Assembly: GCA_003131585.1 (NCBI GenBank)
Contig: PKVW01000037.1
Coordinates: 2,733-66,732, forward strand
Origin: Acidobacteriaceae bacterium
Lineage (GTDB): Bacteria; Acidobacteriota; Terriglobia; Terriglobales; Acidobacteriaceae
Reading direction: 5' to 3'
Length of the DNA stretch: 64,000 nucleotides
Part shown: piece after piece, positions 1 to 64,000 of the stretch
Layout: each line of letters starts with the position of its first letter
Position numbering within the stretch: the stretch's first letter is position 1
The notes under the pieces: generated by a model
What the model saw: only the letters and a program-made list of their open reading frames with translations
Told to the model about the DNA's origin: nothing
Database searches by the model: none
Position numbers and translations under genes: made by a program

Positions 1-2
1 AC

Positions 3-1559
3 TGGAAGCTGGCGCTGATCACCTTTGCCGTGCTTCCCTTCATCGTTGTAGCGACCAAGATTTTCCGCGACCGGGTGCGCGATTCCTACCGCCGCATTCG
101 CGTCGCCATCGCGCGCATCAACTCCTACCTGCAGGAGCACGTCAGCGGGATGGTCGTCCTGCAACTCTTCAATCGCGAGCGCAAGGCCTACAACCGCTTC
201 TCAGAAATCAATCGCAGCCACATGGACGCGTTCAAAGACGCGATCCTGGCCTACTCGGTTTACTACCCCGTAGTCGAGATTCTCTCAGCGATCGCGATTG
301 CTTGCGTCATCTGGTTCGGCGGCAGCGACGTGATGCGAAATATCTCGGCGAGCAGTGTTGCCGTGCAATTCAATTGGAAGACGCTGGTCGCATTCCGCCT
401 GGTGCCGACGGTGGCGACGCTGGGCGTGCTGGTCGCCTTCATCCAGTACGCTCTGCGCTTCTTCCGGCCGATCATGGACTTCAGCGAAAAATACAACATC
501 CTGCAATCGGCCATGGCCGCCAGCGAACGCATTTTCAAGCTGCTGGACACGCCCGTGCAGGTGGTTTCGCCCGCAGTTACCATGCGTCCGGAAGGACCGG
601 GCCGCATCGAATTCGATCACGTCTGGTTCGCCTACCGCGACGCGCCGGCGAATGGTTCCGAACCCAACCAGGCTCGTGGGGAGACGGAAGCTGATGTGGA
701 GAAAAAAGCCCATGTGGGGACGGCCGCCCTCGGCCGTCCAGCCGAGCAAAGCTCGGCAGGCTCTTCGCTCTCCGAGACAACGGCCAGCGATCACTCCCAC
801 GACTGGGTCCTGCGTGATGTAACCTTCGCCATCGAACCCGGCGAAACCGTAGCCATTGTCGGCCACACCGGCGCCGGCAAGACCACACTGATCTCGCTCC
901 TGCTGCGTTTTTACGATGTGCAGAAAGGCGCAGTCAGAATCGACGGCGTCGACGTCAAAGAGATGGATCTCGCCGACCTGCGCAGCCGCTTCGGCGTAGT
1001 CCTGCAGGATCCATTCCTGTTCAGCGGCACGATCGCCGGAAATATCCGGCTCGGGACCCAGCGCATTCGGGACGAAGACGTCGAAAAGGCCGCCGAAGAC
1101 GTGAACCTCGCCGACTTCATCCGCGCCTTGCCCAAAGGCTTCGACGAAGAGGTCCGCGAGCGCGGTTCCACGCTTTCCACCGGTCAGAAGCAACTCATCT
1201 CGTTCGCGCGCGCCCTGGCGCATGAACCGAAGATCCTGATTCTCGACGAAGCTACGTCGAGCGTGGATACCGAAACCGAATTCAAAGTGCGCGACGCTCT
1301 CAGCCGTATGGTCGAGGGACGCACCTCGCTGATCATCGCCCACCGGCTTTCGACCGTGCAGCGCGCCGACAAGATCATCGTGATGCACAAAGGCCAGGTC
1401 CGTGAAATGGGCACGCATCAACAGCTTCTGGCCCAGCGTGGGATTTACTTCAAGCTCTACCAGCTCCAATACAAAGACCAGGAGCCTCAATGTGGGGCGG
1501 GCGCCGTCGCCCGGGATAGCTTCAGGGAGCCGGAAGTCACCGCCAGCGCGGATGACTAG
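3..1559 (+). CDS. ABC exporter, fused permease-ATPase (5' end cut by window)
   Basis: Half of a homodimeric or heterodimeric ABC exporter (MsbA/lipid or multidrug type); the frame is open to the window edge, so the first membrane helices are missing and 518 residues are visible. The visible N-terminal third is the last part of the exporter membrane domain. The nucleotide-binding domain follows: Walker A GHTGAGKTT (nt 861-887), a signature reading LSTGQ instead of LSGGQ, Walker B ILILDEATSSVD and the H-loop (IIAHRLS). Between the first beta strand (FAYRDAP) and its continuation (WVLRDVTF) lies a poorly conserved stretch of about 50 residues that contains a 48-bp palindromic repeat (713-760). 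The last 20 residues contain another repeat-derived segment. The substrate cannot be told. Confidence 0.9.
   Translation, partial: WKLALITFAVLPFIVVATKIFRDRVRDSYRRIRVAIARINSYLQEHVSGMVVLQLFNRERKAYNRFSEINRSHMDAFKDAILAYSVYYPVVEILSAIAIACVIWFGGSDVMRNISASSVAVQFNWKTLVAFRLVPTVATLGVLVAFIQYALRFFRPIMDFSEKYNILQSAMAASERIFKLLDTPVQVVSPAVTMRPEGPGRIEFDHVWFAYRDAPANGSEPNQARGETEADVEKKAHVGTAALGRPAEQSSAGSSLSETTASDHSHDWVLRDVTFAIEPGETVAIVGHTGAGKTTLISLLLRFYDVQKGAVRIDGVDVKEMDLADLRSRFGVVLQDPFLFSGTIAGNIRLGTQRIRDEDVEKAAEDVNLADFIRALPKGFDEEVRERGSTLSTGQKQLISFARALAHEPKILILDEATSSVDTETEFKVRDALSRMVEGRTSLIIAHRLSTVQRADKIIVMHKGQVREMGTHQQLLAQRGIYFKLYQLQYKDQEPQCGAGAVARDSFREPEVTASADD
713..760 (+). repeat. 48-bp double-hairpin repeat, copy 1, in frame in the ABC exporter gene
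   Basis: Two perfect adjacent hairpins: an 8-bp stem (719-726 with 731-738) and a 7-bp stem (741-747 with 751-757, loop AAA). The inverted copy at 3474-3521 in lpxB has the same length and fold. The element is 16 codons long and adds no stop codon. Confidence 0.85.
1491..1513 (+). repeat. Partial relative of the double-hairpin repeat at the 3' end of the ABC exporter gene
   Basis: Starts with the same TGTGGGG head as the 48-bp repeat, followed by a single 6-bp perfect hairpin (1498-1503 with 1508-1513). It is read as part of the last 25 codons of the exporter and seems to have extended its C-terminus. The second hairpin is absent. Confidence 0.55.
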
Positions 1560-1588
1560 CGGTTCTGCAATGCTGATATCTCCGGCGG

Positions 1589-2173
1589 CTAGGCGGTCGG
1601 CACGCCGTTCCGAAGTTTATCGAGGAATGCAGCAAAGCTCGGGCTGCGAGCTTCCATGACTTGCTGGTCCATCGAGGCAGCGATCTCCTCTGCGACGCGG
1701 GACGTATAGATCCTCGGCTCAAGCAGGTTCATCAAATGGAGCTTAGGATTGGTCATGCCGTCTGGTTGGGAGACATCGACCTTACCCAGGCTGCGGTCCT
1801 TCAAGAACTCACGGAGCTTTTCAGAATGAGCAAAGAACCAAGCTTCCAAATGTCTAACTGCGACAGCTACAAGCTTGGGTACTGCGACATCCTTAAGATG
1901 GGACGCCATCTCCTCGAAGGGAGCCGCAGCTTCGGCAGCGTCATGGGCATCGGCATCGACCAGCACGACAAACTTATCGGGCGCCGTTCCTCGATTGGAC
2001 ATTTCGTACCAGGCTGCTTTGATCAGGTTCTTGGCTTGTTCGGGCGTGAGCGACGCGTTACCAGGTGGCTTCCGCACTTCGATCTCCGCAGTCTCGCGAA
2101 AGCTTCGACAAAGGTGCGGGACTGAGCGCCGGTCCGTTTCGCCCGAAACTACTACCACAACTCTCTTAGCCAA
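1589..2173 (-). CDS. DUF4276 family protein (Toprim-like), partner of the AAA ATPase
   Basis: A 194-residue DUF4276 protein. The N-terminus has a hydrophobic strand followed by SGETD (residues 10-14, Glu12), and residues 71-78 read LVDADAHD, with acidic residues D73, D75 and D78. This Glu then DxD layout is that of Toprim-like nuclease folds (inference from family). It starts with TTG; a GGAGG sequence 7 nt upstream supports this start. Only 3 nt separate it from the stop of the upstream AAA ATPase, so the two are one transcription unit. Such ATPase plus Toprim-like pairs (OLD, PARIS, RloA/RloB) are often anti-phage systems; this role is inferred. Confidence 0.8.
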   Translation of the reverse strand: MAKRVVVVVSGETDRRSVPHLCRSFRETAEIEVRKPPGNASLTPEQAKNLIKAAWYEMSNRGTAPDKFVVLVDADAHDAAEAAAPFEEMASHLKDVAVPKLVAVAVRHLEAWFFAHSEKLREFLKDRSLGKVDVSQPDGMTNPKLHLMNLLEPRIYTSRVAEEIAASMDQQVMEARSPSFAAFLDKLRNGVPTA

Positions 2174-2176
2174 CCG

Positions 2177-3307
2177 TCAGCCTCCAAAGCCCTTGCTTTC
2201 ATAGAACTCCCCCAGCCCGAAACCTGATGCTGTGAGGGCCTCACGAACAGCTTCGGGAGCCATTTCTCTTTCAACTTTCGTGCCGCTTTCGCTTCGGCGC
2301 ACCACGCACACCGCTTCAGGCTCATCGAGGAAGTTCAGTAACAGTGGTGAGTGGGTCGTAATCAAGATCTGGGTCTTGTCCTTTGCCAGTTGCAGATACC
2401 TTGCAAAGGCTTCCAACGCATTGGGATGGATGTAGTTCTCGGGTTCCTCGATTCCGACCAGTGCAATGTCCTCCTCCCCTAGGAGAGCCGTCATCAGCGC
2501 AAGCATCCGGAGCGTCCCGCTTGACGCCTGCAGTTGATGTACGGGAAAATTGAGTCCAGCCTCCGTCTGCACAAAGTAGGTACGTCCGTCATCTTCCCGC
2601 TGCCGAAACTCAATGCGCTCGGGGACACCGAGAACGTCATTCGTTGCAGAAACGATCCGCTCAAACACTTCGTGCTTCGACTCTTTAATAGCGAAAAGCC
2701 GGCCCGCCAGATTGTGGCCTACATGGTCCAGGCGTGGCCCTTCATCGTTGGGGAAGGTAGGGCCCCGGAGGACGAGGGGGGCTGGATCGAAAAAGCCCCA
2801 TCGGCTCACAAAATCCGCGACTGCCCGGCCCGGAAATGAAGTATCGACAGCCGCCGCCGCGAGGGCGCAGCCCGACTGCTGCGGCAGGGATAACTTAACT
2901 TTTGTGTTGGACTCCTCCGACCACCACCATCCTTTCCCGCGCTCACTGTTCAAGAGGTGCTTGTTTGAATCGCTTCGATGGAGCGACTCGACGACCTCGA
3001 AGTCGAAGCCCCGCTTCCTGACCTTCACTGACCACTCGAAACGCTGGTTCCCTTCGCTCACATCAATCTGGATCGAGACGGTGTCAGCAATCTCGCCCTT
3101 CCAAGCGAGCTGGACCACATTGCCACGCGTAACAACAGCTCGCGAAAAGTCTTTTTCCTGGACTCCTTGGGCCAGAAACCGCAGAGTGTCCAAGATGTTG
3201 CTCTTCCCGGAAGCGTTGCTTCCGATCAGCAGATTCAGGGAATTGAGTCGCAGGTCCAGCTCATGCAAGCTTCGATAATTCTCGACACGTAGACGCTCTA
3301 GCTTCAT
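2177..3307 (-). CDS. AAA family ATPase (AAA_21/OLD-like, SMC-type)
   Basis: A 376-residue ABC/SMC-type ATPase. Walker A GSNASGKSN is at residues 29-37, a signature-like ASSGTLRML at 261-269, Walker B IALVGIEEPE at 281-290, and the switch TTHS near 317. No helicase or nuclease domain is fused, so any nuclease activity should come from the downstream DUF4276 protein. The ATG has GGGGAG 9 nt upstream. In related two-gene systems the ATPase senses a phage trigger and holds or releases the Toprim effector; whether this pair does so is inference. It sits alone between the exporter gene and lpxB, with no integrase nearby. Confidence 0.85.
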   Translation of the reverse strand: MKLERLRVENYRSLHELDLRLNSLNLLIGSNASGKSNILDTLRFLAQGVQEKDFSRAVVTRGNVVQLAWKGEIADTVSIQIDVSEGNQRFEWSVKVRKRGFDFEVVESLHRSDSNKHLLNSERGKGWWWSEESNTKVKLSLPQQSGCALAAAAVDTSFPGRAVADFVSRWGFFDPAPLVLRGPTFPNDEGPRLDHVGHNLAGRLFAIKESKHEVFERIVSATNDVLGVPERIEFRQREDDGRTYFVQTEAGLNFPVHQLQASSGTLRMLALMTALLGEEDIALVGIEEPENYIHPNALEAFARYLQLAKDKTQILITTHSPLLLNFLDEPEAVCVVRRSESGTKVEREMAPEAVREALTASGFGLGEFYESKGFGG

Positions 3308-3383
3308 TTCGACTGGCTCCCCACAATATTACAACGCCTTGGCCGAGTACGCTCCACAAAGCGAAGCTGGGTACAATAGCCCG

Positions 3384-4655
3384 GTGCGAATCCTGATCTC
3401 AGCCGGCGAAGCTTCTGGGGAAATGTACGGCGCGCAGCTCATCGAAGCCCTGCACCGGGCTGCCGAGCGAAGGCCTGCGGAGCTTCGCTCCGCCGGACAG
3501 CCGGGGGCGGCTGTCCCCACACAAGCATTTCAATCCGCAGCAGCACCGCAGCTCGAATTTTTCGGCGTCGGCGGAGAGCGCATGCGCGCCGCCGGCTGCG
3601 ACACCGTCGTCGACGCGAAAGACCTCTCCGTTGTAGGCATCACCGAAATCCTCAGTCATCTGCCCAAGATCTATGGCCTCTACCAGCATCTGCTTAACGA
3701 AGCCGACAAGCGCAAGCCCGATCTTGCCATCGTCATCGACTCGCCGGCGTTCAACTGGCGCGTAGCGCGGCAGATGAAGAAACGAGGCATTCCCGTGGTC
3801 TATTATGTCGCGCCGCAGTTCTGGGCGTGGCGCCAAGGACGAGTCCGCCTGCTCCGCGACTACATCGACAAATCGCTGGTGATCTTTCCCTTCGAAGAGA
3901 AGTTCTACCGTGACCGCGGCGTGGATGCGACCTTCGTCGGCCATCCGCTCGCCGAACTGCCGCACCCGGCCATCGCCCGCAACGACTATTCCGCGCAGTT
4001 TCATCTCGATTCCGCCAAAAATTGGATTACGCTCATGCCCGGCAGCCGCGTCAAAGAAGTGCGCATGAACCTGCCCACCATCCTCGAAGCGGCCGCCCAA
4101 CTCGGCCCCGATTATGAATTTCTGCTGCCGGTCGCGCCCATGCTCGACCGCGCCTTCCTGCAACGCCTGATCCGTCAGCACAACATCACACTCGTCCCCG
4201 AATCCCTGCCCGCGCTCTGGCATTGCCGCGCCGGCATCATCGCCAGCGGCACCGCGACAGTTGAGGCTGCCCTGATGCGCACGCCGTTCGTGATGGTCTA
4301 CCGCGTCTCGGCTCTCACTTACCTGTTGGGCAAACCGCGAGTCAAAGTCCCGCGCTTTGCAATGGTCAACCTCATCGCCGGGGAGGATGTCGTCCCAGAG
4401 CTGGTTCAACACGACTTCACCGCACACAATGTTGTTGACCGCCTGCAGGAAATCCTCCCTGATGGCCCCGTCCGCGACCGGATGTTGGCAAGCCTAACCC
4501 AGGTAAAGGCCAGGCTCCGTCTGCCACAGAGCGCCGCTGCAGGACCAGCGCAGTACCCGGCAGACCGAGCCGCGGAGATCGTTTTAGAGATGCTGCATCG
4601 GAAACCGCCTCACAATAGACCGGCGGAGTACACCGCAGCCCCCCCCAGGGGCTAA
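3384..4655 (+). CDS. lpxB: Lipid-A-disaccharide synthase
   Basis: Glycosyltransferase of family 19 that joins UDP-diacylglucosamine and lipid X to the lipid A disaccharide at the inner face of the cytoplasmic membrane. The GTG at 3384 gives the family N-terminus MRILISAGEASGEMYG; an upstream TTG (3339) would add 15 residues that do not look conserved. FFGVGGERM, IDSPAFNW, PQFWAW, LPGSR and SGTATVEAAL are all present. At 423 residues it is longer than usual (about 380-390) because about 30 extra residues interrupt the segment between LIEALHR and LEFFGVGG; this insert contains an inverted 48-bp double-hairpin repeat. The stop codon lies inside another dispersed repeat, which probably replaced the native C-terminus. 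Confidence 0.92.
   Translation: MRILISAGEASGEMYGAQLIEALHRAAERRPAELRSAGQPGAAVPTQAFQSAAAPQLEFFGVGGERMRAAGCDTVVDAKDLSVVGITEILSHLPKIYGLYQHLLNEADKRKPDLAIVIDSPAFNWRVARQMKKRGIPVVYYVAPQFWAWRQGRVRLLRDYIDKSLVIFPFEEKFYRDRGVDATFVGHPLAELPHPAIARNDYSAQFHLDSAKNWITLMPGSRVKEVRMNLPTILEAAAQLGPDYEFLLPVAPMLDRAFLQRLIRQHNITLVPESLPALWHCRAGIIASGTATVEAALMRTPFVMVYRVSALTYLLGKPRVKVPRFAMVNLIAGEDVVPELVQHDFTAHNVVDRLQEILPDGPVRDRMLASLTQVKARLRLPQSAAAGPAQYPADRAAEIVLEMLHRKPPHNRPAEYTAAPPRG
3474..3521 (-). repeat. 48-bp double-hairpin repeat, copy 2, inverted, in frame in lpxB
   Basis: Reverse-orientation copy of the element at 713-760, same length, 41 of 48 positions identical. Stems are 3495-3502 with 3509-3516 and 3477-3483 with 3487-3493. 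Of the seven differences, four form two compensatory base-pair changes and three lie in loops or the linker. It is read in the opposite sense to copy 1, so it encodes an unrelated peptide. Confidence 0.85.
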
Positions 4656-4705
4656 AGCCCGCGTCCTTATTGGCTCTTGGCGGCACGGCTGAAGCCGTGC
4701 CCTTC
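4640..4705 (+). repeat. Dispersed repeat with two hairpins at the lpxB 3' end
   Basis: GGGCTAAAGCCC (about 4650-4661) is followed after some 20 nt by a perfect 8-bp hairpin with a TGAA loop (4682-4701). The lpxB stop codon TAA is part of the first palindrome. A related element in reverse orientation is embedded in midA near 11264-11350. It may also act as a processing or termination structure, but there is no T-run. Confidence 0.7.
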
Positions 4706-4853
4706 CAAACCCTCCTCAAGCCTAATTTTTTCTAGCCTCAAGCTAGGAGCTAGAAGCTAGCAGCCGCTCTTCTAAACCTTGTGCTCCCAGCATCTTTTAG
4801 GTGAGAATCTTCATCATAGGAATGTTGGGCCCATTTCCGGGAGACTCTTCTTA

Positions 4854-6872
4854 ATGCAGATTCGCCTTCGGCGCGACCAGAGCGTTCTGTCGAGTTCCCT
4901 CGTCCTGCTGCTATTGGCTTTCGTCGCGATCCCCTCATCGGCCGCCGAGAAGGCCCACCTGCGCGTTGACGATTACCAGATCGAGGCCGAGCTTACGCCT
5001 CATCTTCATCAGATTTCGGCACGGGTAAAGGTGAAATTCACGGCCCTCCAGGACCTGAGTGTTGCCGTCTTCGAACTGCACAACGGCTTACGCGTCACGA
5101 GGGTTCTCGACGCCAACAACCAGCCACTCTCGGCCGAGCGGGTCACGCAGGATTCGACGGTGCGCGTGCCACTTCCCGCGGGCCTGCCCAAAGACGCTTC
5201 CACCACGCTTATCTTCGAATACGAGGGCCAACTCGAAACCGCCGACGACAGCCCGGTTCCCGGACTCAAGCTCGCCTACATCGGCGACGACACCAGCTAC
5301 CTGCTCTACGCCGGACGGTGGTTCCCGGTGAGCGGCTACGGCCTCAACCGCTTCACCTCGACCATCAGCGTCACCGTTCCGGCTCACATGCTGGTGATCG
5401 GCAGCGGAAAGTCCACGGTCACCGACAATCCGGCCTCGAAAAAACCCAACACCAATGGCCTCCCCACCAAGACATTTACGTTCGTCTATGCAAAAGCGAG
5501 CTTCCCCGGCACCATCGTCGCAGGCATCTTCCAGGAATACAAAAGCGATGAAGCCGGAATGGATCTGCACGTCTTCTTCAAACCCGCCCACCAGTCGCTG
5601 GCTCCCGAGTACACCACCACCGCAGTCCAGGAGTTCACCTACTTCATCACTCTTTACGGCACTCCTCTGTCGCAGAAGCTCAACGTGGTGGAGCTGCCGG
5701 GCGACACGGTTCCCTACGCGTGGGCTCCTGAGATCGCCGGCCTCGCAGGCCCGTCCATCACAGAAAAGACGAACTACCGGCTGCTCGCCAATGCCATCGC
5801 CCATCAATGGTGGGGAGTTTCCGTAAGTCCCGCCTCAAAGGATGATTGGTGGCTCACTGACGGCTTTTCCCGCTATTCCGAAGCCATGTACGTGGAGAAT
5901 GCCGCCGGCGCCGCGGGTCTTGAAGAAGCGGTGAAGGATATGTCGGTGGGCGCTCTGGCCTATGACACCGTTCCGCTTTCCAGCGCCAGCAAACTCGATC
6001 CGTTCTCCACCGAGTTTCAGTCGCTGGTGACCGACAAGGGCGCGATGATCCTGCACATGCTGCGCTGGGTGCTGGGCGAGGACAAATACCTGAAGACCAT
6101 GCGCGAGTTCGCCGAGACATACGCCGGAAAATCGGCCAGCATGGACGATTTCCGCGCCATCGCCGAGAAACATTACGGCGAGCAGCTCACCTGGTTCTTC
6201 TCCCAGTGGCTGGATTCCACCGGCGCGCCCGAGTTCAAGGTTAAGTACACCACCTACCGCCTCGGCAGCAACAAAGGCTTCCGCGTCACCGGCGAGATTT
6301 CCCAGGATCTCGACCTGTTCCGCATGCCCGTGGACCTGCGTATTGACACGGACGGCAAAACGGAAGACAAGAGAATCGAAGTGGTCGGCACCAACTCACC
6401 CTTTACTGTCGAAACCTTCGGACGCCCGCGGCGGATCGCCGTCGATCCCGATCATCGCGTGCTCACCAACTCTTCGGACGTGAAGCTGCGTTCTTCCATT
6501 CTTCGCGGTCAGGCCATGCAGCAGCAGGGCGACCTTTCCGGTGCGCTCGCGGAATTCAATAAGGCGCTCGACCTCAACAAGAACAGCTCCCTCGCCCACT
6601 ACCGCATCGCGGAAATCTTCTTCCTGCAGAGAAACTATCAGTCCTCGGCGAACTCCTACCGCTCGTCCATCAACGGCAACGGGGATCCCCGTTGGACCGA
6701 AGTCTGGAGCCATATCCAACTGGGCAAGATCTTCGACATCACCGGCCAGCGCGAGCGCGCCATCAACGAATACCGGCAAGCCATCCAGACCAACGACGAT
6801 ACCTTCGCCGCTCTCGAAGAAGCCCGCAAGTATCTGCAGAAAGCCTTCGAGCGGCCCAAGAACAAAGAGTAA
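4854..6872 (+). CDS. M1 aminopeptidase-like protein with TPR tail, probably catalytically dead
   Basis: A 672-residue exported protein: a hydrophobic signal sequence in the first 32 residues, an M1-type N-terminal beta domain, a gluzincin-like central domain and C-terminal TPR-like repeats (about residues 545-665). ATG 4854 is chosen because it opens directly onto the signal peptide. In M1 enzymes zinc is bound by HExxH-x18-E. Here the aligned residues are N313-A314-I-A-H317, then 18 residues, then D336, within AIAHQWWG and WLTDGFSRYSE. The first zinc His and the catalytic Glu are therefore missing and the third ligand is Asp. GAMEN is not recognisable. The fold is clear; peptidase activity is unlikely, and a binding or scaffold role in the periplasm is possible. 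Confidence 0.85.
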   Translation: MQIRLRRDQSVLSSSLVLLLLAFVAIPSSAAEKAHLRVDDYQIEAELTPHLHQISARVKVKFTALQDLSVAVFELHNGLRVTRVLDANNQPLSAERVTQDSTVRVPLPAGLPKDASTTLIFEYEGQLETADDSPVPGLKLAYIGDDTSYLLYAGRWFPVSGYGLNRFTSTISVTVPAHMLVIGSGKSTVTDNPASKKPNTNGLPTKTFTFVYAKASFPGTIVAGIFQEYKSDEAGMDLHVFFKPAHQSLAPEYTTTAVQEFTYFITLYGTPLSQKLNVVELPGDTVPYAWAPEIAGLAGPSITEKTNYRLLANAIAHQWWGVSVSPASKDDWWLTDGFSRYSEAMYVENAAGAAGLEEAVKDMSVGALAYDTVPLSSASKLDPFSTEFQSLVTDKGAMILHMLRWVLGEDKYLKTMREFAETYAGKSASMDDFRAIAEKHYGEQLTWFFSQWLDSTGAPEFKVKYTTYRLGSNKGFRVTGEISQDLDLFRMPVDLRIDTDGKTEDKRIEVVGTNSPFTVETFGRPRRIAVDPDHRVLTNSSDVKLRSSILRGQAMQQQGDLSGALAEFNKALDLNKNSSLAHYRIAEIFFLQRNYQSSANSYRSSINGNGDPRWTEVWSHIQLGKIFDITGQRERAINEYRQAIQTNDDTFAALEEARKYLQKAFERPKNKE

Positions 6873-7098
6873 AGACTGAAGAGCAGAGCTGCTCGGGACG
6901 GAAGAAGATCCACGGAAAGCATGAATGGACTGATCCCCGTCTCCGTGTCCCCCAGCTAACCTTTTTTGCCTTCCCTCGGTCTAACAAGCCAACGACCGCG
7001 TGGAACTTCGCAGAGCCCGGCTGCGTATTACTGAGCAGATGGTTGAACGGAAACTCGTTGGGCGGGATTGAGACCCCTCGCCTGAACGTTGCCCGGAA

Positions 7099-7128
7099 CC
7101 CCCACGCACCTCCGCGGAGGCGTGGGGG
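7099..7128 (+). promoter_or_regulatory. Strong hairpin over the ribosome-binding region of the first MacB-like permease
   Basis: CCCCCACG (7099-7106) pairs with CGTGGGGG (7121-7128) around an inner palindrome CCTCCGCGGAGG. The only purine-rich ribosome-binding candidate, GGGGG, ends 9 nt before the ATG at 7138 and is inside the stem. It could control translation or simply be a dispersed repeat. Confidence 0.5.
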
Positions 7129-7137
7129 TATAGGTCC

Positions 7138-8385
7138 ATGCGAACCCTTCTCGACATCGTCCGGCAGTCGCTCTCCACGCTATGGGCGCACAAGCTGCGC
7201 TCGTTTCTCACCATGTTCGGAATCGCCTGGGGCGTGGGCTCACTGCTGCTTCTGGTAGGTCTGGGGGAAGGCTTCCGCAGCGGTCAGGAAAAACAGCTCG
7301 CCACTCTGGGACAAAACATAATGTTTATGTTTCCCGGACGCGTCCCGGCCATCCAGGGCAGCACGCAATCCGGACAAACTTACTACTTCACCTATGCAGA
7401 CTACTCCGCCATCCGGCAGCAAGCGAAGTTCGTCGGCGCTCTTTCTCCGGTGCTGAATCGTGAGGATATCCGCGCCGTCAGCGACTACGGCTCCACCAAC
7501 GGCCAGGTGTTCGGCGTCGCTTCCGATTACAACCAGATTCGCAACGTACCCATCAGTCCGGGACGCTGGTTTAACGATCAGGACAATGTCGAGCGCCGCC
7601 GCGTCGCCGTTGTGGGATGGGAACTGCTCAAGAACATGTTTCCCGGACGGCCCGCCGTGGGGTCCACGATTCTCTTGAATGGCATCAGTTTCGATATCGT
7701 CGGAGTGGTCGCCAAGGTTGGCCGCGACGGCAACAACGGCACCAATTCGCGCATCTTCATCCCCATCGAAACCATGCGCAACCTGTTTCGCCTGACCAAG
7801 GCGAACTCCGAGGATGCCATTTCCTTTATCAATTACCAGCCCATCCGCAAAGACCTCCATACCGAGGCCAAGAGCGAGATTCACCAGATCATCGCCAGCC
7901 GCCACGGCTTCGATCCCAAACTGGAAGACGCCTTTGAAGACTGGGATACGATCGAAAACATGCAGCGCGTGGGCAAGATCTTCGACGCCATGGATTGGTT
8001 CCTGGGCGTGGTCGGCGTCGTGACCCTCGGACTCGGCGCCATCGGCATCGTCAACATCATGCTGGTTTCGGTGAGCGAGCGCACCAAAGAGATCGGCCTG
8101 CGGAAAGCGTTGGGCGCAACTTACCACAACATTCTCACGCAATTCTTTGTCGAGGGAGCGTTCCTCACCGCATTCAGTGGTGGAATCGGGTTGGTTCTGG
8201 CCACTGGCTTTGTCACGCTGCTGGCCCTGTTGCCGGCCCCCGAGGGGTTCGATACGCCGCGAATTATTCCCGCTTCCGCGCTTGTGGCCATTGGTTCGCT
8301 GGCAGTCGCCGGGATTTCCGCCGGTCTCTATCCCGCCCGCAAAGCCGCGCTGATGGAACCGGTAGAAGCATTGAGGCAGGAGTAA
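7138..8385 (+). CDS. MacB-like ABC transporter permease
   Basis: A 415-residue FtsX/MacB-type permease. A first membrane helix lies near residues 20-45, followed by a large periplasmic MacB_PCD domain (about 50-265) and three C-terminal helices (about 280-400). The typical segment after the second helix, SERTKEIGLRKALGA, is present, and the protein ends in PVEALRQE. Such proteins work as dimers with a separate MacB/LolD-type ATPase in mechanotransmission or lipoprotein export; no such ATPase gene is present in this window. The following gene is a paralogue in the same direction, 107 nt downstream, so the two may form a heterodimer. Confidence 0.88.
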   Translation: MRTLLDIVRQSLSTLWAHKLRSFLTMFGIAWGVGSLLLLVGLGEGFRSGQEKQLATLGQNIMFMFPGRVPAIQGSTQSGQTYYFTYADYSAIRQQAKFVGALSPVLNREDIRAVSDYGSTNGQVFGVASDYNQIRNVPISPGRWFNDQDNVERRRVAVVGWELLKNMFPGRPAVGSTILLNGISFDIVGVVAKVGRDGNNGTNSRIFIPIETMRNLFRLTKANSEDAISFINYQPIRKDLHTEAKSEIHQIIASRHGFDPKLEDAFEDWDTIENMQRVGKIFDAMDWFLGVVGVVTLGLGAIGIVNIMLVSVSERTKEIGLRKALGATYHNILTQFFVEGAFLTAFSGGIGLVLATGFVTLLALLPAPEGFDTPRIIPASALVAIGSLAVAGISAGLYPARKAALMEPVEALRQE

Positions 8386-8392
8386 GAAATGA

Positions 8393-8484
8393 AAAGTCAA
8401 AATGCAGAAGTTAGAAGTCAGAGTGCAGAAGTACAAACGAATCCGTTCTTACTTCTGCATTCTGACTTCTGCCTTCTGACTTTG
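8393..8484. repeat. Long imperfect inverted repeat between the two permease genes
   Basis: The left arm (about 8395-8432) contains two tandem variants of a unit reading AGAAGTCAGAnTGCAGAAGT. The right arm (about 8448-8484) is its reverse complement. The structure fills nearly the whole intergenic gap and ends just before the GGAG of the second permease. It is a REP/MITE-like element or an RNA stabiliser. Confidence 0.7.
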
Positions 8485-8492
8485 GAGTAATC

Positions 8493-9731
8493 ATGCTCGC
8501 AGACCTTGGCAGTCAAGCTCTCAACGCGCTACGCCACAATCGCCGCCGTAGCGTGCTGACCATGCTTGGTATGGCGTGGGGAATTGCCACGGTCGTTCTC
8601 TTGCTGGCCTACGGATCTGGTTTCGAGCGCGGCCTTTTGGTGGCTTTCCGCTCCTTTGGCACGAATCTGGTTTTCATCTTCCCGGGCCGCACCGAGTTGC
8701 AGGCGGGAGGAACCAAGGCAGGCGCCGAGATCAAGTTGACCGTTGACGACCTTGACTACATCCGCAATGAAGTGCCCCTGCTCAAGCACGTTTCTCCCGA
8801 GGTCGCGAAACAGAGCCTGGTGGCCTACGGCACCCGCAGCGCCACCTATGGCGTCAGCGGCGTCTACGCCTCCTATGGCCGCATGCGCCGTCTGGACGCG
8901 GCGGAAGGCAGCTTCTTCAGCGAAGCGGACGACTTCACTCACATCCGCGTCGCAGTCATCGGCTCCGATGTCAGAAAGAAACTTTTTTCCGGCCAGAATG
9001 CCCTCGGCGAAAGCATCCGTCTTGACGGCATTTCTTATCAGGTCGTCGGCGTGCTCAGACATCAGGTCCAGAACGGCGACGACAACATCAACGCCCACAT
9101 CTACATTCCCTTCAGCGCCATGAGCGATCTGGCCAAAACCTACTACCTCAATTCCATCGCGATGGAATATGAAGGCGACCATGCCAGGATCGTCAAGGCG
9201 GTGCGTACCTCAATGGCCTTTCACCACAATTTCGATCCCAAGGATCAGCGGGCGATCTTCGTCTTCGACGTCTTCGCCGACCTGCTCGATCTGCAGATCA
9301 TCAGCACCGGCATCAAGATTCTGCTCGGTTTCATCGGTTTGCTGACGCTCGGCATCGGCGGCGTTGGCCTGATGAACATCATGTTGGTCTCGGTGACCCA
9401 GCGCACGCGCGAAATTGGCGTCGAAAAGGCCCTGGGCGCGCGCCGCTGGCACATCCTGTTCCAGTTCCTCACCGAAGCCCTTGTGATCACGGCTCTGGGG
9501 GGCTTATTGGGCGTCGCGCTTGCCTATCTGGTTTCCTGGAGCGTGGGCTCGCTCACGCTGTGGAGCGCATTTGAGGAAAACGCCAGCGAAGGCGATATCC
9601 ACCTCTACATTGACTCCGCCACTCTGATCTGGTCGACCGCCACCCTGAGCTTCGTCGGCATCGTGAGCGGCATGTTGCCGGCCATCAAGGCCGCAAGGCT
9701 GAATCCCATCGAAGCACTGCGCTATGAGTAG
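8493..9731 (+). CDS. MacB-like ABC transporter permease, second copy
   Basis: A 412-residue paralogue of the preceding gene with the same plan: one N-terminal helix, a periplasmic MacB_PCD domain and three C-terminal helices. The family segment TQRTREIGVEKALGARR and the end PIEALRYE are present. The ATG has GGAG 6 nt upstream, immediately after a long inverted repeat. A pair of permeases without an adjacent ATPase is common in Acidobacteriota (family knowledge); the substrate is unknown. Confidence 0.88.
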   Translation: MLADLGSQALNALRHNRRRSVLTMLGMAWGIATVVLLLAYGSGFERGLLVAFRSFGTNLVFIFPGRTELQAGGTKAGAEIKLTVDDLDYIRNEVPLLKHVSPEVAKQSLVAYGTRSATYGVSGVYASYGRMRRLDAAEGSFFSEADDFTHIRVAVIGSDVRKKLFSGQNALGESIRLDGISYQVVGVLRHQVQNGDDNINAHIYIPFSAMSDLAKTYYLNSIAMEYEGDHARIVKAVRTSMAFHHNFDPKDQRAIFVFDVFADLLDLQIISTGIKILLGFIGLLTLGIGGVGLMNIMLVSVTQRTREIGVEKALGARRWHILFQFLTEALVITALGGLLGVALAYLVSWSVGSLTLWSAFEENASEGDIHLYIDSATLIWSTATLSFVGIVSGMLPAIKAARLNPIEALRYE

Positions 9732-9785
9732 CGCTGGCGTCCCGCCGGCTGCCGCGAGGGCATCCTGCCGTCGCACTCGCCAGGC
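9731..9785 (+). repeat. 55-bp dispersed repeat, left copy beside the toxin-antitoxin module
   Basis: Direct copy of the element at 10418-10472; the two match at 50 of 55 positions. Together they bracket the yoeB/yefM genes. It begins at the stop codon of the second permease gene. Confidence 0.75.
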
Positions 9786-9812
9786 TCAACCGGACCCTGA
9801 GGGTAATTCCGC

Positions 9813-10085
9813 TCAATAATGATACCGCGCCTGTAGAAAATCAATCCGCCGTTCGCTTACGCGATACACCAGGCGGTGCTCTTGCGTAATTCGCCGCGAC
9901 CAGCACCCAGCCAGCACGTACTTCAACGGCTCCGGCTTTCCAATGCCCACAAACGGATCGCGCAGCACAGCCTCAAGGAGTTCGAACGCCCGAATAGCAA
10001 CCCTTCGGTCGGTCTCAACCCAATAGCGCAAGTCCCGGCGAACCTCGGGATGAAATATTGCTTCCCGCTCAACGCTGCGCGGCAA
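9813..10085 (-). CDS. yoeB: YoeB/Txe family toxin (mRNA interferase)
   Basis: A RelE-superfamily toxin that would cleave mRNA at the ribosome. The family blocks are all visible: HPEVRRDLRYW, PFVGIGKPEPLKY, GCWSRRITQEHRLVYRV and the diagnostic end RYHY, with the catalytic Glu (QEH), Arg and terminal His region. The TTG at 10085 gives 90 residues (family about 84-90) and has GGGAG 5-8 nt upstream. The longer open frame from 10175 would overlap the antitoxin by over 100 nt and is unlikely. The short overlap with yefM (17 nt) implies translational coupling and is normal for these modules. Confidence 0.88.
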   Translation of the reverse strand: MPRSVEREAIFHPEVRRDLRYWVETDRRVAIRAFELLEAVLRDPFVGIGKPEPLKYVLAGCWSRRITQEHRLVYRVSERRIDFLQARYHY

Positions 10086-10353
10086 GTCCCATCTCCCGGC
10101 GAAGTTTCTCCAGAGGTTCCGGCCTGCCTTTTCGGCCTGTTGCCCGCCGCAATGCAGTGAGCAGCCGCTGCGCATTCTTGGGTGACCGCAAAAGGTGGGC
10201 CGTCTCCATTAGACTGGCCAGTTCATCCGCCGGAACCATCGCGACCTTCCTTTCTCCCTTGCGGACAACGATCACAACTTCACGATCGTTGGCCACACGG
10301 TCAAGCACGGAAGCCAGGCTCTGGCGCAGGTGGGTATACGTAGTTTCGGTCAC
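10069..10353 (-). CDS. yefM: YefM/Phd family antitoxin
   Basis: A 94-residue antitoxin that binds and neutralises YoeB and represses its own promoter. The N-terminal Phd/YefM DNA-binding fold is visible (TYTHLRQSLASVLDRVANDREVVIV, split here as TYTHLRQSLASVLDRV and ANDREVVIV) with VPADELASL following; the charged C-terminal tail should wrap the toxin. It starts with GTG and has TGAGG 8 nt upstream. It overlaps the toxin gene downstream. The module lies between two direct copies of a 55-bp repeat, suggesting it moved or was duplicated as a unit. Confidence 0.87.
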   Translation of the reverse strand: MTETTYTHLRQSLASVLDRVANDREVVIVVRKGERKVAMVPADELASLMETAHLLRSPKNAQRLLTALRRATGRKGRPEPLEKLRREMGLAAQR

Positions 10354-10417
10354 ACGAAAAACCTCAAGTTATCATTGTACAGGATCCATGTACGCCACCC
10401 AATCTTATTCCCAAGGA

Positions 10418-10472
10418 GCGCTCGCGTCCCGCCGGCTGTCGCAAGGGCATCCTGCCCTCGCACTCGCCAAGC
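10418..10472 (+). repeat. 55-bp dispersed repeat, right copy beside the toxin-antitoxin module
   Basis: Same orientation as the copy at 9731-9785, 50 of 55 positions identical. It lies in the gap between the antitoxin promoter side and the next gene. Confidence 0.75.
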
Positions 10473-10505
10473 CCCACTAACCTCGCCTGCTTTACAATCC
10501 CCCTT

Positions 10506-10808
10506 GTGCCCGAAACCGCCGCCACTCGCCTCGATCGAGTCCTCGCCCAACTACGCTTGTACGAGCATCCTCTGCTGAACTTTTCCGCGCGCTCCAAGGG
10601 CGATGGGGTTGAAGTAATAATCCAGTTCAAAGACGCCTCTGTCCCCGTGCACACGTATTACTTCGATCTGCATCCCCGCGACCTCGATCACCCGCAGTTT
10701 GAATGGAGCTTCCAGCGTCAGCTCTACGACGCGCTGCACGACTACTTCGTCGAAATGTTTATCCGCACGCCGCAGGACCGCGCCGACCGCCGCCGGAGGG
10801 AATTGTGA
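10506..10808 (+). CDS. Conserved hypothetical protein upstream of midA
   Basis: A 100-residue soluble protein starting at GTG. It has a mixed alpha/beta pattern (HTYYFDLHPRDL, FEWSFQRQLYDALHDYFVEMF) and an arginine-rich end. No domain is recognised. Its stop overlaps the start of midA (GTGA), so the two are translationally coupled. It may be an accessory to the methyltransferase, which is inference from position only. Confidence 0.7.
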   Translation: MPETAATRLDRVLAQLRLYEHPLLNFSARSKGDGVEVIIQFKDASVPVHTYYFDLHPRDLDHPQFEWSFQRQLYDALHDYFVEMFIRTPQDRADRRRREL

Positions 10809-12034
10809 ATCCGCTACGCCAGAAAATCGAACAGGAAATCCGCGAGCGCGGTCCCATTCCCTTCTCGCGCTACATGGAACTCTGTCTTTACGATCCTGAG
10901 CTTGGCTACTACTCGCGAAACGCCGAGCAGTTCGGCAAGGCCGGCGATTTCTACACGTCGAGCGACGTGCACGCCGTTTTCGGCCGCCTTCTGGCCCGCC
11001 AGTTCGACGAAATGTGGCGCGCGCTAGGATCGCCCGAGCGCATCGAACTGGCCGAACTCGGCCCCGGTCGCGGCTTGTTCGCGCAAGACGTGCTCGACCG
11101 CTCGGAGAAAACGTTTCCTGATTTCTTCCGCGCGTTGCGCTATGTTCTGATCGAACGCTCGCCCGCCTTGCGCGAGCGAATCAAAGAGACTATGGGACGT
11201 CACTTAGAATCCGGGAAAGCTGTGTTTACCTCCGAGGTCGAGACCATAGGCGCAGAGGGAACCGGGAAGGGCACGCCTTCAAGAGCCTGCCCTGAGCGAA
11301 GTCGAAGGGTGTCGAATCAGGTTCCAAGGAAGAGGGCTTTAGCCCCTGAGATCCCCATCATTATCTTCGCCAACGAATTCTTCGATGCCTTGCCCGTGGA
11401 GGTCCTCAGCGCCAAGGGTTCTCTGCGCATCGGCGCGCGCGCCGGCCACTTCATCGAAACCTGGGCGCAGCCTTCGCTCGACGAACTGGAATTCCTCGAC
11501 CGCTACTCCGTCCATCCCGAGCCTGAGGAACGCGTCGAAGCGCCTCTCGCCGCACAACAATTTATGGATCGCATCGCCGCAAGTATCCAGCGCGGATTTC
11601 TCATCGCCATCGATTACGGCTATACCCGCGAAGAGCAGCTCGCAGGACACCATCGTGGAACGGCGAAAGCTATTCGCCAGCATTCCGTCAGCGTCAATCC
11701 GTACGAAGCTCCCGGCGAACAGGACATTACCGCCGACGTAAACTTCACCGCGCTCGCCGCCGCCGCCGAAAAACACGGCATGCAGACGCACAAGCTCGTC
11801 ACTCAATCCCAGTTCCTGATGGGCATCGGCGAAGCCAACCAGTTTGCCGATGCCTTCGAAGAATGCCGCCTGCCGCAGGAACGCGCGAAAGTCGCGCTGC
11901 AACTCAAGCATCTGGTCACGCCCGCGGGCATGGGCGAAAGCTTTCACGTCTTGGTGGCAAGCAAGGGAATCGCACAGGAGAGGATCGAGTCTTTATCCGG
12001 CCTGAACTTTGGCCGCAACCAAATAGCGCGCTGA
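10805..12034 (+). CDS. MidA/NDUFAF7-type SAM-dependent methyltransferase
   Basis: A 409-residue protein of the DUF185/MidA family, whose mitochondrial members methylate an arginine of a complex I subunit. Present are the N-terminal FSRYMELCLYDPELGYYS, the SAM-binding ELAELGPGRG (about residues 80-90), ANEFFDALPVEV and IDYGYTREE. GTG 10805 is chosen because GGAGGG precedes it and it overlaps the previous stop. An insert of roughly 30 residues between the SEVETIGAE region and IPIIIFANEF is encoded by dispersed repeats, including the well-known PERSRR-coding element. The insert lies just before the conserved NEFFDA strand and could disturb folding, although the reading frame is kept. Confidence 0.88.
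   Translation: MNPLRQKIEQEIRERGPIPFSRYMELCLYDPELGYYSRNAEQFGKAGDFYTSSDVHAVFGRLLARQFDEMWRALGSPERIELAELGPGRGLFAQDVLDRSEKTFPDFFRALRYVLIERSPALRERIKETMGRHLESGKAVFTSEVETIGAEGTGKGTPSRACPERSRRVSNQVPRKRALAPEIPIIIFANEFFDALPVEVLSAKGSLRIGARAGHFIETWAQPSLDELEFLDRYSVHPEPEERVEAPLAAQQFMDRIAASIQRGFLIAIDYGYTREEQLAGHHRGTAKAIRQHSVSVNPYEAPGEQDITADVNFTALAAAAEKHGMQTHKLVTQSQFLMGIGEANQFADAFEECRLPQERAKVALQLKHLVTPAGMGESFHVLVASKGIAQERIESLSGLNFGRNQIAR
11264..11350 (-). repeat. Nested dispersed repeats inside midA
   Basis: The outer element runs from GGGAAGGGCACG (11264) to GGGCTTTAGCCCCTG (11335-11349) and matches, in reverse, the repeat at the lpxB 3' end. Inside it, near 11286-11310, is a second known dispersed element, CCTGCCCTGAGCGAAGTCG, which is read as CPERSRRV. 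The block stays in frame and has no stop. Confidence 0.7.
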
Positions 12035-12047
12035 ACGCGCCACACCG

Positions 12048-12977
12048 TTACCGCTTGACTTCGGCGAGCATCGCCTTCCCCGCCAGCGCAGATTCGACAG
12101 GCTTGGTCTCCACCGCCGCCGCTTCGGGATATTCATACACACCGCGCCCCGACTTTCGCCCCAACCGTCCCGCCTTCACATACTGCACCAACAGCGGCGC
12201 TGGACGATATTTCTCTCCCAACGATTTGTGCAGGTACTCGAGAATGTTCAGCCGCGTATCCAGGCCCACCAGATCGACCAGCTCAAACGGCCCCATGGGA
12301 TGGTTGAGTCCGAGCTTCAGCGCCTTATCGATGTCCGCCGCCGAGGCGATCCCCTCCTGCAGCATATAGAACGCCTCATTACCGATCATGGCATTGATGC
12401 GGCTGGTGATGAAGCCCGGCGATTCGTTAATGACCACCACTTCCTTGCCCATGCGCCTGCCCACTTCAACCACGGTGGCCAGCGTGTCGTCATCGGTTTC
12501 CAGCGCCCGCACCACTTCGAGCAGCTTCATCTTGTGAACGGGATTAAAGAAGTGCATGCCCACGCACTTCTTCGCCCGGTAAGTCACGCTGGCAATTTCC
12601 GTGACACTCAGAGAAGACGTGTTCGACGCCAGAATGGTCGTCGGACGGCAAAGCTTATCGAGCAAAGTGAAGATCTCAATCTTCGACTCCATCTCTTCCG
12701 GGACAGCTTCAATTACCAGATCGGCCTCGCGCGCGGCCTCTTCCACCGAGCCCGCATATTCCAGTCGCTGGAAGGCCGCATCGGCGTCCGGCGCCAACAC
12801 TTTCCCTAGTTCAACCGCCTTGTCGAGATTAATCCGGATTTCACTTTCGGCACGACGCAGCGCTCCCGGAAGCAGGTCTTCCAGGATGGTGCGGTAGCCG
12901 CCAATCGCCGCCGCATGCGCGATGCCCCGCCCCATAATGCCGGCGCCGATCACCGCCACGGTTTTGACTTGCGCCAC
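12048..12977 (-). CDS. 3-hydroxyacyl-CoA (3-hydroxybutyryl-CoA) dehydrogenase
   Basis: A 309-residue NAD-dependent dehydrogenase oxidising 3-hydroxyacyl-CoA to 3-ketoacyl-CoA in fatty-acid or butanoate metabolism. A Rossmann motif VAVIGAGIMGRGIA lies at residues 8-21; AVPEEMESK, ASNTSSLSV (Ser), GMHFFNPVHKMKLLEVV (catalytic His) and NESPGFITSRI with the helical C-terminal domain follow. It starts with GTG overlapping the stop of the small upstream gene by one base (TAGTG). It has the normal length for the stand-alone enzyme (about 280-310). Confidence 0.93.
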   Translation of the reverse strand: MAQVKTVAVIGAGIMGRGIAHAAAIGGYRTILEDLLPGALRRAESEIRINLDKAVELGKVLAPDADAAFQRLEYAGSVEEAAREADLVIEAVPEEMESKIEIFTLLDKLCRPTTILASNTSSLSVTEIASVTYRAKKCVGMHFFNPVHKMKLLEVVRALETDDDTLATVVEVGRRMGKEVVVINESPGFITSRINAMIGNEAFYMLQEGIASAADIDKALKLGLNHPMGPFELVDLVGLDTRLNILEYLHKSLGEKYRPAPLLVQYVKAGRLGRKSGRGVYEYPEAAAVETKPVESALAGKAMLAEVKR

Positions 12978-13165
12978 TACTGGCCCGCCTTTTCCAGATC
13001 CGCAATCGCGGCATGGAGTGCGCCGCCGGCGGCACGCAGAGACTCCGCCAGACGCTGGCGCTCTTCGGTGTTCATGGCTGGAATCGAAATACAGATGCGG
13101 CGCAACGTGGTCGTAATGTCGTCCACGTAGTTCATCGAACGGATAAGTTCACCAGACGCTGGCAT
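12977..13165 (-). CDS. Small helical hypothetical protein
   Basis: A 62-residue protein beginning MPASGELIRSMNYVDDITT with an AGGAG box 5 nt before the ATG. It is predicted largely helical, with a heptad-like RQRLAESLRAAGGALHAAI end. The stop overlaps the start of the dehydrogenase gene, so both are translated together. The longer open frame to 13513 lacks such a start signal. Function unknown. Confidence 0.65.
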   Translation of the reverse strand: MPASGELIRSMNYVDDITTTLRRICISIPAMNTEERQRLAESLRAAGGALHAAIADLEKAGQ

Positions 13166-13407
13166 GAGGGCTCCTGTAAATTTATCGGCTTTTTTCGGCT
13201 GACTCTGACGGCTGCCTGCACGCTCCACCGTGACGCACAATGTCGCGAGCCGAACTTCTATTCTGGACGTGTACGCGAATTTAGTAAAGGCAGATGCGCC
13301 AGTCGTTGCAGCTCGCGGACATTTATGGTGAGACGGTCGTGCATAAGCGGGAGGCACGAAGCAACGATGCAAATTCCTAACATTCTGAGCGGAGTCATCG
13401 CTCGAAG

Positions 13408-13932
13408 TTAGCGAACCAGCAGGTCTAGCTGGCGCACATCCAGACCGGCTTGCCGATAATGCTTCCGACACAGCTCCAGAATACTGAATCCATCCTCGTA
13501 GGCTGCGAAGCAACCGTCCAGCGGTTTGTCCAGATAGATTAAGCCGCCTCCAACCACGAAGAGGGCCACCATCGGCTCCGGTGAATCCTCGGTGATAACC
13601 AGCGTGTGTGCCTCGCCCGCGGGCTCGTAGATGAAAGTCCCAGGCTTTGCAACCCAGTCATGTTCCAGGTATCGCCAGAAACCACGCAGGGTATACCCGT
13701 GAACGGTGCCAACGTGGTAGTGAGTTCCTATCCTGGAACCTGGGAGGCCTTTGAGCACGACACTGAATCCTCCAGACGTAACGTTAAAGTGGCAGGGTTG
13801 GAACCAGACGCCCTCCGCGTAAGGAACCCATAGCCGGTCGTCTTCCAGGTTAATGTTGGTGATGAAATGGTCGCGGCTCCTTTGGTCGTGGTTGAGGCCA
13901 TCGGTAAAACTCGAAAAGGTGGCAATTGGCAT
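13408..13932 (-). CDS. Cupin protein, 2,4'-dihydroxyacetophenone dioxygenase family
   Basis: A 174-residue single-domain cupin. Motif 1 reads GTHYHVGTVHGYTLRG (His ligands) and motif 2 GEAHTLVI, about 20 residues further on, with W-rich strands before them. The sequence resembles the family named after the ring-cleaving 2,4'-dihydroxyacetophenone dioxygenase and the related anti-sigma-factor-type cupins. Metal binding is likely; the substrate is not predictable. It is monocistronic, with the next gene divergent. Confidence 0.75.
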   Translation of the reverse strand: MPIATFSSFTDGLNHDQRSRDHFITNINLEDDRLWVPYAEGVWFQPCHFNVTSGGFSVVLKGLPGSRIGTHYHVGTVHGYTLRGFWRYLEHDWVAKPGTFIYEPAGEAHTLVITEDSPEPMVALFVVGGGLIYLDKPLDGCFAAYEDGFSILELCRKHYRQAGLDVRQLDLLVR

Positions 13933-14021
13933 GTTTTCCCTCTATGTGTTGAGCCGGCGTAAGCTTAACGGAAACCGCATATAATCTCTATCGATTCTTT
14001 TGGTCGGCCCTGCGAGACTCC

Positions 14022-14516
14022 ATGCTGCGCGATAAGAGCCTGATTCCGCTCTCTCACCAACACCAGCAGGCATTGGCTCTCTGTGTGCGTATCGATCGCG
14101 CGCAGCCCATCCCGGAAGCGGACCTGCAAGCCTGGCAGGCGGAGATCGAGCGGCACTTCGAACAGGAAATCAAAATCCATTTCTCCGCCGAAGAATGTGC
14201 GCTCTTTCCGTCCGCTCGTCAGTTCCCCGAATTGCTCCCGCTGATCGAAGAATTAATCGCCGATCACGCCGCGCTGCGCGAATCGTTTTCCCAGGCAAAA
14301 GCGTGCCGCATGTCCGCGGAAGGCTTGCCCGCCTTCGCGCGAGAACTCTCCGCCCACATCCGCAAAGAAGAACGCCAACTCTTCGAGCGCCTGCAGCAAT
14401 TGATGACTGCACAAGATCTGGCAGTTCTCGGGGTGCAGTTGGAGGCTGCCCTCAAAGACGCCGCGCAATCCTGCATCCTGACGAACGAGGCAACTAAACT
14501 AAAGCCTAAGAGATAA
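14022..14516 (+). CDS. Hemerythrin-like (HHE) domain protein
   Basis: A 164-residue four-helix protein. The expected His/Glu ligands occur at LSHQHQQAL (N-terminus), IKIHFSAEECALFP, LIADHAALRE and LSAHIRKEERQLFERL, which matches a di-iron HHE cation-binding domain. Such proteins sense or scavenge oxygen, NO or iron. The C-terminus adds a short basic tail. It is transcribed alone. Confidence 0.85.
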   Translation: MLRDKSLIPLSHQHQQALALCVRIDRAQPIPEADLQAWQAEIERHFEQEIKIHFSAEECALFPSARQFPELLPLIEELIADHAALRESFSQAKACRMSAEGLPAFARELSAHIRKEERQLFERLQQLMTAQDLAVLGVQLEAALKDAAQSCILTNEATKLKPKR

Positions 14517-14537
14517 AGTTGCGATCGAGTCACTTCT

Positions 14538-14870
14538 TTACGTCTCCAGCCGGTGGCGCGTTTCCGCCAGCGCATAGAGCTTGCGCCAGACCAGCCGATT
14601 GATCGTCACCACGGTGGCCGCCATCATCATGGTCGCGGCCAGCAGCAGGTGGAAATCGCCGCGGTCGGTAGCCTGGCTGATGGTCGCACCCAGCCCCGTT
14701 GTGGTGTAAATGTGTCCTTTAAAATGAAAATACTCGGCTACGATGCTGGCATTCCGGGCCCCGCCAGAAGCAGTCACCAGCCCGGTCACAAGATAGGGAA
14801 AAATTCCCGGCAGGATCAGCTTCTTCCAGCGCTCAATGCCCCGCATGTGAAAGACCGCCCGTGGTTGCAT
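14538..14870 (-). pseudogene. Remnant: C-terminal part of an ABC transporter permease (SsuC/NtrB type)
   Basis: 110 codons that match only the end of a binding-protein-dependent permease. The EAA-loop segment GIERWKKLILPGIFPYL is followed by VTASGGARNASIVAEYF and a last membrane helix (LLAATMMMAATVVTI). All upstream membrane helices are missing, and malQ begins 45 nt before it. A GGAGG-ATG pair precedes the fragment, so it may still be translated, but it cannot be a working permease. Confidence 0.7.
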
Positions 14871-14914
14871 TTTGCCTCCAACGAGCTACGAACAAGCAGG
14901 ATTGAGCGGCCGTC

Positions 14915-16504
14915 TCAGGCCGCGAAGTTTTCATCCGCCAGAATGGGAAACGGCTGAGGCAGCCGGTCCGTCACTTCGGCGAGGTGCGCAAGTTTGGCGG
15001 ACAATTCAGCCGTAAACTGGCGAGGAGCAAAACGCCACTTCCAATTCCCGCCGTGCAGGCTGGGTGTGTTCATGCGGGCTTCGCTGCCCAGGCCGAGAAC
15101 ATCCTGCAGCGGGATGAGGGCGAACTCGGCCGCCGAGGCCAGCGCCGCGCGGATGAACGCCCAATGAATGCCATCGTCGCAGCGGCCGAGGTAGGCTTCC
15201 GCGTTGCGGCGTTCGTGCTCGGCGGCTCCGGAGTGGAACCATCCAACCGTCGTGTCGTTGTCGTGGGTTCCCGTATAGATGACCTTGCCGGCGGCGCGAT
15301 GCGGCAAATACATGTGCGCGCCCTCGTCGCCAAAACCGAATTGCAGCACCGCGATCCCCGGCATCTGCAAGCGGCTCCGCAAAGCATGAACCTCCGGCGT
15401 GATGTAGCCGAGATCTTCCGCGAAGAAGGGCAGGCCCCCGAGTGCCTCGCGCAGCTTGTGAAATAGTTCGTCCCGTGGGCCATCCACCCAGCGGCCGTTA
15501 ATCGCGGTTGGATCGGACGCCGGAATCTCCCAGAACTGATCGAATCCGCGAAAATGATCGAGGCGTATGTAGTCGCAGTTGCGCGTCGCCCAGCGCAACC
15601 GCTGCACCCACCACTCATAGCCCCGCGCCTTCATCACATCCCAGCGGTAAAGGGGATTCCCCCAGCGCTGTCCGGTCTTGCTGAAGAAATCAGGCGGCAC
15701 GCCAGAGACCACTTCGGGTTCGAGATTCTCCTTCAGCCGGAACAGCTCGCGGTGCATCCAGACGTCGGCGCTATCGTAGTTGACGAAGATGGCGACGTCG
15801 CCCACGATGCGAATCGAGCGCTCCGAACAATACCGCCGCAGCGCCTGCCACTGTTCGTAGAAGGCAAACTGCAACGCCCTGCGAATCTTTAGCTCGACGG
15901 CCATCTCGTTGCGCGCCCGTTCCAGCGCGCCGGGTTCCCGATGCGCCAGTGCGGCCGGCCATTCGTTCCAGCTCGCCAACTTCCGTTGGGCGCGCAGCGC
16001 ATCGAAGAGAACGAAATCGTCGAGCCACCACGCGTTCTCCAAACAGAAATGCTCAAAGCGTTGGCCCGCGCTGTCCGACGCTGAAGCGACAAAGCCGCGC
16101 CCAGCCTCAAACAGCAGCGGCATCTTCTTTGCAAAGACTTGATCGTATTCGACCGCGGAGCTTTCGGAAGACGGCCCGGAAAGCCCCGCCGAATCGATCC
16201 TCGCTTCGTCGATCCTTGCTTCGTCGATCCTTGCTTCGTCAATCCTCGCTTCGTCGATCCAGCCGTGGCTGGCCAGACGTTCCAGACTGATCAGCAGCGG
16301 GTTTCCGGCAAACGCGGAGGTGGAAGAATAAGGCGAATTGCCGTAACCCAGCGGACCGAGCGGCAGAACCTGCCACAGTCCCTGGCGAGCCGAGGCGAGC
16401 GCGTCGACGAACTGATAAGCGGCCGGACCAAAATCACCGATGCCGCCGCGCGACGGCAGCGACGTGGGATGCAACAAAATGCCTGCGGCGCGCGGAAACT
16501 GCAT
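14915..16504 (-). CDS. malQ: 4-alpha-glucanotransferase (amylomaltase), copy 1
   Basis: A GH77 enzyme that transfers maltodextrin chains. The N-terminus RAAGILLHPTSLPSRGGIGDFG is characteristic, with WQVLPLGPLGYGNSPYSS, GDVAIFV, IRLDHFRGF (nucleophile Asp), FFAEDLG (acid/base Glu) and YTGTHDNDT following. At 529 residues it is slightly long because residues near 90-115 hold four IDEAR repeats coded by a 15-bp tandem repeat, plus SAGLSGPSSESS. A second malQ lies at 33870-35426; the two are only moderately similar. The insert sits between the N-terminal conserved block and the catalytic barrel, so activity is probably kept. Confidence 0.92.
   Translation of the reverse strand: MQFPRAAGILLHPTSLPSRGGIGDFGPAAYQFVDALASARQGLWQVLPLGPLGYGNSPYSSTSAFAGNPLLISLERLASHGWIDEARIDEARIDEARIDEARIDSAGLSGPSSESSAVEYDQVFAKKMPLLFEAGRGFVASASDSAGQRFEHFCLENAWWLDDFVLFDALRAQRKLASWNEWPAALAHREPGALERARNEMAVELKIRRALQFAFYEQWQALRRYCSERSIRIVGDVAIFVNYDSADVWMHRELFRLKENLEPEVVSGVPPDFFSKTGQRWGNPLYRWDVMKARGYEWWVQRLRWATRNCDYIRLDHFRGFDQFWEIPASDPTAINGRWVDGPRDELFHKLREALGGLPFFAEDLGYITPEVHALRSRLQMPGIAVLQFGFGDEGAHMYLPHRAAGKVIYTGTHDNDTTVGWFHSGAAEHERRNAEAYLGRCDDGIHWAFIRAALASAAEFALIPLQDVLGLGSEARMNTPSLHGGNWKWRFAPRQFTAELSAKLAHLAEVTDRLPQPFPILADENFAA
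16194..16260 (-). repeat. 15-bp tandem repeat inside malQ copy 1
   Basis: Four near-identical 15-bp units plus a partial fifth, TCGATCCTCGCTTCG on the plus strand, differing at one or two positions each. The unit is five codons, so the number can change without a frameshift; it encodes IDEAR on the minus strand. Confidence 0.9.
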
Positions 16505-16524
16505 GCAACTCGGTCACTACCTTG

Positions 16525-16588
16525 GATTCCTGGTTTGCTAGATTCCTGGTTTGCCAGATTCCTGGTTCGCTAGATTCCCGGTTCGCTT
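16525..16588 (-). repeat. 16-bp tandem repeat spanning the ppiD 3' end
   Basis: Four units of GATTCCTGGTTTGCTA with small changes, at 16525, 16541, 16557 and 16573. The ppiD stop codon (16570-16572) and its last residues fall inside the array, so unit expansion has reshaped the C-terminus. The rest lies in the gap before malQ. Confidence 0.85.
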
Positions 16589-18552
16589 CCCGCACGGGTC
16601 AGCGTCTTCATCTCTTCCTGGTTGATCTTGATCTTGCCCGACTTCTCCATTTGATCGCGCAGGTTGGTCACAAACAACCCGAAAAGTTCTTGCTGCTTGC
16701 CCTGTAGCAGCATATCCCGAATCTGGTCGCGCTTGGCGGCGAAGTCGGGGTCCGCAGGAGCCTGCACCTCAATTACGGAAATCACCACCCCGTTGGTGCC
16801 GCTGTTGATCGGCCCACTGATGTCTCCCGGCTTCATGCTGAACGCAACCGCAGCCTGTCCGGTCATGGAGCCGAGATCGGGAACCTGGCCATCGGGCAAC
16901 ACGAACTCGCTCGTCTTCACCGTGGCGCCCAGCTCTTTTGCCGCCTTCTTCAGATCATGCTCGGTCTTCGCGCGATCGGACAGTTCCTGCGTCTTCTGGG
17001 ACAGGAGAATGTTCGAGCGCTCGCTCTTGAATTGCTCCTCCACTTGAGTGCGAATCTCCTCGAACGTGGGCGTCGAGGGCGGCTTCACAGACAGCAACTC
17101 GAACACGGCGAAGCCCTGCGACGTTGCAGCCATCTGCGGTGGCGACTTTTCCGGCGCGCCGAACACCGCATCCATGAACTGCGGCGCAGGGCCCAATCCC
17201 GGCACCAGATCCCGGCGGCTGAAGAAATCCGAGGTCACCACGGGCACGCCTTTGGCAGCACCGGCAGCGTCCAGTCCCTGAGTCTTGGCCTGCTCGGAAA
17301 ATGCCTCCGCCTGCTTCTGCGCGATCTCCTGCGTCTTCTGCTGCTTCAGGACGGGCTCGAGCTCGCCCTTGACCTCGTCGAGCGACTTCATGTGCGCGTC
17401 CTGTCTATCGTCCACCCGAATGATGTGAAAACCGTAGCTGCTCTTCACCAGGCCGCTGATCTGCCCCTTGGGCAGCGAAAAAGCGGCCTTCTCAAACTCC
17501 GGAACCGTCCGGCCCTTTCCGATCCAGCCCAGAGATCCACCTTCCTTGGCGCTGCCCGGATCTTCGGAATACTTCTTTGCCAGTTCTTCGAATTTTGCCC
17601 CAGCCTTCAGCTGTTTGAGCAAATCCTCCGCGCGCCGCTGGGCCTCGGCCACACCCTTATCATCCACTTTGCCGTCGGGCCCGGCCAGCGGCGTCTTGAT
17701 CAGAATGTGGCTGACCTTCGCCTGCTCCGGCATCCGATACTGATCGCGGTGCTGATTGTAATAAGCCTGCAACTCGTCGTGCGTGACCTGCACTGCATCC
17801 TGAATTTTCCCCGTGTCCAACACGGCGTATTTGATCTTGCGCTTCTCGGGAACGGAGTTCGCGTAGTTTTTCTGGTGGCTGTCGTAAAAAGCCTTGAGTT
17901 CCTCCGTCGTGGGATGAAGCCCTTTCTTGATGTCGTCCTGCTTTAAGACGGCATACTCGAACTTTACCTTTGTATTCTGCTTGGCGAACTCCTGGCGGAT
18001 GGCCGCGTCGCTCACCGACGCGCTGCCGGTGATCAGCGTCTGCAGCTTGTTAATCAAAATTTCCTTGCCGACGGAATCTTCGAACGCCGCGGGAGTAAGG
18101 TTGGCCCGCTGCAGCATACTTTGGTATTCGGCCTCGCCGACAAAGTTCCCTCCTGGAAAGAAGACCGAGGCATAGCGGCCGTGCTGTAGCTCGTCCTTCA
18201 CTTCCTGCGGCGTAGCCTTCAGACCGATGTGCTGCGCTTCGATTAGCAGTGCCTGCCGGTCAATCAATTGATCGGCCGCTCGCTGCGTGAAAAAAGGCAG
18301 CAGAACCGACGCATTCGGACCCAACTGCGCTCCCTGCTGTTGCAGCATCTGGCGCGCCGTCTCGCGAACCTGCTCGACCGTAATATCCTCGCCACTCACT
18401 TTGGCCACAATGCCCTTGCCGGGTGCGCCCGTCAAGTCACTTCCCAGACCGCCGGGAACGAATGCGATCACCATGGCGGCGCAAATGAGCAGCAGCAAAC
18501 CGCTCAGAATGATCTTCTTAACGGGTCCTTCAGTTTGCAGAAATCGAATCAT
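16570..18552 (-). CDS. PpiD/SurA-like peptidyl-prolyl isomerase (membrane-anchored foldase)
   Basis: A 660-residue periplasmic chaperone anchored by one N-terminal helix (IILSGLLLLICAAMVIAF, residues 14-31). A SurA-type N-terminal domain (about 45-240) precedes a parvulin domain (VSHILIKTPL ... KYSEDPGSAKEGGSLGW ... GQISGLVKSSYGFHIIRV, about 275-385). A second, degenerate PPIase-like region and a helical C-terminus follow. The layout is that of PpiD, which helps outer-membrane and secreted proteins fold as they leave the Sec channel. The last codons overlap a 16-bp tandem repeat. It is followed by malQ in the same direction. Confidence 0.87.
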   Translation of the reverse strand: MIRFLQTEGPVKKIILSGLLLLICAAMVIAFVPGGLGSDLTGAPGKGIVAKVSGEDITVEQVRETARQMLQQQGAQLGPNASVLLPFFTQRAADQLIDRQALLIEAQHIGLKATPQEVKDELQHGRYASVFFPGGNFVGEAEYQSMLQRANLTPAAFEDSVGKEILINKLQTLITGSASVSDAAIRQEFAKQNTKVKFEYAVLKQDDIKKGLHPTTEELKAFYDSHQKNYANSVPEKRKIKYAVLDTGKIQDAVQVTHDELQAYYNQHRDQYRMPEQAKVSHILIKTPLAGPDGKVDDKGVAEAQRRAEDLLKQLKAGAKFEELAKKYSEDPGSAKEGGSLGWIGKGRTVPEFEKAAFSLPKGQISGLVKSSYGFHIIRVDDRQDAHMKSLDEVKGELEPVLKQQKTQEIAQKQAEAFSEQAKTQGLDAAGAAKGVPVVTSDFFSRRDLVPGLGPAPQFMDAVFGAPEKSPPQMAATSQGFAVFELLSVKPPSTPTFEEIRTQVEEQFKSERSNILLSQKTQELSDRAKTEHDLKKAAKELGATVKTSEFVLPDGQVPDLGSMTGQAAVAFSMKPGDISGPINSGTNGVVISVIEVQAPADPDFAAKRDQIRDMLLQGKQQELFGLFVTNLRDQMEKSGKIKINQEEMKTLTRAGSEPGI

Positions 18553-19084
18553 CTTAATGTCACTCCGGAAGTGGGCAGCGGGATCAGTAATTATAAACTA
18601 ATCACCCGGCCGCGACTGTTGGTGGTGGTGCAGATGGGGACTTCCTTACAAATCGCGCTCGATCTTTTCCACAGGTATTTTCGCCGCCTGTGACCGATGA
18701 CCTTGCCTTCGGCAAAATCTCCTGCTTAACTTGAAATCGTAAGGCCTGGATGTGTGTCGTGCCTAGTCCTAGGAAACTCACGGCCCCCGCAACCTCCCCA
18801 TGCGAGGAGGGACAGAGGGACATTTAATCAGGGCGCTTTCAGATCGGCTACCCTGGATAGCCCAGGGCCTGGCGCCCGGTGTTGGTGGTGATCACTGTCA
18901 TTGAATTCGGCAATACGCAGGATCAGGGAAAAAGGAGCAGCGAGCAGACGAGAAAACATTCAAAATACTTTAAAATTGGGTAATTCGTTAATTGGGTAAA
19001 CTTGAAACCCGCGGGACATCCGGACCTGCGCAGGTACCGGTTTCAAATTACCCAATTACCAGATCGCCCAATTACCCAATCCCG
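18553..19084. other. Long intergenic region without a supported gene
   Basis: No open frame here has coding character. It holds the upstream region of the PpiD-like gene and, at its far end, an inverted repeat (18970-19081). I see no convincing promoter or RNA gene. Confidence 0.5.
18970..19081. repeat. Inverted repeat built of AATTGGGTAATT units
   Basis: The left arm has two tandem units ending in AAACTTGAAACC. The right arm starts GGTTTCAAATTACCCAATT and continues with two more inverted units. The arms are about 40 nt with a GC-rich centre. It resembles the other long inverted repeat at 8393-8484 in design, though not in sequence. Confidence 0.75.
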
Positions 19085-19267
19085 TCACCCATGTTGTGAC
19101 ACCGACAAAACGTTCCCGTCGGGATCCTGGAACCACGCCACTTTCTCCCCCGTCGGCGCGGTCCATATCCCAAGCTGTCCTGCTCGAAAAAACCGAACCT
19201 CTCGAACCGGACGCCCTTCCCCTCAAGGCCCGCTACCACCTTTTCGATGTCGGTGACACTCCTCTAA
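19085..19267 (-). pseudogene. Remnant of a VOC/glyoxalase-family gene (C-terminal part, frameshifted)
   Basis: One frame reads VTDIEKVVAGLEGKGVRFER, a typical VOC helix and strand; the adjacent frame then reads LGIWTAPTGEKVAWFQDPDG followed by NVLSVSQHG and a stop. The two halves join only with a frameshift near 19165-19180. The N-terminal half of the gene is gone, replaced by an amidase start. Confidence 0.75.
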
Positions 19268-19343
19268 GTTCGACCGGGGAGATATTTTTCCTGCGGATTT
19301 GCTCGGCCATGGAAACGGCTGGAAGGAACGTTAAATCGCTCAT
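19262..19343 (-). pseudogene. Remnant of an amidase gene (first ~26 codons)
   Basis: The ATG overlaps the stop of the pseudouridine synthase gene (ATGA). The codons read MSDLTFLPAVSMAEQIRR followed by KNISPVEL, which is the usual start of amidase-signature enzymes. Directly after this the sequence changes to the VOC remnant and stops. The rest of the amidase was evidently deleted. Confidence 0.6.
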
Positions 19344-20146
19344 AAAGGCTTCCTGCGCACAACGTGATCGAGCATTCGCTTCTCACCCACGCCCAGGGCG
19401 CGGTATTCACCCTTTGCGAGGTCGCCCAACTGCAGCGGTCCAATGGCCACGCGTACCAAGCGCAGCGTTTCGACGTTCATCGCCTCCATCATGCGCCGGA
19501 TCTGGCGGTTCTTGCCTTCCTCGAGGACGATTTCAATCCAGCAGTTTTTCTGTCCCGCACGCAAGCGACGAGCCCGCTTCGCTCGCAGCACTTCGCCGTC
19601 TTGCGCTTTCACTCCCCGAACCAGGGCCTGGAGAAACTCTTCATCCGCGACCGTCCCCACTTGGACGTGGTAAGTCTTATCCAAATGCGCTTCCGGGGCA
19701 GCGATGCGGGCGCCCCACTCGGAATCGTTGGTCAGCAGCAACAAGCCTTCGCTGGCCTTGTCCAGTCGCCCGACTGGGGCGACCCAAGGCGCGTCTCCGG
19801 GCAGATTGTTCTTCTCGCCCGAAGGCTTCACGTTCAGCAAGCCGTATACAGTCTCGCGGCCTTTTTCGTCCGAGGCCGTCGTCACCACGCCGCGCGGCTT
19901 GTTCAGCATGAGGTAGATTTTGTCTTGCGGGCCGACCGCTTTCCCATCGAGCGCAATCCGATCCTGCTTCCCGGAAACAGGCGTCTCTGGATCGCGGCGG
20001 ATTTTTCCGTTCAGGCTCACGCGTCCGGAGCGAATCAGCTCTGCCGCGCGCGATCGCGAACAGCAGCCAAGCTTCGAAAGTGCGCGAGCCAGGCCGATCC
20101 GCCGTGAAATTCCTTTTCGTGCCTGCTTCCTTGCCATAGCCTTCAT
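19340..20146 (-). CDS. rRNA pseudouridine synthase, RsuA/RluB family
   Basis: A 268-residue enzyme making pseudouridine in rRNA. An S4 RNA-binding domain lies at the N-terminus (LARALSKLGCCSRSRAAELI ... RVSLNG), followed by the catalytic domain: MLNKPRGVVTT, PVGRLDKASEGLLLLTND (catalytic Asp), KTYHVQV and GKNRQIRRMMEA. Length and order match RluB/RsuA; which rRNA position it modifies is uncertain. ATG 20146 or 20137 are both possible starts; the longer frame to 20185 adds non-conserved residues. Downstream it was once coupled to an amidase gene, now a remnant. Confidence 0.9.
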   Translation of the reverse strand: MKAMARKQARKGISRRIGLARALSKLGCCSRSRAAELIRSGRVSLNGKIRRDPETPVSGKQDRIALDGKAVGPQDKIYLMLNKPRGVVTTASDEKGRETVYGLLNVKPSGEKNNLPGDAPWVAPVGRLDKASEGLLLLTNDSEWGARIAAPEAHLDKTYHVQVGTVADEEFLQALVRGVKAQDGEVLRAKRARRLRAGQKNCWIEIVLEEGKNRQIRRMMEAMNVETLRLVRVAIGPLQLGDLAKGEYRALGVGEKRMLDHVVRRKPL

Positions 20147-20417
20147 GCTACTGCCAGAAAGCGGCAAAAACCACGCATGCCGCAACCCTGCAGGAGCGCG
20201 GGCAAAATGCCAGCGCAGTCTAGCAACGGACTATCCAAAATGCCCCACCGGCTATCCGAACGGATAGAACCACGAAGACGAGGACAGCTTTCCTGGCTGG
20301 TTTTACCGTTGACTCCACTGAGCTTAAAGATAGCCAGCTTTGTTTTTGCACAGCCATCCCGCGGTCTTCCGATTGCAGAAACTCAGGTGTGCAACGGTGC
20401 ACCGGAGGTAAGAACCG

Positions 20418-20753
20418 ATGAACAACCGCCCACGTACCATTTCCATCAAAGAGATCGCGAGGGCCGTAGACAAGGCAGTCAAGATCGCGAGTGAAAAGCA
20501 CAGCGTGAAATTTGCGGAGGAGTTCACGATTAACCCAGGACTCATTATGGGACGTTGGCTACTCGACGATATCAAGGTGTCGGTAGCCGAGCAGATCGCA
20601 ACCGAGATAGCCCAGAATGCCGAGGCGGCTGTCGTCGTCGGCGTCGATGCCCAAGCCGCTGCACGTCCGCCGTTAAACCCGGTGGTTCTGGGGACGGGCG
20701 GCCACGTGATTTGTGGTTTCCGGCCTGCCCCGGAGTGGGGCTTGAGGGAATAG
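20418..20753 (+). CDS. Hypothetical protein
   Basis: A 111-residue protein with a GGAGG box 11 nt before the ATG. The first 75 residues are helical and charged (ISIKEIARAVDKAVKIASEK, LDDIKVSVAEQIATEIAQ); the end has VLGTGGHVICGF. No domain is recognised. The next gene follows in the same direction after 77 nt, which include a GC-rich hairpin near 20794-20818. Confidence 0.6.
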   Translation: MNNRPRTISIKEIARAVDKAVKIASEKHSVKFAEEFTINPGLIMGRWLLDDIKVSVAEQIATEIAQNAEAAVVVGVDAQAAARPPLNPVVLGTGGHVICGFRPAPEWGLRE

Positions 20754-20830
20754 CCGTGCGCCCGGGATATGCGTCAATCAACATCTTGCGTCCGGCCTCG
20801 CCGGCGGAGGCCGGGCGCGGAAACAAACCC

Positions 20831-21283
20831 ATGACTCACGAAACAACTGTGTGCGGGAACAGCGCGGTACCGGATCGGCCACTGTTGTGTCCGAGCGCTC
20901 AGCCCGATATGAAGGGGAGCCGCGTCCTGGGCGTGGTTGGCGGATCGGCCGAAGCTCCCCTCGTTTCTTATCTCAACGAGGCGCTCCCGGTCACGGATGA
21001 ACTGCTGGCTCTCGCCGGCGCCGTCAAGGCGACAGAGGTATTCCGCTTTAGCGCGCCTTGCGAGGAGCGGGCGTGCCGTCATTTCGATGGCTCACGTTGC
21101 CAGCTGGCGACCCGCATCGTGCAAATCCTTCCGGCCGTGACCGAAGCTCTCCCTGCGTGCCTGATCCGGCCCGAATGCCGCTGGTATCAGCAGGAAGGCA
21201 AAGCCGCCTGTCAGCGCTGCCCGCGGATCGTCACGCAGATCTACGAACCGAGCGAGGAAATGCGCAGAGCGGCAGCCGGTTAG
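20831..21283 (+). CDS. Cysteine-rich hypothetical protein
   Basis: A 150-residue protein whose second half carries a regular cysteine set: CEERACRHFDGSRC (C-x4-C-x7-C), then CLIRPEC and CQRCP. The spacing suggests metal or Fe-S binding, but no known family is recognised. The start is ATG 20831; the longer open frame upstream overlaps the preceding gene. It is probably cotranscribed with the 111-residue protein. Confidence 0.65.
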   Translation: MTHETTVCGNSAVPDRPLLCPSAQPDMKGSRVLGVVGGSAEAPLVSYLNEALPVTDELLALAGAVKATEVFRFSAPCEERACRHFDGSRCQLATRIVQILPAVTEALPACLIRPECRWYQQEGKAACQRCPRIVTQIYEPSEEMRRAAAG

Positions 21284-21448
21284 CGGCGAGTCCGGGTTCG
21301 CAGCTTGCATTCGCGCGTTCGGATCCATTTGCGCCCCACGGTCTTTGTTCGCGGCCATCCTTCTTGATATAGTTAGTGCGCCGAAATGAAACTCTCGTCC
21401 GCATGCGACCGAGGTTTCTCGTCAGGTTTCTCGTCAAGGAGCACTCTT

Positions 21449-21826
21449 ATGGCCCATCAACATCCTCCCCGCTTTCTGGAGATCGTGGACGACGCGAAAA
21501 CGCGCGTGCGCGAAACTAACGTCGAGGAAGTAAAGAAAAAGATAGATGGCGGCGGCACGTTCGTCCTGGTGGACGTGCGCGAAGAGAGCGAATTTGCCAA
21601 AGACCATCTGCCAGGCGCGATTCACCTTGGCAAAGGCATCATCGAACGCGACATCGAGGCCCGCGTGCCCGATCTCAAGGCGGAGATTGTGCTCTACTGC
21701 GGCGGCGGATTCCGCTCGGCGCTGGCGGCCGATAATCTGCAGAAAATGGGCTACACCAACGTGATTTCCATGGATGGCGGCATTCGCGACTGGCGCGAGA
21801 AGGGATATCCGCTAACCAAGGGGTGA
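21449..21826 (+). CDS. Rhodanese-like domain protein
   Basis: A 125-residue single rhodanese (sulfurtransferase) domain. LVDVREESEFAKDHLPGAIHL is at the centre (split as LVDVREESEF and AKDHLPGAIHL), the active-site loop is YCGGGFRSALAA with the catalytic Cys, and MDGGIRDWREKGYP ends the domain. ATG 21449 has AAGGAG 8 nt upstream; the extra N-terminal residues of the longer frame are repetitive and unlikely. It is cytoplasmic, with no signal peptide. Confidence 0.9.
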   Translation: MAHQHPPRFLEIVDDAKTRVRETNVEEVKKKIDGGGTFVLVDVREESEFAKDHLPGAIHLGKGIIERDIEARVPDLKAEIVLYCGGGFRSALAADNLQKMGYTNVISMDGGIRDWREKGYPLTKG

Positions 21827-21975
21827 TCTAAGATTTCGCAAGAGTCAACCTGTTGAGCGACGTGGACAATCGCGAACTCACGCCGCCGTTCTTCCTCCTA
21901 ATGTTACGGTGCCTTCCGGCGAGCTAGAAATTCCGCCTGGCCCTCGGCTGATGGCATGAGGGGAAGTATCGGATT

Positions 21976-22353
21976 TCATGGCAGCGCTCTGCCCGCGATA
22001 AGACCTCCCCAGACCGCGGCCAGCCCAAGCACAACGCTCGACAATACGTAGAGAAGTCCGATTCCGAACTGGCCTTCCTGGATGGTGCGCAGCGTTTCAA
22101 ACTCAAAGGTGGAAAACGTCGTGTACCCGCCGATGAAGCCGATCGGGATCAGATACCTCCAGTATGGGCTCCAATGGCTCCTTCCAGTCAAGAAGGCGAA
22201 GACCATGCCGATCAGAAACGAACCGGTAATATTGACGACGAAGGTTCCGTAGGGAAAACGAGTTCCCAGTTTGCCGCCAAGATAGATGCCCAGCCAGAAA
22301 CGCAGGATCGATCCCAAACAGCCTCCGATTCCAACCATCAGATATTTAAGCAA
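21976..22353 (-). CDS. crcB: Fluoride ion channel CrcB/FluC
   Basis: A 125-residue protein with four membrane helices that expels fluoride as a dual-topology dimer. The family marks are present: GGCLGSILRFWLG, GTFVVNITGSFLIG (conserved Asn) and GFIGGYTTFSTFEFE (TFST track and sodium site). It starts at TTG with GGGAG 8 nt upstream. A fluoride riboswitch lies 88 nt upstream on the same strand and should turn the gene on when fluoride is present. It is a single-gene version, not a crcB pair. Confidence 0.93.
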   Translation of the reverse strand: MLKYLMVGIGGCLGSILRFWLGIYLGGKLGTRFPYGTFVVNITGSFLIGMVFAFLTGRSHWSPYWRYLIPIGFIGGYTTFSTFEFETLRTIQEGQFGIGLLYVLSSVVLGLAAVWGGLIAGRALP

Positions 22354-22425
22354 GTTGTTTCTCCCTCGAAACGGGCAGATCGGCTTCTGATTTTGGTTGC
22401 GGGACTGTCGCCGGCGCCATGGCTC

Positions 22426-22509
22426 CGCGACAAGAACCGCTTGTCAGGAGTCATCAGCTGTTCCGGCTAAGTAGAGGGACAGCGGTTAACGGTGAACTCC
22501 TTCACCGCG
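22426..22509 (-). ncRNA. Fluoride riboswitch (crcB RNA motif)
   Basis: Read on the minus strand, 22509 down to 22441 folds like the crcB motif. P1 is GGTGA with TCACC around a loop AGGAGT. P2 is GCTGT with ACAGC. The 3' part reads CTGATGACTCCTGAC. The six loop bases AGGAGT pair exactly with ACTCCT in that 3' part, forming the expected pseudoknot. GACAAG-CGGTT-CTTGTC directly after (down to 22429) may be the switching hairpin. One extra G (CCTGAC, usually CCTAC) and an A for U in the loop differ from consensus. The following gene is crcB. Confidence 0.78.
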
Positions 22510-22683
22510 TGACAAGTCATATGATGCGATTCAAGGTCAACCGAAGTCAAGGGATCTTCCGGCGGCATCGCGCCGTTGGTAACGGCTTTTTCTTCAGCGG
22601 CCGGGTGTTCTTGGCTCAGGCGCGGCGAGGGAGCCTTATCCCCGAGCCATGGGTCTTGCCAGGAGCGGCCAACGCAGTAGCCA

Positions 22684-22721
22684 CAAAACAAAACGCCCCA
22701 GACTCAGTTTTGAGTCGTGGG
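22684..22721 (-). terminator. Rho-independent terminator downstream of pncB
   Basis: On the minus strand CCCACGACTCA, loop AAAC, TGAGTCTGGGG, followed by CGTTTTGTTTTG. The stem is strong and the T-rich tail is on the correct side. It lies about 150 nt after the pncB stop and before the fluoride riboswitch. Confidence 0.6.
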
Positions 22722-22801
22722 ACGTATGTTGATCAGCCCTCCCCCAAGTGCTGCTCGAAAACAAGACTATCGCAGGGCGACAAACCCGTATATGGCCCTG
22801 G

Positions 22802-22853
22802 CGTGCCATAGCTTGGCACGAACGTGCGGCCTTTCCATGCGCGCCGAAGGCCG
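22802..22853. repeat. Two adjacent hairpins just 3' of pncB
   Basis: CGTGCCA/TGGCACG (22802-22820) and CGGCCTT/AAGGCCG (22827-22853) are perfect 7-bp stems side by side. The layout recalls the double-hairpin repeats elsewhere in the window, with different sequence. They may protect the mRNA end. Confidence 0.45.
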
Positions 22854-22867
22854 TGATTGCAGGGGCT

Positions 22868-24250
22868 TTACGCGATCACTGGAATGTTGGCGAGTCCAGC
22901 CGTGCCGAACACGCGCCGGTAGCGCTCGATTTCCGGCGGCGGACCGAGCGCTTTCGCGTAGTTGTCGGAAAGCTTCACCGCCGGCCGGCCTTCGACGCGG
23001 GACACCTTGCCGATCAGGCTGATCGGGTCAAAGCCGGGATCGCCGCTGGGATTGCAGCCGCGGAAATCGTTCGTCAGCAGCGTGCCCCAGCCTGCACTGA
23101 AGCGAATGCGACGGCCCGGGGTCCACTTTGTTCGAGCGTAAAAATCGGCGGCGCTGCGGAACTCCTTGACGGTGGTTCCGCTGGCCAGAGTTCCACCAAA
23201 ATAAGCATGCAGGCCGAGTATGTCGTCGATGTCGAGTGCGTCGGAGGCGATGATGAGCTTGTCATGCGGATCCCGGCTGCGGGCCGTCAGCCATTCGATG
23301 TATTCGTCGCCGGCGATGTAGGGATCCTTGCTGTCAATGCGCTGGCCCGTCCAATCGGCGGCCCAGTCCGGCGCGCCCTCCAGGAATTGCGTGGTTCCAA
23401 AGGTATCCGGCAGCATGATGCGGAGCGCGCCTTCGTAGGTGCTCTGCCACATCTCGAGAACATGGTATTGAGAAGCTTTCAGGGCGTCATCATCCGGCGC
23501 CAGTGCGGCGAGGACCATGGGGATTTCATGGGCATTGGTTCCGATCGCCTCAAGATCGTGCTTGTGGGCGAGGAGAGCGTTCGAGGTTCCGGTAAAACCG
23601 CTGCCGAGATTCGACGCCATGGCTTCCACAACGTATTCCTGCCACAGGAAGCTGTGGCGGCGGCGGGTTCCGAAATCTGCCACGCTGAGATTGGGAACTC
23701 CGCGCAGCCGCTCAATCTTGCTCCACAGCTTGGTCTTCGCCCTCGCGTACAGGATGTCAAGATTGAACTCGCTCAAGTTTTTCAGATTGGCTCTGGTCCT
23801 CAGCTCATTGATGATGGAGAGCGAATAAAGTTCCCACATAGTGGTGTCGGTCCAGACGCCGTCGAAGGATAGATGAAAGCGGCCGTTCTTGACCGATAGC
23901 TCGTAGTCGGACAGCCTGAAATCCCGTTCCAACCATTCCAGGAAGGCTGGTTCAAAGATTCCGCGGCGGCCATAGAACGTGTTGCCGGCCAGCCAGACCA
24001 ATTCGGACCTTCGAAACCGGAGGTTTCGAGCGTGATCCAGCTGCGCGATGAGCTCTTCGCTGGCAAATGTGTCTATGGGATTCCCATAGGAGCGGCTGTA
24101 CAGCGAGAACGATACCTGCGTCTTCGGGTAATGCTTCCAGATAAACTGCAACATCAGCAGCTTGTAGAAGTCGGTATCGAGCAAGGATCGAGTAACCGGG
24201 TCCAGCTCCCAGTTGTGATTGTGGGCGCGCTCAGCAAAATTCACGATCAT
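22868..24250 (-). CDS. pncB: Nicotinate phosphoribosyltransferase
   Basis: A 460-residue enzyme converting nicotinate and PRPP to nicotinate mononucleotide in the NAD salvage pathway. The N-terminus SLLDTDFYKLLMLQFIWKHYP is diagnostic, and FEPAFLEWL, ELYSLSIINEL, ADFGTRRRHSF (active-site loop) and GTSNALLAHKH, GTNAHEIPMV follow. The length fits the long bacterial type. It is 92 nt downstream of the cytochrome b gene on the same strand and may be read through from that operon; hairpins and a terminator follow it. Confidence 0.93.
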   Translation of the reverse strand: MIVNFAERAHNHNWELDPVTRSLLDTDFYKLLMLQFIWKHYPKTQVSFSLYSRSYGNPIDTFASEELIAQLDHARNLRFRRSELVWLAGNTFYGRRGIFEPAFLEWLERDFRLSDYELSVKNGRFHLSFDGVWTDTTMWELYSLSIINELRTRANLKNLSEFNLDILYARAKTKLWSKIERLRGVPNLSVADFGTRRRHSFLWQEYVVEAMASNLGSGFTGTSNALLAHKHDLEAIGTNAHEIPMVLAALAPDDDALKASQYHVLEMWQSTYEGALRIMLPDTFGTTQFLEGAPDWAADWTGQRIDSKDPYIAGDEYIEWLTARSRDPHDKLIIASDALDIDDILGLHAYFGGTLASGTTVKEFRSAADFYARTKWTPGRRIRFSAGWGTLLTNDFRGCNPSGDPGFDPISLIGKVSRVEGRPAVKLSDNYAKALGPPPEIERYRRVFGTAGLANIPVIA

Positions 24251-24342
24251 TCACTGATATCTTCTTCTGCCGCGACAACAAAATCAACTTTCGGGGGTAA
24301 TCCACGGCAAAGCGTAAAGTGTGTGTGCGCGGACGTCGTAAG

Positions 24343-25812
24343 TTACTTGAGACTCTCCACGTAGGCGATCAACGCCTTCAAATCATCCGGTGGAAGGTCG
24401 ACAGGCGGCATGCCGCCCGCGTTCATTTTCGCGGTGGGATGTTTGAAAAGTTCGGCTAGCTGGTCAGGCGAGAGTTTTGCTTTTATCCCAACCAGCGGTG
24501 GGGCCGCGGCCGTACCCACTCCGCCATCGCCATGGCAGGCATTGCACGATTGCCCTTCGAAGATGGTTTTCCCTTTCGCGGCGAGCGGGTCCGCGAGGGT
24601 CACATTTGCCGCTGCAAGAGATGCGGAAGAAAGCTCCGGCTCAAATGGCTTTCTGGCGTACTCGTTTTCTTCGGTGCTCTGCTTCGCCAATTGCTGGGCC
24701 ACTCCCGGATCGTGCCGATCCAAATACTGGCTGCGGAGACCGAGACCTATAAGCGAGAACACCACGAATGCGTATGCTCCCATCGCCGCGGGCCGCTTCC
24801 AGGGACGGCGCTCAATAGTGCGATCCAGAAAAGGAAGCGCAAGGACGGCCAGGGCGAGGAGCGTAGGAACTACCAGCACGCCGATGATCGCGGCCGAACC
24901 ATGCCAGTATTTCAGCCACTGAAATATGGGAAGGTAATACCACTCTGGGCGTGGTATGTATTGCGCATCCGCCGGGTTTGCAGCCGGCCCCAGCTGCATG
25001 GGGACGAAAAAGCACAGCAAGCCGAGTCCCACGATCAGCAATGCCGTCAGCGACAGATCCATCAGCACTTGGCGGGGATAGAAGAGTTCCGCCTTCTGTT
25101 TTGGATGGTAAGGATCTTCGTTGACCGGTCCGGCCGCTCCAGCTTTGCGGAATAGGAAAATATGGGAGGCCACAAGCGCGAAGATGCATGCGGGAATAAA
25201 AAACACGTGGGCTACAAAAAACCGCGAGATCGTGAGCGTGCCCATCTCCGTTCCACCGCGCATCAAGCGCTTAATGCTTTCACCGATCCAGGGAATTTCG
25301 CTGACGGCGTTGGTTCCCACGGCGGTGGCAAAATAGGCTCTCTGGTCCCATGGGAGTAGGTATCCGGTGAACGCCATTGCCAGGACCAGACCGAAGAGAA
25401 CGCATCCGGAGAGCCAAAGGATCTCGCGCCGTCCTTTGTACGATCCGTAGATGTAGGTTTGCGACAGGTGCAGGAACAAAACGACGACCATCGCGCTGGC
25501 GCCGTAGGCGTGCAGGCTGCGGAGAAAGGATCCAGCGGTGACCGCCTTGGTTATGTAAGCGACCGTGGTGTGCGCATGATCGGCGGAGGGAATATAGTAC
25601 AGCGCGAGAAATACTCCGGTGATCACTTGCGAAATGAAAATGAAGAGCAGCCCGGAGCCAAATATGTAAGCGAGACGCGCGCCGCCGGGAATGGGTTCAT
25701 CGAGGGCGCTCCGGAGCAAATTATCCAGTCCGGTACGGCGGTTCAGCCACCCCCACAGTCCTGACTCGCGCCGTGAAGAAGAGTTGCTTTCGCTGGTATG
25801 CGTCGAATGCAT
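24343..25812 (-). CDS. Cytochrome b fused to a C-terminal cytochrome c domain (bc-type complex)
   Basis: A 489-residue integral membrane protein of a quinol-oxidising bc-type complex. Residues 1-220 are the b6-like part, with haem histidines in SLHAYG, LFLHLSQ, FVAHVFF and VASHIFLF; residues about 225-380 are the subunit-IV-like part with the quinol-site PEWYYLP. After the last helix a linker leads to a c-type domain with one haem site, CNACH, and a distal Met region (GGMPPVDLPPDDLKALIAYV). Fusing c to b replaces a separate cytochrome c1. It follows the Rieske gene after 6 nt. Confidence 0.93.
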   Translation of the reverse strand: MHSTHTSESNSSSRRESGLWGWLNRRTGLDNLLRSALDEPIPGGARLAYIFGSGLLFIFISQVITGVFLALYYIPSADHAHTTVAYITKAVTAGSFLRSLHAYGASAMVVVLFLHLSQTYIYGSYKGRREILWLSGCVLFGLVLAMAFTGYLLPWDQRAYFATAVGTNAVSEIPWIGESIKRLMRGGTEMGTLTISRFFVAHVFFIPACIFALVASHIFLFRKAGAAGPVNEDPYHPKQKAELFYPRQVLMDLSLTALLIVGLGLLCFFVPMQLGPAANPADAQYIPRPEWYYLPIFQWLKYWHGSAAIIGVLVVPTLLALAVLALPFLDRTIERRPWKRPAAMGAYAFVVFSLIGLGLRSQYLDRHDPGVAQQLAKQSTEENEYARKPFEPELSSASLAAANVTLADPLAAKGKTIFEGQSCNACHGDGGVGTAAAPPLVGIKAKLSPDQLAELFKHPTAKMNAGGMPPVDLPPDDLKALIAYVESLK

Positions 25813-25818
25813 TCTCTT

Positions 25819-26385
25819 TCAACCGATGACTTCCTTGTCGGAAACGAGTTGCCGGAAATATTGGAATCGCACCAGCAGTTGGCCGTTCTGAACGGATGTT
25901 TCCAGCGCATCCATCCCCCGCAGCGAGGGCCCGCTGACGCGGGTTCCGTCCGCGGCGAAAGTGCCGCCGTGGCAGGGGCAGACAAACTGTTTCTTCCCCT
26001 TGTTCCAGGGGACTGTGCAACCCAGGTGCGGACAAATGGAGGTGAGAACGCGAAGCTGGCCCTGATTGTCTTTCGTGACATAGACTACCTTTTCCGAGGT
26101 CGCTTTGCGCCAGCCATCGATGAGTTCAATCTGAATGGTGCGCAGGACGGGCTCGGTCAAGGACGAGTACTCGCCGATCTCTCCTGCCGGTGAACTCTTA
26201 AGTTCAGTGGTCCGGCGTATCAAGGGGAATAACGCAAAGCGAATGAGCGGCACCGAGAGCAGAGCGCCTACAAAGAGCGATCCCAGTCCCAGCAACACTC
26301 CGAGGAACGAGCGCCTGCTTTCGACAGACGACCCAGAGGGTGAAGGGTTAAGTGCCGCGGGTTCCGAATCTGCGCCTTCGAACAT
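25819..26385 (-). CDS. Rieske iron-sulfur protein
   Basis: A 188-residue protein with one N-terminal membrane anchor (SFLGVLLGLGSLFVGALL, preceded by two Arg, Tat-like) and a Rieske [2Fe-2S] domain. The ligands are in CPHLGC and CPCHGG, and the second loop continues GTFAADGTRVSGPSLRGM. ATG 26385 has GAGG 6 nt upstream; a TTG start 12 nt earlier is possible. It passes electrons from quinol at cytochrome b to the c-type haem. It lies in the operon between cytochrome c and cytochrome b. Confidence 0.93.
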   Translation of the reverse strand: MFEGADSEPAALNPSPSGSSVESRRSFLGVLLGLGSLFVGALLSVPLIRFALFPLIRRTTELKSSPAGEIGEYSSLTEPVLRTIQIELIDGWRKATSEKVVYVTKDNQGQLRVLTSICPHLGCTVPWNKGKKQFVCPCHGGTFAADGTRVSGPSLRGMDALETSVQNGQLLVRFQYFRQLVSDKEVIG

Positions 26386-26450
26386 GCAACGCCTCAATTG
26401 CCTTGAGCCCGGCCATCAGCCCCGCTTCCAAACGCCAACCGCGCAGGGTG

Positions 26451-26783
26451 TCATTTCTTCGGCGGCAGGCTTCGGATGTAAGCTACCAATTTCGTTACAT
26501 CGTCCGGCTGGATCTTCGCGCCAAACGCGGGCATTTTCCCTTTGCCCTTGGTGATGACTTCATCAAGCGCCGCATCGCTTTGCTTCTGCACTTCGTCGGA
26601 GCGCAGATCCTTCGCATGGAATGCCTTGCCCGGCACGGTATCGCCGCTGCCATCGGCCCCGTGACACTGGGTGCAGTTCGTCTTGAAACTCTTGGCGGCG
26701 TCGGATTGGGCCTGCATTACGGATGGCAGAGCCAGGCAGCATAGGATGCCCACTGGAATAAGGCGCAGAAAAAGCTTTCGCAT
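26451..26783 (-). CDS. Periplasmic class I cytochrome c
   Basis: A 110-residue protein with a cleavable signal sequence (about residues 1-25, ending MQAQS) and one haem-binding CTQCH near residue 37, with GADGSGDTVPGKAFHAKDL after it and the Met ligand in KMPAFG. ATG 26783 has an AAGGAG box 7 nt upstream. It is the first intact gene of the bc operon and is the likely soluble partner of the complex. Confidence 0.92.
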   Translation of the reverse strand: MRKLFLRLIPVGILCCLALPSVMQAQSDAAKSFKTNCTQCHGADGSGDTVPGKAFHAKDLRSDEVQKQSDAALDEVITKGKGKMPAFGAKIQPDDVTKLVAYIRSLPPKK

Positions 26784-26871
26784 TTTTATCTCCTTAACAA
26801 TCATTCGGGCCGAACAGCCTGTTCGACGTTGCGCCGCTCTCAGGCTAAAAGTCTACAGTACCTGTGAGCGC

Positions 26872-28337
26872 TTAGAAAACAAACCGGGCCAGCAAAAACA
26901 CCGTGTTATTGGCCGCCGCATCCCGTCCCGCGCCGTCGTAATTTATTTGCCCGCCATTGAATCGGAAGTAGCCCGTATATTGCAGCGCTAGATCGATGTT
27001 CTGTTCGGGCCACCAGGAAACATTCAGAAGATAGCCGTTGCTCTGGGGGGATCCGTTCGCGCTTCCCGCAACTGCGGCCTGGGGAAAGAGCAGCGTGTCC
27101 CGGGTTCCCGTCACGTCAAACAATCCCGCCGTGCCGGAAAATCGCGTGCCAAAGTGGTATTCGACGTTTGCCTGGGCGGTGTTGAGGTGGTGGCTGGTCT
27201 GCCCCGCGCCGCCGGCAGCGAAGGTCGCCAGCAGGGTTGAGTTCTCCCGAATATACGTACCGCGGATCGACAGCACGTCGTTCTTAAACTGAGGAATGGT
27301 TCGGTCATACTGAAAGTCTCCGGCAAAATCCGTGTAGCTATCCTCCAGGCCGGTGACGGCACCCGGCGTGCTTTTCACGTGCATGCCGTAGCTTCCGACT
27401 TCCAAGTAATTGTTCTTGGTGGAAGTTTGCCAGGCCGCGCGCCAGTATGGCGCGACACCCCGAAATTGAATCCGAACGTCGCCCCCGCATTCGCCCCCGC
27501 ATTGGGCTGCGTCCCTCCGATATGTTCCGAGCGATACATCGTTCCCACCAAGTACCAGCGTTCGTTCCACATCGCGTATCCACCCACTCCCGCCACATCC
27601 TGGGCCAGCGTTCCGTTAATCAGCGCCGCCGCCGAAGGTCCCGGAGCCGAGTTGCTTCCCACGAACGGGTATCCCCAGGCCGGCGTGCTATTCCACAGAT
27701 CCTCGACGCCTGGATTGTTATTCAGTGTTATCCCGTAAGTGATAGGCTTTCCCAGCAGCTTGCCTCCATGATTGGCATAGCGGATGTCCGTGTTGTCCCA
27801 GGAAAAGTGATCGCCCTGGCTATCGTAAGTGACCTGCACAAAGCTGCCGACATGGCTCGTCCAGGCGCCGGCCAAAAAAAGAGAGACATCCTGGGGGAAT
27901 TGGAAATTGCCGTTCTGGGTTCCGGGCTGGGGAGACTTGATCGCCGTCAGGGACGTGTCGAACACGATAGAAAGCGGAAACGCCTCCAGCAGATGCAGCG
28001 CGGAGTTGTGGTCTTTCTTATCGTCACTCACCTCCGCCTTGGTGGCAAACGTATAGCCTTCCAGCTTGAAAGTTCTGCCGAACGGCGTCAGTTCCGGTGG
28101 AGCGTAATGGCAGGACGCGCACGGAAGTCCCGTCTGCCGTGAATAACTGGGAACGGCGTGCGCATCTGGTGCAAAGGTTAGGGCGACACGTGGGTGAAGG
28201 TCCGCAATCGTCCGTTTGAACGTATGCTGGACTATGCTGTTCATCTCGGGCTTTACTCGGAACAAACCGGGCGGCGAGGCGAGGCGCTGGGCAATTTCCA
28301 GCTGGCCTTTACACATCTTGCATTGATCAGCTTGCAT
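26872..28337 (-). pseudogene. Outer-membrane haem-porin (monohaem cytochrome plus beta-barrel), frameshifted
   Basis: The upstream frame (28337 to about 27460) has AVPSYSRQTGLPCASCHYAP (one CxxCH haem site) and ELTPFGRTFKLEGYTF, then barrel-like strands. The adjacent frame (about 27475 to 26872) continues with FRGVAPYWRAAWQTSTKNNY and more strands, ending in a terminal aromatic (VFLLARFVF), as in outer-membrane barrels. The frames join at a GGGG run near 27467. The total of about 485 codons and one N-terminal haem recall Cyc2-type fused cytochrome-porins, which is inference. No clear signal peptide is visible. It may be real decay or a sequencing slip. Confidence 0.75.
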
Positions 28338-28359
28338 TGATCATCTTGCGTTGATCAGC
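28318..28359 (-). repeat. 14-bp tandem repeat at the 5' end of the haem-porin gene
   Basis: Three units of TTGCATTGATCAGC with one or two changes each (28318, 28332, 28346). They cover the presumed start of the haem-porin frame and lie between it and zwf. Confidence 0.8.
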
Positions 28360-28442
28360 GCCGCGTTTAACCTGGACCGCAGGTTGGGCAATTAGAATTG
28401 AACGACGCGAGTCTTGCCATGAAACATCGTTCGGAGGAGCTC

Positions 28443-29882
28443 ATGCCAGATCTAAGGCAAGGATGCACGACAGGAAAACCCGGGGAAGATACGGCGCCGG
28501 CCGATGCTCTGGTTCTATTCGGAGCCATGGGAGACTTGGCCCATAAGAAGATCTTTCCCGCTCTTTATCATATGGTCCAGCATGGTCATCTGGATGTACC
28601 CGTGATTGGCGTTGCCCGGGCCGGGCGGACGAACGAACATCTCAAAGAGCGCGTGCGCGACAGCATTCAGCGGCAAGGCGGCGACATCGATCAAGCAGCC
28701 CTGGCCAAGCTTCTGAAGTTGCTTCGCTACGTGGGCGGCGATTATCAGGATCCTGCGACCTTTGACCTATTGAAAAAGACGCTTGGCTCAGCCAGCCGTC
28801 CTGCACATTATCTGGCGATTCCACCCAGTCTTTTTACAAGTGTCGTCGAATCTCTGGCAAAGTCGAACTGCATGAAAAATGCGCGAGTCATTGTCGAGAA
28901 GCCCTTTGGACACGATCTTGCCTCGGCCCAGCGGTTGAATGCCGCACTTCATGCCGCGCTGCCGGAATCGAGGATCTTTCGCATCGACCACTACCTCGGC
29001 AAAGAGGCGGTCCTCAATCTTCTATTCTTTCGCTTCGCCAATAGTTTTTTGGAGCCGATCTGGAACCGGAATTATATCGAGAGCGTGCAGATCACAATGG
29101 CGGAAAAGTTCGGGATCGAAGGTCGGGGCCAGTTCTACGATGACACCGGGGCGATCCGCGATGTGGTGGAAAACCACATGCTTCAGGTCGTAGCTTTCCT
29201 GGCCATGGAAGCCCCCACCGGATTGCATTGCGATGCGATCCGCGATGAACAGGTCAAGGTCTTCCGCACAATTCCACCGCTGGACCCAAAGCATCTGGTT
29301 CGCGGCCAGTTCAAGGGCTACAAAAACGAAAAGGGGGTTGCCGCCGATTCCAAAGTGGAGACGTTTGCCGCCGTGCGTCTGGAGATCCGCTCATGGCGCT
29401 GGTCGGGTGTGCCATTCCTGATTCGCGCCGGAAAGTGCCTTCCGGTTACGACTACCGAAGTGCTGGTTAAACTTAGACGCCCTCCGCTCGATAATTTGGC
29501 CGGCGAATCGAGCAATCATTTCTGTTTTCGTCTCGGTCCGGGTGAGATTTCGATTAGCCTTAGCGCTCGCGTGAAACGTCCCGGCGAAAAACTTGTCTCC
29601 ATGCCCGCGCAACTTTCGGCAGTCGAGGAACACACCCCGGACGAGGTGGATGCCTATGAGCGTCTACTGGGAGACGCCATGCATGGAGATGCGATGCTGT
29701 TCGTTCGGGAAGACGCCGTGGAAGCGGCCTGGGCTATTGTCGAGCCCATCCTGGCGAATGCCACGGCTTTGCATCCATACGAGCCCGGCTCGTGGGGACC
29801 TCGTGAGGCGGATGGTTTGGCCGTCGATGTGGGCGGCTGGCATAATCCGGAACCGCCGAAGGAAAGTAAAGTCCCTGGGTGA
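28443..29882 (+). CDS. zwf: Glucose-6-phosphate 1-dehydrogenase
   Basis: A 479-residue first enzyme of the oxidative pentose phosphate route, making NADPH. The Rossmann start [20 protein letters not shown] has the GxxGDLA coenzyme motif, and the active-site [19 protein letters not shown] with catalytic His region follows; [26 protein letters not shown]-like and RAGKCLP segments are present. ATG 28443 is chosen because GGAGG lies 6 nt upstream; earlier TTG and ATG codons lack this. Downstream is treS in the same direction. Confidence 0.93.
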
Positions 29883-30076
29883 AACTTGGGTGATTCGCAA
29901 CCGCTATCTGAGACTAACCGCAGTGGAGATATTCAATCACGCAGCGTAATAAAGCTTGCGTAGAAGCGACATCACCGCTGCGTCAATGATGCGTCCACCC
30001 AGTTGTCGGTTCATATAAACTTGCGTATTGGCCTGCTCTGCCGAGAGGCGCCGAAATTGCCCCAGGAGGAAGCGGT

Positions 30077-31717
30077 TTGCCACTAAACCGGGATGTGCTT
30101 TGGTACAAGGACGCGATCATCTATCAAGTCCACGTCCGCACTTTCCACGACAGCAACGGGGATGGCATCGGTGATTTTCAAGGGCTTGAAGAGAAGCTCG
30201 ACTACCTTCAGGAACTGGGGATCAGCGCGATATGGCTGATGCCATTCTTCCCCTCGCCTCTGCGCGACGATGGCTACGATATCGCGGATTACACCGCCGT
30301 CCATTCAAGCTACGGAACATTGGAGGATTTTCGGAACCTTCTCGGCTCCGCCCACGACCGCGGAATCCGGGTCATCATCGAGATGGTGTTGAATCACACA
30401 TCCGATCAGCACCCCTGGTTTCAAGAGTCGCGAAGTTCGCGGGATAATCCACGCCGCGATTGGTATGTCTGGAGCGAGACCGACACCCGGTACAAAGGAA
30501 CCCGCATCATTTTTCTGGACACAGAAACCTCCAACTGGGCGTGGGACGCCGTTTCGAAATCCTATTATTGGCATCGCTTTTTTAGTCACCAGCCCGATCT
30601 CAACTACGACAACCCTGCCGTTCGGGAACAGATGTGGAATGTGATGAAGTTCTGGCTGGAGATGGGTGTTGACGCCTTCCGGCTCGACGCGGTGCCGTAC
30701 CTGGTGGAACGGGAGGGCACAAATTGTGAGAACTTGCCGGAGACCCACGAAATCCTGAAGGAACTGCGGCGAAGACTCGACGAACAATTTCCCGGCAGGA
30801 TGCTTCTGGCGGAGGCCAATCAGTGGCCCGCGGATCTTCGCCCATATTTTGGCGACGGAGACGAATTCCACATGGCGTTTCACTTTCCGTTGATGCCCAG
30901 AATGTTCATGGGGCTGAAGCTGGAAGACCGCAAGCCCATCACGGAAATTTTGCAGCAGACCCCGGAAATTCCGCCCTCCTGCCAGTGGTCCCTGTTTCTG
31001 CGCAACCATGACGAGCTGACCCTGGAAATGGTAACCGACATGGAACGCGACTACATGTACGACGCGTACGCCGAAAACAAGACGATGCGGCTGAACCTCG
31101 GAATTCGGCGGCGGCTCGCTCCTTTGCTGGACAACGACCGCAGGCGCATCGAGCTGATGAATGGGATGCTGATGTCGCTGCCGGGTACTCCTATCATCTA
31201 TTACGGCGATGAAATCGGAATGGGCGATAACATCAATCTCGGCGACCGCAACGGAGTCAGGACTCCGATGCAGTGGAGCGGGGAATGGAACGGCGGCTTT
31301 TCTACCGCGGACCCGGAGTTCTTGTATGCTCCCCTCATTCAGAATCCGGTGTATGGTTATCCGGCCGTGAACGTCTTGTCGCAAAGAGAAAGCGAACACT
31401 CGCTCCTCTGTTGGATGCGGAGCATCATCACGGTCCGCAGATCGACTGAAGTGTTCGGCCGGGGATCGATTGAGTTTCTCCATCCAGCCAATCACAGAAT
31501 ACTGGCTTATGTACGGCGGCTGGGCGACGAGGCGGTGCTGGTGGTCAATAATCTTTCGAGCACCGCGCAAGCTGCCGAACTGGATCTGCGGCGCTACAAG
31601 GGAAATATTCTGATCGAGATGTTTGGCAAGAATATGTTTCCGCGTGTGGGCGACCTGCCCTATCCGCTAACGATGGGGCCTTACCAGTTTTACTGGTTCC
31701 GGCTGCGGCGAATATAG
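30077..31717 (+). CDS. treS: Trehalose synthase (maltose alpha-D-glucosyltransferase)
   Basis: A 546-residue GH13 enzyme interconverting maltose and trehalose. The N-terminus [41 protein letters not shown] (nucleophile Asp), LLAEANQWP (acid/base Glu) and [12 protein letters not shown] are all as in Tre[15 protein letters not shown] is also typical. It starts at TTG with AGGAGG 7 nt upstream. No maltokinase is fused. With OtsA/OtsB and two MalQ enzymes nearby, the organism can make trehalose from both UDP-glucose and maltodextrins. Confidence 0.93.
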
Positions 31718-31726
31718 CCTAATGTA

Positions 31727-33061
31727 ATGGAAACGATGTCCCATGGCGCATCTTCGCAAGGGCGCGCGGCGGTAACTCGCACGGAGATGAAATTGGCGGA
31801 GGAGACCTTTCTTACGGATGATTTTCTTCGCCAACTGATCAACGTCGGCGAAGTGGACATCCTTGTGGGCTTGCCCACTCACAACAACGCCAAGACTATC
31901 GGGTCGATTGTCCACACCATTCAGAGTGGCATCCTACGCTGGTTTCCCCGGGAGCGAGCCGTCATCATTAACGCCGATGGAGGGTCGCGTGACGGCACTC
32001 CCGAACTGGTCACGGGCGTTTCTATCGATGACGCTCGCCCAGCCTCCAATCTGCACGCGCTGCGCACGCTGCACTCGATAAGCACGAAGTATGCCAGCAG
32101 CCCGGCGAGCGGAGCAGCGTTGCGGACTATTCTGGCTGCCGCCGAACTGCTCCGCGCCAGGGCCTGTGTGGTGATGTCACCCGAGTCCGCGAACATTGAA
32201 CCCGAATGGCTCTCCAAGCTTCTGCATCCCATTTATCGCGACGGCTTCGATCTGGTGACCCCCACCTATCGCAGACGCAAGTTTGAAGGGCTGCTTATAA
32301 CGAATTTGCTGTACCCGATGGTCCGCGCACTTTATGGAGTAAGAATCCGTGAGGCCTACACGCCCGAGTTCGGATTTTCCGGCCGTCTCGGAAGTCAGTT
32401 CCTTGGACAAAATATCTGGAATGATGGGGCCGGCGGGGCCGGCGTCGAACTCCGCTTCTCACTGGCTGCAATCGCGGGAGGATACCGTATCTGCCAGTCG
32501 TTTCTCGGCGAAAAGGATCACATCGAGCGAAGCGCTGCTGACTTCGTGCCGGCGCTGCGACAAACTGTCGGCGTCCTGTTCTCCGCATTAGAGCCAGACT
32601 TTCCGCTTTGGAGCACCGTGGCCGGTTCCCAGCCGGTCCCAACCACCGGAGCCGACCAGGAAGCGCTACTGGAACCAGTGCGGGCAAATCGGAAACGGCT
32701 GCGAGAGATGTTCTCGACCGGAGTTGCGGAATTGGAATCCGTCTTTCAATCGATTCTTTCTCCCTCGACCCTGGCAGAACTCCAGCGAATCGCCCGCCTG
32801 GGAGAAGAGGAGTTCCATTACTCCGCGGAATTGTGGGTCAGGACGGTTTACGAGTTTGCCGCCTCATATCAGAAATCCGTGATCAACCGGGATCACATCA
32901 TCCAGGCTTTAGCCCCGCTTTTTCGCGGGAGAATGTTCACGTTCGTGATGGAGAACCGCAACGCTTCGGCGAACGACGTCGAGAACAATATCGAAGGCTT
33001 ATGCCTTGAGTTCGAGCGATTGAAACCGTATCTGCTGCAAATGTGGAAATCGAGAGAGTGA
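31727..33061 (+). CDS. Family 2-like glycosyltransferase (glucosyl-3-phosphoglycerate synthase-like)
   Basis: A 444-residue cytoplasmic GT-A glycosyltransferase. The nucleotide-sugar fold is seen in DILVGLPTHNNAKTIGSIVH and INADGGSRDGTPELV; EFGFSGRLGSQFLGQNIW and AGVELRFSLAAIAGGYRI follow. It resembles GT81/GT2 enzymes making glucosylglycerate-type solutes, but the product cannot be fixed from sequence. The C-terminal 150 residues are helical and of unknown role. It begins 9 nt after treS and ends 7 nt before the membrane protein, so the three form one operon, fitting a compatible-solute role. Confidence 0.82.
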   Translation: METMSHGASSQGRAAVTRTEMKLAEETFLTDDFLRQLINVGEVDILVGLPTHNNAKTIGSIVHTIQSGILRWFPRERAVIINADGGSRDGTPELVTGVSIDDARPASNLHALRTLHSISTKYASSPASGAALRTILAAAELLRARACVVMSPESANIEPEWLSKLLHPIYRDGFDLVTPTYRRRKFEGLLITNLLYPMVRALYGVRIREAYTPEFGFSGRLGSQFLGQNIWNDGAGGAGVELRFSLAAIAGGYRICQSFLGEKDHIERSAADFVPALRQTVGVLFSALEPDFPLWSTVAGSQPVPTTGADQEALLEPVRANRKRLREMFSTGVAELESVFQSILSPSTLAELQRIARLGEEEFHYSAELWVRTVYEFAASYQKSVINRDHIIQALAPLFRGRMFTFVMENRNASANDVENNIEGLCLEFERLKPYLLQMWKSRE

Positions 33062-33068
33062 GGCAACT

Positions 33069-33773
33069 ATGCGGGAAATGATTGTCAGCGAACTAAGCCA
33101 GGCGTGGCACGAGCTTGCCAGAGGTTTCGCCCACTTCCTTCCTCGTCTCATCGTGATGCTGATCCTTGCACTTGTGGGCTGGGCGATCGCCTACGTTGTA
33201 AAAGTGGTCCTGCGCAGCATTCTGAGGCTCGTCAAGTTCGACAAACTTTCAGAAAACGCGGGCGCTTCTCAACTGCTTACCAAGGCCGCTCTGCCTTCGG
33301 CGACGGAAATGTTGAGCCGGTTCGCCTTCTGGGTGGCCTGGCTCGGCTTCATTCTACTGGGTGTGAGCGTGCTCGGGATCCTGGGCCTGCAGCAGCAAAT
33401 CGCAACATTCTTTCTTTTCCTGCCGCGCCTATTCGTAGCCATGTTCATCATGTTCTTCGGACTGCTGGCAGCCAGCTTCTTCTCGCGTGCCGCTCTTTTG
33501 GCCGCGGTAAATGCGAATGTGCCTTCACCCCGGGTTTTGAGCCTCGCCGTCCGCAGCATCATCATTGTTTTCGTATTGTCGATCGTATTTGAAGAACTGG
33601 GTCTGGCGGAACAGACCATGCTGGTCGCCTTCGGAATTGCCTTCGGAGCCCTGATGCTCGGCCTGGCAATCGCGTTCGGCACGGGAGGCAGAGACTTGGC
33701 GCAGCGTTTCCTGGAGAAGAGGTTTGTTCGCGAAAAGAAGGAGGACAACGAAGACGAACTGTCGCCGCTCTAG
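33069..33773 (+). CDS. Membrane protein with MscS-type TM repeats (small-conductance channel-like)
   Basis: A 234-residue protein with five or six membrane helices, for example LPRLIVMLILALVGWAIAYV, FAFWVAWLGFILLGVSVLGI, LPRLFVAMFIMFFGLLAASF and VAFGIAFGALMLGLAIAFGT. The last reads like the glycine/alanine-rich pore helix, followed by GGRDLAQRFLEKRF. This is the conserved TM-helix family found in MscS-like channels, without the MscS beta domain. Its place behind treS and a solute glycosyltransferase suggests osmotic stress; this is inference. Confidence 0.8.
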   Translation: MREMIVSELSQAWHELARGFAHFLPRLIVMLILALVGWAIAYVVKVVLRSILRLVKFDKLSENAGASQLLTKAALPSATEMLSRFAFWVAWLGFILLGVSVLGILGLQQQIATFFLFLPRLFVAMFIMFFGLLAASFFSRAALLAAVNANVPSPRVLSLAVRSIIIVFVLSIVFEELGLAEQTMLVAFGIAFGALMLGLAIAFGTGGRDLAQRFLEKRFVREKKEDNEDELSPL

Positions 33774-33869
33774 TGCAGCGGAGGGGCAGGAAGACGCACT
33801 CCGCCGGCAAGACGCGGTTCCCGAGGAACGTTGAAGAAGAATGTTTTTGTGAAGCCAGATTTGACGATC

Positions 33870-35426
33870 TCAGCGGTCATAGAGAAGGGTTAGCGTCCGT
33901 AACTGTTCACTAATTTCCTTCGTCAAAGCCTTCGGTTTGTAACGCCATTTCCAGTTCCCACTCACGGTGCCCGGCAAATTCATTCGCGCTTCACTGCCAA
34001 GACCCAATACGTCTTGCAGAGGGATGATGGCGATCGCGGCCACGGACGCCAGCACGGCGCGAATGAACACCCAATTGACCGGCTCGTTTTGAAACCCCAA
34101 GTATGCCCGGGTGAAATCGCGCTCCTTGCGGATGTCTTCTGCGGTTCGAGTGCTCTCTCCTATACCCGAACTGGTCCACCACCCAACCGTGGTGTCATTG
34201 TCGTGTCCGCCGGTATACGCCACAAGTTCGCGAGAATAATTGTGCGGGCGGAAGGTCGGCCCTTGGGGATCGCTTCCGAAGGCAAACTGGAGCAGGCTCA
34301 TGCCGGGGAAACCGAACTGTTTGCGAAGGGCTTCTACCTCAGGAGTAATCACGCCGAGGTTTTCGGCGACAAAGGGCAGTTCTTTCAATTCAGTTTGCAA
34401 GGTGTGGAAAAACTCCGCGCCCGGGCCCTTTACCCACTTGCCTGCGTCCGCCGTCGAGGCGCCGGCTGGGATCTCCCAGAAGGCCTCGAAACCGCGGAAG
34501 TGGTCCAGTCGCACAAGATCGAACACTTTGAGAGCTGTCCGGAAACGATTAATCCACCAGCGGTGACCGGAAGCAGCCGACACATCCCACCGATAGAGAG
34601 GGTTCCCCCAAAGTTGACCGGTCGCGCTGAAATAGTCGGGCGGAACACCCGCTACCGCGCCGGGTCTGGCTCGCTCATCCAGACGAAACAACTCGGGATG
34701 AGCCCATACATCGGCACTGTCGTGAGCCACGTAGATCGGGACGTCGCCCATGATGCTTATTCCGTTACGACTGCAGTGAGTTTTTAGTTTCTTCCATTGC
34801 CGGGAAAATTCGAACTGCGCAAACTTGTGAATCCCGGTCTCGGACGACAGGTTCTTTTGCCATTCGTTTACCACGGCGGAGTCCCGTTGTCTTATTCCCG
34901 CGTCCCAATCCGCCCAGACCGCGTCCTTGAAGACTCCCTTGCAGGCTATGAAGAACGCGTAATCGTCCAGCCAATCGGCGTTGTGTTGGCAAAAAAGATC
35001 GAAAGCGCCACGGTCAGCCTGAGCGCCGTCCGCAAGAAAAGTGTGAGCGGCTTTGCGAAGCAGGCCTTGTTTAAAATCGATGACGCGGCCGTACTCAACA
35101 TGCTCCTCTGGGAGTTCGGGCGCATTGGCGAGGTCTTGCCCCGGAAGAAGACCCTGTTCCCGAAGTTCTTTCAAATCGATCAGTAAAGGATTGCCGGCGA
35201 ATGCCGAAAAGCACTGGTAAGGGGAATCGCCGTATCCTGTGGGACTCAATGGCAATACTTGCCAGATTTTCTGCCCTGCTTCGGCCAGGAACTCCACAAA
35301 CTCGTGAGCGGAATCTCCCAGATCGCCAATACCGTGGCCACCGGGCAGCGACGTGACGTGGAGAAGAACTCCACTACAGCGAGGAAAGATCACCCGAGTA
35401 ACGTTATGCTTCCGAGGGTCAGCCAT
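33870..35426 (-). CDS. malQ: 4-alpha-glucanotransferase (amylomaltase), copy 2
   Basis: A second GH77 enzyme, 518 residues. It has PRCSGVLLHVTSLPGGHGIG, WQVLPLSPTGYGDSPYQ, GDVPIYVAHDSADVWAHPEL, VRLDHFRGFEAFWEIPAG (nucleophile Asp), FVAENLGVITPEVEAL and TGGHDNDTTVGWW. The acid/base segment reads AENLG in place of the usual AEDLG. ATG 35426 is chosen by similarity; the open frame reaches 35525 without a clear ribosome-binding site. It lies opposite in direction to its neighbours, with the trehalose-phosphate synthase divergent. The repeat insertion of copy 1 is absent. Confidence 0.92.
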   Translation of the reverse strand: MADPRKHNVTRVIFPRCSGVLLHVTSLPGGHGIGDLGDSAHEFVEFLAEAGQKIWQVLPLSPTGYGDSPYQCFSAFAGNPLLIDLKELREQGLLPGQDLANAPELPEEHVEYGRVIDFKQGLLRKAAHTFLADGAQADRGAFDLFCQHNADWLDDYAFFIACKGVFKDAVWADWDAGIRQRDSAVVNEWQKNLSSETGIHKFAQFEFSRQWKKLKTHCSRNGISIMGDVPIYVAHDSADVWAHPELFRLDERARPGAVAGVPPDYFSATGQLWGNPLYRWDVSAASGHRWWINRFRTALKVFDLVRLDHFRGFEAFWEIPAGASTADAGKWVKGPGAEFFHTLQTELKELPFVAENLGVITPEVEALRKQFGFPGMSLLQFAFGSDPQGPTFRPHNYSRELVAYTGGHDNDTTVGWWTSSGIGESTRTAEDIRKERDFTRAYLGFQNEPVNWVFIRAVLASVAAIAIIPLQDVLGLGSEARMNLPGTVSGNWKWRYKPKALTKEISEQLRTLTLLYDR

Positions 35427-35655
35427 GCAAGAGGGTTGCGGTCCACAGAAAAATCCTGTCCCCGGGAAGCGAGCCATCTTGAAATACATGAGCACTGCGA
35501 CAAACCTGCGAGGGGTTAGGCGCACGACATGTACCCGCGTTGCCGCGAGCGAAACGGGAACGCTTCTCGCTGGGAGTCGACAAGCATGATGCCAAAGAGC
35601 CGCCCGTTGCTATAGGATGAAATTTCCTCCCCGCTCCATTTGGGAGGCTTGTGCC

Positions 35656-37950
35656 ATGCGACTGCTTAGCATCCGGCTCATTGTTTCCCTCATCGTGGGC
35701 ATCACGCTGGTCTCGCTCTCATCCTCGTACTATGAGGTATTGGTTGGGAAGCGCGGCCTGCGCCGGGACCTGGAGCGGCGCGCCGAGGTATTGGGCGAAA
35801 GCCTCGCAGGAAACGTGGAACGCGACCTGGAGAAGGATTCGGTGCGGGATTTGCAGCGCATCGTAGAGCACTTCGGGAACCGGGAGCATCTCTCCGGACT
35901 GGCTGTCTACGGCCGGCAGGGCGATTTGCTGGCAGTTACACCGGAGCTGGCATCCACGCTGGCTACCCTTCCCTCCATCGTGTCTCAAGCATTGCGTGAG
36001 AATCATGGAGCGGGCGCGTTTCAACGGGTCGGCGATGCCTCGCTGCACATCTACGCTTTACCTCTTCACCAGCACGACGAAGTCATCGGCGGCCTCGCGA
36101 TTGTGCACGATGCCAGCTATATTCGGGCGGAGAGCCTTCACATTTGGCGCGAAACATTCCTGCGAGTGCTGGTATATGTGTTTCTCATCGTGCTGATCAC
36201 GCTGTTGATCGTCCGCTGGAGTATTGCCGGACCCATCGCACGGACGGCGCAGTGGATACGCGCTTTGCGGACGGGGCGAATCTCTTCACGCCAGTACGTC
36301 CCCGGTCTCGATCTCTTTCGTCCCCTGGTGCGGGAGCTGGCCACCTTCGCCGAAAGCCTCAACCAGGCGCGGTCGGCGGCCGAGACCGAAGCCCGCCTGC
36401 GGGATGCGGGCGAATCTCTGTGGACGGCCGACCGGCTGGCCGCACATGTGCGCACACGCCTGAACCATGGGCGTCTTTTTGTCGTGTCGAATCGCGAGCC
36501 TTACGTGCACATGCGGCATGGCAAATCAGTGGAAGTGATTGTGCCGCCCAGCGGGTTGGTCACTGCGATCGAACCGGTGTTGCGCGCCTGTGACGGAACC
36601 TGGATTGCCCATGGCAACGGCGATGCCGATCTCGAAATGGTGGATGAGCACGACCGGCTGCGGGTACCCCCGGAAGATCCTCGCTACAGCTTGCGCCGGG
36701 TTTGGCTGAGCAAGGAGGAAGAAGAAGGCTATTACTACGGATTTGCCAACGAGGGACTGTGGCCTCTGTGCCATATCGCGCACGCACGCCCCATCTTTCG
36801 CGCGGAGGACTGGAAATACTATCAGGCCGTAAACCTGAAGTTCGCCGCTGCGCTGCTGGAAGAGATAAGGAACGTGGATAAGCCCATTGTCCTGGTGCAG
36901 GATTACCACTTCGCGCTGCTGCCTCGGCTGATTAAGGAAAAAAGACCGGAGGCTCGGGTGGCAATCTTCTGGCACATCCCGTGGCCCAATCCGGAGGCAT
37001 TTGACATCTCCCCGTGGCGGCGCGAACTTGTGGATGGCCTGCTCGGCGCCGATCTGATCGGGTTTCACATCCAGTCGCACTGCAATAACTTCCTGCAGAC
37101 AGTGGACCGGGTAGTGGAATCGCTCGTCGATTGGGAACACTTTTCGGTGAAACGTTTGGATCATCTCACCCTGGTGCGGCCCTTCCCCATCAGCGTGGAC
37201 TTCACAGATGTGCAACGGCCGGAGTCGATGCCGGATTCCTACGTCGAACGTTCCGCCTTGCTCAAGGCCTTGGGGGTGGAGGCTACCTTCATGGGTGTGG
37301 GCGTAGACCGGGTCGACTATACCAAGGGCATTCTGGAGCGTTTTCTGGCCATCGAGCGTTTTCTGGAGAAGTATCCTCCCTATCGCAGCCAGTTTACATT
37401 CGTGCAGATTGGCGCTCCCAGCCGCAGCCATCTCAAACGTTATCACGATCTGATGGCGGAGATCGAAGCGGAAGCCGACCGCATCAATGGGCGGTTCCAG
37501 ACGGACAAATGGAAGCCCATCGTCTTTCTGAACCGGCAGCATAACCACCAGGAGATTCAAGGCTACTACCGCGCCGCAGATCTATGCCTGGTCACGTCGT
37601 TGCACGATGGCATGAACCTGGTGGCGAAAGAATTCGTGGCAGCCCGGCACGACGAAAGGGGTGTTTTGATCCTGAGTTGTTTCACCGGGGCCGCCCGCGA
37701 GTTGCGCGATGCCTTGCAGGTGAACCCCTACGATATCGACCAGACGGCCGAGGCGATTCGTTTCGCTCTTGAAATGGATCCGGAGGAAAAGGAATCGCGT
37801 ATGCGGCGCATGCGGAAGACGGTGAGGGAACACAATGTTTACCGCTGGGCAGGCAGCCTCATCGCGGAGCTTTGTGAGCTGCGCCTGGACGCGTCGGACG
37901 AAGGCAAGGAGAAGGAGAAGGTCCGGGCGAGTGCGGTTGCCTGGGAATAA
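35656..37950 (+). CDS. otsA: Trehalose-6-phosphate synthase with membrane sensor-HAMP N-terminus
   Basis: A 764-residue fusion. Residues 5-25 are a membrane helix; about 30-165 is a likely periplasmic sensor domain ([40 protein letters not shown]); about 168-190 is a second helix; 190-245 is HAMP-like; from about 270 to 745 is a full GT20 domain. GT20 marks: [56 protein letters not shown] (Arg and Lys for UDP-glucose) and [16 protein letters not shown] (Asp and Glu). It makes trehalose-6-phosphate from UDP-glucose and glucose-6-phosphate. ATG 35656 has GGGAGG 9 nt upstream. otsB follows after 11 nt. Sensor-type control of the enzyme is inferred. Confidence 0.92.
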
Positions 37951-37961
37951 GGAGTGTGTGG

Positions 37962-38789
37962 TTGTCCGGCGCGGTCAATCTAATCGCAGTCGAGCAGTTC
38001 ATGAACGCGGTGGCACAGTCGCCGGGTTCCTCGCTTCTGCTCGATTATGACGGCACTCTCGCGCCATTCTGCCTCAATCGCCAGCAGGCTTTCCCCTATC
38101 CGGGAATGAGCGCGCTCCTACAGGAAATCGTCGATCACGGCCGCACCCGCGTGGTCATCATCACCGGCCGCAGCGCCCAGGAAGTGATCCCGCTGCTCGC
38201 GGTTCACCCCCGCCCCGAGATCTGGGGATGCCATGGGTTGGAGCGGTTGAGACCGGACGGAACCTGCGAGAGACCCCGCATGGAAGAGCCGGTACTGCAG
38301 GCGCTGGCCGACGCAGATCGTTGGCTACGGCATCAGGGGCTGCGCAACCGGGCTGAGTTCAAGACCGGCGCCGTCGCCATCCATTGGCGCGGGCTGGAGG
38401 AACCCGCGGCGGCGGAAACTCGCGGCCAGGTTTTGCGCGGTTGGTTTCCCATTGCTCAAAGCGCGCCTATGGAACTGCTGGAGTTCGATGGCGGTATTGA
38501 AATGCGCATGCCCGGTCTTGATAAAGGGGATGCGGTCCGCACCATTCTGGATGAAATCGGCCCGGAGGTTCCTGTCGCCTACCTGGGGGATGACTTGACC
38601 GACGAGCGGGCCTTCCTCGCTCTTGGCGCCGCAGGCTTGAGCGTGCTGGTTCGCCCCGAATGGCGCACAACCGCGGCCGCCCTGTGGATCAGGCCGCCAG
38701 AGGGTCTGCGGGAGTTTCTGACACGGTGGCTGCAAGCTTGTCGTCAGGGGCAACATCGCGCGGGGACAGAGTCTTCTGGTCCTGCATGA
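37962..38789 (+). CDS. otsB: Trehalose-6-phosphate phosphatase
   Basis: A 275-residue HAD-superfamily phosphatase finishing trehalose synthesis. Motif I is LLLDYDGTLAPF (nucleophile Asp), motif II ITGRSAQEV, the cap region includes HGLERLRPDG, and motif IV is YLGDDLTDERAF. The start chosen is TTG 37962, 7 nt after AGGAG; GTG 37956 is too close to that box. It is cotranscribed with otsA. The C-terminal 15 residues are not conserved. Confidence 0.92.
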   Translation: MSGAVNLIAVEQFMNAVAQSPGSSLLLDYDGTLAPFCLNRQQAFPYPGMSALLQEIVDHGRTRVVIITGRSAQEVIPLLAVHPRPEIWGCHGLERLRPDGTCERPRMEEPVLQALADADRWLRHQGLRNRAEFKTGAVAIHWRGLEEPAAAETRGQVLRGWFPIAQSAPMELLEFDGGIEMRMPGLDKGDAVRTILDEIGPEVPVAYLGDDLTDERAFLALGAAGLSVLVRPEWRTTAAALWIRPPEGLREFLTRWLQACRQGQHRAGTESSGPA

Positions 38790-38820
38790 GTACCCGCGCC
38801 CAGCCTTGACCATGATGTAG

Positions 38821-38839
38821 AGACAAATCCTTGTCTTTT
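38821..38839 (+). terminator. Weak hairpin with T-run after otsB
   Basis: AGACAA, loop ATCC, TTGTCT, then TTTC, about 30 nt after the otsB stop. The stem is short and AT-rich, so this is a weak terminator candidate. Confidence 0.35.
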
Positions 38840-39060
38840 CCGTGGACAACGGCCCTTCATCCGATTCGACCTCATGGAAGATTCGTCCCCAAATTGACAT
38901 CTCTCGATCGCCGTGGGCGAGCGGTCCAGGTTCTTTCCTTCAATGATTTCCTTTACACCGGTGCGGGAACTTTCCGCCATTTCTTTGCGAGATTAGAGTC
39001 AAGTCTGGAACCGCACGCTTTAAAGCAGTCAGTGGGAGTGCTGCCAAACTATTGAAAGGG

Positions 39061-39141
39061 TGGTGAGCGCGGTAGGAATCGAACCTACAACCTACTGATT
39101 AAGAGTCAAGTAGGGCCCTACCATCCAAGCTCTAACAACTC
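39061..39141 (-). tRNA. tRNA-Lys(CUU)-like sequence, 3' half intact, 5' half degraded
   Basis: On the minus strand the 3' half is that of a tRNA-Lys: anticodon loop CTCTTAA with anticodon CTT, T-arm GTAGGTTCGATTCCTAC, acceptor strand CGCGCTC and encoded CCA. The 5' half does not match: only the first bases GAGT could pair with the acceptor, the D-arm is disrupted, and an extra T interrupts the anticodon stem. It is therefore probably a degraded gene or the 3' part left as an attachment site by an integrative element. An IS110 remnant lies about 100 nt away. Confidence 0.5.
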
Positions 39142-39237
39142 GCAATAGACCAATAACTTACAAAAGTCTTGCGCGCACAGAGAACCGGGTTCCAGACGCT
39201 TGAAATGTTGGTCATGTTTAGCGACGTACAGCCACAA

Positions 39238-39531
39238 CTACAGCCACACCTGCGACCGATTCTTGTTGCTGCGCCACGTCAGACGGCCCCATCGCGAGTG
39301 CGCCCCAACCTTGGAAGCAATGCGCGTTGGAGGAAGCTGTTGGAAATTACGAGCCATGCCCTCCGGTGTCGACACCGCACGGCCCTCCGTCAAAACTGCC
39401 CCATTGGCTCCCAGGACACAGCAGTGGCTGAGACGGTCTCCGAGATCGATACTGATTGTTACTTGCTCTGTCGTTGCGCAAAAACTCTGCTGCAAATCGT
39501 GACTCTTCGCCAAAATCCAGTTCTTTGCCAT
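39238..39531 (-). pseudogene. Remnant of an IS110-family transposase (N-terminal part)
   Basis: The codons read ISIDLGDRLSHCCVLGANG, AVLTEGRAVSTPEGMARNF and LPPTRIASKVGAHSRW, which is the start of the DEDD domain of IS110 transposases. The Glu normally found in the EVGTHS block is Lys here. After SRW the frame turns to unrelated sequence and stops, so about three quarters of the gene is missing. Confidence 0.75.
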
Positions 39532-39739
39532 TGGACATCCGTCCTGTCCAGCGTTGTACACGGGCGGAACGCCGGCGCCTTCTCATGCCATCTTTTCTGC
39601 CGTGCCGTGCGAGCGAGATGAATAGCCCGGTTGGTGCTGTTATCAGCAATTGTTCGCCAATCCAAGACCGGACTGACGGTGACTTTGACATGCGACGTAT
39701 GATGGTTGGGCGGGATTGGATTTAGAAGAGGATCAATGT

Positions 39740-40417
39740 ATGACAGCACTGAAACTCCTTGTCGTGGAAGATGACCTCGCAAGCCTGGAATTGATGACCG
39801 AGGTTTTCATCTCTTTAAAAGCCGAGGTGCGTCCGGTTAGCGACAGCGAGAAGGCGGTCGGCATGGTCAACGAGGAGAAGTTTGACGGAATTTTCCTGGA
39901 CCTGGAAATGCCCAACCTGAACGGCTTCGACCTTGCCCGCCTTATCCGTAAGTCGTCTTGGAATAAATCTACCCCAATTATCATCGTGACCGGGCGCGAG
40001 GAGAGAGACACCATGCAACAGACATTTTCCCTCGGAGCAACTTTCTTTCTTCAGAAGCCTGTGGACAGACAAAAGCTAAGTGTTTTATTCCGGACCGTGA
40101 GCGGTGGGATGTTGGAGAATCGACGCAGATATACCCGCGTTCCACTACAGACAGACGTGATTTGTACTGTGGGTCCTCGAACCATCCGCGGGATGACCTG
40201 GAACCTCAGCCACGGCGGGATGCAGGTGGAAGTTGGTGGCTTGCAGCTGAAGGATAAGGTGCGACTGTCATTCCGGTTACCGGTTTCAGGCGTGTCGTTG
40301 GAGGCAGCCGGGACAGTGATCTGGACAAAAGAGGATCGGCAAGGTATCCAGTTCACCAACGTGAGCACACAAAATGAGCAGTCGATCCGAAAATTCATCG
40401 CCGAAGTAGAAAAATAA
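39740..40417 (+). CDS. Response regulator with PilZ (c-di-GMP-binding) domain
   Basis: A 225-residue protein. Residues 1-120 are a receiver domain with acidic pocket VVEDD, phosphorylation site in GIFLDLEMPNLNGF, the Thr in IIIVTGR and the Lys in LQKPVD. Residues about 128-225 are a PilZ domain: RRRYTRVPLQTD has the RxxxR motif and NLSHGGMQ the (N/D)xSxxG motif. It would thus join phosphorelay and c-di-GMP signals. It lies opposite the CheY/kinase operon, 41 nt from its end, so the two converge. Confidence 0.9.
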   Translation: MTALKLLVVEDDLASLELMTEVFISLKAEVRPVSDSEKAVGMVNEEKFDGIFLDLEMPNLNGFDLARLIRKSSWNKSTPIIIVTGREERDTMQQTFSLGATFFLQKPVDRQKLSVLFRTVSGGMLENRRRYTRVPLQTDVICTVGPRTIRGMTWNLSHGGMQVEVGGLQLKDKVRLSFRLPVSGVSLEAAGTVIWTKEDRQGIQFTNVSTQNEQSIRKFIAEVEK

Positions 40418-40458
40418 GCAACCGGGACGACCCTCAGGATCGAGAAGTGCACACTGCA

Positions 40459-40905
40459 CTATTTGCCAGTGCCTGCTGCCCGCGTCTTCCCGCTTGCCTG
40501 GCCCTCGTGCAATTGATTCGGAGGGGCATGTCGATCCTCTCGTTTACTCAACAGGCGTTCGAGCTCTTCGGCGAGGGCGCATGCATTCACCGGCTTCGAC
40601 AGGTAGCCATCAAACTTTGAATTCAAGATCTTTTCCCGGTCTTCCTGCATGGCGTACGCAGTAACCGCTACTACAGGCAGTGAGGCGAAGCGAGGATTTT
40701 CGCGGATCTTGCGTACGACTGCAAAGCCGTCCAGCACCGGCATGCCGATGTCAAGCAGCAGTATGTCCGGTTGAGTCTGTTCAATCATGCGAAGCGCTTC
40801 TTCGCCGTCACACGCCTCCACCACTGTGTATCCACCCATCTCAAGCAACTCGCGGAGCAGTTCCCGGTTAACCGCATTGTCTTCGGCAATTAGGACTTTG
40901 GTCAT
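40459..40905 (-). CDS. CheY-like single-domain response regulator
   Basis: A 148-residue receiver: [20 protein letters not shown], phosphorylation Asp in [22 protein letters not shown] and the Lys in YLSKPVN. A charged 25-residue tail carries no known output. The ATG overlaps the stop of the large hybrid kinase (ATGA), so it is its likely last relay partner. The start AEDNxVNRxLL is typical of receivers attached to or paired with hybrid kinases. Confidence 0.92.
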
Positions 40906-43900
40906 AGCTGCCCCGCAGATTTTGCCCGCGTGCGGCCTCGAACTACTCTTCCAACCTCGACAATGAGCTGCTGCTGCCAGACACCACTCTTGATGTAGAG
41001 ACCCTGTGTTGTCTGGCGGAGAGTGGCGATTTCTTCGGAACTGAGATCCTTTCCCGTCATGACCAAAACAGGGAGAGTTTGTAGAGTTTCTTGTTCCCGT
41101 ATGTGACGAATGAGCTCAAAACCGTCCATGCCTGGCATCAGTAGATCGAGCAAGACTGCACTCACCAGTTTGGAAGAGAGCACTTCCAGAGCTCTCGCTC
41201 CGCTTCGCACGCTCTGCGTCTCGTATCCGGCCGACCGCAGAGTCGCTTCCAATAACTCCAGAGTCCTGGGATCATCGTCGACGAGCAAAAGAGCCGCATC
41301 ATCGTCAGCGTGAGGCAGTACATGCTTGCGAACACTTTCCAGAAGTTTCGGCTTGGGAATCGGCTTGATGAGGTAATCGGCGGCGCCCAAAGCATAGCCC
41401 ACCTGTTGTTGATCCTCGACTGAAACGATAATGATCGGGAGGTTTGCCGTCTCCGGTGTTTGTTTCAGTGCTACTAGCGTTTCAAAACCATTTCTGCCTG
41501 GCATCAGTAGATCCAGGGTGATCCCATCTGGACGTAGTTGTTGAGCTTTCTGGAGGGCTTCGGCTCCCGACTCGGCCATGACAATCTGATATTCCGATTC
41601 CAGGTAGCTGGCTAAAAGCTCGCGGGAAGCGACCTCGTCGTCTACCACTATAATCAGTGGTTTCTCGCGACTTACGCTCAGCGTGATGGAAGGATTCACG
41701 GTCTCTATAACTGGGAGAATATTTGAGGACGTTCTGGATCCTATGGGCAGGGTAAAAGTAAATCGGCTGCCTTTCCCCGGTTCGCTTTCCAGTGAGATTT
41801 TTCCGCCTTGTTGTTCGACGAGACGCTTCGTGATCGCTAGTCCCAATCCCGTGCCTTCATTGGCGGTATTTGTGTTTCCCTCAACCTGCCGGAATTCCTC
41901 GAAAACCACCGCCTGGTCCTCAGCTCGAATACCTATCCCTGTATCGGTTACCGATATACAAACCTCGTTTCCCTTTTCAACGCAATCGATGTCGATTCGG
42001 CCCCCCTTCGGCGTGAACTTGACCGCATTGCTCAGCAGGTTGTAGAGGATTTGCTTGAAACGAACTCGATCAGCATAGACGGCCCGACCCGCCTCCAGCT
42101 TATGGTGAACCTGGATATTTTTTGCCATCGCCAGGGGACGGATGGTGGAGAGGACCTCCGGCAAAGCATCCTTGACCTGGAAGTCTTCGCACCGGAGTTC
42201 GAGTTGCCCGGCTTCGATTTTCGAGAGATCCAGAATGTCATTGATTAACTGCAGTAGGTGGGCCGAACCCTGTTTGATGTGATTAACGAAGCGTTTCTGC
42301 TTGGCGTTCAGTGCGCCTGGAGTTTCGTCGGCCAGGAGATCTGAAAAACCCACAATCGCATTCAGTGGGGTCCGTAGTTCATGGCTCATGCTGGCCAGAA
42401 ACTTGCTTTTCAGCTGGGTGGCGCGTTCTACCTCGCGGTTGCGAAGATCGAGTTCTTGATTGGAAGCAGCCAAGCGGTCCATGAATTTGCGCTTTTCTGC
42501 TTCGTCCTGCTTTCTCTGCGTAACGTCGACCGCAACAACAACTTCCGCTTTTCGGCCCGCAAAGTTTAGAACGTACGAGGTGATCTCTACGTCGATGACG
42601 GCTCCGTTTTTTCGTCGATGCCGCCAGATGCCAGCGCTCTCATTTTCGTCTCGGTTGGCGCTCACACTTTCGAGCAGGCCGGGAACATTCTCCGGCGGAC
42701 GAATGTCTTTGATGGTCATGGCCAGGAATTCGTCGCTGGAATAGCCATACTTGCGGACTGCGGCGGCGTTTACCGCAAGAAATCGCAGTGTCTCCCGGTC
42801 AAAGACCCAGGTCGGATGCGGATTGTTGTCGAACAATTTGCGGTGCCGCTCTTCGCTCTGCTGGAGCAACTCTTCGGCCCGCTTGCGCTGGGTCACGTCG
42901 GTGACCACGCCCGTCATCCGAATGGGCTGGCCCTGCTGATTGCGGAAGACCTCTCCTTTAGCGGAAATCCATCGCATAGCTTGGTCCGCTCGAATGATTC
43001 GGCATTCGAACTCAAGGTGGCCGGTCCGAAATGCCTCCTCAAATCGCTGTTTCACAAGCTCGCGGTCCTCGGGAACCACGTGGCGGAAGAAAACTTCGTT
43101 GCCCCAATTGGGAAGAAGGCATTCGTAGCCAAAAATCCGGTCGTGCTGGAGTGAGCGCCATGCCTGGTCGGCAATCAAGTCCAGATCCCAAACACCCACT
43201 TCGCCGGAGGTAGAGGCGAGAGTAAGCCTCTGTTCGCTCTCCCGCTGCGTCTCCTCCAGATGTTTCCGCTCGGTGATGTCGGTGCGGATAGTCACGTACT
43301 GGCGCAGTTTTCCATCCGCTCCCACGAACGGGACGATGGTGGTATCTAACCAGTAAATCGAACCATCCTTGGCCCGGTTTTTAACCTCGCCGCGCCAAAC
43401 CTTCCCCTTCGCGATGGTATGGTACATCTGCTGGAAAAACTCTTTTGGATGGTGGCCGGAGCTGAGGATGCGGTGATCCTGGCCGATCAGTTCGTCCTTG
43501 GAATACTGGCTGATGGCGCAGAACTTATCGTTGGCGTAAGTAATGGTGCCTTGGGCGTCGGCCACCGCCACGATGGCGTGTTGATCCAGAGCGAACTTTT
43601 GATCGTCCAGCTCTTTGAGCGCAGCCCGGCTGGTGGCGAGGCTTTCTTTTAAGGCCTCTTCGGCCCGCTTGCGCTCGGTGATGTCGTGCGCCACGGCATA
43701 GATAACTCTTCGCTCGGGCACGGAAACAGCATTCCACAACAGCCATTTGTAAGAACCGTCTTTGCGTAGATAGCGGTTTTCAAAGTAAAGATCGGCCTCT
43801 CCGTTCTTCAGCCGCCCAATTTCGGCTACGGTCGCCTGGCGATCGTCCGGATGTATGAATTCCACGTAGGGCTTCTGCAAGAGTTCTTCCGTGGTAAAGC

Positions 43901-44585
43901 CCAGGATCCTATGCCAGGAGGGGTTCAAGTTCTTGAAGAACCCATCGAACCCAGCGACACAAAACATGTCGACTGATAGATCCATGAAACGATTGCCGGT
44001 TTCCAGCTTGGAATAGAGTGAACCCATGAAACCGTTGATCACAAGGCCGACAACCAGGGCGACCAGCAAGGAGACAAACAATACTGCAACCACGATTAGA
44101 GCGTAGCTCCTCAGCCGGTCGTTCATCGCTTCTAAGTCGGAGCGGATGTACACGGTTCCCGTTGGTTTGCCCTGGAAAATGACCGAGCGCGCCATCCCCA
44201 GATGTGTGTCTTTGAACCAATTGCTCTGGATTTGACCGGTAGGGATAATGGGCAGTGCCATGGTCTCGCCCGCGCGATCACGCCAGTATCCTGCGAACGG
44301 CTGGCCGTCGCGCGTGTAAATCTGGGCGTACACAAGGTTGGGGTTGGCCCGCAATGCTGATAATGTCTTCTCCGCGGAGTGCGGATCGTTGAACAGCAGC
44401 GCAGAGACGGTATTGTCTCCAATGATCTGGGCTTGGATGGAGACATTGCGTACGAGGGCCATGCGAAAGCTGTACAGGTCGTAGGCGCAAAAGCCACCAC
44501 TCGCTAGAAGCAAGGCCACAGCACTCACCAGCACGTTCATCAAGGTGAGTTTCCTGGAGATCGAATATTGCTGGTTTCTGGGCAT
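40902..44585 (-). CDS. Hybrid histidine kinase: CHASE8, four PAS, HisKA/HATPase, two receivers
   Basis: A 1227-residue membrane kinase. The N-terminal helix is at about 12-33, then a periplasmic CHASE8-like domain ([40 protein letters not shown]), a second helix near 160-185, and four PAS/PAC units with DITERK/DVTQRK ends. Then His[20 protein letters not shown] (phospho-His), HATPase N, G1 and G2 boxes ([26 protein letters not shown]), and two receivers with LDLLMPG Asp sites. It starts 6 nt after yfiR ends. CHASE8 is the sensor of YfiN, which the periplasmic YfiR controls; here the output is a kinase. Confidence 0.9.
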
Positions 44586-44591
44586 GGTGCG

Positions 44592-45209
44592 TTAATCTCC
44601 TGGCTGAGGATTCTTTCTGACGACGGTCGCCACTTTGAGCAACTCGGAGCTGAGCGTTAGGCCAGCACGCTGGGTTGCGATCAGGTTGACCTCGAAGCGA
44701 ATTCGATTCTCTTCCAAGACAAACTCGATCATGCCGCGACGCTGCGAGAACCGCGGGATGTCACTGACGGTGAGAATGGCGCTTTTGTCTAATGCCTCGA
44801 TGATCTTGTTGAGGCGCTTGGCCTCCGATGAGCTTATAAACAAGATCTGGCAGTCGCCCGACTCGTGCGGGCTCGAGATTCGCCTCGCAGCCACTTTCTG
44901 GTTTCCTATCATTTCGCCTGCAAGCGTCGGATCCAGAGCTGGTCCAAATGGATCCTCGCCGAGCACGCAGATGGTAAAGGAGTCGGTCTGGGCAGTCGCG
45001 CTTTTTGCAGGCCATTCGACGAATCGGCCAAAGTTATAGAGATAGGCAGCTTCGACCTTATATTCACTCGGCTTCTGTTGCCCGAGGGCGCTTGACCCGG
45101 CGAAGAGCAGCCACACAATGGCCGTAATTGTGCGCTGCAAGCAGACGGCGCGCTCCCGCGACGACCTGCCATGCCCTTGGAAGGGAGCCTTGTGATTTTT
45201 GCGCTTCAT
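44592..45209 (-). CDS. YfiR family periplasmic protein (DUF4154)
   Basis: A 205-residue exported protein: Arg-rich start, hydrophobic segment TITAIVWLLFAGSSALGQ (about residues 28-45), then the YfiR fold with YKVEAAYLYNFGRFVEWP, FTICVLGEDPFG, CQILFISSSEAKRL, ILTVSDIPRF and GMIEFVLEENRIRFEVNL. In Pseudomonas YfiR is the redox-responsive repressor of the CHASE8 diguanylate cyclase YfiN. Its place directly before the CHASE8 kinase suggests it controls that kinase in the same way (inference). ATG 45209 is used; a longer frame to 45365 is possible but overlaps the TonB receptor's stop. Confidence 0.88.
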   Translation of the reverse strand: MKRKNHKAPFQGHGRSSRERAVCLQRTITAIVWLLFAGSSALGQQKPSEYKVEAAYLYNFGRFVEWPAKSATAQTDSFTICVLGEDPFGPALDPTLAGEMIGNQKVAARRISSPHESGDCQILFISSSEAKRLNKIIEALDKSAILTVSDIPRFSQRRGMIEFVLEENRIRFEVNLIATQRAGLTLSSELLKVATVVRKNPQPGD

Positions 45210-45361
45210 GGGTGTTGCGTCGCTACCTCGCCCCGTATTTTCCGAATGCTGAGACTGGAAGATTTGCTTCGTGACCAACGAAACCCACGGTTGTCGATCA
45301 CTGTGAATTGAGCGCTCGTCTCCTTGTCGTGCATTTGGAGCCGGAGGATCTCCTATGGGCG

Positions 45362-47470
45362 TCACTTCTTACCGAAACGCCAGACAAGCTTCGCGTACGC
45401 GCTCCGCTTAACTTCAACCGGCCCGCCCGGATCGCCTCCGTACTGAGCGAAATGTGGTTGCAACAGGTTTTGACCGCCGACCGACAACTCCAGTTCTCGG
45501 GTAATGTGCCAGCCGAATCTCGCGTCCATCGTTTGGTAGCTTGCAACCGTCTGGCCGGGCAGGGCGCTGACGTAACGATAAGTCTGGTCAAACTCCAGTT
45601 TCTTTGGCAGATTCACGAAAGACTGAATCACCACTTGGTGCCGTGGGCTCGATCCCTGATAACCGGGAACACTCGTAGGATCATTGCTCCCTGGCTTGTT
45701 TTCCAACTCCATATCCAAGTAGGAATAAGAAGCTCTCAGCTCCCACCCGTTCACCGGCTTCCAATCCGGCGACACTTCGAATCCTTTCGTGGTGCCTCTG
45801 ATTCCATTACTGGTAAGCAGCGGAAGTATCGCATGCACCGGCGAGGGCGAGGTTTCGAGAAAAAACGTACCCACCTGAAAGCTATAAAGATCGTTGTAAT
45901 CGTTGTAAAACAAAGCGACATCCACATAAAAATGGGGTGTCACCAGCCTTCGATAGCCGGTTTCATACGCGATTAATTCCTCCGATTGGAACTGGGGGTT
46001 GCCGCTGACGCGCAAATAGACGGGCAGCGGCGTTACCGTCGCAAAGTCCGTGAGCTGGATTTCCTCGTCGAGACGGGACGGAGTTCGAACCGCCCGCGTG
46101 ACAGAGCCCCACAAGGACTCACGCGGGGTGCGGTTCCATAGCAGACGCCCGCTCGGCTGTACATCGAAACCGGTGTAGTTGTTGTGTTCGAGTTTCGTTC
46201 CCACAGTCAGCGAGAGCCGGTGATTGAAGAAGGCAATTTCATCTTGCACAAAACCGCTATAGATCAGGTCCGTCTGGTGTTGCGGCAGGAAGTCGATCGA
46301 GGGGACGAGTTGTATGAGATTTGACGGACTGACGCGCGCCCCCAACCCCCAGAGAAAGTTTTGCCGCCCTGGCAGGGTCAAATGATCGAGGAAGTCGACG
46401 TCGAAGGTGTCCCGAGTCTCTCCGAATTCAGGCTCGAAATGGTTCGTGCGGTCAAAGTAGGCCTGAAGCTGGAAGTCCGATCCCTCGTTCAAAACGCGCT
46501 TCCACCTGCCAAGCAGATTCCCTCCCGTCAAGTCCGCGGTGCCACAAGCGTTGACTTGAGAGGGAGGCGAATACAATGCGTACGTGGTTGCTTCGCCTGC
46601 GCCCTCACTGTAGATGTCACCTTGAAACGTGAAGGTGTCACGGGTTCCCCCATCCCAGTCTGTCCGGAACCCTGCCTGCCCCATTCGCCACTCATCGAAG
46701 TTTGTGCCTGCCGGATGAAACTCGGCACCACGGTCGAAGCCCATGCCGTAGACACGGTAGTTGAACCCCCGACTGTTCGCATCCCCGTAGCGAAAGCCAC
46801 TGGTGCCCTGATCAACATTGCCGCCGCCCAGTGACGCCAGCGCCCCGTGGGTGTCTTTCGCGCTCTTGGTGATGATGTTGATAATTCCGTCGACGGCGTT
46901 CGCTCCCCAGATGGTGCCGCCGGGCCCCCGGATCACCTCAATGCGTTCAATGTCTTCGAGCGGAGTGGCCTGCGCTTGCCAATAGACTCCAGCGAACAGC
47001 GGCGTGTAGACGCTCCGTCCGTCGATCAAGACGAGTAGTTTGCTCGCTAATACGGCTCCAAATCCGCGAATGCCCACCGACCAGTGATCGGAGTCTACTT
47101 GCGCCACCTCAACCCCCGGCGCCAACCGCAGCACTTCCGGAATGCTGGTGGCGCCAGACCGCCGAATGTCTTCCTGCGTGATCACGAAGACGGCCGCGGG
47201 CGTCTTCCAAACCTCTTCCGGCTCTTTGGACGTTGTCGTTACTTCTACGTTGCCGAGTTCTGCCAGACTCATTTGCCTGAAGGGCTCGCCATTTGCTTGG
47301 TTTTTCTGCGGATCGGCAAAGCTCTGGTTCGCCCGTCCCGCGAGCACGAGCAGGACGATCAGAACGGCGCGCGGCGCAACTTTCACAGCCGATCGTGCCC
47401 CTGCGTTGGGCGTGACTCCAGTTGGGTCATGCCTGACGTGAGATCGCCACATGCTCAAGACTCGTGTCAT
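45362..47470 (-). CDS. TonB-dependent outer-membrane receptor
   Basis: A 702-residue receptor: signal sequence (VAPRAVLIVLLVLAGRANQS about residues 30-50), a plug domain (MSLAELGNVEVTTTSKEPEE, VFVITQEDIRRSGATSIPEV, RGFGAVLASKLLVLIDGRSV, IERIEVIRGPGGTIWGANAV, DGIINIITK) and a beta-barrel ending in aromatic-rich KLVWRFGKK. No classic TonB box can be fixed. It is 23 nt downstream of the HD-GYP gene and upstream of yfiR and the kinase. The ligand is unknown; in Acidobacteriota such receptors of the Vitamin-B12/siderophore type often sit next to DUF4154 and kinases. Confidence 0.9.
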   Translation of the reverse strand: MTRVLSMWRSHVRHDPTGVTPNAGARSAVKVAPRAVLIVLLVLAGRANQSFADPQKNQANGEPFRQMSLAELGNVEVTTTSKEPEEVWKTPAAVFVITQEDIRRSGATSIPEVLRLAPGVEVAQVDSDHWSVGIRGFGAVLASKLLVLIDGRSVYTPLFAGVYWQAQATPLEDIERIEVIRGPGGTIWGANAVDGIINIITKSAKDTHGALASLGGGNVDQGTSGFRYGDANSRGFNYRVYGMGFDRGAEFHPAGTNFDEWRMGQAGFRTDWDGGTRDTFTFQGDIYSEGAGEATTYALYSPPSQVNACGTADLTGGNLLGRWKRVLNEGSDFQLQAYFDRTNHFEPEFGETRDTFDVDFLDHLTLPGRQNFLWGLGARVSPSNLIQLVPSIDFLPQHQTDLIYSGFVQDEIAFFNHRLSLTVGTKLEHNNYTGFDVQPSGRLLWNRTPRESLWGSVTRAVRTPSRLDEEIQLTDFATVTPLPVYLRVSGNPQFQSEELIAYETGYRRLVTPHFYVDVALFYNDYNDLYSFQVGTFFLETSPSPVHAILPLLTSNGIRGTTKGFEVSPDWKPVNGWELRASYSYLDMELENKPGSNDPTSVPGYQGSSPRHQVVIQSFVNLPKKLEFDQTYRYVSALPGQTVASYQTMDARFGWHITRELELSVGGQNLLQPHFAQYGGDPGGPVEVKRSAYAKLVWRFGKK

Positions 47471-47493
47471 GCTTCGAAAACATCTCCTTATTT

Positions 47494-48513
47494 CTAACGG
47501 TTCGCACCCGCAGCCGCTGCACCGCGCGATAGACAATCGGCTGCACCGCTCCTGACTAGCTGCTCGAATTGGTCAAAAATCTGCGGATCCCACCAACCCT
47601 TGGCTACTTCTTCTTTCATGGTCTGCAGGGCATCAGGGACAGAAAAAGCAGGCTTGTAGGGTCTTACCGTGGTCAACGCATCGTACACATCGACGATTTG
47701 CAGCACCCTGGCGGTAACTGGAATGTTCTCTCCTCGCAGTCCATCTGGATACCCGGAACCATCGAGCTTTTCGTGGTGGTGGCGAATGATGGGAAGTACC
47801 AGACGAAACGATTTCAGCGGTGCGCAGATCCGTTCTCCCACCACTGGGTGCTCCTGCATGAGTTTCCATTCCTCGGCAGTCAGCTTCGCGGGTTTCAAGA
47901 GGATCGAGTCCGGCACCGCGACCTTCCCGATGTCGTGCACCACGCCGGCTCGCCTTAATGCAGTGATTTGATCCTCTGCTAGCCCTATGTGCCCTCCCAG
48001 GGCTGCGGAATACTCCGCCAAACGTTCGCAGTGCCCGCCCGTGTATGGGTCCTTGCCTTCGATACTCAGCGCAAGAGCATAGAGGACGGACTCGGCCCGC
48101 TCCAACTCGTCGGTGCGCTGCTTAAGCTTCAAGAGAGACCTTACGCGAGCGAGCAGTTCAGTTCGGTCCACAGGACGGCTCAAAAAGTCATCGGCTCCAA
48201 CCTTGATGCCTTCCAGCCGATCCTGCTTATCCGAAAGCGCCGTAATCATGATCACCGGTATCAAATATGTGTCCGGGTGTTTCTTGATTTTCTCGCATAC
48301 CTCAAACCCATTCAGGTGAGGCATCATCACATCCAGGAGCACCAGGTCGACTTGAGTTCGGGTGAGTTCTTCAACCGCAGCTGCGCCGTCCGGCACAGTA
48401 ATCACTTTGCATCCTTGTGCTGTGAGGAGTTCCTCTAACAACTCACGGTTCGCGGCTTGGTCGTCGGCGACCAGGATGGTGCCGATAACAGATTGGTGCG
48501 ATTTATACAACAT
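47494..48513 (-). CDS. Two-component regulator with HD-GYP c-di-GMP phosphodiesterase domain
   Basis: A 339-residue protein. A receiver (GTILVADDQAANRELLEELL, LVLLDVMMPHLNGF, MITALS, FLSRPVD) is joined by a helix to an HD-GYP domain: GGHCERLAEYSAALG, VHDIGKVAVPD (HD), HHEKLDGSGYPDGL (GYP) and VYDALTTVRPYKPA. These are the residues for metal binding and c-di-GMP cleavage. ATG 48513 has GGGAG 8 nt upstream. It heads the five-gene signalling operon with the TonB receptor, YfiR, kinase and CheY-like gene. A decayed copy lies at 54857-55285. Confidence 0.92.
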   Translation of the reverse strand: MLYKSHQSVIGTILVADDQAANRELLEELLTAQGCKVITVPDGAAAVEELTRTQVDLVLLDVMMPHLNGFEVCEKIKKHPDTYLIPVIMITALSDKQDRLEGIKVGADDFLSRPVDRTELLARVRSLLKLKQRTDELERAESVLYALALSIEGKDPYTGGHCERLAEYSAALGGHIGLAEDQITALRRAGVVHDIGKVAVPDSILLKPAKLTAEEWKLMQEHPVVGERICAPLKSFRLVLPIIRHHHEKLDGSGYPDGLRGENIPVTARVLQIVDVYDALTTVRPYKPAFSVPDALQTMKEEVAKGWWDPQIFDQFEQLVRSGAADCLSRGAAAAGANR

Positions 48514-49096
48514 ACGTCTACTCCCTTGACAGATATGTCCCAAGAGTAGAAGAGGAAAGAGGCAACCCCTAATTACCGAAGTCATGTTTTTCTGACTGTG
48601 TTCGGATTTCGTAACAGAAGTGAAAGTAGTAACTAGAGAACGCGATGTTTTTTGACAGACTAGATGTGTGATTCGGAAGTGAACTCCGATGTGTCTAGAT
48701 GTGGAAGCACCGCGGAAGCAATACTCGCCCCCCACCCTCACAAAGCGGAGGCGTGATCAAGCTACGTTGTTCCTGGTGGGCCACGCTTGGGTCGGCGACA
48801 CCGGAGCACGGGATCTCCTAGAACTATTTTTCCCGGAACCTGGTCCAAAATAACGCAGGAGAAGCAGAACTCGAAGGACAAAGGCAACTGCTTCTGTGCC
48901 AAGCGGTGTTTGTGGTTATGACCCTACCGTACCCTGCTTGCCGCCTCTCCTCGGCCATCACGATGACCAGATTTTATGGGGAGAACCTCCTGTGCCTCCC
49001 GCTGGACCAGCACTAACGGCCCTGCTTTCGTAACTCTTCCAGTCTTCCTTCGCAGGTTAAAATCCGCAAAGGCTGCGGGAGAAATAGACGGTCGGC
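48514..49096. other. Divergent intergenic region, nothing coding
   Basis: 583 nt between the divergent HD-GYP and GGDEF-EAL genes, so both promoters should lie here. It has no supported open frame or RNA gene. I could not point to a clear promoter box. Confidence 0.5.
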
Positions 49097-51148
49097 ATGA
49101 ATCAGCATTCATTCCAACAAGTGGGCCAGCACAGCCCGGTGGCGATTCCGACGGAGATGCGTCGGATCGAAGGCCGTGAGTGGTGGCTGTGGGGCTTCAC
49201 CATTGCCGTAACCCTGACGTTAACCTTGGGGATCATATCGTTCACGATTCCCTGGTTGAACCGGGAGACCGACGCTTCGTACTGGTTTGATCTCAGGGAG
49301 TGGGTGCGTGGGCTGGCAGCTTTGGTATTGCTCTTCGACTTTTACTCGGTTTATCAGCACCTTCAACTCCACCGCATTCGACGCCAGTTGGCTGAGCGCG
49401 ACCAGCTTTTTCAACTCATCAGTGAGAATGCCGCCGATATGATCGCGCTGGTCGATAGCGATGGCCGCCGGCTGTACAACAGCCCGGCCTATGAAAGGGT
49501 TCTCGGGTATTCTCCCGAGGAGCTGAAATCCACTTCGTCCATCGAGCAAATTCATCCCGACGATCGCCCGCGAGTGTTGCAAGCCGCAGAAAAAGCCCGA
49601 CTCAGCGGCCAGGGAGAGCGGGTGGAATACCGGATCCGCCACAAAGACGGCTCCTGGCGCACGCTGGAGTCGACCGCGTGCGCGATCCGGAACGCAGCCG
49701 GCCAGACCGACAAACTGGTAATCGTGAACCGTGACATCACCGAGCGGAAACGAGCCGAGGAGATGCTGGCACACAACGCGTTTCACGACGGGCTCACTAA
49801 TCTGCCCAACCGTGCTTTGTTTCTGGATCGATTGCAACACGCACTAACCCTCTCCAGAAGACACGCGAACTACAAATTCGCGGTATTGCTCTTTGATGTA
49901 GACGAATTCAAAATCATCAACGACAGCCTGGGACACACGGCCGGGGATGCGCTGTTGATTCAAATCGGGCAAAGACTCAAGGAGTCTGTTCGGCGAGCCG
50001 ACATGGTCTCCCGTCCCCGCATGGACGACGTACCTGGCAGACTTACCAATGATGATACGTTGGCCAGACTTGGTGGTGATGAATTCGCGATCCTCTTGGA
50101 TGACATCCGAGATCCAATTGATGCCGTGCGCGTTGCGGAACGAGTGCAAGTGGAACTTGCGATCCCCTTCACGGTAAACCAACAGGAAATAGTCGTTTCG
50201 GCGAGTATCGGGATCGCTTCCAGCACCAGCCCTCACACGCAGGCGGAGGATCTGGTGCGCGACGCGGATATAGCCATGTACCGTGCCAAGCGGGCGGGCA
50301 AAGCCCGATGTGAGGTTTCGGACGCAGCCATGCATGCTAATGCAGTAAAGCGTTTGAAGCTGGAGACGGACTTGCGGAGGGCGCTCGATCAGGGTGAATT
50401 CCGCGTTCACTACCAGCCCATTGTGTCGTTGCAGACGGGCAAGATCACGGGCTTCGAGGCCCTGACGCGGTGGCAACGTCCGGAGGGCATCGTTTCACCG
50501 ATTGAGTTCATCGCGGTCGCTGAGGAAATCGGGCTCATTATCCCCATGAATCGGCAACTGTTGCGCGAAGCCTGCGAGCATCTCCGAATCTGGCAGTCTG
50601 AATTTCCCTCAAGCCCCCCTCTTACCCTGAGCGTGAATATCACTCCCAGGGAGTTCGCCCAGCCCGATCTAGCCACCGAGATCCGTAAGTCGCTTGAGCA
50701 GACCGGCGTTGATCCAGGCTGCCTGCAACTGGAAATCATAGAGACAATCGCCATGGGGGACGCGGAGAAATCTGGTCACGTACTCTCGCAATTGAAGGCA
50801 CTCGGAGCGCACTTGAGCATTGACGATTTTGGCACCGGGTATTCGTCACTCAGCCGGTTGAGCCGGATTCCCGTGGACACATTGAAAATTGACCGTGCCT
50901 TCATTTCGCGGATGGACAGCGACCCGGAAAGCCGCGAGATCGTGCGGGTCATCATTATGCTCGCCCACAATCTCGGCTTAAAAGTCGTCGCAGAGGGGAC
51001 CGAGACGGAAGAACAGATAAAGTTGCTCAAGGAACTCGATTGCGAGATGGCGCAGGGATACTTTTTCTCGCGACCCGCTGACGACCAAGCTATGACAAAA
51101 CTATTGGCAAGCAACCACTTCGCTCGCGCCGCGTCCGTCGGTCGTTAG
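49097..51148 (+). CDS. Membrane PAS-GGDEF-EAL protein (c-di-GMP synthesis/breakdown)
   Basis: A 683-residue protein with two helices (about 30-55 and 75-95), a PAS domain (about 105-225, ending [12 protein letters not shown]), a GGDEF domain (about 225-405, ARLGGDEFAILL) and an EAL domain (about 420-670: GFEALTRW, LSVNITPREF, DDFGTGYSSLSRL, TLKIDRAFI, VAEGTET, GYFFSRP). Both active sites look intact. Before ARLGGDEF about 15 extra residues (SRPRMDDVPGRLTNDD) interrupt the usual R-xxD-xxARLGGDEF link. It is transcribed alone and is divergent from the HD-GYP operon. Confidence 0.92.
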   Translation: MNQHSFQQVGQHSPVAIPTEMRRIEGREWWLWGFTIAVTLTLTLGIISFTIPWLNRETDASYWFDLREWVRGLAALVLLFDFYSVYQHLQLHRIRRQLAERDQLFQLISENAADMIALVDSDGRRLYNSPAYERVLGYSPEELKSTSSIEQIHPDDRPRVLQAAEKARLSGQGERVEYRIRHKDGSWRTLESTACAIRNAAGQTDKLVIVNRDITERKRAEEMLAHNAFHDGLTNLPNRALFLDRLQHALTLSRRHANYKFAVLLFDVDEFKIINDSLGHTAGDALLIQIGQRLKESVRRADMVSRPRMDDVPGRLTNDDTLARLGGDEFAILLDDIRDPIDAVRVAERVQVELAIPFTVNQQEIVVSASIGIASSTSPHTQAEDLVRDADIAMYRAKRAGKARCEVSDAAMHANAVKRLKLETDLRRALDQGEFRVHYQPIVSLQTGKITGFEALTRWQRPEGIVSPIEFIAVAEEIGLIIPMNRQLLREACEHLRIWQSEFPSSPPLTLSVNITPREFAQPDLATEIRKSLEQTGVDPGCLQLEIIETIAMGDAEKSGHVLSQLKALGAHLSIDDFGTGYSSLSRLSRIPVDTLKIDRAFISRMDSDPESREIVRVIIMLAHNLGLKVVAEGTETEEQIKLLKELDCEMAQGYFFSRPADDQAMTKLLASNHFARAASVGR

Positions 51149-51338
51149 AAACACGGCGGTCATCGGCTCCACCCTTGCATTGGGTGGGTTGCTTGCAAGT
51201 TCTGTTCAGACATTTATGAGAGTCACGAGACGGGACCTGTAACTCGACGTCGAGGTTCAACTAGGCCCCGTTTTAGACAGGTCTCTATCTCATTATGTGA
51301 CTGGATGGTTAACGTCACGCTCCGTTGGTGGCATGATA

Positions 51339-54197
51339 CTAATACCTCCGCGGCAGCAAATCCACGCCGACTCCAGCAAGGTTCACAACTTGAGAGCCGC
51401 CCTGAGCATTGTCCCGGAGGGTCAGAGTCCCGGTGCGAGTGCCAGCAACCGTCGGCCTGAATGTGATGTTGACGGTGCAATTGGAGCCTACCGCCAACGT
51501 AGCGGGACAGTTGTTGGTCTGCGAATAGTCACCGGTAACCAGAATGTCGGTGATGGTCAAGGCAGCGTTACCGCTGTTGGTGAGGGTCACAGCTTGTGCC
51601 CCACTTGAAGTTCCCACCTGTTGAGCAGAAAAGGCCAGGCTTGCGGGGCTCAAGGCGGCGGCAGCACCAAGGCCGCTGCCGCTCAGGTTGATGACATGGG
51701 GCAATCCCGCGGTGTCATCCCGAATCAGGACTGATCCGGAGCGGAGCCCCACCGCGGTGGGGGTAAAAGTCATAGACAACGTGCAGCTAGAAGCGGCTGC
51801 TAAGCTGGTTCCGCAGTTGTCTGCCTCCGCAAAGTCTCCACTGCTGGTGATCGATGAGATCGATAAGGGCGAAGTCCCCATGTTCCTCAGCAGGACTGTC
51901 TGTGGCTGGCTGGTGGCGCCAACAGTCTGAGCAGCGTACTGAACAGAAGCCGGGCTCAGGGACACAGCCGGAGCAGAGTTGCTGCTTATTTTCATCACAA
52001 AAGCGTCAGAGTTGCCTCCGAGCAGATTCTGGAAAGCTCCCTGGGTGACTGGGAAGTCGGGCGAGTTAGTGGAGCCTGCAACGTACATATTGCCATCCGC
52101 GTCGAGGGCGACGCCGCTGGCGAAGTCGTTACCACTCCCGCCCAGATAGGTGGCAAACAGCTCCGTAGTCGCCGAAGCATCAATCTCAACCAGTAGCATG
52201 TCCATCCCGCTCGTGTACCCTTCGATGCTGTTATTTGTTCCAAACGCAGCGCTGGTGGTATTGGCCAACACATAGGCGTTGTCACTGGAATCAAGCGCAA
52301 TCGATTGAGGACTGGCGTAATTGTTAGGACCAAGAAAAGTGGAGTACAGCAACGTCGATGCCGTGGGGTCGAACTTGGTCACGAATGCGTAACTGCATCC
52401 AAACCCGTAAACACCGGGGTCGCAGATGCCGGTGGAAGTGATGGGGAACGTGCCGTCGCTGGAGACCGTGCCGGCGATATAAGCCGAACCAGATCCATCG
52501 ACGGTGATCGCTCCAATTCCGACTGGATTTCCGCTGGAGCCGTAGAAGTAGGTGGAGTAGTCGAGACTCCCCGAACTCGCGAACTTGCTGACGAATCCGA
52601 TCGTGGCGTCCTGTTGCGTGGAATTGCTCGTGAGGTAGGCGCCGGACGTGGTCGGGAAGTTATAAGTGTTGGTGGTTCCGGTAACGTATGCACTGCCATT
52701 GGCATCCAGCGCGAGGGCGGCAACCGCCGTGTAGGGCGTCGGCCAGCAAGGAGTTCCGCAGTCTTGGGCGATATTCGAATTGCCCGCAAGGTATGTAGAG
52801 TAGATCAGGGAGGAGCCGTCTGCGCTGAACTTGGTGACAAAGCCGTAGTTTCCGTAAAGTCCTCCCTGGTTGGCAAGGGCAGTGGTCTGATAAGCATTGA
52901 CCATGGGAAAGTTCTGGGACGTGGTAGTGCCTGCGAGGTGCGCCTCGCCCAGAGTGTCGACGGCGATGCTGGCGGGCTGGTCGAACCCGGTCCCGCCAAG
53001 ATAGGTTGAGTACAACAGCGACGAGCCGTCGGCTGAAATCTTGCTGAGGAAGCCACTATACGGTCCCAGCTCTACCGCTTGATACGGTTTCACCGTGGGA
53101 AAATTGTTCGACGTGGTGCTGCCAGTCACGTACACATTATTTGCGCTGTCTAATGCCAATCCGATGCCGTAATCCTCGCCGTTGCCGCCGATGTAATCTG
53201 CATAGACCAAGCTCGATCCGGTCGGATCAAGCTTGGCTACGAAAATGTGATTTGCGTTTGCGGAAGGCGTGCCGGTCGTTGTGAGCAAGAAGTCGGCGGA
53301 GTTGGTATATCCCGCGATGTAGACACTGCCGGTGCTGTCCGCGGCAATCCCGGTGGGTTGGTCATTGCCACTTCCGCCCAAGTAGGTCGAGTACACCAGA
53401 ACGGGGTCGATGACCAGCGGTTTGCTTGCATCGTAGTGCGCAACCTGGAACGCGACATGCGCCGATTCGTTCATGACATACGCGCCATGCACGGGCACGC
53501 GCGACCCGTTGGATTCCTGGTAGACTACCGGGCTCTGGAAATAGAGTTCCCCACTGCTGGTCTGCAGAACCAGGTTGCCTTCCCCGTCCAGTTCGACCGG
53601 ACTGGCGCCTTTGATTTCGAATTGGATCCGACTGGGGTCAGCTCCCGGCGCGAGGGCAAAGTCGTACTCTAACTGCTGATGGTTTCCGTAGTAGATCAGA
53701 TCAATGCCCGGGTATACGTTCTTGTAGCGGACTCGGCCATAGCTCGGCACGTTCCTATGCCACTTCGCAGGATCGTTCCCGATGAAGTAATTCACCCGGC
53801 CGGGCTGCGGGTCTTCTCCAATGACGGCCGGGTTACGAGCTGCTCCCAGCAGCTTGAACTGCAATGTGGCGCTCACAGACTTCTGGGACTTGTTGTTCGC
53901 AGCGACGTTACCCGCGGGTTGGGCTGCCACGGCTTTGCTCGGACGCAGAGAGAGCACCATTCCACCTGCGGTGAGAAACGCAGAGTATCCCTTGCCGCGA
54001 GAGAGAAACTTAACTTGCGGAGCTGTTTGTCCCTGGTTTGCTTCGAAGGTCAGAGGCAGATTGCCGTAGCGAGCTTGAACCTGCGCACCAGGCTGTGCGC
54101 TGGCCGGCGACGAAGCAACCGCGGCGGGTTGGGCGGAGGAAGGCGTCGCAGCCAGCATCATCGTAACAAGCGTCAATCCAAGAACGTTTAGTCGCAT
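51339..54197 (-). CDS. Secreted SBBP-repeat protein with ASH/Ig-like C-terminal domains
   Basis: A 952-residue exported protein. A signal peptide lies at about 1-22 (LGLTLVTMMLAATPSSAQ). Next is an N-terminal domain typical of these proteins (PLTFEANQGQTAPQVKFLSR, YFIGNDPAKWHRNVPSYGRV, YPGIDLIYYGNHQQLEYDF). Then come repeated blades of the pattern YSTYLGGSGNDxxxGIAxDxxGxxYxAGxT, then two ASH/HYDIN-type Ig domains (VLLRNMGTSPLSISSI, VTLTNSGNAALTITDI) to the C-terminus. No membrane anchor follows. Blades imply a beta-propeller; the function is unknown (surface binding is likely). Confidence 0.9.
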   Translation of the reverse strand: MRLNVLGLTLVTMMLAATPSSAQPAAVASSPASAQPGAQVQARYGNLPLTFEANQGQTAPQVKFLSRGKGYSAFLTAGGMVLSLRPSKAVAAQPAGNVAANNKSQKSVSATLQFKLLGAARNPAVIGEDPQPGRVNYFIGNDPAKWHRNVPSYGRVRYKNVYPGIDLIYYGNHQQLEYDFALAPGADPSRIQFEIKGASPVELDGEGNLVLQTSSGELYFQSPVVYQESNGSRVPVHGAYVMNESAHVAFQVAHYDASKPLVIDPVLVYSTYLGGSGNDQPTGIAADSTGSVYIAGYTNSADFLLTTTGTPSANANHIFVAKLDPTGSSLVYADYIGGNGEDYGIGLALDSANNVYVTGSTTSNNFPTVKPYQAVELGPYSGFLSKISADGSSLLYSTYLGGTGFDQPASIAVDTLGEAHLAGTTTSQNFPMVNAYQTTALANQGGLYGNYGFVTKFSADGSSLIYSTYLAGNSNIAQDCGTPCWPTPYTAVAALALDANGSAYVTGTTNTYNFPTTSGAYLTSNSTQQDATIGFVSKFASSGSLDYSTYFYGSSGNPVGIGAITVDGSGSAYIAGTVSSDGTFPITSTGICDPGVYGFGCSYAFVTKFDPTASTLLYSTFLGPNNYASPQSIALDSSDNAYVLANTTSAAFGTNNSIEGYTSGMDMLLVEIDASATTELFATYLGGSGNDFASGVALDADGNMYVAGSTNSPDFPVTQGAFQNLLGGNSDAFVMKISSNSAPAVSLSPASVQYAAQTVGATSQPQTVLLRNMGTSPLSISSITSSGDFAEADNCGTSLAAASSCTLSMTFTPTAVGLRSGSVLIRDDTAGLPHVINLSGSGLGAAAALSPASLAFSAQQVGTSSGAQAVTLTNSGNAALTITDILVTGDYSQTNNCPATLAVGSNCTVNITFRPTVAGTRTGTLTLRDNAQGGSQVVNLAGVGVDLLPRRY

Positions 54198-54856
54198 TTT
54201 AGAGTCTCCTTAGATCGAATTTGAGGGGGAGGGGAAGCAGCCGCCGAAGCGGCACACCTAGGAACATGCATGGCGAATACCGAACGTCTTAGGTTGGTTG
54301 GCCGATGTGCAACCCCAGGTTTATGTGTGACTTATAAGCAATATCAACCTCAAGCCTCGGCTGCCGGCCAAGGCGCTGTAGTCTGTGTTTCGGATTCTCA
54401 TCTCGTTCCCGGATGCTTGTTGGGGTGCAGGCCGGGGGTTGCCCACCTACACTTTGGTCACGCATCGAATCGTTACCGAGTGTCTTGCTCGATAGAGCGA
54501 ATTTTCCACGCGAGCCCTTTGAGGTCGGTCCAATCCTCCAGCTAAAGCCCCTGGTGTAGCTCCCCCATTAGCGACAACGATTCTCCTGCGGGCTGGTACC
54601 CTGTTGATCTTCGACATTCACATGGTGCAAGGCGAGTTGTTTCTATCGAATCTGTCGACGGCGCACGGAGAAACTGACAGTGGATGGCATCGCAGAAATC
54701 GAAGTCGCTGTGGCGGCCTTTGCTGCCAACAAAATAGGTACGGGCTGCGACGGCTAAGGCTTTCAAAGCCCATGGAACTTGTGACTTCAGTAATTAGCTC
54801 TTCCCCTTCTTCCCATGCGACGCTTACACCATATATGTAGAAATTCAGGATGAGAA
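54198..54856. other. Intergenic region without a supported gene
   Basis: 659 nt between the SBBP gene's start (minus strand) and the decayed HD-GYP copy. Only short open frames without coding features are present, and I see no repeat or RNA signal. The SBBP promoter should lie here. Confidence 0.45.
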
Positions 54857-55285
54857 ATGTTTCATCACTCACATCTGCCAATCACTGGCACCATTTTGGT
54901 CGCCGACGATCAAACCGCAAATTGTGAGATGTTAGAGGAGATTCTCATAGCAAAGGGATGCACAGTGATTACTGTGCCGGGCGGCGCAGCTGATGCAATT
55001 CTGCTGAAGGCTGGTTGTTTGATCCCCGATGAGTGGACAGTTATCAGCGATCATTCCGTTGTTAGCGAGCGCATCTGCGCGCCATTGAGGTCTTTCCGTT
55101 TCGTGCTCCCGAGAAACTCGACGGATCTGAGTACCCTGATGGACTTGGAGACGATGCGATTCTTGTTTATCCGCGAGTGCTGCAAACTGTCGATGCTTAC
55201 GATGCTCTGACCACAGACAGGCCCTATGAAGTCCTTCTCCAGCACCGACGCACTTCAGACCATGACGCGCGCTGGCGCGGTTGTT
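54857..55285 (+). pseudogene. Decayed second copy of the HD-GYP regulator gene
   Basis: Opens ITGTILVADDQTANCEMLEE, nearly the start of the intact gene at 47494-48513. After GCTVITVPGGAA it jumps to the HD-GYP part (DAILLKAGCLIPDEW, VVSERICAPLRSFRFVLP), so the receiver's centre and the HD residues are deleted. A frameshift follows; in another frame EKLDGSEYPDGL and VLQTVDAYDALTTDRPYE continue, and a third frame gives STDALQTM. It cannot make a working enzyme. The sigma-54 regulator gene begins 30 nt after. Confidence 0.8.
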
Positions 55286-55315
55286 TCCAAGCCATCGCAT
55301 AGTGGGGAGCGCCCA

Positions 55316-56692
55316 ATGAGCGCACCGAGGGCCCTGAAGCTGTTGGCCATCGATGACACTCCCCAGAACCTTGAGCTTATTCGCGCCGCACTCGAACAGC
55401 AGGAGTTGGAGATATTAACCGCGGACGATCCTGAAGCAGGCTTCGAAATGTTTCTACAGATTCGGCCGAGAATCGTCCTGCTCGATATGGTGATGCCAAA
55501 AGTGAATGGGATGGAACTGTTGGAGCGCATCGTTGCCGTCGATCCCGGTACAGACGTAATTCTGATGACGGCGCATTACTCTCCGGAATCTGCTGTCGAA
55601 GCGATTCAGAAGGGCGCGTGCGATTACTGGACCAAACCTCTGGACGTCGGAAAACTTCGCACCCGGATCGCGGGTTTTCTGGCAGAGGCGGAAAAGCGGC
55701 AGAGAATCCTGCACCTAGATCGAGAGCTGATTGACGCATCTCAATTCGAAGGCATGGTGGGCCGCAGTCCTCTGATGTTGGAGGTCTTCGCCAAGATACG
55801 GCGAGTTGCGCCGCACTTCAGAACAGTATTGATCACTGGAGCGACAGGGACGGGTAAGGAACTTGTAGCCCATGCTCTCCACCGGCTTAGTCCGTCGGCA
55901 CGAGGCGAATTCGTGGTTTGCAACTGCTCGGCGCTCGTCGAGAATCTGGTCGAGAGCGAGTTGTTCGGCTATGTCCGCGGTGCTTTCACTGGTGCAACAC
56001 AAGACAAACCCGGTCTGTTTGAACACGCAGACGGCGGAACCATCTTTTTGGACGAGATTGGTGAACTCTCTCTACCGGCCCAGGCCAAGCTCCTGCGGGT
56101 TTTACAGAACCGTCAAGTGCAGAGAGTCGGATCCCCCACTCCCCGCAGCATCGACGTGCGAGTCGTGGCTGCCACACACCGCAACCTGAAGACTATGGTG
56201 CGCGAGGGACAGTTTCGGGAAGATCTCTATTACCGCCTGGCAATCGTTGAGATCCCGCTGCCTAGTCTGGGACAACGGCGCGAGGATTTGCCGCTTCTGC
56301 AAAGGTCTTTCATCGAAAAGTTCGCTGCGGAATACGGAAAATCGATTGCAGGGCTAACCCGCAGGACGCAAACTCGTATGGCGACGTATCCCTGGCCGGG
56401 GAACATCCGCGAACTTGAGAACGTGATAGGGAACGCCTGCATGATGGTGGAAGGGACTCTAATCGACATTGACGATCTGCCTGAAAGCCTTCGCGCCCCG
56501 CTCAGTGAAGACGTATCAACAGATGAAACATTCTTGCCTCTCGACGAGTTGCAAAGGCGTCACATCTTGCGTGTATTGCAGGCAGTGGGCGGCAGCAAAC
56601 CCCGAGCTGCCGAGATCCTCGGTATTGGTCGAGCGACCATCTACCAAATCCTGTCACGGATGAAAGTCAAAGAGGGAAATGAGATCGTGTAG
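55316..56692 (+). CDS. Sigma-54-dependent response regulator (NtrC type)
   Basis: A 458-residue activator: receiver (1-120; LLAIDDTPQNLELI, VLLDMVMPKVNGME, ILMTAHY, YWTKPLD), AAA+ domain (about 145-370) with Walker A GATGTGKELVA, GAFTGA sigma-54 contact loop, Walker B GGTIFLDEIGEL and the R-finger region WPGNIRELENVIGNACM, and a Fis-type helix-turn-helix (SKPRAAEILGIGRATIYQIL) at the end. ATG 55316 has GGGGAG 7 nt upstream. No sensor kinase is adjacent, so it may be driven by the hybrid kinase or an orphan. Target promoters cannot be named. Confidence 0.93.
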   Translation: MSAPRALKLLAIDDTPQNLELIRAALEQQELEILTADDPEAGFEMFLQIRPRIVLLDMVMPKVNGMELLERIVAVDPGTDVILMTAHYSPESAVEAIQKGACDYWTKPLDVGKLRTRIAGFLAEAEKRQRILHLDRELIDASQFEGMVGRSPLMLEVFAKIRRVAPHFRTVLITGATGTGKELVAHALHRLSPSARGEFVVCNCSALVENLVESELFGYVRGAFTGATQDKPGLFEHADGGTIFLDEIGELSLPAQAKLLRVLQNRQVQRVGSPTPRSIDVRVVAATHRNLKTMVREGQFREDLYYRLAIVEIPLPSLGQRREDLPLLQRSFIEKFAAEYGKSIAGLTRRTQTRMATYPWPGNIRELENVIGNACMMVEGTLIDIDDLPESLRAPLSEDVSTDETFLPLDELQRRHILRVLQAVGGSKPRAAEILGIGRATIYQILSRMKVKEGNEIV

Positions 56693-56935
56693 ATGGCTTG
56701 GCTCGACGGTCTGGGCAAAGTCTGTACGCCACAGTGATTCGTTGACGGGATTGGCCGATATTTCGCGAGCGACGTGGTGAGTTCCTCAGTCAAGCGGACG
56801 TCGTATATAACCTGGCCTCGCGTTTGTTAATTGATGATTATCAGTCATCGCGCCTTCCTTCTGTGGTGAAGATTAGCCGATTCTCGCTGGACTCAGCTAT
56901 CAGGGGCCCTTCTCTCCAACTCTCGGCGGGAGCGT

Positions 56936-57331
56936 TTAAGTTCCTCGGCGATGACTTTTTTCGTCTCGAAGGACAGTCTTATATTCAGCGGCAAGCACCT
57001 TGTTGGGGAGATTGTCGAGTGCGTAGTGGGCCTCCGCGCGGCCCCCTTTTCGGCGGAGAGAATTGAGTCCGACTGGCGGATTCTCACCGGGCTTCATCCA
57101 GTGCGCGCTGGCGTTGAACTCGATCTGGCGGTTGGTGTCGAGGCGGGCGGTCACGCGGCCATCTGGCGCAATTAACTCGATCACGGCGAGGTCGAGATTG
57201 GCAACGCCCAACGATTTGTCGGGCGGAGTGAACTGGATCAAACGTTCCCTTGTTTTCAGTTTTAGGGCGTTATGAGAATCGCGCAAGGGTGGGATAAGTG
57301 CAACGCAGAGCAAAATGAGATCCAGTTGCAT
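56936..57331 (-). CDS. Hypothetical protein, possibly frameshifted
   Basis: A 131-residue frame starting with a hydrophobic stretch (LDLILLCVALIPPL). The middle is beta-rich (NLDLAVIELIAPDGRVTARL, RQIEFNASAHWMKPGE) and it ends LDNLPNKVLAAEYKTVLRD. The neighbouring frame continues with KVIAEELKRSRRELERRAPD, which could be the true C-terminus after a frameshift near 56965. No family is recognised. Some codon use is unlike the neighbours, so it may also be a decaying gene. Confidence 0.4.
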   Translation of the reverse strand: MQLDLILLCVALIPPLRDSHNALKLKTRERLIQFTPPDKSLGVANLDLAVIELIAPDGRVTARLDTNRQIEFNASAHWMKPGENPPVGLNSLRRKGGRAEAHYALDNLPNKVLAAEYKTVLRDEKSHRRGT

Positions 57332-57584
57332 TGTTCAAGCTTTCAAGCGGGCTTCGATTGGCGATTACGTTGCACCGAGTATCCACCCTTCGACCTCGGC
57401 CGGTTTGCGCTCGGATCGTTCCAGTTCCGGAGAGAAGAATTGTGTCAGAGTGCGCTTCGCATCCCCCACCGTCCACCATACTCACTGGAGAAGACTCACC
57501 CCTCTTGAATAAGCTGATCAAGTCCCTTACGCTGCAGTCAAACAACTGATTCTGAATCTGTTGATCTCAGCGCCGCTTTCCAGT

Positions 57585-58538
57585 TTACAGCTCAGATGGA
57601 TAGAGATAATTCCATTTGCTGTGGTGACAGGTGCCGTGGCGGCTGATACCTGCGGAGGATGAGCGGACGAACTCGTTTGCCAACCTCGAATCGTCATCGG
57701 TTCTCATAATCACACACGCTTCGAAACACAATGATGTGTCTGAAATCGGCTTTACGACTACACCGTTGGCCCTAAAGAGGGCGGCTGCAGGTTGGGCGAT
57801 GATAGCCACGCCGACATGCTCAGATACCAAGTGAACGGCCTGTTGAGCCGTAACGATATCGTGCGCGCGCTTCGGAGCTATTCCCTCACCCAATGCTGCG
57901 TTCCGGATTGCGTCATGAACGACGGGCTGAACCCGTCGCGCAAATAAAATCCATTCATCTCTCGCCAGATCTTGGAGCGCTATGCTCTCCTTCTCAGCAA
58001 CCGCGTGAGTCATTGGAAGAACCACACATAGAGGCGTCTGGGCGAATGCAACGGCGGCAATCTGAGAGTTTTCCGGTGGCGCCGTTACCAACGCCAGATT
58101 TAGGTCGCCTGCCATTACACTCCGGATCAACTCGCTCGAGAATTCACTGATGAGTTGAATGCGGAGCTTTGGATACAGGGGCAGACGGATCGCAAGAACG
58201 GCCGAAACCCAGGCTTGGTCGGCGTCGGGCGAGTGCCCAACAGTCAAAATGGTCTCGCTCCCCTCGCGAGCAGCACGACCGAGCTGAACGGCCCGGTCTA
58301 TGTGCAAGAGGGCGGAACGAGCCTCCTCGACGAAGATACGGCCCACTTCGCTAAGCTCCACATTCTTTTTATTCTTGCGCGTGAACAAATGAAAACTATG
58401 GTGTTTTTCGATCTCATTGATCTGTTTGCTGAGTGCAGATTGAGTGAGGTGCAACCTTTCTGCAGCCCGAGTGAAATTCATCTCCTCGGCCAGGACAAGG
58501 ACTGCCTGTAGGTGACGTACTTCGGCCCTGGGGAACAC
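57585..58538 (-). CDS. LysR family transcriptional regulator
   Basis: A 317-residue regulator. Residues 6-65 form the winged helix (RHLQAVLVLAEEMNFTRAAE, RLHLTQSALSKQINEIEK, LFTRKNKKNVELSEVG); the rest is the periplasmic-binding-like effector domain (ILTVGHSPDADQAWV, LNLALVTAPPENS, PLCVVLPMTHAVAEKESIAL). The start is GTG. No target gene is divergently placed: the upstream region (58539-58737) holds only a decayed segment, so its original partner may be lost. Confidence 0.9.
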   Translation of the reverse strand: MFPRAEVRHLQAVLVLAEEMNFTRAAERLHLTQSALSKQINEIEKHHSFHLFTRKNKKNVELSEVGRIFVEEARSALLHIDRAVQLGRAAREGSETILTVGHSPDADQAWVSAVLAIRLPLYPKLRIQLISEFSSELIRSVMAGDLNLALVTAPPENSQIAAVAFAQTPLCVVLPMTHAVAEKESIALQDLARDEWILFARRVQPVVHDAIRNAALGEGIAPKRAHDIVTAQQAVHLVSEHVGVAIIAQPAAALFRANGVVVKPISDTSLCFEACVIMRTDDDSRLANEFVRSSSAGISRHGTCHHSKWNYLYPSEL

Positions 58539-58737
58539 TGCTCAACCCCCTTCACGCGCGGCGGAGATCGGCAACCGCCTACATCTAGTAAAGGAACCCC
58601 CACAAGGGAGAAAGCAGCAAAACAATCTCGGGAGGCCCGACGGAAAGAGAATTGCGCCGTATGAAAATATTTTGATGCTTTTCCCCTTCAAGCTGTTCCT
58701 GAGTTAGTGTCGGGTAAATCTCGATGAAGAACGGTCG

Positions 58738-59064
58738 TCAGGCGATATCTTCTGGATCATAGACGGCGTTCATCTGATATCCACGGTTCCGGAGATTGGA
58801 TGTTCTCAGCGGGTTAGCAATCAAATTGATCCGATTGGAGCATTCGCGCCCAAGCGCCGCCGTCCGGTGCGTGTTGAGGCTTTCGACCAGGCTGTGAGGC
58901 AGACCATGGTCGCCGGCATCGTCATCGTCATCGTCATCACCGGCATCGGCATGGGCAGCGGCAATATCGGCGGGACCGCCAGGGCAACGACCAACACGGA
59001 CCCTCGGAGCGCGTCGGCCGTTGACGGCGCGCGCGGCCCATGCTGCGTCGGACTGAAAACGCAA
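58738..59064 (-). pseudogene. Possible remnant of a ParB-family protein
   Basis: The frame reads an acidic run (DAGDDDDDDDAGDHG) and then LPHSLVESLNTHRTAALG, which resembles the segment before the C-terminal domain of plasmid ParB proteins (LVEDLTAHRTAAL). The acidic run is coded by a short hexamer repeat on the plus strand, ATCGTC. The rest of the frame is not recognisable. The call is weak. Confidence 0.3.
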
Positions 59065-59185
59065 AGGAGAATGTCGATCGAAACCGGATCAGGAAGGCGG
59101 CGCGATGGTAGTGGTCGTAGTCGCGGTGATGGTCGTGGTGTTCATCGTCGCTGTGTGAGCGTAAAGGGGGCTCCCGAATCAGTTC

Positions 59186-59317
59186 TATACGCAATTATCG
59201 TTTGTTTTAATTGCGTTTAGACGGCAGTAATTGCGTATATAACGCATTTTTGTTGCGTATAACCATTGATAATTGCGTATAGCTGTGTTTTAATTGCGCA
59301 TAGAAATCTATACGCAA
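59186..59317. promoter_or_regulatory. Phased operator/iteron-like array upstream of the Fic gene
   Basis: Seven copies of TTGCGTATA in 132 nt. Five are perfect (59231, 59253, 59273 direct; 59186 and 59309 inverted) and two have one change (59211, 59294). The direct copies start 20, 22, 20 and 21 nt apart, i.e. two helical turns, so they face one side of the DNA. They are AT-rich and end 12 nt before the Fic start codon. This suits cooperative binding of a repressor or replication-type protein. Confidence 0.85.
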
Positions 59318-59329
59318 CGATAGGACACT

Positions 59330-60739
59330 ATGCCTCCTCGCATTCCGGAAGAATCCCTGGCTGCTATCGAGCAAGCGGTCGCGAAGCACCCCGACGGGGC
59401 GAGCTTGAGCGACGTGGCCGAGGCGCTCCCGGAGCGGCTTGCGGATCGCACCCTACAGTACAGGCTCAAATATCTCGTCGACAAGGGGCGCCTGATCACG
59501 GACGGCGAGGGGCGGCGGTGGACGCGATATCGCGTACCGGCGGCGGAGGCGGAGCCTGCGGCTGTTCCCGCAGCAGCGGAGAAGACGGAGGAGGAGGCGG
59601 TGCCGCTGTCTCCGGCCAGCCAGGAAATGCGCGCCTATTTGAGCCAACCACTCAATGCGCGCAAGCCGGTTGGTTACAACCGTGAATTTCTCGACTCGTA
59701 CCGGCCCAACGAGACGCTCTATCTTTCGGAAGAGCAGCGCGCGCATCTCGCGCAGGTCGGCAAACCAAACTTTGACGATCAGGCAGCGGGCACTTATGCA
59801 AAGCAGATTTTGAACCGGCTGCTCATCGATCTGTCGTGGAACTCAAGCCGCCTTGAGGGCAACACCTATTCGCTGCTGGATACGACGCGGCTGATCGAAC
59901 TCGGCGAGGCGGCGGAAGGTCGGGACCGGCTGGAAGCGCAGATGATCGTCAACCACAAGGACGCGATCGAATTCCTGGTCAATGACGCGGAGGCCATCGG
60001 CTTCAACCGTTACACGATCCTCAACCTCCATGGCATTCTGGCGCAGAACCTTCTGCCCGACCCGGGTGCGCCGGGGAGGTTACGCCGTATGGGCGTCGGC
60101 ATCGGAAAGTCCACTTTCCATCCTCTGGAGCTGCCGCAACTGATCGAGGAGTGTTTCAACGAGGTACTGGAAAAAGCCGCGACAATCAAAGATCCGTTCG
60201 AGCAGGCGCTGTTTGCGATGGTGCAGTTGCCCTATCTGCAGCCGTTCGATGACGTGAACAAGCGTGTGTCGCGCCTGTCGGCGAACATTCCGTTCATCAA
60301 TCGCAATCTTTCACCGCTGTCCTTCATCGACGTGCCGCGCGCGATCTACATGGATGCGATCCTGGGCGTTTATGAACTGAATAAGATCGATCTGCTGCGG
60401 GATGTATTCATCTGGGCGTATGAGCGGTCGGCGGCCCGCTATGCCGCCGTTCGCCAGTCGTTGGGCGAGCCCGATCCGTTCCGGTTCAAGCACAAGGCCG
60501 CGTTGCAGCAGATCGTCGGCGAGGTGGTGCGCGGGCGGATGGACAGGAAAGCCGCCGCGGCATATATCACGACCTGGGTGGAGAAGAACGGCATCTCGGA
60601 GGCCGACCGGGAGAAATTCAGGGACATGGCCGAGAGCGAGCTTGTCAGCCTGCACGAAGGAAACTTCGCGCGCTACCAGATCAGGCCCAGTGAATTCGAG
60701 GGGTGGCAACATGTCTGGCGTGAGCGCAAGAAGTCATGA
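59330..60739 (+). CDS. Fic family protein with winged-helix N-terminus and non-canonical active site
   Basis: A 469-residue protein. Residues 5-70 look like a winged helix (LSDVAEALPERLADRTLQYR, VDKGRLITDGEG); a linker rich in Ala/Glu follows; the Fic core is about 150-380. An inhibitory-type motif SSRLEGN is at 172-178. The catalytic loop, HPFx(D/E)GNGRxxR in active enzymes, reads QPFDDVNKRVSR at 304-315: the catalytic His is Gln and both loop glycines are replaced. ATG 59330 has AGGA 6 nt upstream. The winged helix and the seven-site array directly upstream suggest it binds its own promoter. Its stop overlaps a GIY-YIG remnant (ATGA). Confidence 0.88.
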   Translation: MPPRIPEESLAAIEQAVAKHPDGASLSDVAEALPERLADRTLQYRLKYLVDKGRLITDGEGRRWTRYRVPAAEAEPAAVPAAAEKTEEEAVPLSPASQEMRAYLSQPLNARKPVGYNREFLDSYRPNETLYLSEEQRAHLAQVGKPNFDDQAAGTYAKQILNRLLIDLSWNSSRLEGNTYSLLDTTRLIELGEAAEGRDRLEAQMIVNHKDAIEFLVNDAEAIGFNRYTILNLHGILAQNLLPDPGAPGRLRRMGVGIGKSTFHPLELPQLIEECFNEVLEKAATIKDPFEQALFAMVQLPYLQPFDDVNKRVSRLSANIPFINRNLSPLSFIDVPRAIYMDAILGVYELNKIDLLRDVFIWAYERSAARYAAVRQSLGEPDPFRFKHKAALQQIVGEVVRGRMDRKAAAAYITTWVEKNGISEADREKFRDMAESELVSLHEGNFARYQIRPSEFEGWQHVWRERKKS

Positions 60740-60890
60740 GCGACAGACGGCTGAACGACCTCATCCGCTTCTATTCGATCCTGAATCAGCTCGAAAAAGC
60801 GATTGGCGCCGCGCGCGCCCTGGCTGATTGCCGCGGCCGTATGAAATGGCCGTCGCGCGGGGTCTACTTCTTCCACGAAACCGGCGGCCA
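60736..60890 (+). pseudogene. Remnant of a GIY-YIG-type protein (N-terminal part)
   Basis: Begins at ATGA over the Fic stop and reads NDLIRFYSILNQLEKAIGAA then RALADCRGRMKWPSRGVYFF, the start of a family with a GIY-YIG-like core (GVYFF). The match ends near 60890, where the 3' end of an opposite-strand gene begins. The rest is deleted. Confidence 0.55.
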
Positions 60891-60897
60891 CCGAGGT

Positions 60898-61278
60898 TCA
60901 GCGCCGCGCTTCGTGGTCTTTGAGCCGGTCCAGAGCCACACGCGCCTTCTGCTTCTTGACCAAGTCGACGATTCCGTCGAACACCTCGGACGTGATCGCC
61001 TGCCCTTTTGCCAGCGGACCAAGCAGGTTCACCAACAGTAGCCGGCACGCCGTGATTTCCACCATCTCCGCACTGGGCCGGAGACCCGTCTTGTCCTGTT
61101 CGAGCTCGCGCAAGATCAGGCGACGGATCAGATCCCCCTGCGTCTGCTTCCGTTTTGCCGCCAGCGCCTCCAGTTCATGCTGCTCCGCCTGGTTCAGCTT
61201 CGTCCCCACGTGATGCACTCGGAACCGCGCCCGCTTGGCCGCCTCCCCTGCTAGGTTCTTCTCATCGAGCAGCGCCAT
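60898..61278 (-). CDS. Ribbon-helix-helix-type mobile-element protein
   Basis: A 126-residue protein. The N-terminal TKLNQAEQHELEALAAKRKQ, TQGDLIRRLILREL is a ribbon-helix-helix-like DNA-binding pattern; the C-terminal half (EITACRLLLVNLLGPLAKGQ, VFDGIVDLVKKQKARVALDR) is helical. A GGAG box precedes the ATG. It resembles accessory proteins of plasmids and conjugative elements (relaxosome or partition type); the exact role is not known. Its 3' end cuts into the GIY-YIG remnant, which marks a rearrangement point. Confidence 0.65.
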   Translation of the reverse strand: MALLDEKNLAGEAAKRARFRVHHVGTKLNQAEQHELEALAAKRKQTQGDLIRRLILRELEQDKTGLRPSAEMVEITACRLLLVNLLGPLAKGQAITSEVFDGIVDLVKKQKARVALDRLKDHEARR

Positions 61279-61481
61279 CGCTCCACCCTCCCGACACCGG
61301 CGTTTACGCGGGTATACACGGGTTTCCCTACGGAACCCCGACCCACGCTATCTATCGGATACATGGATGTTTCCTCGAGAGCACTCGCAGGTTTCCCCAC
61401 AGTTCCCTCCCAGGGGTGGAGTGTCACAATTCTTCCGGTGCGAAGCACCGTTCTTGCTCCGACACGAAATTGAATGCATGA

Positions 61482-61805
61482 TCACGCCTTCACTGCTCGC
61501 ACAGAAGGCGTTGACTCCACCCCAGCTACAAGCTTCTTTGCAGGCTCCTCCGCTCCATCCTTCGCATCCTGATTTGGGCCTTTACGGACGCGTAACGTGG
61601 AAGCGAGCTGCTTGGCTTGTGGCGTCTTCAGAAAGTCCTGAAAGTCGCGGTCTTTCGAGAAGACATAGTTGAGCGCTTTATCCACCACGTCGTCGGCGGG
61701 TGCGTGAACGAAGGCGGCGTACTGATCGACCTGCTCGGCGGTGGATTCATCGAGCCGAACCAAGGCATTGATGTAGTGGCTTAGATTGATCTCAAGTAAT
61801 GGCAT
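61482..61805 (-). CDS. Hypothetical mobile-element protein
   Basis: A 107-residue, mainly helical protein (LSHYINALVRLDESTAEQVD, QYAAFVHAPADDVVDKALNY) ending in a basic/Ala-rich tail. AAGGAG stands before the ATG. It follows the RepB-like gene by 24 nt on the same strand. The central segment has the look of a ribbon-helix-helix-like CopG fold without clear proof. Confidence 0.6.
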   Translation of the reverse strand: MPLLEINLSHYINALVRLDESTAEQVDQYAAFVHAPADDVVDKALNYVFSKDRDFQDFLKTPQAKQLASTLRVRKGPNQDAKDGAEEPAKKLVAGVESTPSVRAVKA

Positions 61806-61829
61806 GTTTTCTCCTTATTTGGTGTTGAA

Positions 61830-62796
61830 TCAAGCAACTTTTTTCCGGGCAATCATCCGCTGTGCCGTCAGCGCAATCTCCCGCGCACGAGCGGAGCAAG
61901 GTGCGGTGGGAATCTCGAAGCGGCGGCGGACCACCAGCATCGTGACCACGCCGTCCATCGGAACGCCTTCGATTAGCCAAAGTCTGGCCGATGCGACATC
62001 CACGGTTCGCTGTGCGTAGTAGAGCGGATTCGGCATATCGGGGCAGCGCGAAGCCAGCTTTCGCGTGAGCTTTGTGGCGTCCTTTCCCCTCGGCAAGTTC
62101 ATGCAGAACCCAGGCCCAATCGTGTTCGGAATTGGTGTGGTTTGCGGAGCGCTTTCGTGGCGTGGTTGAACGGGATGAAACGATGGCATCCGCCGCTAGA
62201 ATATCCAGCCGGAAGTCGTCGGAATTCCAAGTGGAATCGCCTGGGTATTCGACGGTCACGGGCCACTCGGGATCGTACTTGCAATTCAGGAATCCGGGCA
62301 GGCGGAGGACCCGGTTGCAGTCGGTACAGGCGGGATCGCCGCCGAAGGTAATCGCGAGCAGTTTCAGGGCGCTTTCCTGCTGTTCGAGAGTAAAGCTGTC
62401 AACTCTCCAGAGAACCTGATATTTGCCGAGCGATGTCGAGACAATTGCGGTCGGCGTGGGAACGGCATCGGAGGCCCGGAGCGAAGTGAGGTGGGCCTGG
62501 CCGTCGGTATCCAAATCAAGGTACAGATGCCGCACTGCGACGATGCTCTCCTTCGTGCGTTTGCGGCCACCGGGGCGAAGCGTATTGGCAGCCACACAGA
62601 CATTGGCGCCGGTAGAATGCGCAAGCCAGCCGAGGTAACGAGGCGCAAGCGCGGTCTCCAATTGGATAATCCTCTGTAGTGTTCCACTGGGAACTTCACG
62701 CTGTAGAAGCAGCGCAATCGTCTCACCCGGAGCGAAGCAACGGGTGAGGAAATCGGCAGCAGTGCTGGTTCCATTCCGGGTCCTATCCTGTGGCAT
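61830..62796 (-). pseudogene. RepB-like DNA primase of a plasmid/mobile element, frameshifted
   Basis: The first frame (62796 to about 62090) has the primase domain: AVRHLYLDLDTDGQAHL (acidic DxD), PTPTAIVSTSLGKYQVLWRV, RVLRLPGFLNCKYDPEWPVT. The second frame (about 62090 to 61830) completes it: KDATKLTRKLASRCPDMPNP, LYYAQRTVDVASARLWLIEG, VPMDGVVTMLVVRRRFEIPT. They join at a GGGG run near 62091 with one base missing or extra. Together they make about 322 codons. A GAGGTG box precedes the ATG. It may be true decay or a homopolymer sequencing error. Confidence 0.8.
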
Positions 62797-62820
62797 GTTT
62801 CACCTCGAATACCGGCTCAA

Positions 62821-62949
62821 TCAGGAAGCGTTTCGCGTCGCGGTCGTGCCACCCGGAAGCATCCTGATTGCCCCGATCTCGCTGATGCTTTCGTCGAGGA
62901 GCAGAGGCTCAATGGGCCGAAGGAATGGCAGGATCAACTCGAAGCTCAT
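62821..62949 (-). pseudogene. Remnant of a CpaF/VirB11-type secretion ATPase (first ~25 codons)
   Basis: The 42-codon frame starts MSFELILPFLRPIEPLLLDE then SISEI, as in CpaF-type ATPases of conjugation or pilus systems (the family then reads MVNG). Here it continues with unrelated residues and stops. GAGG lies 8 nt before the ATG. A deletion seems to have removed the main body. Confidence 0.5.
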
Positions 62950-63015
62950 AACTGGAACCTCATAGCGATGGAAGCCCAGCGGTCAGCCGGGCTTCCGAGA
63001 GTGAGGAGCTAGGGC

Positions 63016-63411
63016 CTATGCGGCCGTTTCCTCCTGGGGAACTTCATCGTGCTCATGGTTTTTCTCCTGATCTTCCGGGGCGACCTTTTCCGCGCGATCA
63101 AGCTTTAGGATCGAAGCGACCCGAATTTTCCAGACGCGCTGCTTCGAGTCCGTCTTCTTGCTGATGTGTTCCCTGCTGCGCAGTTCGCCTTCCACTTGGA
63201 TATGCGCTCCTTTGGTGAGTGTCTTGGCGAACTCCGAGAGCATGCCGAAAACGACGGAACGGTGCCATTCGGTGTGCGAGATGTACTGATCGTCCTTCTT
63301 GTAGGAGGACTTGGTTGCCAGCGAGAGAGTGGTAAAGCTGCGATTGTCGTTGGTGCGAACTTCTGGGTTGCTGCCGAGAAATCCGATGAGGGTTACTTTG
63401 TTCTGGTACAT
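63016..63411 (-). CDS. ssb: Single-stranded DNA-binding protein
   Basis: A 131-residue OB-fold protein: VTLIGFLGSNPEVRTNDNRS, FTTLSLATKSSYKKDD, TEWHRSVVFGMLSEFAKTLT, KGAHIQVEGELRSREH, then an acidic tail that lacks the usual DDDIPF end of chromosomal SSB. This and the surrounding RepB-like and conjugation remnants point to a plasmid or integrative-element SSB. GGAGA precedes the ATG. Confidence 0.9.
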   Translation of the reverse strand: MYQNKVTLIGFLGSNPEVRTNDNRSFTTLSLATKSSYKKDDQYISHTEWHRSVVFGMLSEFAKTLTKGAHIQVEGELRSREHISKKTDSKQRVWKIRVASILKLDRAEKVAPEDQEKNHEHDEVPQEETAA

Positions 63412-63911
63412 GATTGTGTCTCCGTTTGTTGAATTTTCCCGTTGTTGATCGGGTCACACTGGGCGGAGCCAAGCGAGTGGGCCCAGCTCCGAAGGCCGAA
63501 GGTCTGCTTTCTCGGAGGGGCCCGAAAGAAGTTTGCGCGGCGCCTTTTGCCGTGGTTCTCAAACTTGTTTTGGGAGGAACCGAGACCCCGAAGGGGCGCG
63601 GAATGCGAAGCAGAGGACCGAGCGCCGCCGGGCGCCGGAAAGGTCCCGAAGCTGTGACCGAGCGGAAGACGGGATACATAAACGGCAGACACGTTCCAGA
63701 GGAAGTTCTCATCCGCATCCTGGCTGCGGAAGTCCGCTGCAATCGCAGTGCGATTCCGCAGGCATGTCCGCCGTAGGTACAGCACAATCCGTCACCGCCG
63801 TTGTCCGTCGGAAGGCTCTTGTTCGCCGGCTCAACCAAGCAAGGGGACAGGTAGGAAAAACCAGCCGGATTGGCAGCAGAAATGGACATCGTTAAGCCTC
63901 TGGAAGTCTCG
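63412..63911. other. Region without a supported gene upstream of ssb
   Basis: 500 nt with long open frames on both strands that show only GC-rich, low-complexity residues and no domain. Repeated GC-rich words are present. Nothing further is recognised. Confidence 0.4.
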
Positions 63912-64000
63912 CCCGTGGGCGAAGGCGTAGCCGCCGATCACGATCGCCACCAGACTGGCAACCTTCGGAATAGTGCCGGTGAAAAGGCTCTGGATAGCGG
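63912..64000 (-). pseudogene. Remnant of a VirB2/TrbC-type pilin (cut by window)
   Basis: The minus frame at the right edge reads AIQSLFTGTIPKVASLVAIV then IGGYAFAHG, the second half of a VirB2/TrbC pilin with a typical membrane helix. After HG the next expected residues are replaced by unrelated ones, so the gene is cut or frameshifted near 63912. Its start lies outside the window. Confidence 0.55.

Follow-up and report, generated by a model that had tools for sequence, protein, structure and literature searches.

A membrane sensor and divergent HAMP-like segment fused to a trehalose-6-phosphate synthase-like GT20 domain in an Acidobacteriaceae bacterium

The locus described here raises the question of whether a transmembrane sensor module of the kind found in histidine kinases may act directly on a metabolic enzyme. 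The outputs of HAMP domains are as a rule signalling domains, namely kinases, cyclases, diguanylate cyclases, chemoreceptors and phosphatases. In the window, a stretch of 64,000 nucleotides from an Acidobacteriaceae bacterium (contig PKVW01000037.1), a first-pass annotation had instead read a GT20 glycosyltransferase fused to a membrane sensor module. This architecture is real and conserved, being encoded by a single open reading frame (ORF) with full-length homologs, and the sequence reads as a sensor and a synthase wired together in one protein.

Architecture and origin of the N-terminal module

The features of the fused gene and its neighbours are listed in Table 1. The start of the ORF was set at 35656, rather than at an alternative in-frame ATG upstream at 35617, because the homologs begin with MRLLS. 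No promoter was found close to the gene by a scan that is uninformative for this phylum, and no second match to the fused protein was found in a search of the window genome, an assembly of 75 contigs. The expectation of two helices framing a probable periplasmic sensor of about 135 residues was borne out by hydropathy, which places helices near residues 3-24 and 163-187 with approximately 136 residues enclosed between the two transmembrane (TM) segments.

Table 1. Features of the fused gene and of the adjoining trehalose and osmoprotection genes, in window coordinates
Feature	Position	Strand	Evidence
Sensor-HAMP-GT20 fusion CDS, 764 aa	35656..37950	+	ORF, Pfam, full-length homologs
TM1, residues 3-24	35662..35727	+	Hydropathy; predicted helix 2-59 (AlphaFold)
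Periplasmic sensor, sCache/PDC-like, WalK type, residues 25-160	35728..36135	+	PDB profile search, Foldseek, VIA
TM2, residues 161-187	36136..36216	+	Hydropathy (helix near 163-187), AlphaFold
Divergent HAMP-like segment, residues 188-236: helix, connector 207-218, helix	36217..36363	+	Profile-profile, AlphaFold, kinase BLASTP
Linker/signalling helix and junction, residues 237-272	36364..36471	+	Conservation
GT20 catalytic domain, residues 273-739, trehalose-6-phosphate synthase-like	36472..37872	+	Pfam, PDB relatives, fold, catalytic residues
Trehalose-phosphatase (OtsB-like)	37956..38789	+	PF02358 5.8e-17; TIGR00685 75.9 bits, cut-off 68.05
Small MscS-type transmembrane protein	33069..33773	+	PF05552 3.9e-10; recurs upstream of fused gene in relatives
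GT2/mannosylglycerate-synthase-like, probable compatible-solute gene	31727..33061	+	Weak GT2
TreS-like maltose alpha-D-glucosyltransferase	30077..31717	+	TIGR02456 917 bits, cut-off 678

Both sequence profile and structure comparison identify the sensor as WalK-like, with an sCache/PDC fold. A profile of residues 1-275 retrieved the WalK/YycG extracellular domain from the PDB (5is1, E = 1.9e-6), the sensor matched 4ywz (Foldseek 2.1e-7; VIA-align Z 15.2, rmsd 2.4 over 136 residues), and the AlphaFold model matched WalK 9a5d, itself an integrative model, with a Z of 16.6 over residues 1-258. The closest periplasmic Pfam families, each taken from the best member among 45 homologs, are sCache_3_2 (7.3e-6), SMP_2 (9.3e-5) and CHASE8 (0.0068). 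When the phylum was searched with the whole protein, some matches covered residues 4-266 alone; two of these, L169 and L171, were read in detail and proved to be ordinary histidine kinases that carry HisKA, HATPase_c and a HAMP domain above the Pfam cut-off. They align by BLASTP with residues 4-263 (L169, E = 3e-16) and 54-265 (L171, E = 7e-13) of the window protein, both being single-comparison E-values. This homology implies that the module is a kinase-type sensor-TM-HAMP unit set on a glycosyltransferase, direct homologs of which are carried by kinases of the same phylum. The TM1-sCache-TM2-HAMP layout and the N-terminal fold of 258 residues are the same as in WalK/YycG-type histidine kinases, from which the window protein differs in having a biosynthetic glycosyltransferase as its output, in lacking the kinase domains and in having a HAMP-like segment devoid of the DExG motif.

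The claim of a HAMP domain after TM2 is sustained in part: a HAMP-like hit is obtained by profile-profile comparison and through kinase homology, but not with Pfam on the window protein, and where the second helix starts the family has DLFxPL in place of the DExG motif. At E < 1, Pfam HAMP (PF00672) has no match on the window protein and matches three of the 45 homologs, the best (E 0.011) missing the cut-off, while NCBIfam histidine-kinase models span TM2 and the HAMP-like segment weakly (MtrB E 0.0019, residues 159-238). In view of the Pfam result on the window protein, the family profile was compared, with shuffled columns as a control, to a reference profile of 35 Pfam-found HAMP domains from genomes of the same class. 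Family columns 186-240 aligned with 48 of its approximately 52 positions (probability 84%, E 7.6e-6); the score of 27.5 was equalled by none of 200 column shuffles (mean 9.3, maximum 18.7), and the reversed profile scored 11.2. Control columns from the sensor (25-160) and the linker (240-275) gave no match to the HAMP profile. P193 (93% conserved) and G207 (89%) sit in HAMP register, the segment aligns in register with the kinase HAMPs in BLASTP, and the AlphaFold single-chain model has the helix-connector-helix topology of a HAMP domain immediately after the TM helix (helix 154-206, a connector of 12 residues at 207-218, helix 219-253). On the profile-profile match, the predicted topology and the kinase homology, segment 188-236 is divergent and HAMP-derived.

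Conservation of the fusion and the role of the membrane module

A survey for the same fusion elsewhere, as the first-pass annotation had proposed, found a full-length fused match in about 74 of 200 genomes sampled from the class, and in several phyla. Relatives are encoded by 178 matching stretches of public genomes, 80 of which were kept, from Acidobacteriota, Elusimicrobiota, Ignavibacteriota/Bacteroidota, Nitrospirota and delta-proteobacterial lineages. In a maximum-likelihood tree of 58 GT20 domains, the 44 sensor-fused sequences, drawn from several phyla, form one clade (support 100/95), within which the window-type fusions are monophyletic (100/97); the order and register of sensor, TM2 and HAMP are constant across phyla, and the fusion is deeply conserved. 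A second sensor-fused subfamily (L111-L117, L181, L182) has a shorter HAMP-like stretch without the proline. Unfused relatives (L118-L120, L183, L184) fall just outside the sensor-fused clade, and the existence of such close relatives implies that the module is dispensable for catalysis.

The fused protein is under purifying selection. Overall dN/dS is 0.12-0.32 in the sensor, 0.08-0.22 in the linker and 0.06-0.15 in GT20, the corresponding ranges against relatives 85-91% identical being 0.14-0.32, 0.08-0.22 and 0.11-0.15. Values for the HAMP-like segment are noisy (0.05-0.79), at 0.36-0.79 against these relatives and 0.05-0.22 against more distant ones. The 45 homologs comprise the window protein and others 52-76% identical to it. 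Conservation is lowest in the sensor, with a mean majority frequency of 0.53 compared to 0.78 in GT20. Seven linker residues (A238, A242, A246, R249, W256, T257 and L261) are invariant, and conservation across residues 219-256 tracks one face of a helix with a period of 100 degrees.

The reading preferred here, at a probability of roughly 0.56, is that the protein is a membrane-bound sensor-synthase, which adjusts trehalose-6-phosphate synthesis to an extracytoplasmic signal. The WalK-like sCache domain between the two TM helices would detect an extracytoplasmic cue, likely to be envelope, osmotic or desiccation-related. The HAMP-derived helix-loop-helix, through which a dimer would be coupled, and the conserved helix of the linker would then pass a conformational change to GT20, altering the rate at which UDP-glucose and glucose-6-phosphate are converted to trehalose-6-phosphate, from which the product of the adjacent phosphatase gene would yield trehalose.

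Alternatively, the N-terminal module may be an anchor only, holding the synthase at the inner membrane near its partners with no signal being passed. A HAMP-like segment that lacks DExG, falls below the Pfam cut-off and is shortened in one subfamily would be in keeping with such a role. However, a bare anchor needs no sensor of 136 residues maintained by purifying selection, and neither the seven invariant linker residues, most of them on one helix face, nor the retention of sensor-TM2-HAMP order and register across phyla would be expected of it. Hence anchoring without signalling is regarded as possible but rather doubtful.

A second type of membrane fusion bears on both readings. Sampling of 297 genomes from the phylum turned up 8 in which a single ORF encodes a Na_H_Exchanger domain (PF00999) followed by a GT20 domain that belongs to the clade described above. 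The arrangement was checked with Pfam in five sequences of the tree set (L174-L178; for instance L175:1086-3842), and L204 is a further case. The five exchanger-GT20 sequences in the tree, from other Acidobacteriota, form a clade of their own (100/99). They share with the window protein both its GT20 clade and fusion to a membrane domain, but carry an ion exchanger where it has a sensor and HAMP-like segment, and the exchanger fusion is independent of the sensor fusion. Membrane or ion input thus recurs as a theme within this GT20 clade. The second fusion speaks, if weakly, for input control rather than chance fusion; it fits anchoring as well, since the membrane domain of the sibling fusion is quite different, such that membrane attachment may itself be the selected trait. 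Extended to the clade, the sensor-synthase reading would be that membrane inputs have been joined to a trehalose-6-phosphate synthase lineage on at least two independent occasions, one input being a kinase-derived sCache-HAMP module and the other a Na+/H+ exchanger, and that an extracytoplasmic or ionic signal would control osmolyte synthesis allosterically, without phosphorelay, second messenger or transcription. This broader proposal is tentative, its chances being put at slightly worse than even.

A further exchanger-containing ORF, of 1451 aa (L203:2294-6649), has its Na_H_Exchanger domain at the N-terminus and, close to the C-terminus, weak matches of AAA ATPase type; another antiporter-like ORF precedes it.

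Product of the GT20 domain and genomic setting

The Pfam Glyco_transf_20 model matches residues 273-739 almost end to end (profile 2-471 of 473, E = 5.8e-123, 411.5 bits, above the cut-off). In the literature numbering of E. coli OtsA, which is the sequence index minus 1, the counterparts of R9, Y76, W85, D130 and H154 are R280, Y360, W369, D416 and H440, and those of R262, K267, R300, D361 and E369 are R552, K557, R590, D651 and E659. All ten of these catalytic or binding residues are invariant across the 45 homologs, in agreement with the original reading of a complete GT20 domain with its UDP-glucose and glucose-6-phosphate contacts, which held at every residue checked. The full GT20 fold is common to this domain and to the trehalose-6-phosphate synthases of Mycobacterium thermoresistibile (5jij) and E. 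coli (1uqt), with Foldseek E-values against OtsA structures down to 4e-36 and a target-normalised TM-score of about 0.88. As in otsBA, a phosphatase gene is adjacent, beginning 5 bases past the synthase stop and encoding the motifs DYDGT and GDDLTDE. By contrast, OtsA is soluble and without a sensor, and the window GT20 domain, about 37% identical to the closest solved enzyme, belongs to a separate deep clade.

The OtsA equivalog model (TIGR02400) scores 434.9 bits, below its cut-off of 564.85, for which reason the domain is named trehalose-6-phosphate synthase-like. Also below their cut-offs are the glucosylglycerol-phosphate synthase model (TIGR02398, 311.4 bits against 569) and the model for PRK14501-type bifunctional GT20-HAD proteins (495.5 bits against 634). 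The last of these scores is nevertheless a good one, and PRK14501-type synthase/phosphatases pair the same two activities; in the window the phosphatase is encoded by its own gene, and the fusion partner of the synthase is a membrane sensor. Weighing the conserved contacts and the adjacent phosphatase gene alongside the missed OtsA cut-off, glucose-6-phosphate is the probable acceptor.

The GT20 domain might instead make another glucosyl phosphate, such as glucosylglycerol phosphate, in which case the sensor would be fused to an enzyme for some other compatible solute. Failure to reach either the OtsA or the glucosylglycerol-phosphate synthase cut-off would permit this, as would the mannosylglycerate-synthase-like gene nearby. 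Nevertheless, the OtsA model scores far above the glucosylglycerol-phosphate model, every checked glucose-6-phosphate contact is invariant, the adjoining trehalose-6-phosphate phosphatase (TPP) gene exceeds its own cut-off, and TPP, TreS and TreT are repeatedly found nearby, all of which makes a different product improbable.

That a chance ORF or an assembly artefact joined two genes is refuted, despite the 75 contigs of the window genome, by independent copies: the full-length ORF occurs without stop or frameshift in dozens of independent contigs from many species, and in a complete genome (L087, CP085323).

The setting of the fused gene is one of osmoprotection, an operon context defined by TPP, TreS, MscS-type, TreT and antiporter neighbours. 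The phosphatase and MscS-type genes adjoin it in other phyla too; on a Stygiobacter contig (L102) an MscS channel gene lies upstream of the fused gene, and on an Elusimicrobia contig (L084) a Na+/H+ antiporter gene ends just ahead of it. The protein encoded at 31727-33061 is barely classifiable, while its counterpart in L076 (39% identical) matches PF21969 (2.5e-7); the linkage of this gene to the MscS-type and trehalose genes persists in distant relatives (L076, L120). DUF5752 (PF19027) and TreT are found downstream of the fused gene at L042:6408-8510, and similarly in L039, L045, L049, L062, L094, L102 and L108, and the position of DUF5752 beside TreT and the fused gene suggests a role in trehalose metabolism. 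Downstream of the trehalose genes in the window itself are a receiver-PilZ protein (39716-40417, by Pfam) and a large multi-domain hybrid histidine kinase (40902-44585, from a reading of the sequence).

Significance of a membrane-fused synthase

The enzyme and the type of sensor are both known; of their combination, as of the exchanger fusion to GT20, no account was found in the open literature. It is possible that databases already list it as a domain architecture, and GSU2337 is given in a genome paper as 'containing' a trehalose-6-phosphate synthase domain (PMC2700814). If the sensor-synthase reading is true, a HAMP-derived relay into a biosynthetic enzyme would constitute a direct circuit from input to metabolite, and would make transmembrane HAMP signalling measurable as an enzyme activity. 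It would likewise give a direct answer to how water stress is coupled to trehalose synthesis in widespread soil bacteria, in that a soil acidobacterial cell may tune the synthesis of this stress sugar straight from a signal outside its membrane.

What the first reader, a model, noticed from the sequence alone, without database searches (positions are those of the whole stretch)
59186..59317. Helically phased array of seven TTGCGTATA sites before a Fic gene
Five direct sites start 20-22 nt apart, and one inverted site flanks each end. The array ends 12 nt before the start codon. Such density and phasing are typical of plasmid iterons or strongly cooperative operators, not of ordinary promoters. 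The Fic protein has a winged helix that might bind here, and RepB-like and ParB-like remnants lie nearby.
Basis: partly seen in the sequence, partly recalled or inferred. Interest (0 to 1): 0.75.

Follow-up and report, generated by a model that had tools for sequence, protein, structure and literature searches.

The report
Self-operator array of a HTH–Fic gene
The seven repeated DNA words lie across the promoter of a Fic gene and are, on strong comparative evidence, docking sites for that gene's own protein, so it very probably switches itself off; the same arrangement, with DNA words that change as the protein's DNA-reading helix changes, recurs across many bacterial phyla in a Fic subfamily that has lost the usual catalytic histidine.

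Summary
The array is real. Five exact and two one-mismatch TTGCGTATA sites lie at 59186-59317, ending 12 nt before the Fic ATG; no shuffle reproduced the cluster. It is not an iteron array. It is the operator region of the Fic gene, most likely read by the gene's own N-terminal winged helix.

Evidence: 83% of 99 Fic relatives from many phyla have a comparable array upstream, against 2% of 544 neighbouring upstream regions. In an independent set of 21 Acidobacteriota loci, 20 had one. The repeated word differs between relatives and tracks the recognition helix, not the rest of the protein (partial r 0.43, 0 of 1999 permutations; gene-body control about 0). In the RTLQ[YFH] class, direct sites keep an 18-22 bp spacing (83 of 87). 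Two sites sit in the spacer and at the -10 end of a conserved promoter-like TTGATA-N17-TTTAAT, which points to repression.

All but one of 120 proteins have Gln where Fic enzymes have the catalytic His, yet keep the other active-site and inhibitory residues. Six loci place the Fic gene upstream of defence genes (Gabija five times, SIR2-pAgo once). Binding, repression and signal are inferred, not shown. Closest precedent: the autorepressor CccR.

The parts
59186..59194 (-). inverted operator, upstream end (exact)
59211..59219 (+). direct operator 1 (TTGCGTTTA, one mismatch)
59231..59239 (+). direct operator 2 (exact)
59253..59261 (+). direct operator 3 (exact)
59266..59271 (+). putative -35 element TTGATA
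   Evidence: sequence; TTGA conserved at this place between operators in 27 class-Y loci; the simple promoter scan did not list it
59273..59281 (+). direct operator 4 (exact), in the -35/-10 spacer
59289..59294 (+). putative -10 element TTTAAT, preceded by TG-N (extended -10) at 59286-59288
   Evidence: sequence; conserved G-N-TTTAA in class-Y loci
59294..59302 (+). direct operator 5 (TTGCGCATA), overlapping the end of the -10 and the expected transcription start
59309..59317 (-). inverted operator, downstream end (exact), between the promoter and the start codon
59330..60739 (+). HTH-Fic gene, 469 aa
59348..59533 (+). codons 7-68: N-terminal winged helix (helices 7-18, 26-32, 39-51; strands 56-58, 66-68); recognition helix = codons 39-51 (DRTLQYRLKYLVD)
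   Evidence: AlphaFold2 model, pLDDT about 80-91 over most of this stretch; covariation
59843..59863 (+). codons 172-178: class II-type inhibitory motif SSRLEGN
   Evidence: S172, E176, G177 in 120/120 relatives
60239..60274 (+). codons 304-315: Fic motif QPFDDVNKRVSR with Gln in place of the catalytic His
   Evidence: alignment to FICD; Gln in 119/120 relatives

Best explanation
The array is a multi-site operator laid over the promoter of the downstream gene. That gene encodes a Fic-fold protein with an N-terminal winged helix, and this winged helix binds the sites. Several copies, bound about two helical turns apart, would cover the -35, spacer, -10 and start region and shut off transcription, so the protein keeps itself at a low level. 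The Fic domain, with a conserved nucleotide pocket but Gln for the catalytic His, most likely acts as a sensor or switch that loosens DNA binding. In some relatives the same promoter probably also drives a defence operon. Shown here: the array, its conservation, and its covariation with the recognition helix. Inferred: binding, cooperativity, repression, and the role of the Fic domain.
For: Arrays in 83% of 99 relatives against 2% of 544 neighbouring upstream regions (Mann-Whitney p 2e-53) and in 20 of 21 out-of-sample loci. Motif similarity follows recognition-helix identity after controlling for Fic-domain relatedness (partial r 0.40, then 0.43 with new loci; 0/1999 permutations each), while Fic-domain relatedness adds nothing (-0.06, -0.02) and gene-body words give -0.02. 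Natural helix replacements carry new words: SSATVRRHL with TGAGCAGA, SLPAVKRML with AATCAGCT, RPTINRDL with AATCTTGT, PERTLNRWL with TGGCTGAT, YPGTLRYRL with CTTATTCT. A Fic relative annotated without a winged helix (L111) has no array. Direct spacing is 18-22 bp in 83/87 cases in the RTLQ[YFH] class. TTGATA-N17-TTTAAT-like elements lie between and overlap operators in the 27 class-Y loci compared. No other gene is shared by more than a few of the loci. The model shows a winged helix. CccR, a Fic-HTH protein, is a proven autorepressor (PMC9755527).
Against: No binding or expression data. The promoter scan with consensus thresholds listed no promoter, so the promoter is argued from conservation only. 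The word TTGCGYATA in tandem also occurs in viral contigs without Fic, 56 of 57 stretches, some of them coding repeats, so the word itself is not diagnostic. Some start codons in the relatives were assigned by rule. Relatedness of loci is handled by partial Mantel tests, not by a full phylogenetic model.
Confidence: 0.86

Rival explanations
1. The array is read by the Fic protein's winged helix but activates transcription, or works as an activator/repressor switch.
For: Several sites lie upstream of the -35 (59186-59261), where activators bind.
Against: In the window and in most class-Y loci one site lies in the -35/-10 spacer, one overlaps the -10 end, and one lies just downstream, the geometry of occlusion; the CccR precedent is a repressor.
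Confidence: 0.1
2. The array is a plasmid replication origin (iterons) of an integrated plasmid whose RepB-like primase lies nearby.
For: Repeat density and 20-22 bp spacing look like iterons; RepB primase and SSB genes lie within about 4 kb; an integrase of the element lies beyond the window.
Against: Arrays travel with Fic genes, not rep genes, on chromosomes of many phyla; the repeat word covaries with the Fic helix; promoter-like elements are embedded; there is no array copy by the rep gene.
Confidence: 0.03
3. Another DNA-binding protein (for example the ribbon-helix-helix protein encoded at 60898-61278) binds the array and regulates fic.
For: A ribbon-helix-helix gene lies about 160 bp downstream on the other strand.
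Against: No such gene is conserved next to the relatives, yet nearly all keep arrays; covariation is with the Fic protein's own helix.
Confidence: 0.02
4. The protein is a self-contained toxin module in which the array gives conditional, cooperative autorepression as in Phd-Doc, and the Fic domain is an active toxin despite Gln for His. (This shares the operator reading of the best explanation and differs only on what the Fic domain does.)
For: Inhibitory motif and phosphate-binding residues are invariant or nearly so; the Lys in NKR resembles Doc (own knowledge); CccR is both autorepressor and toxin; weak PADLOC similarity to SoFic and PDC-S04.
Against: The catalytic His is absent in every relative, and mutating it abolishes CccR toxicity (PMC9755527).
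Confidence: 0.2

Closest known systems
CccR of Yersinia pseudotuberculosis (Fic + C-terminal HTH, autorepressor; PMC9755527)
   Same: One polypeptide with a Fic domain and an HTH; binds its own promoter and represses itself (proven there, inferred here).
   Different: HTH is C-terminal; two inverted 10-bp boxes 26 bp apart rather than an array of 4-8 sites; canonical motif with catalytic His and active AMPylation; secreted effector. No close sequence relationship was found here.
SoFic / CbFic2 class II Fic proteins with C-terminal winged helix (PMC10628234)
   Same: Class II inhibitory motif plus a winged helix; DNA binding stimulates CbFic2 activity, so HTH and Fic domains can talk to each other.
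   Different: C-terminal winged helix; catalytic His present; no sequence-specific operator shown for CbFic2, and DNA binding not shown for SoFic.
BrxR / CapW and CapK-CapS defence controllers (PMC9122601, PMC9122588, PMC13373217)
   Same: HTH repressors encoded upstream of diverse defence operons and binding promoter DNA there; here Fic precedes Gabija or SIR2-pAgo genes in six loci.
   Different: WYL or STAS sensor instead of Fic; one or a few palindromic operators instead of an array; most Fic relatives stand alone rather than leading a defence operon.
Phd-Doc toxin-antitoxin operators
   Same: Fic-fold partner, repeated operators, autoregulation (own knowledge).
   Different: Two proteins; Doc has the catalytic His; the DNA-binding part is an unrelated fold (own knowledge).

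Membership tests
Fic-domain proteins (PF02661) | Fic fold and family profile | tested here: met
   PF02661 E 4.9e-9, 37 bits against a cutoff of 24; Foldseek best matches are FICD
Fic-domain proteins (PF02661) | Catalytic motif HxFx(D/E)GN(G/K)R with catalytic His | tested here: not met
   QPFDDVNKR; Gln in 119/120 relatives. It is a Fic-fold protein but not shown to be a Fic enzyme
Class II Fic (autoinhibited) | (S/T)xxxE(G/N) inhibitory motif N-terminal to the Fic core | tested here: met
   SSRLEGN at 172-178; S, E, G in 120/120
HTH-Fic autorepressors (CccR-like) | HTH domain in the same polypeptide | tested here: met
   Winged helix 7-68 in the AlphaFold2 model
HTH-Fic autorepressors (CccR-like) | HTH binds repeated sites in the gene's own promoter | tested here: inconclusive
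   Strong covariation; no binding assay
HTH-Fic autorepressors (CccR-like) | Represses its own transcription | not testable with these tools
   Site geometry only
Plasmid iteron origin | Repeats conserved next to a rep gene | tested here: not met
   Arrays are conserved next to Fic genes, not rep genes
Plasmid iteron origin | Supports replication | not testable with these tools
   needs a replication assay
Defence-operon controllers (BrxR/CapW kind) | Encoded upstream of and co-directional with varied defence operons | tested here: inconclusive
   Gabija in 5 loci (start codon overlapping the Fic stop) and SIR2-pAgo in 1; most relatives stand alone, including the window's

The most novel reading that the evidence does not exclude
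The family is a new class of one-component regulators in which a catalytically altered Fic domain (Gln for His) senses a nucleotide or is itself modified, releasing a cooperative operator array and thereby inducing the protein and, where present, a linked defence operon.
Probability: 0.35. Interest if true: 0.82.

Novelty: new variant of a known kind. Interest (0 to 1): 0.66.

Why it matters
Fic proteins are studied mainly as enzymes. This analysis finds a large, multi-phylum Fic subfamily that has uniformly replaced the catalytic histidine while keeping the pocket and the inhibitory helix, and that is tied to a dense operator array read, on strong evidence, by its own DNA-binding helix. It makes two questions directly testable: what a Fic domain does without its histidine, and whether Fic regulators control defence operons as WYL regulators do. 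The many natural helix-word pairs also form a ready data set for decoding winged-helix DNA specificity.

Tried and rejected
Iteron/origin reading: rejected (no rep linkage in relatives, covariation with the Fic helix). First covariation attempt with smoothed 6-mer spectra: set aside because the gene-body control also gave a signal (0.18-0.24), so the test was redone with best recurrent 8-mers, where the control is null. EM motif search over-called weak sites and was used only as a guide. Conserved-neighbour search: nothing shared by more than 7 loci apart from Fic itself. Uniqueness of the word in viral contigs: not so (56 of 57 tandem pairs without Fic). Out-of-sample loci first failed because of strand and start assignment and were redone. 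Consensus promoter scan found nothing.

Full report
OBSERVATION. The window holds seven TTGCGTATA-like sites at 59186-59317, five exact and two with one mismatch. Direct sites are 20, 22, 20 and 21 bp apart, with one inverted site at each end; the last ends 12 nt before the ATG of the Fic ORF 59330-60739. Dinucleotide shuffles never gave more than two sites in 140 bp (2000 local, 30 whole-window). The paired pattern is found nowhere else in this genome and in none of 296 other Acidobacteriota genomes.

THE GENE. The protein has 469 aa: a winged helix at the N-terminus (AlphaFold2 model, mean pLDDT 84.5; helices 7-18, 26-32, 39-51 and a two-stranded wing) and a Fic domain (PF02661; nearest solved folds are FICD). 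The Fic motif reads QPFDDVNKRVSR; Gln replaces the catalytic His. In 120 aligned proteins, the window's included, the position is Gln in 119 and never His. F306, D308, N310, K311, R312, R315 and the inhibitory S172, E176, G177 are kept in 118-120 of 120. The single exception at position 304 was not traced in detail; L193, whose match is split in the genome search, is the likely source.

RELATIVES. A genome-collection scan gave 80 loci in Acidobacteria, Proteobacteria, Bacteroidetes, Verrucomicrobia, Chlamydiae and others; plasmid and viral collections gave more. The gene is sporadic: 5 of 61 related genomes have a match at E 1e-3 or better, and 21 of 396 genomes in the phylum at 1e-20, as expected for a mobile cargo gene. 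Apart from Fic no gene is shared by more than 7 loci, and those are mostly close relatives.

ARRAYS ARE A FAMILY TRAIT. Scoring the best recurrent 8-mer in 160 nt upstream, 83% of 99 Fic genes reach 3.6 against 2% of 544 neighbouring upstream regions (p 2e-53). The same threshold was then applied to new Acidobacteriota loci: 20 of 21 passed. Three of these starts were reassigned upstream by eye, and one of the three (L188) is the locus that still fails; L195, a truncated copy, was left out. L111, a Fic relative annotated without a winged helix, scores 1.6.

THE WORD TRACKS THE HELIX. The repeated word differs between relatives: TTGCGCATA, TTGCGCCTA and TTGCGCGAT with RTLQ[YFH]; TGGCGCGA and TGTCGCGA with RTLQR; and unrelated words with replaced helices (TGAGCAGA, AATCAGCT, AATCTTGT, TGGCTGAT, TCGTTTCA, CTTATTCT). 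Among 55 non-redundant loci, word similarity correlates with recognition-helix identity after removing Fic-domain relatedness (partial r 0.40, 0/1999 permutations); Fic-domain relatedness adds nothing once the helix is known (-0.06); words from gene bodies give -0.02. With the out-of-sample loci (69 non-redundant) the value is 0.43. Gln43 goes with an NCGCRA-type core: 56 of 59 loci with Gln43 have three or more copies, against 4 of 10 without (Fisher p 1e-4; not corrected for relatedness). This is strong indirect evidence that the Fic protein's own winged helix reads the array.

LAYOUT AND MODE. In the class of the window, direct sites are 18-22 bp apart in 83 of 87 cases over 32 non-redundant loci. 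In 27 loci compared, the consensus shows TTGATa just before one operator and G-N-TTTAa just before the next. In the window this gives TTGATA (59266-59271), 17 nt, TTTAAT (59289-59294) with TG-N before it. One operator fills the spacer, the next overlaps the -10 end and the expected start, and the inverted one follows. This is the geometry of promoter occlusion, so repression is the best inference. The consensus scan did not list this promoter.

CONTEXT. In five loci (L022, L023, L025, L027, L060; Alphaproteobacteria and Verrucomicrobia) a GajA gene starts at or just inside the Fic stop and GajB follows; in L113 SIR2 and pAgo genes follow. Others lie beside AbiE, restriction-modification or SngA (Shango-type) genes. 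These neighbours were picked by eye and no control for the general density of defence genes was made, so enrichment is not claimed. In the window the Fic gene stands alone at the edge of a small mobile element with RepB-like primase, SSB and, beyond the window, a tyrosine integrase.

COMPARISON. CccR of Yersinia pseudotuberculosis is a Fic-HTH protein that represses itself by binding inverted boxes in its promoter (PMC9755527). CbFic2 shows that DNA binding can stimulate a Fic domain (PMC10628234). BrxR/CapW and CapK-CapS show HTH repressors in front of defence operons. None of the papers found describes this N-terminal HTH-Fic subfamily, its His-to-Gln change or its arrays; the library searched is open-access only, so a description elsewhere cannot be excluded.

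LIMITS. Binding, cooperativity, repression and ligand are inferred. Tandem TTGCGYATA pairs also occur in viral contigs without Fic (56 of 57 stretches), some within coding repeats, so the word alone is not diagnostic. Start codons in uncurated loci were set by rule. Permutation tests do not model the tree fully.

Noticed in passing
window 60898-63411 and L114:1508-2614 (G000:C8, beyond the window): A small integrated element: ribbon-helix-helix gene, RepB-like primase, SSB, and a tyrosine integrase beyond the window end, followed by ordinary chromosomal genes. The Fic gene sits at its left edge.
   Followed up: partly
L022, L023, L025, L027, L060 (downstream of Fic): Gabija genes (GajA, GajB) overlapping the HTH-Fic stop codon in Alphaproteobacteria and Verrucomicrobia; L031, L036 and L112 keep a similar ATGACC junction without recognisable Gabija genes.
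   Followed up: partly
L113:7467-10552: SIR2 and pAgo genes directly downstream of an HTH-Fic gene on a Paracoccaceae plasmid.
   Followed up: partly
L116:2735-2783, L121:4491-4565, L142, L145, L147: Viral contigs with tandem TTGCGTATA sites but no Fic; in L116 and L121 they lie in or beside a replication-protein-like gene with repeated coding units, possibly origin repeats.
   Followed up: partly
L080 upstream of Fic (about 4740-5000): The array in this locus is repeated as a longer block of about 120 bp, suggesting that arrays can grow by tandem duplication.
   Followed up: no
window 58900-58960: Short run of GTCATCGTCATC-type repeats (aspartate-rich on the other strand) upstream of the array.
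   Followed up: no
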